NCBI GenBank assembly: GCA_002363515.1
Contig: DEVX01000021.1
Span: 1 to 8,705 of the forward strand
DNA: 8,705 nt
Origin: Candidatus Saccharibacteria bacterium UBA3225
GTDB taxonomy: Bacteria > Patescibacteriota > Saccharimonadia > Saccharimonadales > Saccharimonadaceae
Reading direction: 5' to 3'
Shown here: piece after piece, positions 1-8,705 of the stretch
Layout: the number at the start of each line of letters is the position of its first letter
Position numbering within the stretch: position 1 is the first letter of the stretch
Made by a program: the position numbers and the translations under genes
The notes under the pieces: generated by a model
Databases searched by the model: none
What the model was told of the DNA's origin: nothing
What the model saw: only the letters and a program-made list of their open reading frames with translations

Positions 1-294
1 GGTTTTGAGAAAAAACTCGAAATCAATGGCGTCGGCTTCCGCCTCAGTGGTGGACCAAAAGAAATCGAAATGGCACTTGGTTTTTCACATCCAGTCAAGT
101 ATTCAGCCCCAGAGGGCATTGAATTAAAGACGGACAAGATGACCATCACCGTATCTGGCATCGACAAACAAAAAGTCGGCCAGGTCGCAGCCGAAATTCG
201 CGCATTGAAGAAACCAGAACCATACAAGGGTAAAGGTATCAAATATGCTGACGAAGTTATTATTCGTAAAGCCGGTAAGGCAGGGAAGAAATAA
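1..294 (+). CDS. rplF: 50S ribosomal protein uL6 (L6), C-terminal part
   Basis: This is the 3' end of the uL6 gene, cut by the window edge. The frame is open from base 1 and gives 97 residues before TAA, about the C-terminal half of a protein usually near 178 aa. It begins inside the linker to the second L6 domain ([15 protein letters not shown]) and contains the family signatures [22 protein letters not shown] and the near-invariant [14 protein letters not shown] close to the end. The first ATG in the window (base 70) is an internal methionine, not the start. uL6 binds 23S rRNA near the sarcin-ricin loop and the factor-binding site of the 50S subunit. The stop is 2 nt before rplR, and the purine-rich end of this gene (AGGGAAG, near 283-289) supplies the ribosome binding site for rplR. 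Confidence 0.97.
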
Positions 295-296
295 TC

Positions 297-626
297 ATGA
301 AAGCAGAATTTAGAGCGAATCGTACTCGCGCAAAGATTCACGGCACTGCTGATCGCCCACGCCTTAGCGTAAATATCAGCAATATGCACGTAATCGCTCA
401 GATTATCGATGACGATAAAGGAGCAACACTCGCATACGCAACGACCGTCGGTTCAAAGCAAAAAGGTAGCAAGACCGAACTCGCCACCTACGTTGGAACC
501 GAGATCGCCAAAAAAGCAAAGAAAGCCAAGATTTCAAAGGTAGTCTTTGATCGCGGCTCACGCCTTTATGCAGGTCGCATGAAAGCTCTCGCTGATGCCG
601 CCCGCAAGGAAGGATTGGAGTTCTAA
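297..626 (+). CDS. rplR: 50S ribosomal protein uL18 (L18)
   Basis: The 109-aa product is uL18, which binds 5S rRNA together with uL5 and helps place it in the central protuberance of the 50S subunit. Visible signatures are the basic N-terminus (RANRTRAKI), the GTADRPRLSV strand, SNMHVIAQIIDD, and the C-terminal block YAGRMKALADAARKEGLEF, which is close to the bacterial consensus. It is slightly shorter than the usual 115-120 aa because the basic N-terminal tail is short. The start at 297 follows an AGGGAAG Shine-Dalgarno inside the end of rplF. The gene is followed 1 nt later by rpsE, whose Shine-Dalgarno lies in the last codons of rplR. Confidence 0.97.
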   Translation: MKAEFRANRTRAKIHGTADRPRLSVNISNMHVIAQIIDDDKGATLAYATTVGSKQKGSKTELATYVGTEIAKKAKKAKISKVVFDRGSRLYAGRMKALADAARKEGLEF

Positions 627-627
627 T

Positions 628-1257
628 ATGGATAACAAGAAACAACCAAAGGTTATCAACCAATCTGGTACCACCAAGCTTACGGACGAAGCCGTAGCTG
701 CACGCGAAGCAAAAGCAGAGCGCGAATTCCGTGGCCGCCGTCGCGACAATCGTCGCAATCGTCGCGCCGCCGAAGAAACCAAGAAAGAGTTTGATACCGT
801 TAATATTTCAATCAATCGCGTTTCCCGCACCGTAGCCGGTGGTCGCCGCATGCGCTTCCAGGCTCTCGTTGCTATGGGGAACCACAAAAATAAAATCGGC
901 GTCGGCATGGCTAAAGGTAACGATGTTACTTCTGCCGTCCAAAAGGCTGAGCGTCGTGCAAAGAAGAACATGATCACTATCAACATGAATGGCGACACTA
1001 TTTGCCACGAGGTTGAAACGAAAATTACTGGCGCACACGTACTTATGAAGCCAGCCGCACCAGGTACTGGTATTATCGCTGGTGGTGTCGTTCGTTCGAT
1101 TATTGGCCTTACTGGAATTAAGAACTTGATTTCAAAGTCACTCGGTTCCACCAACAAGGCAAACATCGCTTACGCCGTAATTGAAGGCCTAAAACAGCAA
1201 GTTCCAAGATCCGAATGGAATGGCGCTAAAAAAGCCGCCAAAAAGGAGGATAAGTAA
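628..1257 (+). CDS. rpsE: 30S ribosomal protein uS5 (S5) with long N-terminal extension
   Basis: The product is uS5, a 30S protein at the mRNA entry/decoding side that affects translational accuracy. The core starts near residue 55 (FDTVNISINRVSRTVAGGRR) and includes the dsRNA-binding-like domain and the second domain with PAAPGTGIIAGG (142-153) and GSTNKANI (173-180). At 209 aa it is longer than the usual ~166 aa. About 43 extra residues precede the core, with an arginine-rich stretch at 35-47 (RGRRRDNRRNRR), so a disordered RNA-binding tail is likely. I chose ATG 628 because GGAG at 617-620 lies 7 nt upstream and the gene then follows the rplR stop by 1 nt; an in-frame ATG at 595 would overlap rplR by 32 nt. 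The C-terminus ends KKEDK, and its codons carry the Shine-Dalgarno of rplO. Confidence 0.96.
   Translation: MDNKKQPKVINQSGTTKLTDEAVAAREAKAEREFRGRRRDNRRNRRAAEETKKEFDTVNISINRVSRTVAGGRRMRFQALVAMGNHKNKIGVGMAKGNDVTSAVQKAERRAKKNMITINMNGDTICHEVETKITGAHVLMKPAAPGTGIIAGGVVRSIIGLTGIKNLISKSLGSTNKANIAYAVIEGLKQQVPRSEWNGAKKAAKKEDK
1243..1249 (+). promoter_or_regulatory. Perfect Shine-Dalgarno for rplO, embedded in rpsE codons
   Basis: AAGGAGG lies 7 nt upstream of the rplO ATG at 1257 and is read as part of the Lys-Lys-Glu-Asp codons at the end of rpsE. The rpsE stop and rplO start share one base (TAATG), so rplO translation is probably coupled to rpsE. Almost the same sequence recurs at the end of rplQ. 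Confidence 0.9.
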
Positions 1258-1727
1258 TGAAATACAACGAACTTACCGTTAATAGAAACGATGACCGCAA
1301 GCGTGTCGGACGTGGTATCTCTGGCGGTCAAGGCAAAACCGCTGGTCGTGGTACCAAAGGTCAAAAGTCCCGCACCGGCCATCACAAATTACCAGCAGGC
1401 TTCATGGGTGGCCAACGCGCCATCATGCAGGCTATTCCAAAGATGAAAGGTTTCAAGTCTATTCACGCTAAGGCTCAAGTTGTCTATACCGATGCACTTA
1501 ATGCCGTTAAGGGCAAAGTTGACAACTTCGTGCTCGCTGAAGCAGACCTTATCGCTGATCCATTTGCTAAGGTTAAGGTAATTAGCCGCGGCGAAATCAC
1601 CAGCAAAATTGAACTCGAAACTCAATTTGCAAGCAAAACCGCAATTGAGGCAATCAAGAAAGCTGGCGGTAGCTTCAAGAAAGTCGCCGTTCCTGCTCGC
1701 CAAAAGGTTGAGAAAGAAGACAGATAA
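1257..1727 (+). CDS. rplO: 50S ribosomal protein uL15 (L15)
   Basis: The 156-aa product is uL15, a mostly RNA-binding protein that threads into 23S rRNA and acts in late 50S assembly. The long glycine- and basic-rich N-terminal extension (KRVGRGISGGQGKTAGRGTKGQKSRTG, residues ~15-41) and GFMGGQ (48-53) are typical of the family, and the globular C-terminal domain (residues ~75-150) includes GEITSKIEL and KAGG. Its length is close to the usual ~145 aa. In most bacteria rpmD (uL30) separates rpsE and rplO; here the start overlaps the rpsE stop by one base, so there is no room for it. It is the last gene of its transcription unit and is followed by a terminator. Confidence 0.97.
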   Translation: MKYNELTVNRNDDRKRVGRGISGGQGKTAGRGTKGQKSRTGHHKLPAGFMGGQRAIMQAIPKMKGFKSIHAKAQVVYTDALNAVKGKVDNFVLAEADLIADPFAKVKVISRGEITSKIELETQFASKTAIEAIKKAGGSFKKVAVPARQKVEKEDR

Positions 1728-1744
1728 ACACCTAGTGCTTTATC

Positions 1745-1774
1745 GCAAATTGAGCCCTCAGGGGCTCTTTTTGC
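1745..1774 (+). terminator. Intrinsic terminator after rplO
   Basis: The inner stem GAGCCC (1752-1757) pairs with GGGCTC (1762-1767) around a TCAG loop and is followed by T5 (1768-1772). GCAAA (1745-1749) can also pair with TTTGC (1770-1774), with a TT/TT internal loop in between. It lies 17 nt after the rplO stop and should end or weaken transcription coming from the ribosomal-protein genes upstream. Confidence 0.85.
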
Positions 1775-1793
1775 GGCCATAAATACCTTATGC

Positions 1794-1822
1794 TTGACAA
1801 TTTAAGCAGTATATGATAGAAT
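1794..1822 (+). promoter_or_regulatory. Near-consensus sigma-70-type promoter
   Basis: A perfect -35 TTGACA (1794-1799), a 17-nt spacer and -10 TAGAAT (1817-1822, one mismatch to TATAAT), preceded by an extended -10 TG at 1814-1815. The expected transcription start is about 1829, giving a leader of about 30 nt to the ATG at 1860. It sits directly after the rplO terminator, so the downstream gene has its own transcription. Confidence 0.85.
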
Positions 1823-1844
1823 AGATAAGTACGGTTGCTTTTTT

Positions 1845-1854
1845 AGAGGGGGGG
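1845..1854 (+). promoter_or_regulatory. Ribosome binding region with a seven-G run
   Basis: The leader contains T6 (1839-1844), then AGA and seven consecutive G (1848-1854), five bases before the ATG at 1860. A Shine-Dalgarno is available (GAGG at 1846-1849 or any GGGG register), but the homopolymer makes the spacing ambiguous and prone to slippage. Confidence 0.6.
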
Positions 1855-1859
1855 CAAAG

Positions 1860-2345
1860 ATGGTTCTTTATACAACCCAAAGTCCAGAGGTATATCGTAT
1901 TATCCAAGAGGATGGCACTTACTTCTGCGATATAAGGAAAAGCCAAGTTTTCGACCTCTTTGAAAGGTCATATAATTGGCTCGAAGGCAAAGTTGGCGAA
2001 AGAGTAAGACGTCCAGCCGCGGCAAAAGGCTTAATCTGGGCCTATCATACATTGCCCGAATGGTTCGACTACCGCTACAGCGGCGAAATCGGAAAACAAA
2101 ACGTATTTATGCGTCTCGAAGTTCCGGACGAGCAGGTAACTTTTATCGAAGCTATGAAATGGCAGAACGTCGTTGATTGCTTTGGTTTAGAAGAAGCCGA
2201 GGATTTTGCAGCCGAGGGTGAATATGACGTATTCGATACGTCCGATGCCGAAGTGCCTCCAGAAGTGGTGATTTGGCAGATCAGTCGCGAATATGTAAAA
2301 GAGGCAATCTTTTATATTTGCGAAGAATCACACTATGATGATTAA
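1860..2345 (+). CDS. DUF3841-like protein of unknown function
   Basis: The 161-aa product has no signal peptide or membrane segment and is probably cytoplasmic and acidic. The N-terminus LYTTQSPEVYRIIQEDGTYFCD, then a YNWLEGKV segment (39-46), LIWAYH (58-63), the strand VFMRLEVPDEQV (82-93) and a C-terminal VIWQISREYVKEAIFY (138-153) follow the order of motifs I recall for DUF3841 (typically WT/YT-Q..EVY, an AYxWM segment, IWAW, LE[IV]Pxxxv, and a C-terminal FWEI helix). No function is known for that family and I assign none. Alternatives are an unrelated small accessory protein or a toxin-like fold. The gene has its own promoter and terminator and separates rplO from secY, which is not normal in this cluster, so it looks like a later insertion. 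Confidence 0.65.
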   Translation: MVLYTTQSPEVYRIIQEDGTYFCDIRKSQVFDLFERSYNWLEGKVGERVRRPAAAKGLIWAYHTLPEWFDYRYSGEIGKQNVFMRLEVPDEQVTFIEAMKWQNVVDCFGLEEAEDFAAEGEYDVFDTSDAEVPPEVVIWQISREYVKEAIFYICEESHYDD

Positions 2346-2366
2346 CCGGGTGACCCCCGGTTTTTT
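2344..2366 (+). terminator. Intrinsic terminator after the DUF3841-like gene
   Basis: AACCGGG (2344-2350) pairs with CCCGGTT (2356-2362) around a TGACC loop, with six T from 2361 to 2366. The 5' arm overlaps the TAA stop (2343-2345), so the hairpin begins inside the stop codon. Confidence 0.88.
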
Positions 2367-2391
2367 CTTGGCATTAAGCTGCGATAGGTGT

Positions 2392-2419
2392 TTTACGCGT
2401 GTGCTTTTTATGATAATAT
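2392..2419 (+). promoter_or_regulatory. Probable promoter for secY
   Basis: An extended -10 TGA-TAATAT (TG at 2411-2412, hexamer 2414-2419) lies 16 nt after a weak -35 TTTACG (2392-2397, four matches to TTGACA). The expected start is about 2426, close to the secY Shine-Dalgarno AGAGG (2434-2438) and ATG at 2443. Because a strong terminator stands just upstream, secY needs its own promoter. Overlapping alternatives such as TATGAT (2409-2414) cannot be excluded. Confidence 0.6.
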
Positions 2420-2442
2420 AGAGAGAGTAAATAAGAGGTAAC

Positions 2443-3855
2443 ATGAAATTTAAGACCATTTTTAAGTCTTTCAAGAACAAGGATATGCGCAAGCGTATTT
2501 TTGCGGTCGTCGGTATTCTGGTCGTCTATCGCTTTTTGGCTCATATCCCTGTCCCACTTGGAGATCAGACTACATTCAAGCAAGCAATCGATAACTTTAT
2601 TAACGGTACAGACTTCGGAGGCTTTATCAACCTAATTTCAGGAGGTGGCCTCACTAACTTCTCAATACTTCTAGTTGGCCTCTCGCCATATATCACCGCA
2701 TCTATCGTAATGCAGCTTCTTACCAAAGCCATCCCGCGCATGGAAGAGCTAAATAACGACGGCGAGGCCGGCAGGCGCAAAATTAGCCAGTGGACCCGTA
2801 TGCTAGCCGTTCCACTCGCAGTCCTCCAGAGCATTGCTTATATTTATATTCTTTTTCAAGAATTACTCGCAGCCAACACGGGTGGCTCCGTAGAGGTCAG
2901 TTTCCAGAGCTGGGCGCTAGCTGTTACATCGATGACGGCCGGGTCAATTATCTTAATGTGGCTAGGAGAGCTCGTAACCGAGCAAGGCATCGGCAACGGC
3001 ATATCTACTATCATCCTCTGTAGCATTATTTCTTCATTGCCAAAAACCTTAACTCAATTCGGCGTAGCATTATTCAATACTAGCGCAGGCACATTAAGCT
3101 TATTCGGTTGGCTAGAATTACCAGTCAATCCAAACATGTTCTGGACTATCCTAGGTTTGGGCGCAGGTTTGATAGTAGTGCTCTACGTACTAATCAAAAT
3201 CAACGAAGCGCAGCGCATTATTACGATTAATTATGCCAAGCGCGTACATGGCAACAGCGCATATGGCGGCATAAAATCAATTATGCCAATTAAGCTCATT
3301 GCGGCCGGTGTTGTACCAGTCATCTTTGCAGTCGCATTTCTATCCGTACCAGCATTTATTGGCCAATTAGTCCTACGTGCCGACCCAACAAGCGTTATTG
3401 CCAAGAATGTCGTTAGTTGGTTCACCGCACCAAACGCGAACACTTACGATTCCGCCACGGGCCTACAAGCGAAAGATTTTGTCTATCCTACGCTCTACTT
3501 CATACTCGTAGTCATGTTTACCTACTTCTATACAAGTATTGTATTTAATGCTCAAGAAATCGCAGAAAACCTCCAAAAGCAAGGCGGCTTCATAGAAGGC
3601 GTCCGCCCGGGCAAGCAGACAGAAAAATATTTCAACAAAGTCGTGAACCGCCTCAACCTATTTGGCGCATTAGCACTAGGCATTATCGCAATGCTCCCAT
3701 ACATCGTAGACTACATATTTATCGCGACTACAAATGCTCCGCTTGGATTGTCAATTTCTGGTACGGGACTCCTAATCGTAGTTACGGTCGCGCTCGAAAA
3801 TATGCGCCAAGTCAACTCTAGAGCACTAATGGTAACTTACGACGACTATCAATAA
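2443..3855 (+). CDS. secY: Protein translocase channel subunit SecY
   Basis: The 470-aa product is SecY, the pore of the SecYEG translocon in the cytoplasmic membrane that exports unfolded preproteins and inserts membrane proteins. Family marks in order: RKRI then the first membrane helix (~18-36) with RFLAHIPVP; the plug region FINLISGGGLTNFSI (61-75); LGLSPYITASIVMQLL; EQGIGNGIS (180-188); the cytoplasmic loop KINEAQRIITINYAKR (252-267); and GVRPGKQTEKY (386-396), which contains the conserved arginine loop that contacts SecA and the ribosome. About ten hydrophobic helices are visible. It is slightly longer than the usual ~435 aa; the extra residues lie mainly around 311-346 (an external loop) and near 140-155. 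AGAGG 4 nt before the ATG supports the start. Confidence 0.98.
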   Translation: MKFKTIFKSFKNKDMRKRIFAVVGILVVYRFLAHIPVPLGDQTTFKQAIDNFINGTDFGGFINLISGGGLTNFSILLVGLSPYITASIVMQLLTKAIPRMEELNNDGEAGRRKISQWTRMLAVPLAVLQSIAYIYILFQELLAANTGGSVEVSFQSWALAVTSMTAGSIILMWLGELVTEQGIGNGISTIILCSIISSLPKTLTQFGVALFNTSAGTLSLFGWLELPVNPNMFWTILGLGAGLIVVLYVLIKINEAQRIITINYAKRVHGNSAYGGIKSIMPIKLIAAGVVPVIFAVAFLSVPAFIGQLVLRADPTSVIAKNVVSWFTAPNANTYDSATGLQAKDFVYPTLYFILVVMFTYFYTSIVFNAQEIAENLQKQGGFIEGVRPGKQTEKYFNKVVNRLNLFGALALGIIAMLPYIVDYIFIATTNAPLGLSISGTGLLIVVTVALENMRQVNSRALMVTYDDYQ

Positions 3856-3856
3856 T

Positions 3857-4543
3857 ATGGCACTAAAAATCAATCGTACTACGCGAAGGGTAATTAAGGG
3901 CATCGGCATAGCACTACTGATTATACTAGTCGCCATAATGCTCAAAATCCTGGTATGGGAAAACAATTATTACAAGACCAAAACTGGCGAAGAACGCGCC
4001 ATGGCAGATGTGCCCATTACGCAAATCGTCAGCGCGCTAGATCCCTCAGAAACAGAGCCAACAACGGAAGACATCGCTAAATATCAAGTTGAAAAGAATA
4101 CGCCGCGCTACCTGGACATCGAAAGATTAAATATTCATGCCAGAGTCATAAAAACGGAAGTTGACACCAATGGTATCTTGGCAACGCCGGACAATATATA
4201 TGATGTGAACTGGCATTCTGGGTCGAACGCACCTGGCGAAGGCGGATACATAATAATTAGCGGGATTGACTCGGGAAAGACAAAAACCGGCATCTTTGCT
4301 AATCTCGACAGCATGGAAAAAGGCGACGAAATCTCCATTGAAAACGGCGATGGCGCCAAGTTTAAGTACGAGGTTAAAGAAATTAACGTTATCTCCGATC
4401 AAAAAGACAGCGATGAGAATCTTATCAAAATGCAAACCAAACTAAACGACGAAGAGACCTTATCGCTGATTACCGTAAAAACAAGGCAGAATAGTCGCGA
4501 ATTTGAATCTCTCGTGATGCTACGAGCCACTATTAAAAAATAA
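3857..4543 (+). CDS. Membrane-anchored sortase-fold protein lacking the catalytic residues
   Basis: The 228-aa product has a short basic cytoplasmic N-terminus, one membrane helix (~13-34, IGIALLIILVAIMLKIL), a linker (35-80) and an extracellular domain that follows sortases of the class found in Gram-positive and CPR bacteria: PRYLDIERLNIHARV (83-97), VDTNGILATPDNIYDVNWHSGSNAPGEGG (102-130), TGIFANLDSMEKGDEISI and a C-terminal LSLIT strand (202-206). In active sortases this domain carries His in a GH motif, Cys in an LITC-type motif and Arg near the end. Here the aligned positions are Ile137 (SGID), Val207 (LITV) and Ser218 (FESLV), so it is probably unable to transpeptidate. It starts 1 nt after the secY stop with no clear Shine-Dalgarno, which suggests translation coupled to secY. 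The frame is intact, so it is a pseudoenzyme rather than a decayed gene. Partner and role are unknown. Confidence 0.75.
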   Translation: MALKINRTTRRVIKGIGIALLIILVAIMLKILVWENNYYKTKTGEERAMADVPITQIVSALDPSETEPTTEDIAKYQVEKNTPRYLDIERLNIHARVIKTEVDTNGILATPDNIYDVNWHSGSNAPGEGGYIIISGIDSGKTKTGIFANLDSMEKGDEISIENGDGAKFKYEVKEINVISDQKDSDENLIKMQTKLNDEETLSLITVKTRQNSREFESLVMLRATIKK

Positions 4544-4565
4544 TTTATATATTTAACTTTTAGTA

Positions 4566-4594
4566 TTTACTATTTGCCAAAATTTTGATATACT
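4566..4594 (+). promoter_or_regulatory. Possible promoter for infA and the alpha cluster
   Basis: TGA-TATACT (hexamer 4589-4594, extended -10 TG at 4586-4587) lies 17 nt after TTTACT (4566-4571, four matches to TTGACA), in a very AT-rich gap. The expected start is near 4601, only ~7 nt before the infA ATG at 4608, so the transcript would nearly lack a leader and would cut into the AAGG (4598-4601) that could serve as Shine-Dalgarno. Read-through from secY is the alternative. Confidence 0.45.
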
Positions 4595-4607
4595 ACCAAG
4601 GTAATTT

Positions 4608-4892
4608 ATGGCTAGTCACAAGAAAACCACTAAGGTCGCCAAGAGAGACGCGGATAATTCCGTAGGCGCCAAGAATAAGAAGGAAGTTATTAAACTTACC
4701 GGAAAAGTCGTTGAAGCCCTCCCGGGGACCAAATTCCGCGTGGAGCTTGAGAACGGCCATATTATTGTTGCTCATATGTCGGGTAAAATGCGAAAGAATT
4801 ATATCCGTCTCGTGCCGGGCGACAAGGTGGATGTTGAATTAACGCCTTACGATCTCACGAAAGGGCGTATCAGCTACCGCCAAAAAGATTAA
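4608..4892 (+). CDS. infA: Translation initiation factor IF-1
   Basis: The 94-aa product contains the full IF-1 OB fold, which sits in the 30S A site during initiation. Residues 26-92 match the family closely: [26 protein letters not shown], then [23 protein letters not shown] and SPYDLT-like [13 protein letters not shown]. The usual length is ~72 aa; here about 22 extra, lysine-rich residues ([22 protein letters not shown]) come first. No internal ATG, GTG or TTG gives a canonical start, so the extension is real unless a rarer start is used. AAGG (4598-4601) lies 6 nt before the ATG. In many bacteria infA follows adk and map; here it follows the sortase-like gene. The 84-nt gap after it contains a structured RNA before rpmJ. 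Confidence 0.96.
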
Positions 4893-4900
4893 TTTTAATC

Positions 4901-4956
4901 GAAAGCGAGAAAAACCATTCGCAGATTTCGCATCTGTGAGTTGGTACGATGCTTTC
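4901..4956 (+). promoter_or_regulatory. Nested RNA hairpin between infA and rpmJ, candidate leader
   Basis: Three stems nest on one axis: GAAAGC (4901-4906) with GCTTTC (4951-4956), ACCA (4914-4917) with TGGT (4942-4945), and CGCAGAT (4920-4926) with ATCTGTG (4932-4938, one G-U), closed by a TTCGC loop. That is 17 pairs with two internal loops. GCGA (4905-4908) could instead pair with TCGC in the apical loop (4928-4931), an alternative or pseudoknot-like fold. There is no T run after it, so it is not an intrinsic terminator. The rpmJ Shine-Dalgarno AAAGG (4959-4963) follows within three bases. A ribosomal-protein autoregulatory leader or an RNase processing site are the likeliest roles; the fold is seen, the role is inferred. 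Confidence 0.55.
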
Positions 4957-4976
4957 AGAAAGGTAATTTTCAATAC

Positions 4977-5093
4977 ATGAAAGTTCGTGCTAGTGTAAAG
5001 AAAATCAGCCCTGATGATATCATTGTGCGCCGCAAAGGTGTACTACGTATCATTAATAAGAAGAAACCTAAGAACAAGCAAAGGCAGGGTTAA
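4977..5093 (+). CDS. rpmJ: 50S ribosomal protein bL36 (L36), zinc-free form
   Basis: The 38-aa product begins [10 protein letters not shown] and ends KPKNKQRQG, both diagnostic for bL36, a small protein of the 50S subunit near the uL6/23S junction. The usual protein binds one zinc through C11, C14, C27 and H32. Here these are Ser11, Asp14, Asn27 and Asn33 (one residue is inserted before the last), so all four ligands are gone and this is a C-minus form. The ATG is 13 nt after AAAGG (4959-4963), a rather long spacing, and just downstream of a nested hairpin. rpsM follows after 2 nt, and its Shine-Dalgarno (AGGCAGGG, from 5082) lies in the last rpmJ codons. Confidence 0.95.
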
Positions 5094-5095
5094 GC

Positions 5096-5482
5096 ATGGC
5101 AAGAATCGCCGGTGTTACCATTCCTAGCGAAAAGCAAGTCTGGATTGGCTTGACTTACGTTTACGGTATCGGTCGCACCACTAGCAAAGCCATCCTTGCG
5201 GCGGCTAAAATCGAGCCGACCACTCGGGTGAAAGATCTCACCGAGGCTCAGGAACAGAAACTTAACGATATTATTTCTAGTAAATATTCCGTTGAGGGTG
5301 ACCTAAAGCGCCTCGTGACAAACAATATCAAACGTATCAAGGATATCAATTCCTACAAGGGGCTCCGCCACAAGGCAGGTTTACCAGTCAACGGTCAGCG
5401 CACCCGCACGAATGCGCGCACACGCAAAGGTAAAGCTATCGCAGTTGGTGGCGCTCAACCAAAAGCAGCAAGTAAAACTTAA
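5096..5482 (+). CDS. rpsM: 30S ribosomal protein uS13 (S13)
   Basis: The 128-aa product is uS13, in the head of the 30S subunit, where it contacts the P-site tRNA and forms intersubunit bridges with the 50S. It starts [26 protein letters not shown] with the helix-two-turn-helix region after it, and has the conserved [34 protein letters not shown] block (85-118) in the C-terminal half. A short Lys/Ala-rich tail follows. Length is in the usual range (118-126 aa) plus a few residues. It is the first gene of the canonical rpsM-rpsK-rpsD-rpoA-rplQ order. The stop TAA overlaps the AAGGAG (5481-5486) that serves rpsK. Confidence 0.98.
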
Positions 5483-5491
5483 GGAGTTAAT

Positions 5492-5923
5492 ATGGCAGAA
5501 GATACTACAGTCAAAACAGCTCCTGAAGTGGAGCAAAAAGCCCCAAAAGCTAAAGGCAAAAAAGGCAAACGCGTTGTTCAAGCTGGTGAAGTTCATATTC
5601 AAGCCACCTTCAACAATACTATCGTGAGCGTTACGGACAAGAAAGGCGAAATTATCGCTGCTTCTTCCGCTGGCGCCAATGGCTTCCGCGGTTCCAAAAA
5701 AGGCACCGCATATGCAGCTCAAATCGCCGCAGAAAAAGTTGCCGAAATCGCTAAGCGTGATCATGGCATGAATAGCGTTGACGTCTACGTCAAGGGTATT
5801 GGCCTCGGCCGCGACAGCGCAATTCGCGCTTTTAGCACTATGGGCATTTCTATCAACAGCATCACGGACAAAACCCCAATTCCACACGGTGGTTGCCGTC
5901 CTAAGGGAGAAAGGAAACCATAA
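5492..5923 (+). CDS. rpsK: 30S ribosomal protein uS11 (S11)
   Basis: The 143-aa product is uS11, on the 30S platform near the E-site and the mRNA exit. After a Lys/Ala-rich tail of about 25 residues, the core runs GEVHIQATFNNTIVSVTDKKG through SSAGANGFRGSKKGTAYAAQ to GIGLGRDSAIRA and the C-terminal TPIPHGGCRP. The family is normally about 129 aa; the excess is the N-terminal tail. In the usual C-terminus PHNGCRPPK the asparagine (N119 in E. coli, which becomes isoaspartate) is almost invariant; here it is Gly133, codon 5888-5890, and the following PPK is PKG. AAGGAG is 5 nt before the ATG at 5492. The stop shares one base with the rpsD start (TAATG). Confidence 0.97.
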   Translation: MAEDTTVKTAPEVEQKAPKAKGKKGKRVVQAGEVHIQATFNNTIVSVTDKKGEIIAASSAGANGFRGSKKGTAYAAQIAAEKVAEIAKRDHGMNSVDVYVKGIGLGRDSAIRAFSTMGISINSITDKTPIPHGGCRPKGERKP

Positions 5924-6540
5924 TGGCACGCGATATTTCACCAATTGGCAAACAATCTCGCCGTGAAGGTTATGCACTTGCTCCAAAAGCGCAAAAAATC
6001 ATGGCAAAAAAGACTGGAATTCCAGGTCAACACGCCGACATGCGCGTTCGTGGCGGTAGTTTATATTTGACTCAGCTCCGCGAAAAGCAAAAAGTACGCC
6101 GCATCTACGGCCTACTAGAGAAACAATTCGCTAAACTCATGCGCGAAGCACAACGCTCTGAAGGAATGACGGGCGAAAAGCTGCTCGAATATCTCGAGCG
6201 TCGCGCAGATAACGTTGTTTACCGCGCTGGCTTCGCGACTACTCGTCGCGCTGCACGCCAGCTAGTTTCGCATGGACATTTCACGCTCAATGGTAAGCGC
6301 GTCGATATTCCATCGATCCGCCTCAGCGCCGGAGACGTACTAGAAGTTCGTCCAAAATCAAAGAAAAATACTTACTTTAACAACCTCGAAAACATTATCG
6401 GCGCAGCTAGCCAGACCCCACTTTCCTGGATGAAGGCAGATGCAAAGAAAATGAAAATCGAAATCACAGGTACGCCAAAGCGTGAAGAAGCAGAGGTGGG
6501 CATCAACGAACAATTAATCGTCGAGTATTACTCACGTTAA
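5923..6540 (+). CDS. rpsD: 30S ribosomal protein uS4 (S4)
   Basis: The 205-aa product is uS4, a primary 16S rRNA binder that starts 30S assembly and, in E. coli, represses the alpha operon by binding its mRNA leader. The N-terminal domain (1-45) lacks the four cysteines of zinc-binding forms, having SPIGKQSRREG and IPGQHAD instead. QLREKQKVRRIYGLLEKQF (51-69) and the S4 RNA-binding domain (~91-150, with RAGFATTRRAARQLVSHGHFTLNGK) follow, and the protein ends INEQLIVEYYSR as usual. Length is normal. AGGGAGAAAGGA (from 5904) in the rpsK tail supports ATG 5923, which overlaps the rpsK stop by one base. It could repress this transcript through the hairpin upstream of rpmJ, but that is inference. 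Confidence 0.98.
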   Translation: MARDISPIGKQSRREGYALAPKAQKIMAKKTGIPGQHADMRVRGGSLYLTQLREKQKVRRIYGLLEKQFAKLMREAQRSEGMTGEKLLEYLERRADNVVYRAGFATTRRAARQLVSHGHFTLNGKRVDIPSIRLSAGDVLEVRPKSKKNTYFNNLENIIGAASQTPLSWMKADAKKMKIEITGTPKREEAEVGINEQLIVEYYSR

Positions 6541-6549
6541 AGGAGAACT

Positions 6550-7473
6550 ATGACAAAAGTTATTCACGAAGCAGAACTAGCAGAAATCAAGGACCTTGGT
6601 GAGAACAGTTCAAGCTTTGTTATCAAGCCACTATATTACGGCTACGGTAACACACTTGGTAACTCCCTCCGTCGTGTTCTTCTATCCAGCATTAAAGGTG
6701 CGGCCATCACTGCTTTTCGCATTGAAGGCACTACGCACGAATTTTCAGCAATCCCAGGCATCGTCGAAGATACAGTAGACATCATGCTCAATCTAAAAAA
6801 CATTCATGTCAAATCACATTCCGATGCCCCGGTTGAAATCCATCTCGAAAAGAAAGGTACGGGTACCGTTCTTGCTGGCGATATCAAACTCCCAGCAGAG
6901 ATTGAAATTGCCAACCCACAGCAGGTTATCTGTAATATCGATGATCCAAAATTCACCCTCAAGATGGATATGGTCGTCGATACCGGACGCGGCTATCTAA
7001 GTATAGAGCAGTCCAGCGAAGATCGTGTTCATAGCGACATGATTGCGCTCGACGCTGTATTTACGCCAGTGCTTCGCGTTCGTTACAACGCAGAAAACAC
7101 TCGCGTTGGCCAAGACACCAACCTGCAACAGCTCACACTAACGATTGACACTGACGGTACTATTACCCCACGTGAAGCTTTCGAAGAAGCTGCTGCCATC
7201 TTGGTCAACCAATATAAGGCGCTCGCCGGTAGCACTACCGTCGAAACCGCCCCAGCTCCAACTGCGAGCAAAACCGAAGACGAATCGGGTCTCATGCTTC
7301 CAATTGAAGACCTCGGCCTATCCGCACGCACTGCGAATGCTCTTCTCAATAACGACATTCACACCGTACGCGATCTCGTCGTATTATCAGAAAGCGACCT
7401 CAAAGAGCTTAAAGGCTTTGGTGCTAAAGCGCTCGATGAAGTTCGCGAGAAATTAACGGAGTTAAAAGTTTAA
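6550..7473 (+). CDS. rpoA: DNA-directed RNA polymerase subunit alpha
   Basis: The 307-aa product is RpoA, which dimerises to nucleate core RNA polymerase and uses its C-terminal domain to contact promoter UP elements and activators. The N-terminal domain (~1-225) has YGYGNTLGNSLRRVLLSS (30-47) and HEFSAIPGIVEDTVDIMLNLK (63-83), both near the family consensus. A short acidic/Ala-Pro linker (~228-246) leads to the C-terminal domain (~249-305). The DNA-contact residues of E. coli (R265, N268, G296, K298) match R260, N263, G291 and K293, so UP-element binding should be retained. Length is within the usual range (about 310-330). AAAGGAG (6539-6545) before the ATG gives a strong ribosome binding site. 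Confidence 0.98.
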   Translation: MTKVIHEAELAEIKDLGENSSSFVIKPLYYGYGNTLGNSLRRVLLSSIKGAAITAFRIEGTTHEFSAIPGIVEDTVDIMLNLKNIHVKSHSDAPVEIHLEKKGTGTVLAGDIKLPAEIEIANPQQVICNIDDPKFTLKMDMVVDTGRGYLSIEQSSEDRVHSDMIALDAVFTPVLRVRYNAENTRVGQDTNLQQLTLTIDTDGTITPREAFEEAAAILVNQYKALAGSTTVETAPAPTASKTEDESGLMLPIEDLGLSARTANALLNNDIHTVRDLVVLSESDLKELKGFGAKALDEVREKLTELKV

Positions 7474-7896
7474 ATGCATCGCCATGGATATAAAGGGCGC
7501 AAGTTTGGTCGCGAAACAGACCAACGCACTGCACTAACACGCGGTTTGATGCGCTCCTTGTTTAAGTACAAAGCAATCAATACTACTCTCGCAAAGGCAA
7601 AAGAAATTCGTCGCCCTGCAGAGAAATTGATTACTCTCGCGAAGAAAGGCGACTTGGCTTCCCGCCGTCTCGTCATCGCTCGCTTGAATGATCAATTAAT
7701 TGGCAATGAGCTTTTCGATAATATTGCACCACAAATCAAGCGCAATAGTGGTTACCTCAAGATTGAACGCACCGGTTTCCGCCGCGGCGACAATTCCGAA
7801 ATGGCAACTATTTCCTTTGTTGATGAAATTAAAGACAAAGCTGAAGAAGCTCCAAAAGCCGAGAAGAAACCAGCCACCAAAAAGGAGGATAAGTAG
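7474..7896 (+). CDS. rplQ: 50S ribosomal protein bL17 (L17)
   Basis: The 140-aa product is bL17, a 50S protein near the polypeptide exit tunnel. It starts MHRHGYKGRKFGRETDQRTALTRG, close to the family opening MRHRxxGRKLGR, with INTTLAKAKEIRRPAEKLITLAKKGDL (36-62) and RRGDNSEMA near the end of the core. The last ~25 residues (DKAEEAPKAEKKPATKKEDK) form a charged Ala/Lys/Glu tail that resembles the tail of uS5. The start directly follows the rpoA stop; CGGAG (7457-7461) is 12 nt upstream, a rather wide spacing. It ends with TAG, the only TAG stop among the genes here, and the end of the gene carries the Shine-Dalgarno for rplM. Confidence 0.97.
   Translation: MHRHGYKGRKFGRETDQRTALTRGLMRSLFKYKAINTTLAKAKEIRRPAEKLITLAKKGDLASRRLVIARLNDQLIGNELFDNIAPQIKRNSGYLKIERTGFRRGDNSEMATISFVDEIKDKAEEAPKAEKKPATKKEDK
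7882..7888 (+). promoter_or_regulatory. Perfect Shine-Dalgarno for rplM, embedded in rplQ codons
   Basis: AAGGAGG lies 10 nt upstream of the rplM ATG at 7899 and is read as part of the Lys-Lys-Glu-Asp codons ending rplQ. The surrounding 23 nt match the end of rpsE (1234-1256) at 22 positions and in the same frame. Confidence 0.9.
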
Positions 7897-7898
7897 TT

Positions 7899-8324
7899 AT
7901 GAAAACTTATAGCCAAAAAACCTCCGAAATTAGCCGCGAATGGTGGATTATCGACGCTAGCACTTTGCCACTTGGCAAACTCGCCGTCGTTATTGCGGAT
8001 AAATTGATGGGCAAATCAAAGGTTACCTATACGCCACATACTGATAACGGTGACTATGTCGTAGTTATCAATGCAAAGAATCTCAAAGTTACCGGCGAAA
8101 AGATGACCGATAAGCATTACTATAGCCATTCCGGATTCCCTGGAGGGCTCAAGGATCTTACTCTCGCTGAAGTTATCGAGAAGAATCCAGCTCTTGCTAT
8201 CGAGCAAGCAGTAAAAGGTATGCTTCCAAAGAATAAACTACAAGCCGATCGCTTAGCTCGCCTCCGCGTCTTTGAGGGCGCAGAGCATGCTCACACGGCA
8301 CAACAGCCAAAGGAGATTAAATAA
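7899..8324 (+). CDS. rplM: 50S ribosomal protein uL13 (L13)
   Basis: The 141-aa product is uL13, an early-assembly 23S rRNA binder. Signatures are MKTYSQKTSEISREWWIIDAS (1-21), LGKLAVVIADKLMGK, YTPHTDNGDYVVVINA (43-58), KVTGEKMTDKHYYSHSGFPGG and the C-terminal AVKGMLPKN and HTAQQP. Its length (~142 aa) is normal. In E. coli rplM-rpsI is a separate operon; here the pair follows rplQ directly, as in many Gram-positive-type layouts but without ecfA/truA in between. The AAGGAGG in the rplQ tail supports ATG 7899. The stop overlaps the rpsI start by one base. Confidence 0.98.
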   Translation: MKTYSQKTSEISREWWIIDASTLPLGKLAVVIADKLMGKSKVTYTPHTDNGDYVVVINAKNLKVTGEKMTDKHYYSHSGFPGGLKDLTLAEVIEKNPALAIEQAVKGMLPKNKLQADRLARLRVFEGAEHAHTAQQPKEIK

Positions 8325-8705
8325 TGCCAGCTAAGAACGCAAAGTATACTTACGGGAACGGTAGCCGCAAAGCTGCTACTGCTACTGCTCGTCTTTACAA
8401 GGGTAAAGGTGAAATCACTATCAATGGCAAGCCAGCTTTAGATTTTCTAAGCGGCAACAAGACCTTGATGGCCGAAATCACCGATCCTCTTGCAATGACG
8501 CAAAAGCAAAAAGAATACGACGTTACCATCTTGGTTAAAGGTGGCGGCGTCGCAGGCCAAGTTGACGCTATCAAATTAGCCATCTCACGCGCACTAGTTA
8601 TCGAATTCCCAGAATTCCGCCCAGTGCTTAAGAAGGCTGGACTCATGAAGCGCGACCCACGCGAAAAAGAACGCAAGCATTACGGTCTCCGCAGTGCTCG
8701 CAAAC
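8324..8705 (+). CDS. rpsI: 30S ribosomal protein uS9 (S9), C-terminus cut off
   Basis: The frame is open from ATG 8324 to the window end, giving 127 codons of uS9, whose C-terminal tail reaches the P-site tRNA anticodon. It starts MPAKNAKYTYGNGSRKAATATARLYKGKGEITINGK, and has VKGGGVAGQVDAIKLAISRAL (71-91) and RPVLKKAGLMKRDPREKERKHYGLRSARK at the end, matching the family up to the last ~9 residues (usually RAPQFSKR), which lie outside. AAGGAG (8310-8315) inside the end of rplM is its ribosome binding site, and TAATG joins it to rplM with a one-base overlap. Confidence 0.97.
   Translation, partial: MPAKNAKYTYGNGSRKAATATARLYKGKGEITINGKPALDFLSGNKTLMAEITDPLAMTQKQKEYDVTILVKGGGVAGQVDAIKLAISRALVIEFPEFRPVLKKAGLMKRDPREKERKHYGLRSARK

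Follow-up and report, generated by a model that had tools for sequence, protein, structure and literature searches.

The gene directly behind secY in an 8,705-nucleotide stretch of DNA from Candidatus Saccharibacteria bacterium UBA3225 (the whole stretch is called the window here) encodes a conserved pseudosortase, derived a single time from a SecY-linked sortase that was active. The sortases described so far are enzymes: a search of open-licence papers found no family of sortases that are conserved without the His-Cys-Arg catalytic triad, and no account of this protein. The protein belongs to a pseudoenzyme branch of the sortase superfamily, whose members, judging from the loss of the triad, would no longer cut or link proteins. 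The reading we favor, to which we give about even chances, is that the window protein serves as a non-catalytic accessory at the SecY channel exit and would bind exported proteins there rather than process them.

Gene order, fold and catalytic positions

The pseudosortase gene (3857..4543, forward strand; 228 amino acids) begins 1 nt past the stop codon of secY (2443..3855, forward strand), which encodes the protein-export channel subunit and is recognized by TIGR00967 with 354 bits (cut-off 253.6) and by PF00344 with an E value of 2.1e-93. The next gene is infA (4608..4892, forward strand). An earlier, sequence-only reading of this DNA had described an intact frame coupled to secY, and both features were confirmed here. 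In all 37 loci whose sortase lacks the triad, infA lies downstream and the spacing between secY and the sortase gene falls between -4 and +13 nt, a spacing suggestive of co-translation with SecY. For the locus L045, a spacing of 148 nt goes with a late-set start, and an earlier start gives about 14 nt. Inserts of at least 300 nt were present at the rplO-secY junction in 12 of 30 triad-less loci and at the sortase-infA junction in 2 of 37, counts that do not represent independent events because the triad-less loci are related. The window itself carries a DUF3841 gene between rplO and secY (1860-2345, forward strand; 161 amino acids; PF12952, E 6.9e-15), and diverged copies of this gene, with 34% identity, occupy the same junction in loci L007 and L009.

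The product scores 49.7 bits against PF04203 (curated cut-off 26.6), making it a member of the sortase superfamily, and its predicted fold is the sortase beta-barrel, in line with the sortase fold that the earlier reading had proposed. A single predicted membrane-spanning segment at about residues 14-33 (3896..3955, forward strand) lies within a predicted helix of residues 7-43, and the basic N-terminus (K4, R7, R10, R11 and K14) suggests, by the positive-inside rule, that the sortase domain at residues 83-228 (4103..4540, forward strand) is located outside. Residues 30-47 (3944..3997, forward strand) form an anchor motif, K-x3-W-E-x2-Y-Y-x7-R (K30, W34, E35, Y38, Y39 and R47), which is near-invariant in triad-less members. 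The nearest triad-intact SecY-linked group has the same motif, and since E35, Y38, Y39 and R47 are common to the triad-intact sister group, the motif is older than the triad loss. Among NCBIfam models, that of class F sortases (NF033748), which likewise consist of a membrane anchor and a single sortase domain, gives the best match both to the window protein, at 67.5 bits, and to its triad-intact orthologues, at 67-91 bits. All of these scores stay far below the curated class F cut-off of 166 bits, however, and the window protein differs from class F in lacking the catalytic triad and in having its gene tied to secY.

Alignment with triad-intact secY-linked orthologues puts the catalytic His column at Ile137 (4265..4267), at the end of a predicted strand of residues 131-137, the Cys column at Val207 (4475..4477), in predicted strand 201-209, and the Arg column at Leu219 (4511..4513), in predicted strand 216-226, all on the forward strand. 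The sequence-only reading had claimed that all three catalytic residues were replaced, and this was borne out; its placement of the His and Cys positions was right, while the Arg position, which it had read as Ser218, is Leu219. All three residues are missing in each of the 37 clade members, where the former His position holds I, L or V in 36 of 37 sequences, the former Arg position I, L, V or F in all 37, and the former Cys position V, A, L, N, I, T or G.

That catalysis has merely relocated, with some other residue as nucleophile and the protein still an enzyme, seems very improbable. Several near-invariant polar residues of the outer part (E154, Q193, E200, T201, Y171, N113 and S123) would speak for such a move, but the three positions that were once catalytic now hold mostly aliphatic residues, and no Cys or His column of the extracellular domain is occupied in as many as a third of the sequences. 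Cys is most frequent at residue 27, in the membrane span (49%), with 5% at the next column, and His at residues 76, in the linker (49%), and 94 (32%). The window product contains no Cys residue whatsoever, which excludes a Cys/His/Arg set elsewhere in it.

Distribution and origin of the triad-less form

Among 156 secY loci the next gene was a sortase in 132 and another gene in 23, and at one locus (L174) no next gene was found. The 132 secY-linked sortases do not amount to a frequency, because many of them were recovered by searching with the window protein. They collapsed to 108 distinct proteins, 69 of which retain His-Cys-Arg, while 37 lack all three residues and 2 lack only the Cys. The Cys-only losses, in which His and Arg are kept, come from genera g8 and g253 and comprise L051 (Phe) and L145 (Thr), together with L281 (Thr), which was identified after the count of 108 and stands outside that set. 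When sampling began from secY (99 genomes searched, 94 of them with a match, the best 30 kept), a sortase followed secY in 6 of 30 loci, made up of 6 of 9 in the window's family and 0 of 21 in other families. At 17 sortase loci from genomes outside the class there was no secY within about 1.5 kb on each side, stretches short enough that this counts as weak evidence, and the viral contigs searched yielded no relative. A published survey of CPR protein families reports one sortase family as common in the CPR (PMC6744442).

Of the 45 genomes searched within the window's genus, 39 allowed the triad to be read: it is missing in 37 and intact in 2 (G581 and G588). The gene is intact in all 39 of these genomes, which are the ones complete enough to read; in G660 a contig end cuts off the start of the gene, and G615 has only a C-terminal fragment. 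Neither a secY-linked sortase gene nor secY was found in five other genomes of the genus, and the missing gene is probably an assembly gap there, because secY is missing as well. Of 51 homologues in the protein database, 47 have none of the three residues, one (P0050) is intact and three were unreadable. One genome, G648, holds two contigs with the order rpsE-rplO-secY-sortase-infA (L021 and L030) that carry different triad-less copies, probably from two strains in one bin.

A sortase tree of the 108 proteins, built with the triad columns excluded, places the 37 triad-less proteins on one side of a branch with SH-aLRT 100, and an independent SecY tree (119 rows) recovers the identical clade, again with SH-aLRT 100; both trees are quick searches with no bootstrap. 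In the SecY tree, which includes 12 of the 24 sortase-less secY loci, all sortase-bearing loci fall into one clade (SH-aLRT 100) along with two sortase-less loci. By its position directly behind secY and before infA, and by its place in the same clade, the window gene belongs to a SecY-linked sortase orthologue group of Saccharibacteria. Close relatives of the triad-less clade keep the triad at the same locus: these triad-intact sortases (L038, L104, L049 and others) share the order secY-sortase-infA and the length of the window protein and are orthologous to it by tree, but they differ in that the catalytic His, Cys and Arg are still present and the shell around the active site is highly conserved.

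The sequence-only reading had proposed checking whether the triad is consistently absent beside secY, which holds within the clade (37 of 37) and fails for secY-linked sortases overall. Because 69 of 108 are triad-intact, the predicted inactive form is derived within one clade and is not general to secY-linked sortases. Nor is the window gene a lone decaying copy among active orthologues, as the 37 triad-less proteins form one clade. The simplest history is that an active sortase was placed once behind secY in the window's family, with later loss of the gene in some lineages, that the whole triad was lost once in the window's clade, and that the nucleophile was lost separately in genera g8 and g253, in one event or two, a point on which the sortase and SecY trees disagree. 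The trees give no firm branching order among the triad-less clade, the pair L038 and L104, and genus g3. The triad loss is older than the radiation of the clade.

Selection and the shift of constraint

Ten triad-less pairs with dS below 0.3, drawn from only five sets of close relatives, gave dN/dS values of 0.023, 0.026, 0.046, 0.058, 0.071, 0.071, 0.077, 0.082, 0.090 and 0.210, which indicates purifying selection and supports the earlier suggestion of a non-catalytic role kept by selection. Over all scored pairs, where dS is near saturation, the median was 0.25 for 69 triad-less pairs and 0.24 for 126 pairs with the His. Some positions gained constraint in the triad-less clade relative to its triad-intact sister group, among them Q193 (1.00 versus 0.23) and E154 (0.96 versus 0.21). 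Gln193 (4433..4435, forward strand) is Q in all 37 triad-less sequences and varies in the sister group, and Leu189 (4421..4423, forward strand) is likewise L in 37 of 37, where the sister group has Met. At positions that are invariant as amino acids (L189, Q193, K4 and I5) the codons vary, and therefore constraint acts on the protein.

Constraint has moved off the active site and, in relative terms, towards the membrane anchor. The mean pairwise difference of the active-site shell is 0.22 in the triad-intact sister group versus 0.59 in the triad-less clade, so that the best conserved of the three domain parts compared in the former is the worst conserved in the latter. Relative to the rest of the domain, the shell stands at 1.25 in triad-less versus 0.53 in triad-intact proteins (ratio 2.34; column bootstrap 1.52-3.95), whereas the N-terminal anchor, relative to the domain, stands at 0.97 versus 1.44 (ratio 0.68; 0.56-0.82). 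Taken overall, the domain is less conserved among triad-less proteins (mean difference 0.51) than among their active sisters (0.40). The b6/b7 loop, which in known sortases is part of the substrate groove, shows no gain in average conservation over active relatives (0.56 versus 0.51). Given this loop and the drift of the shell that surrounds the former active site, recognition of LPXTG-like signals may have been lost. The anchor and the intact fold are the parts best supported as still in use, and with the N-terminus carrying the greater weight, the anchor could be the only part that matters.

This drift of the shell and of the domain as a whole would also be expected of a dying sortase gene whose frame stayed open through chance or through its position in an essential operon, and slow decay of that kind could further appeal to the absence of the gene behind secY in 3 of the 9 family members of the secY-first sample and to the Cys-only losses in other lineages of the family (L051, L145 and L281). 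Against it, the gene is intact in all 39 genus genomes complete enough to read although triad loss predates the radiation of the clade, dN/dS in close pairs is 0.02-0.21, and the new positions L189, Q193, K4 and I5 are invariant in the protein with varied codons. We regard slow decay, like relocated catalysis, as unlikely, and would put both near the bottom of the range of explanations.

Possible role at the SecY channel

The genomes that carry the pseudosortase also carry other sortases, with 2 to 7 PF04203 matches per genome among the 31 genomes of the genus searched. A second sortase, not linked to secY, has an intact GH...TC...R signature in 28 of the 29 genus genomes from which such a locus was taken (the remaining one, L195, could not be read), and therefore catalysis was lost at the secY locus only and not from the cell. 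The dead secY-linked copy might act as a regulatory or scaffolding partner of these active sortases, in a complex or by competing for sorting signals near the membrane, with the position behind secY setting expression only. We think this unlikely, though it gains from the 21 genomes in which an intact second sortase and a dead secY-linked copy were both read, and from the six triad-less genomes of the genus with 4-6 sortase matches, as compared with 2 in each of the two triad-intact ones. However, the second sortase, of about 430 amino acids, also occurs in triad-intact genomes beside the active secY-linked sortase, so it did not arrive as a new partner when the triad was lost. Sortase matches also number 2-5 in each of 25 genomes of genus g3, and the secY-sortase junction, closed in 37 of 37 loci, points at least equally to SecY. 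For the same reason of co-occurrence in triad-intact genomes, the gain of a replacement sortase as the trigger of triad loss is unsupported.

Further sortases in the window's own genome (L004, L005 and L006) adjoin genes that, by reading of their open reading frames, resemble type I signal peptidases and pilin- or LPXTG-like surface proteins. One of them, L005 (contig C75, minus strand), reads as class-B-like and has one in-frame TGA, past which the frame runs on to LLSTC and a later Arg. Sortase matches with one TGA also occur in G583, G559, G518 and G656, which could indicate a shared broken gene or recoding.

In other bacteria, SecD/SecF or PpiD act at the exit side of the translocon, and the window protein might in a somewhat similar way be a general exit-side chaperone or a structural translocon subunit with no memory of sorting signals. 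Such a role would fit the N-terminal and membrane part, whose relative conservation exceeds that in active relatives, as well as the lack of any SecD/SecF match (PF02355) in 27 of 31 genus genomes; the four matches that were obtained are weak (19.4-22.4 bits), all lie in open reading frames of about 1230 amino acids, and are not credible as SecD/SecF. This lack is not specific, however, as SecD/SecF was also unmatched in two triad-intact genomes of the genus and two other family members, and three genomes of the window's family that were examined had no PF02355 match. We do not take the absence as support, because SecD/SecF is also missing where the triad is intact, and we consider a general chaperone of this kind rather improbable. 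Loss of SecD/SecF as a trigger of triad loss is rejected, since the absence does not track that loss.

The accessory role that we favor, suggested by gene order and by the pattern of conservation, would have the anchor docking the protein at or near the SecY translocon and the outer domain binding exported chains without processing them, possibly passing the bound chains on to catalytic sortases retained in the same genomes. Adjacency to secY is observed, and can reflect expression alone. In streptococci, sortase A is found at the Sec translocon, at the SecYEG channel, acting on emerging proteins (PMC9123276); it differs from the window protein in being catalytically active, and the passages of that paper describing it state no operon link to secY. 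By analogy with this enzyme, and because the ancestor was active at the same locus, a position at the channel may be older than the loss of catalysis. Another likeness is SpsA of Staphylococcus aureus, a type I signal peptidase that is listed as inactive, with no role given in that listing (PMC12445088). It too is a relative, inactive but retained in the genome, of an enzyme that processes proteins on the exit side, although its fold and parent enzyme are different.

A more specific version, which we offer tentatively and hold to be possible rather than probable, is that a sortase became a dedicated subunit of the Sec translocon, dropping catalysis once, keeping its anchor and capturing emerging chains outside, in cells where SecD/SecF is undetected. 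If that version is true, the conserved pseudosortase family would represent a translocon component that evolved from a protein-anchoring enzyme. One locus shows the active ancestral form, its single loss of the triad and the dead form that was kept, beside intact sister lineages, and the step from enzyme to non-enzyme is therefore open to direct study. Saccharibacteria have an epibiotic lifestyle in which host cells are held via surface proteins. If the window protein acts at SecY, these reduced epibiotic bacteria would have added a sortase-derived part to their export channel, with a bearing on how surface proteins that hold the host come to be displayed in Saccharibacteria.
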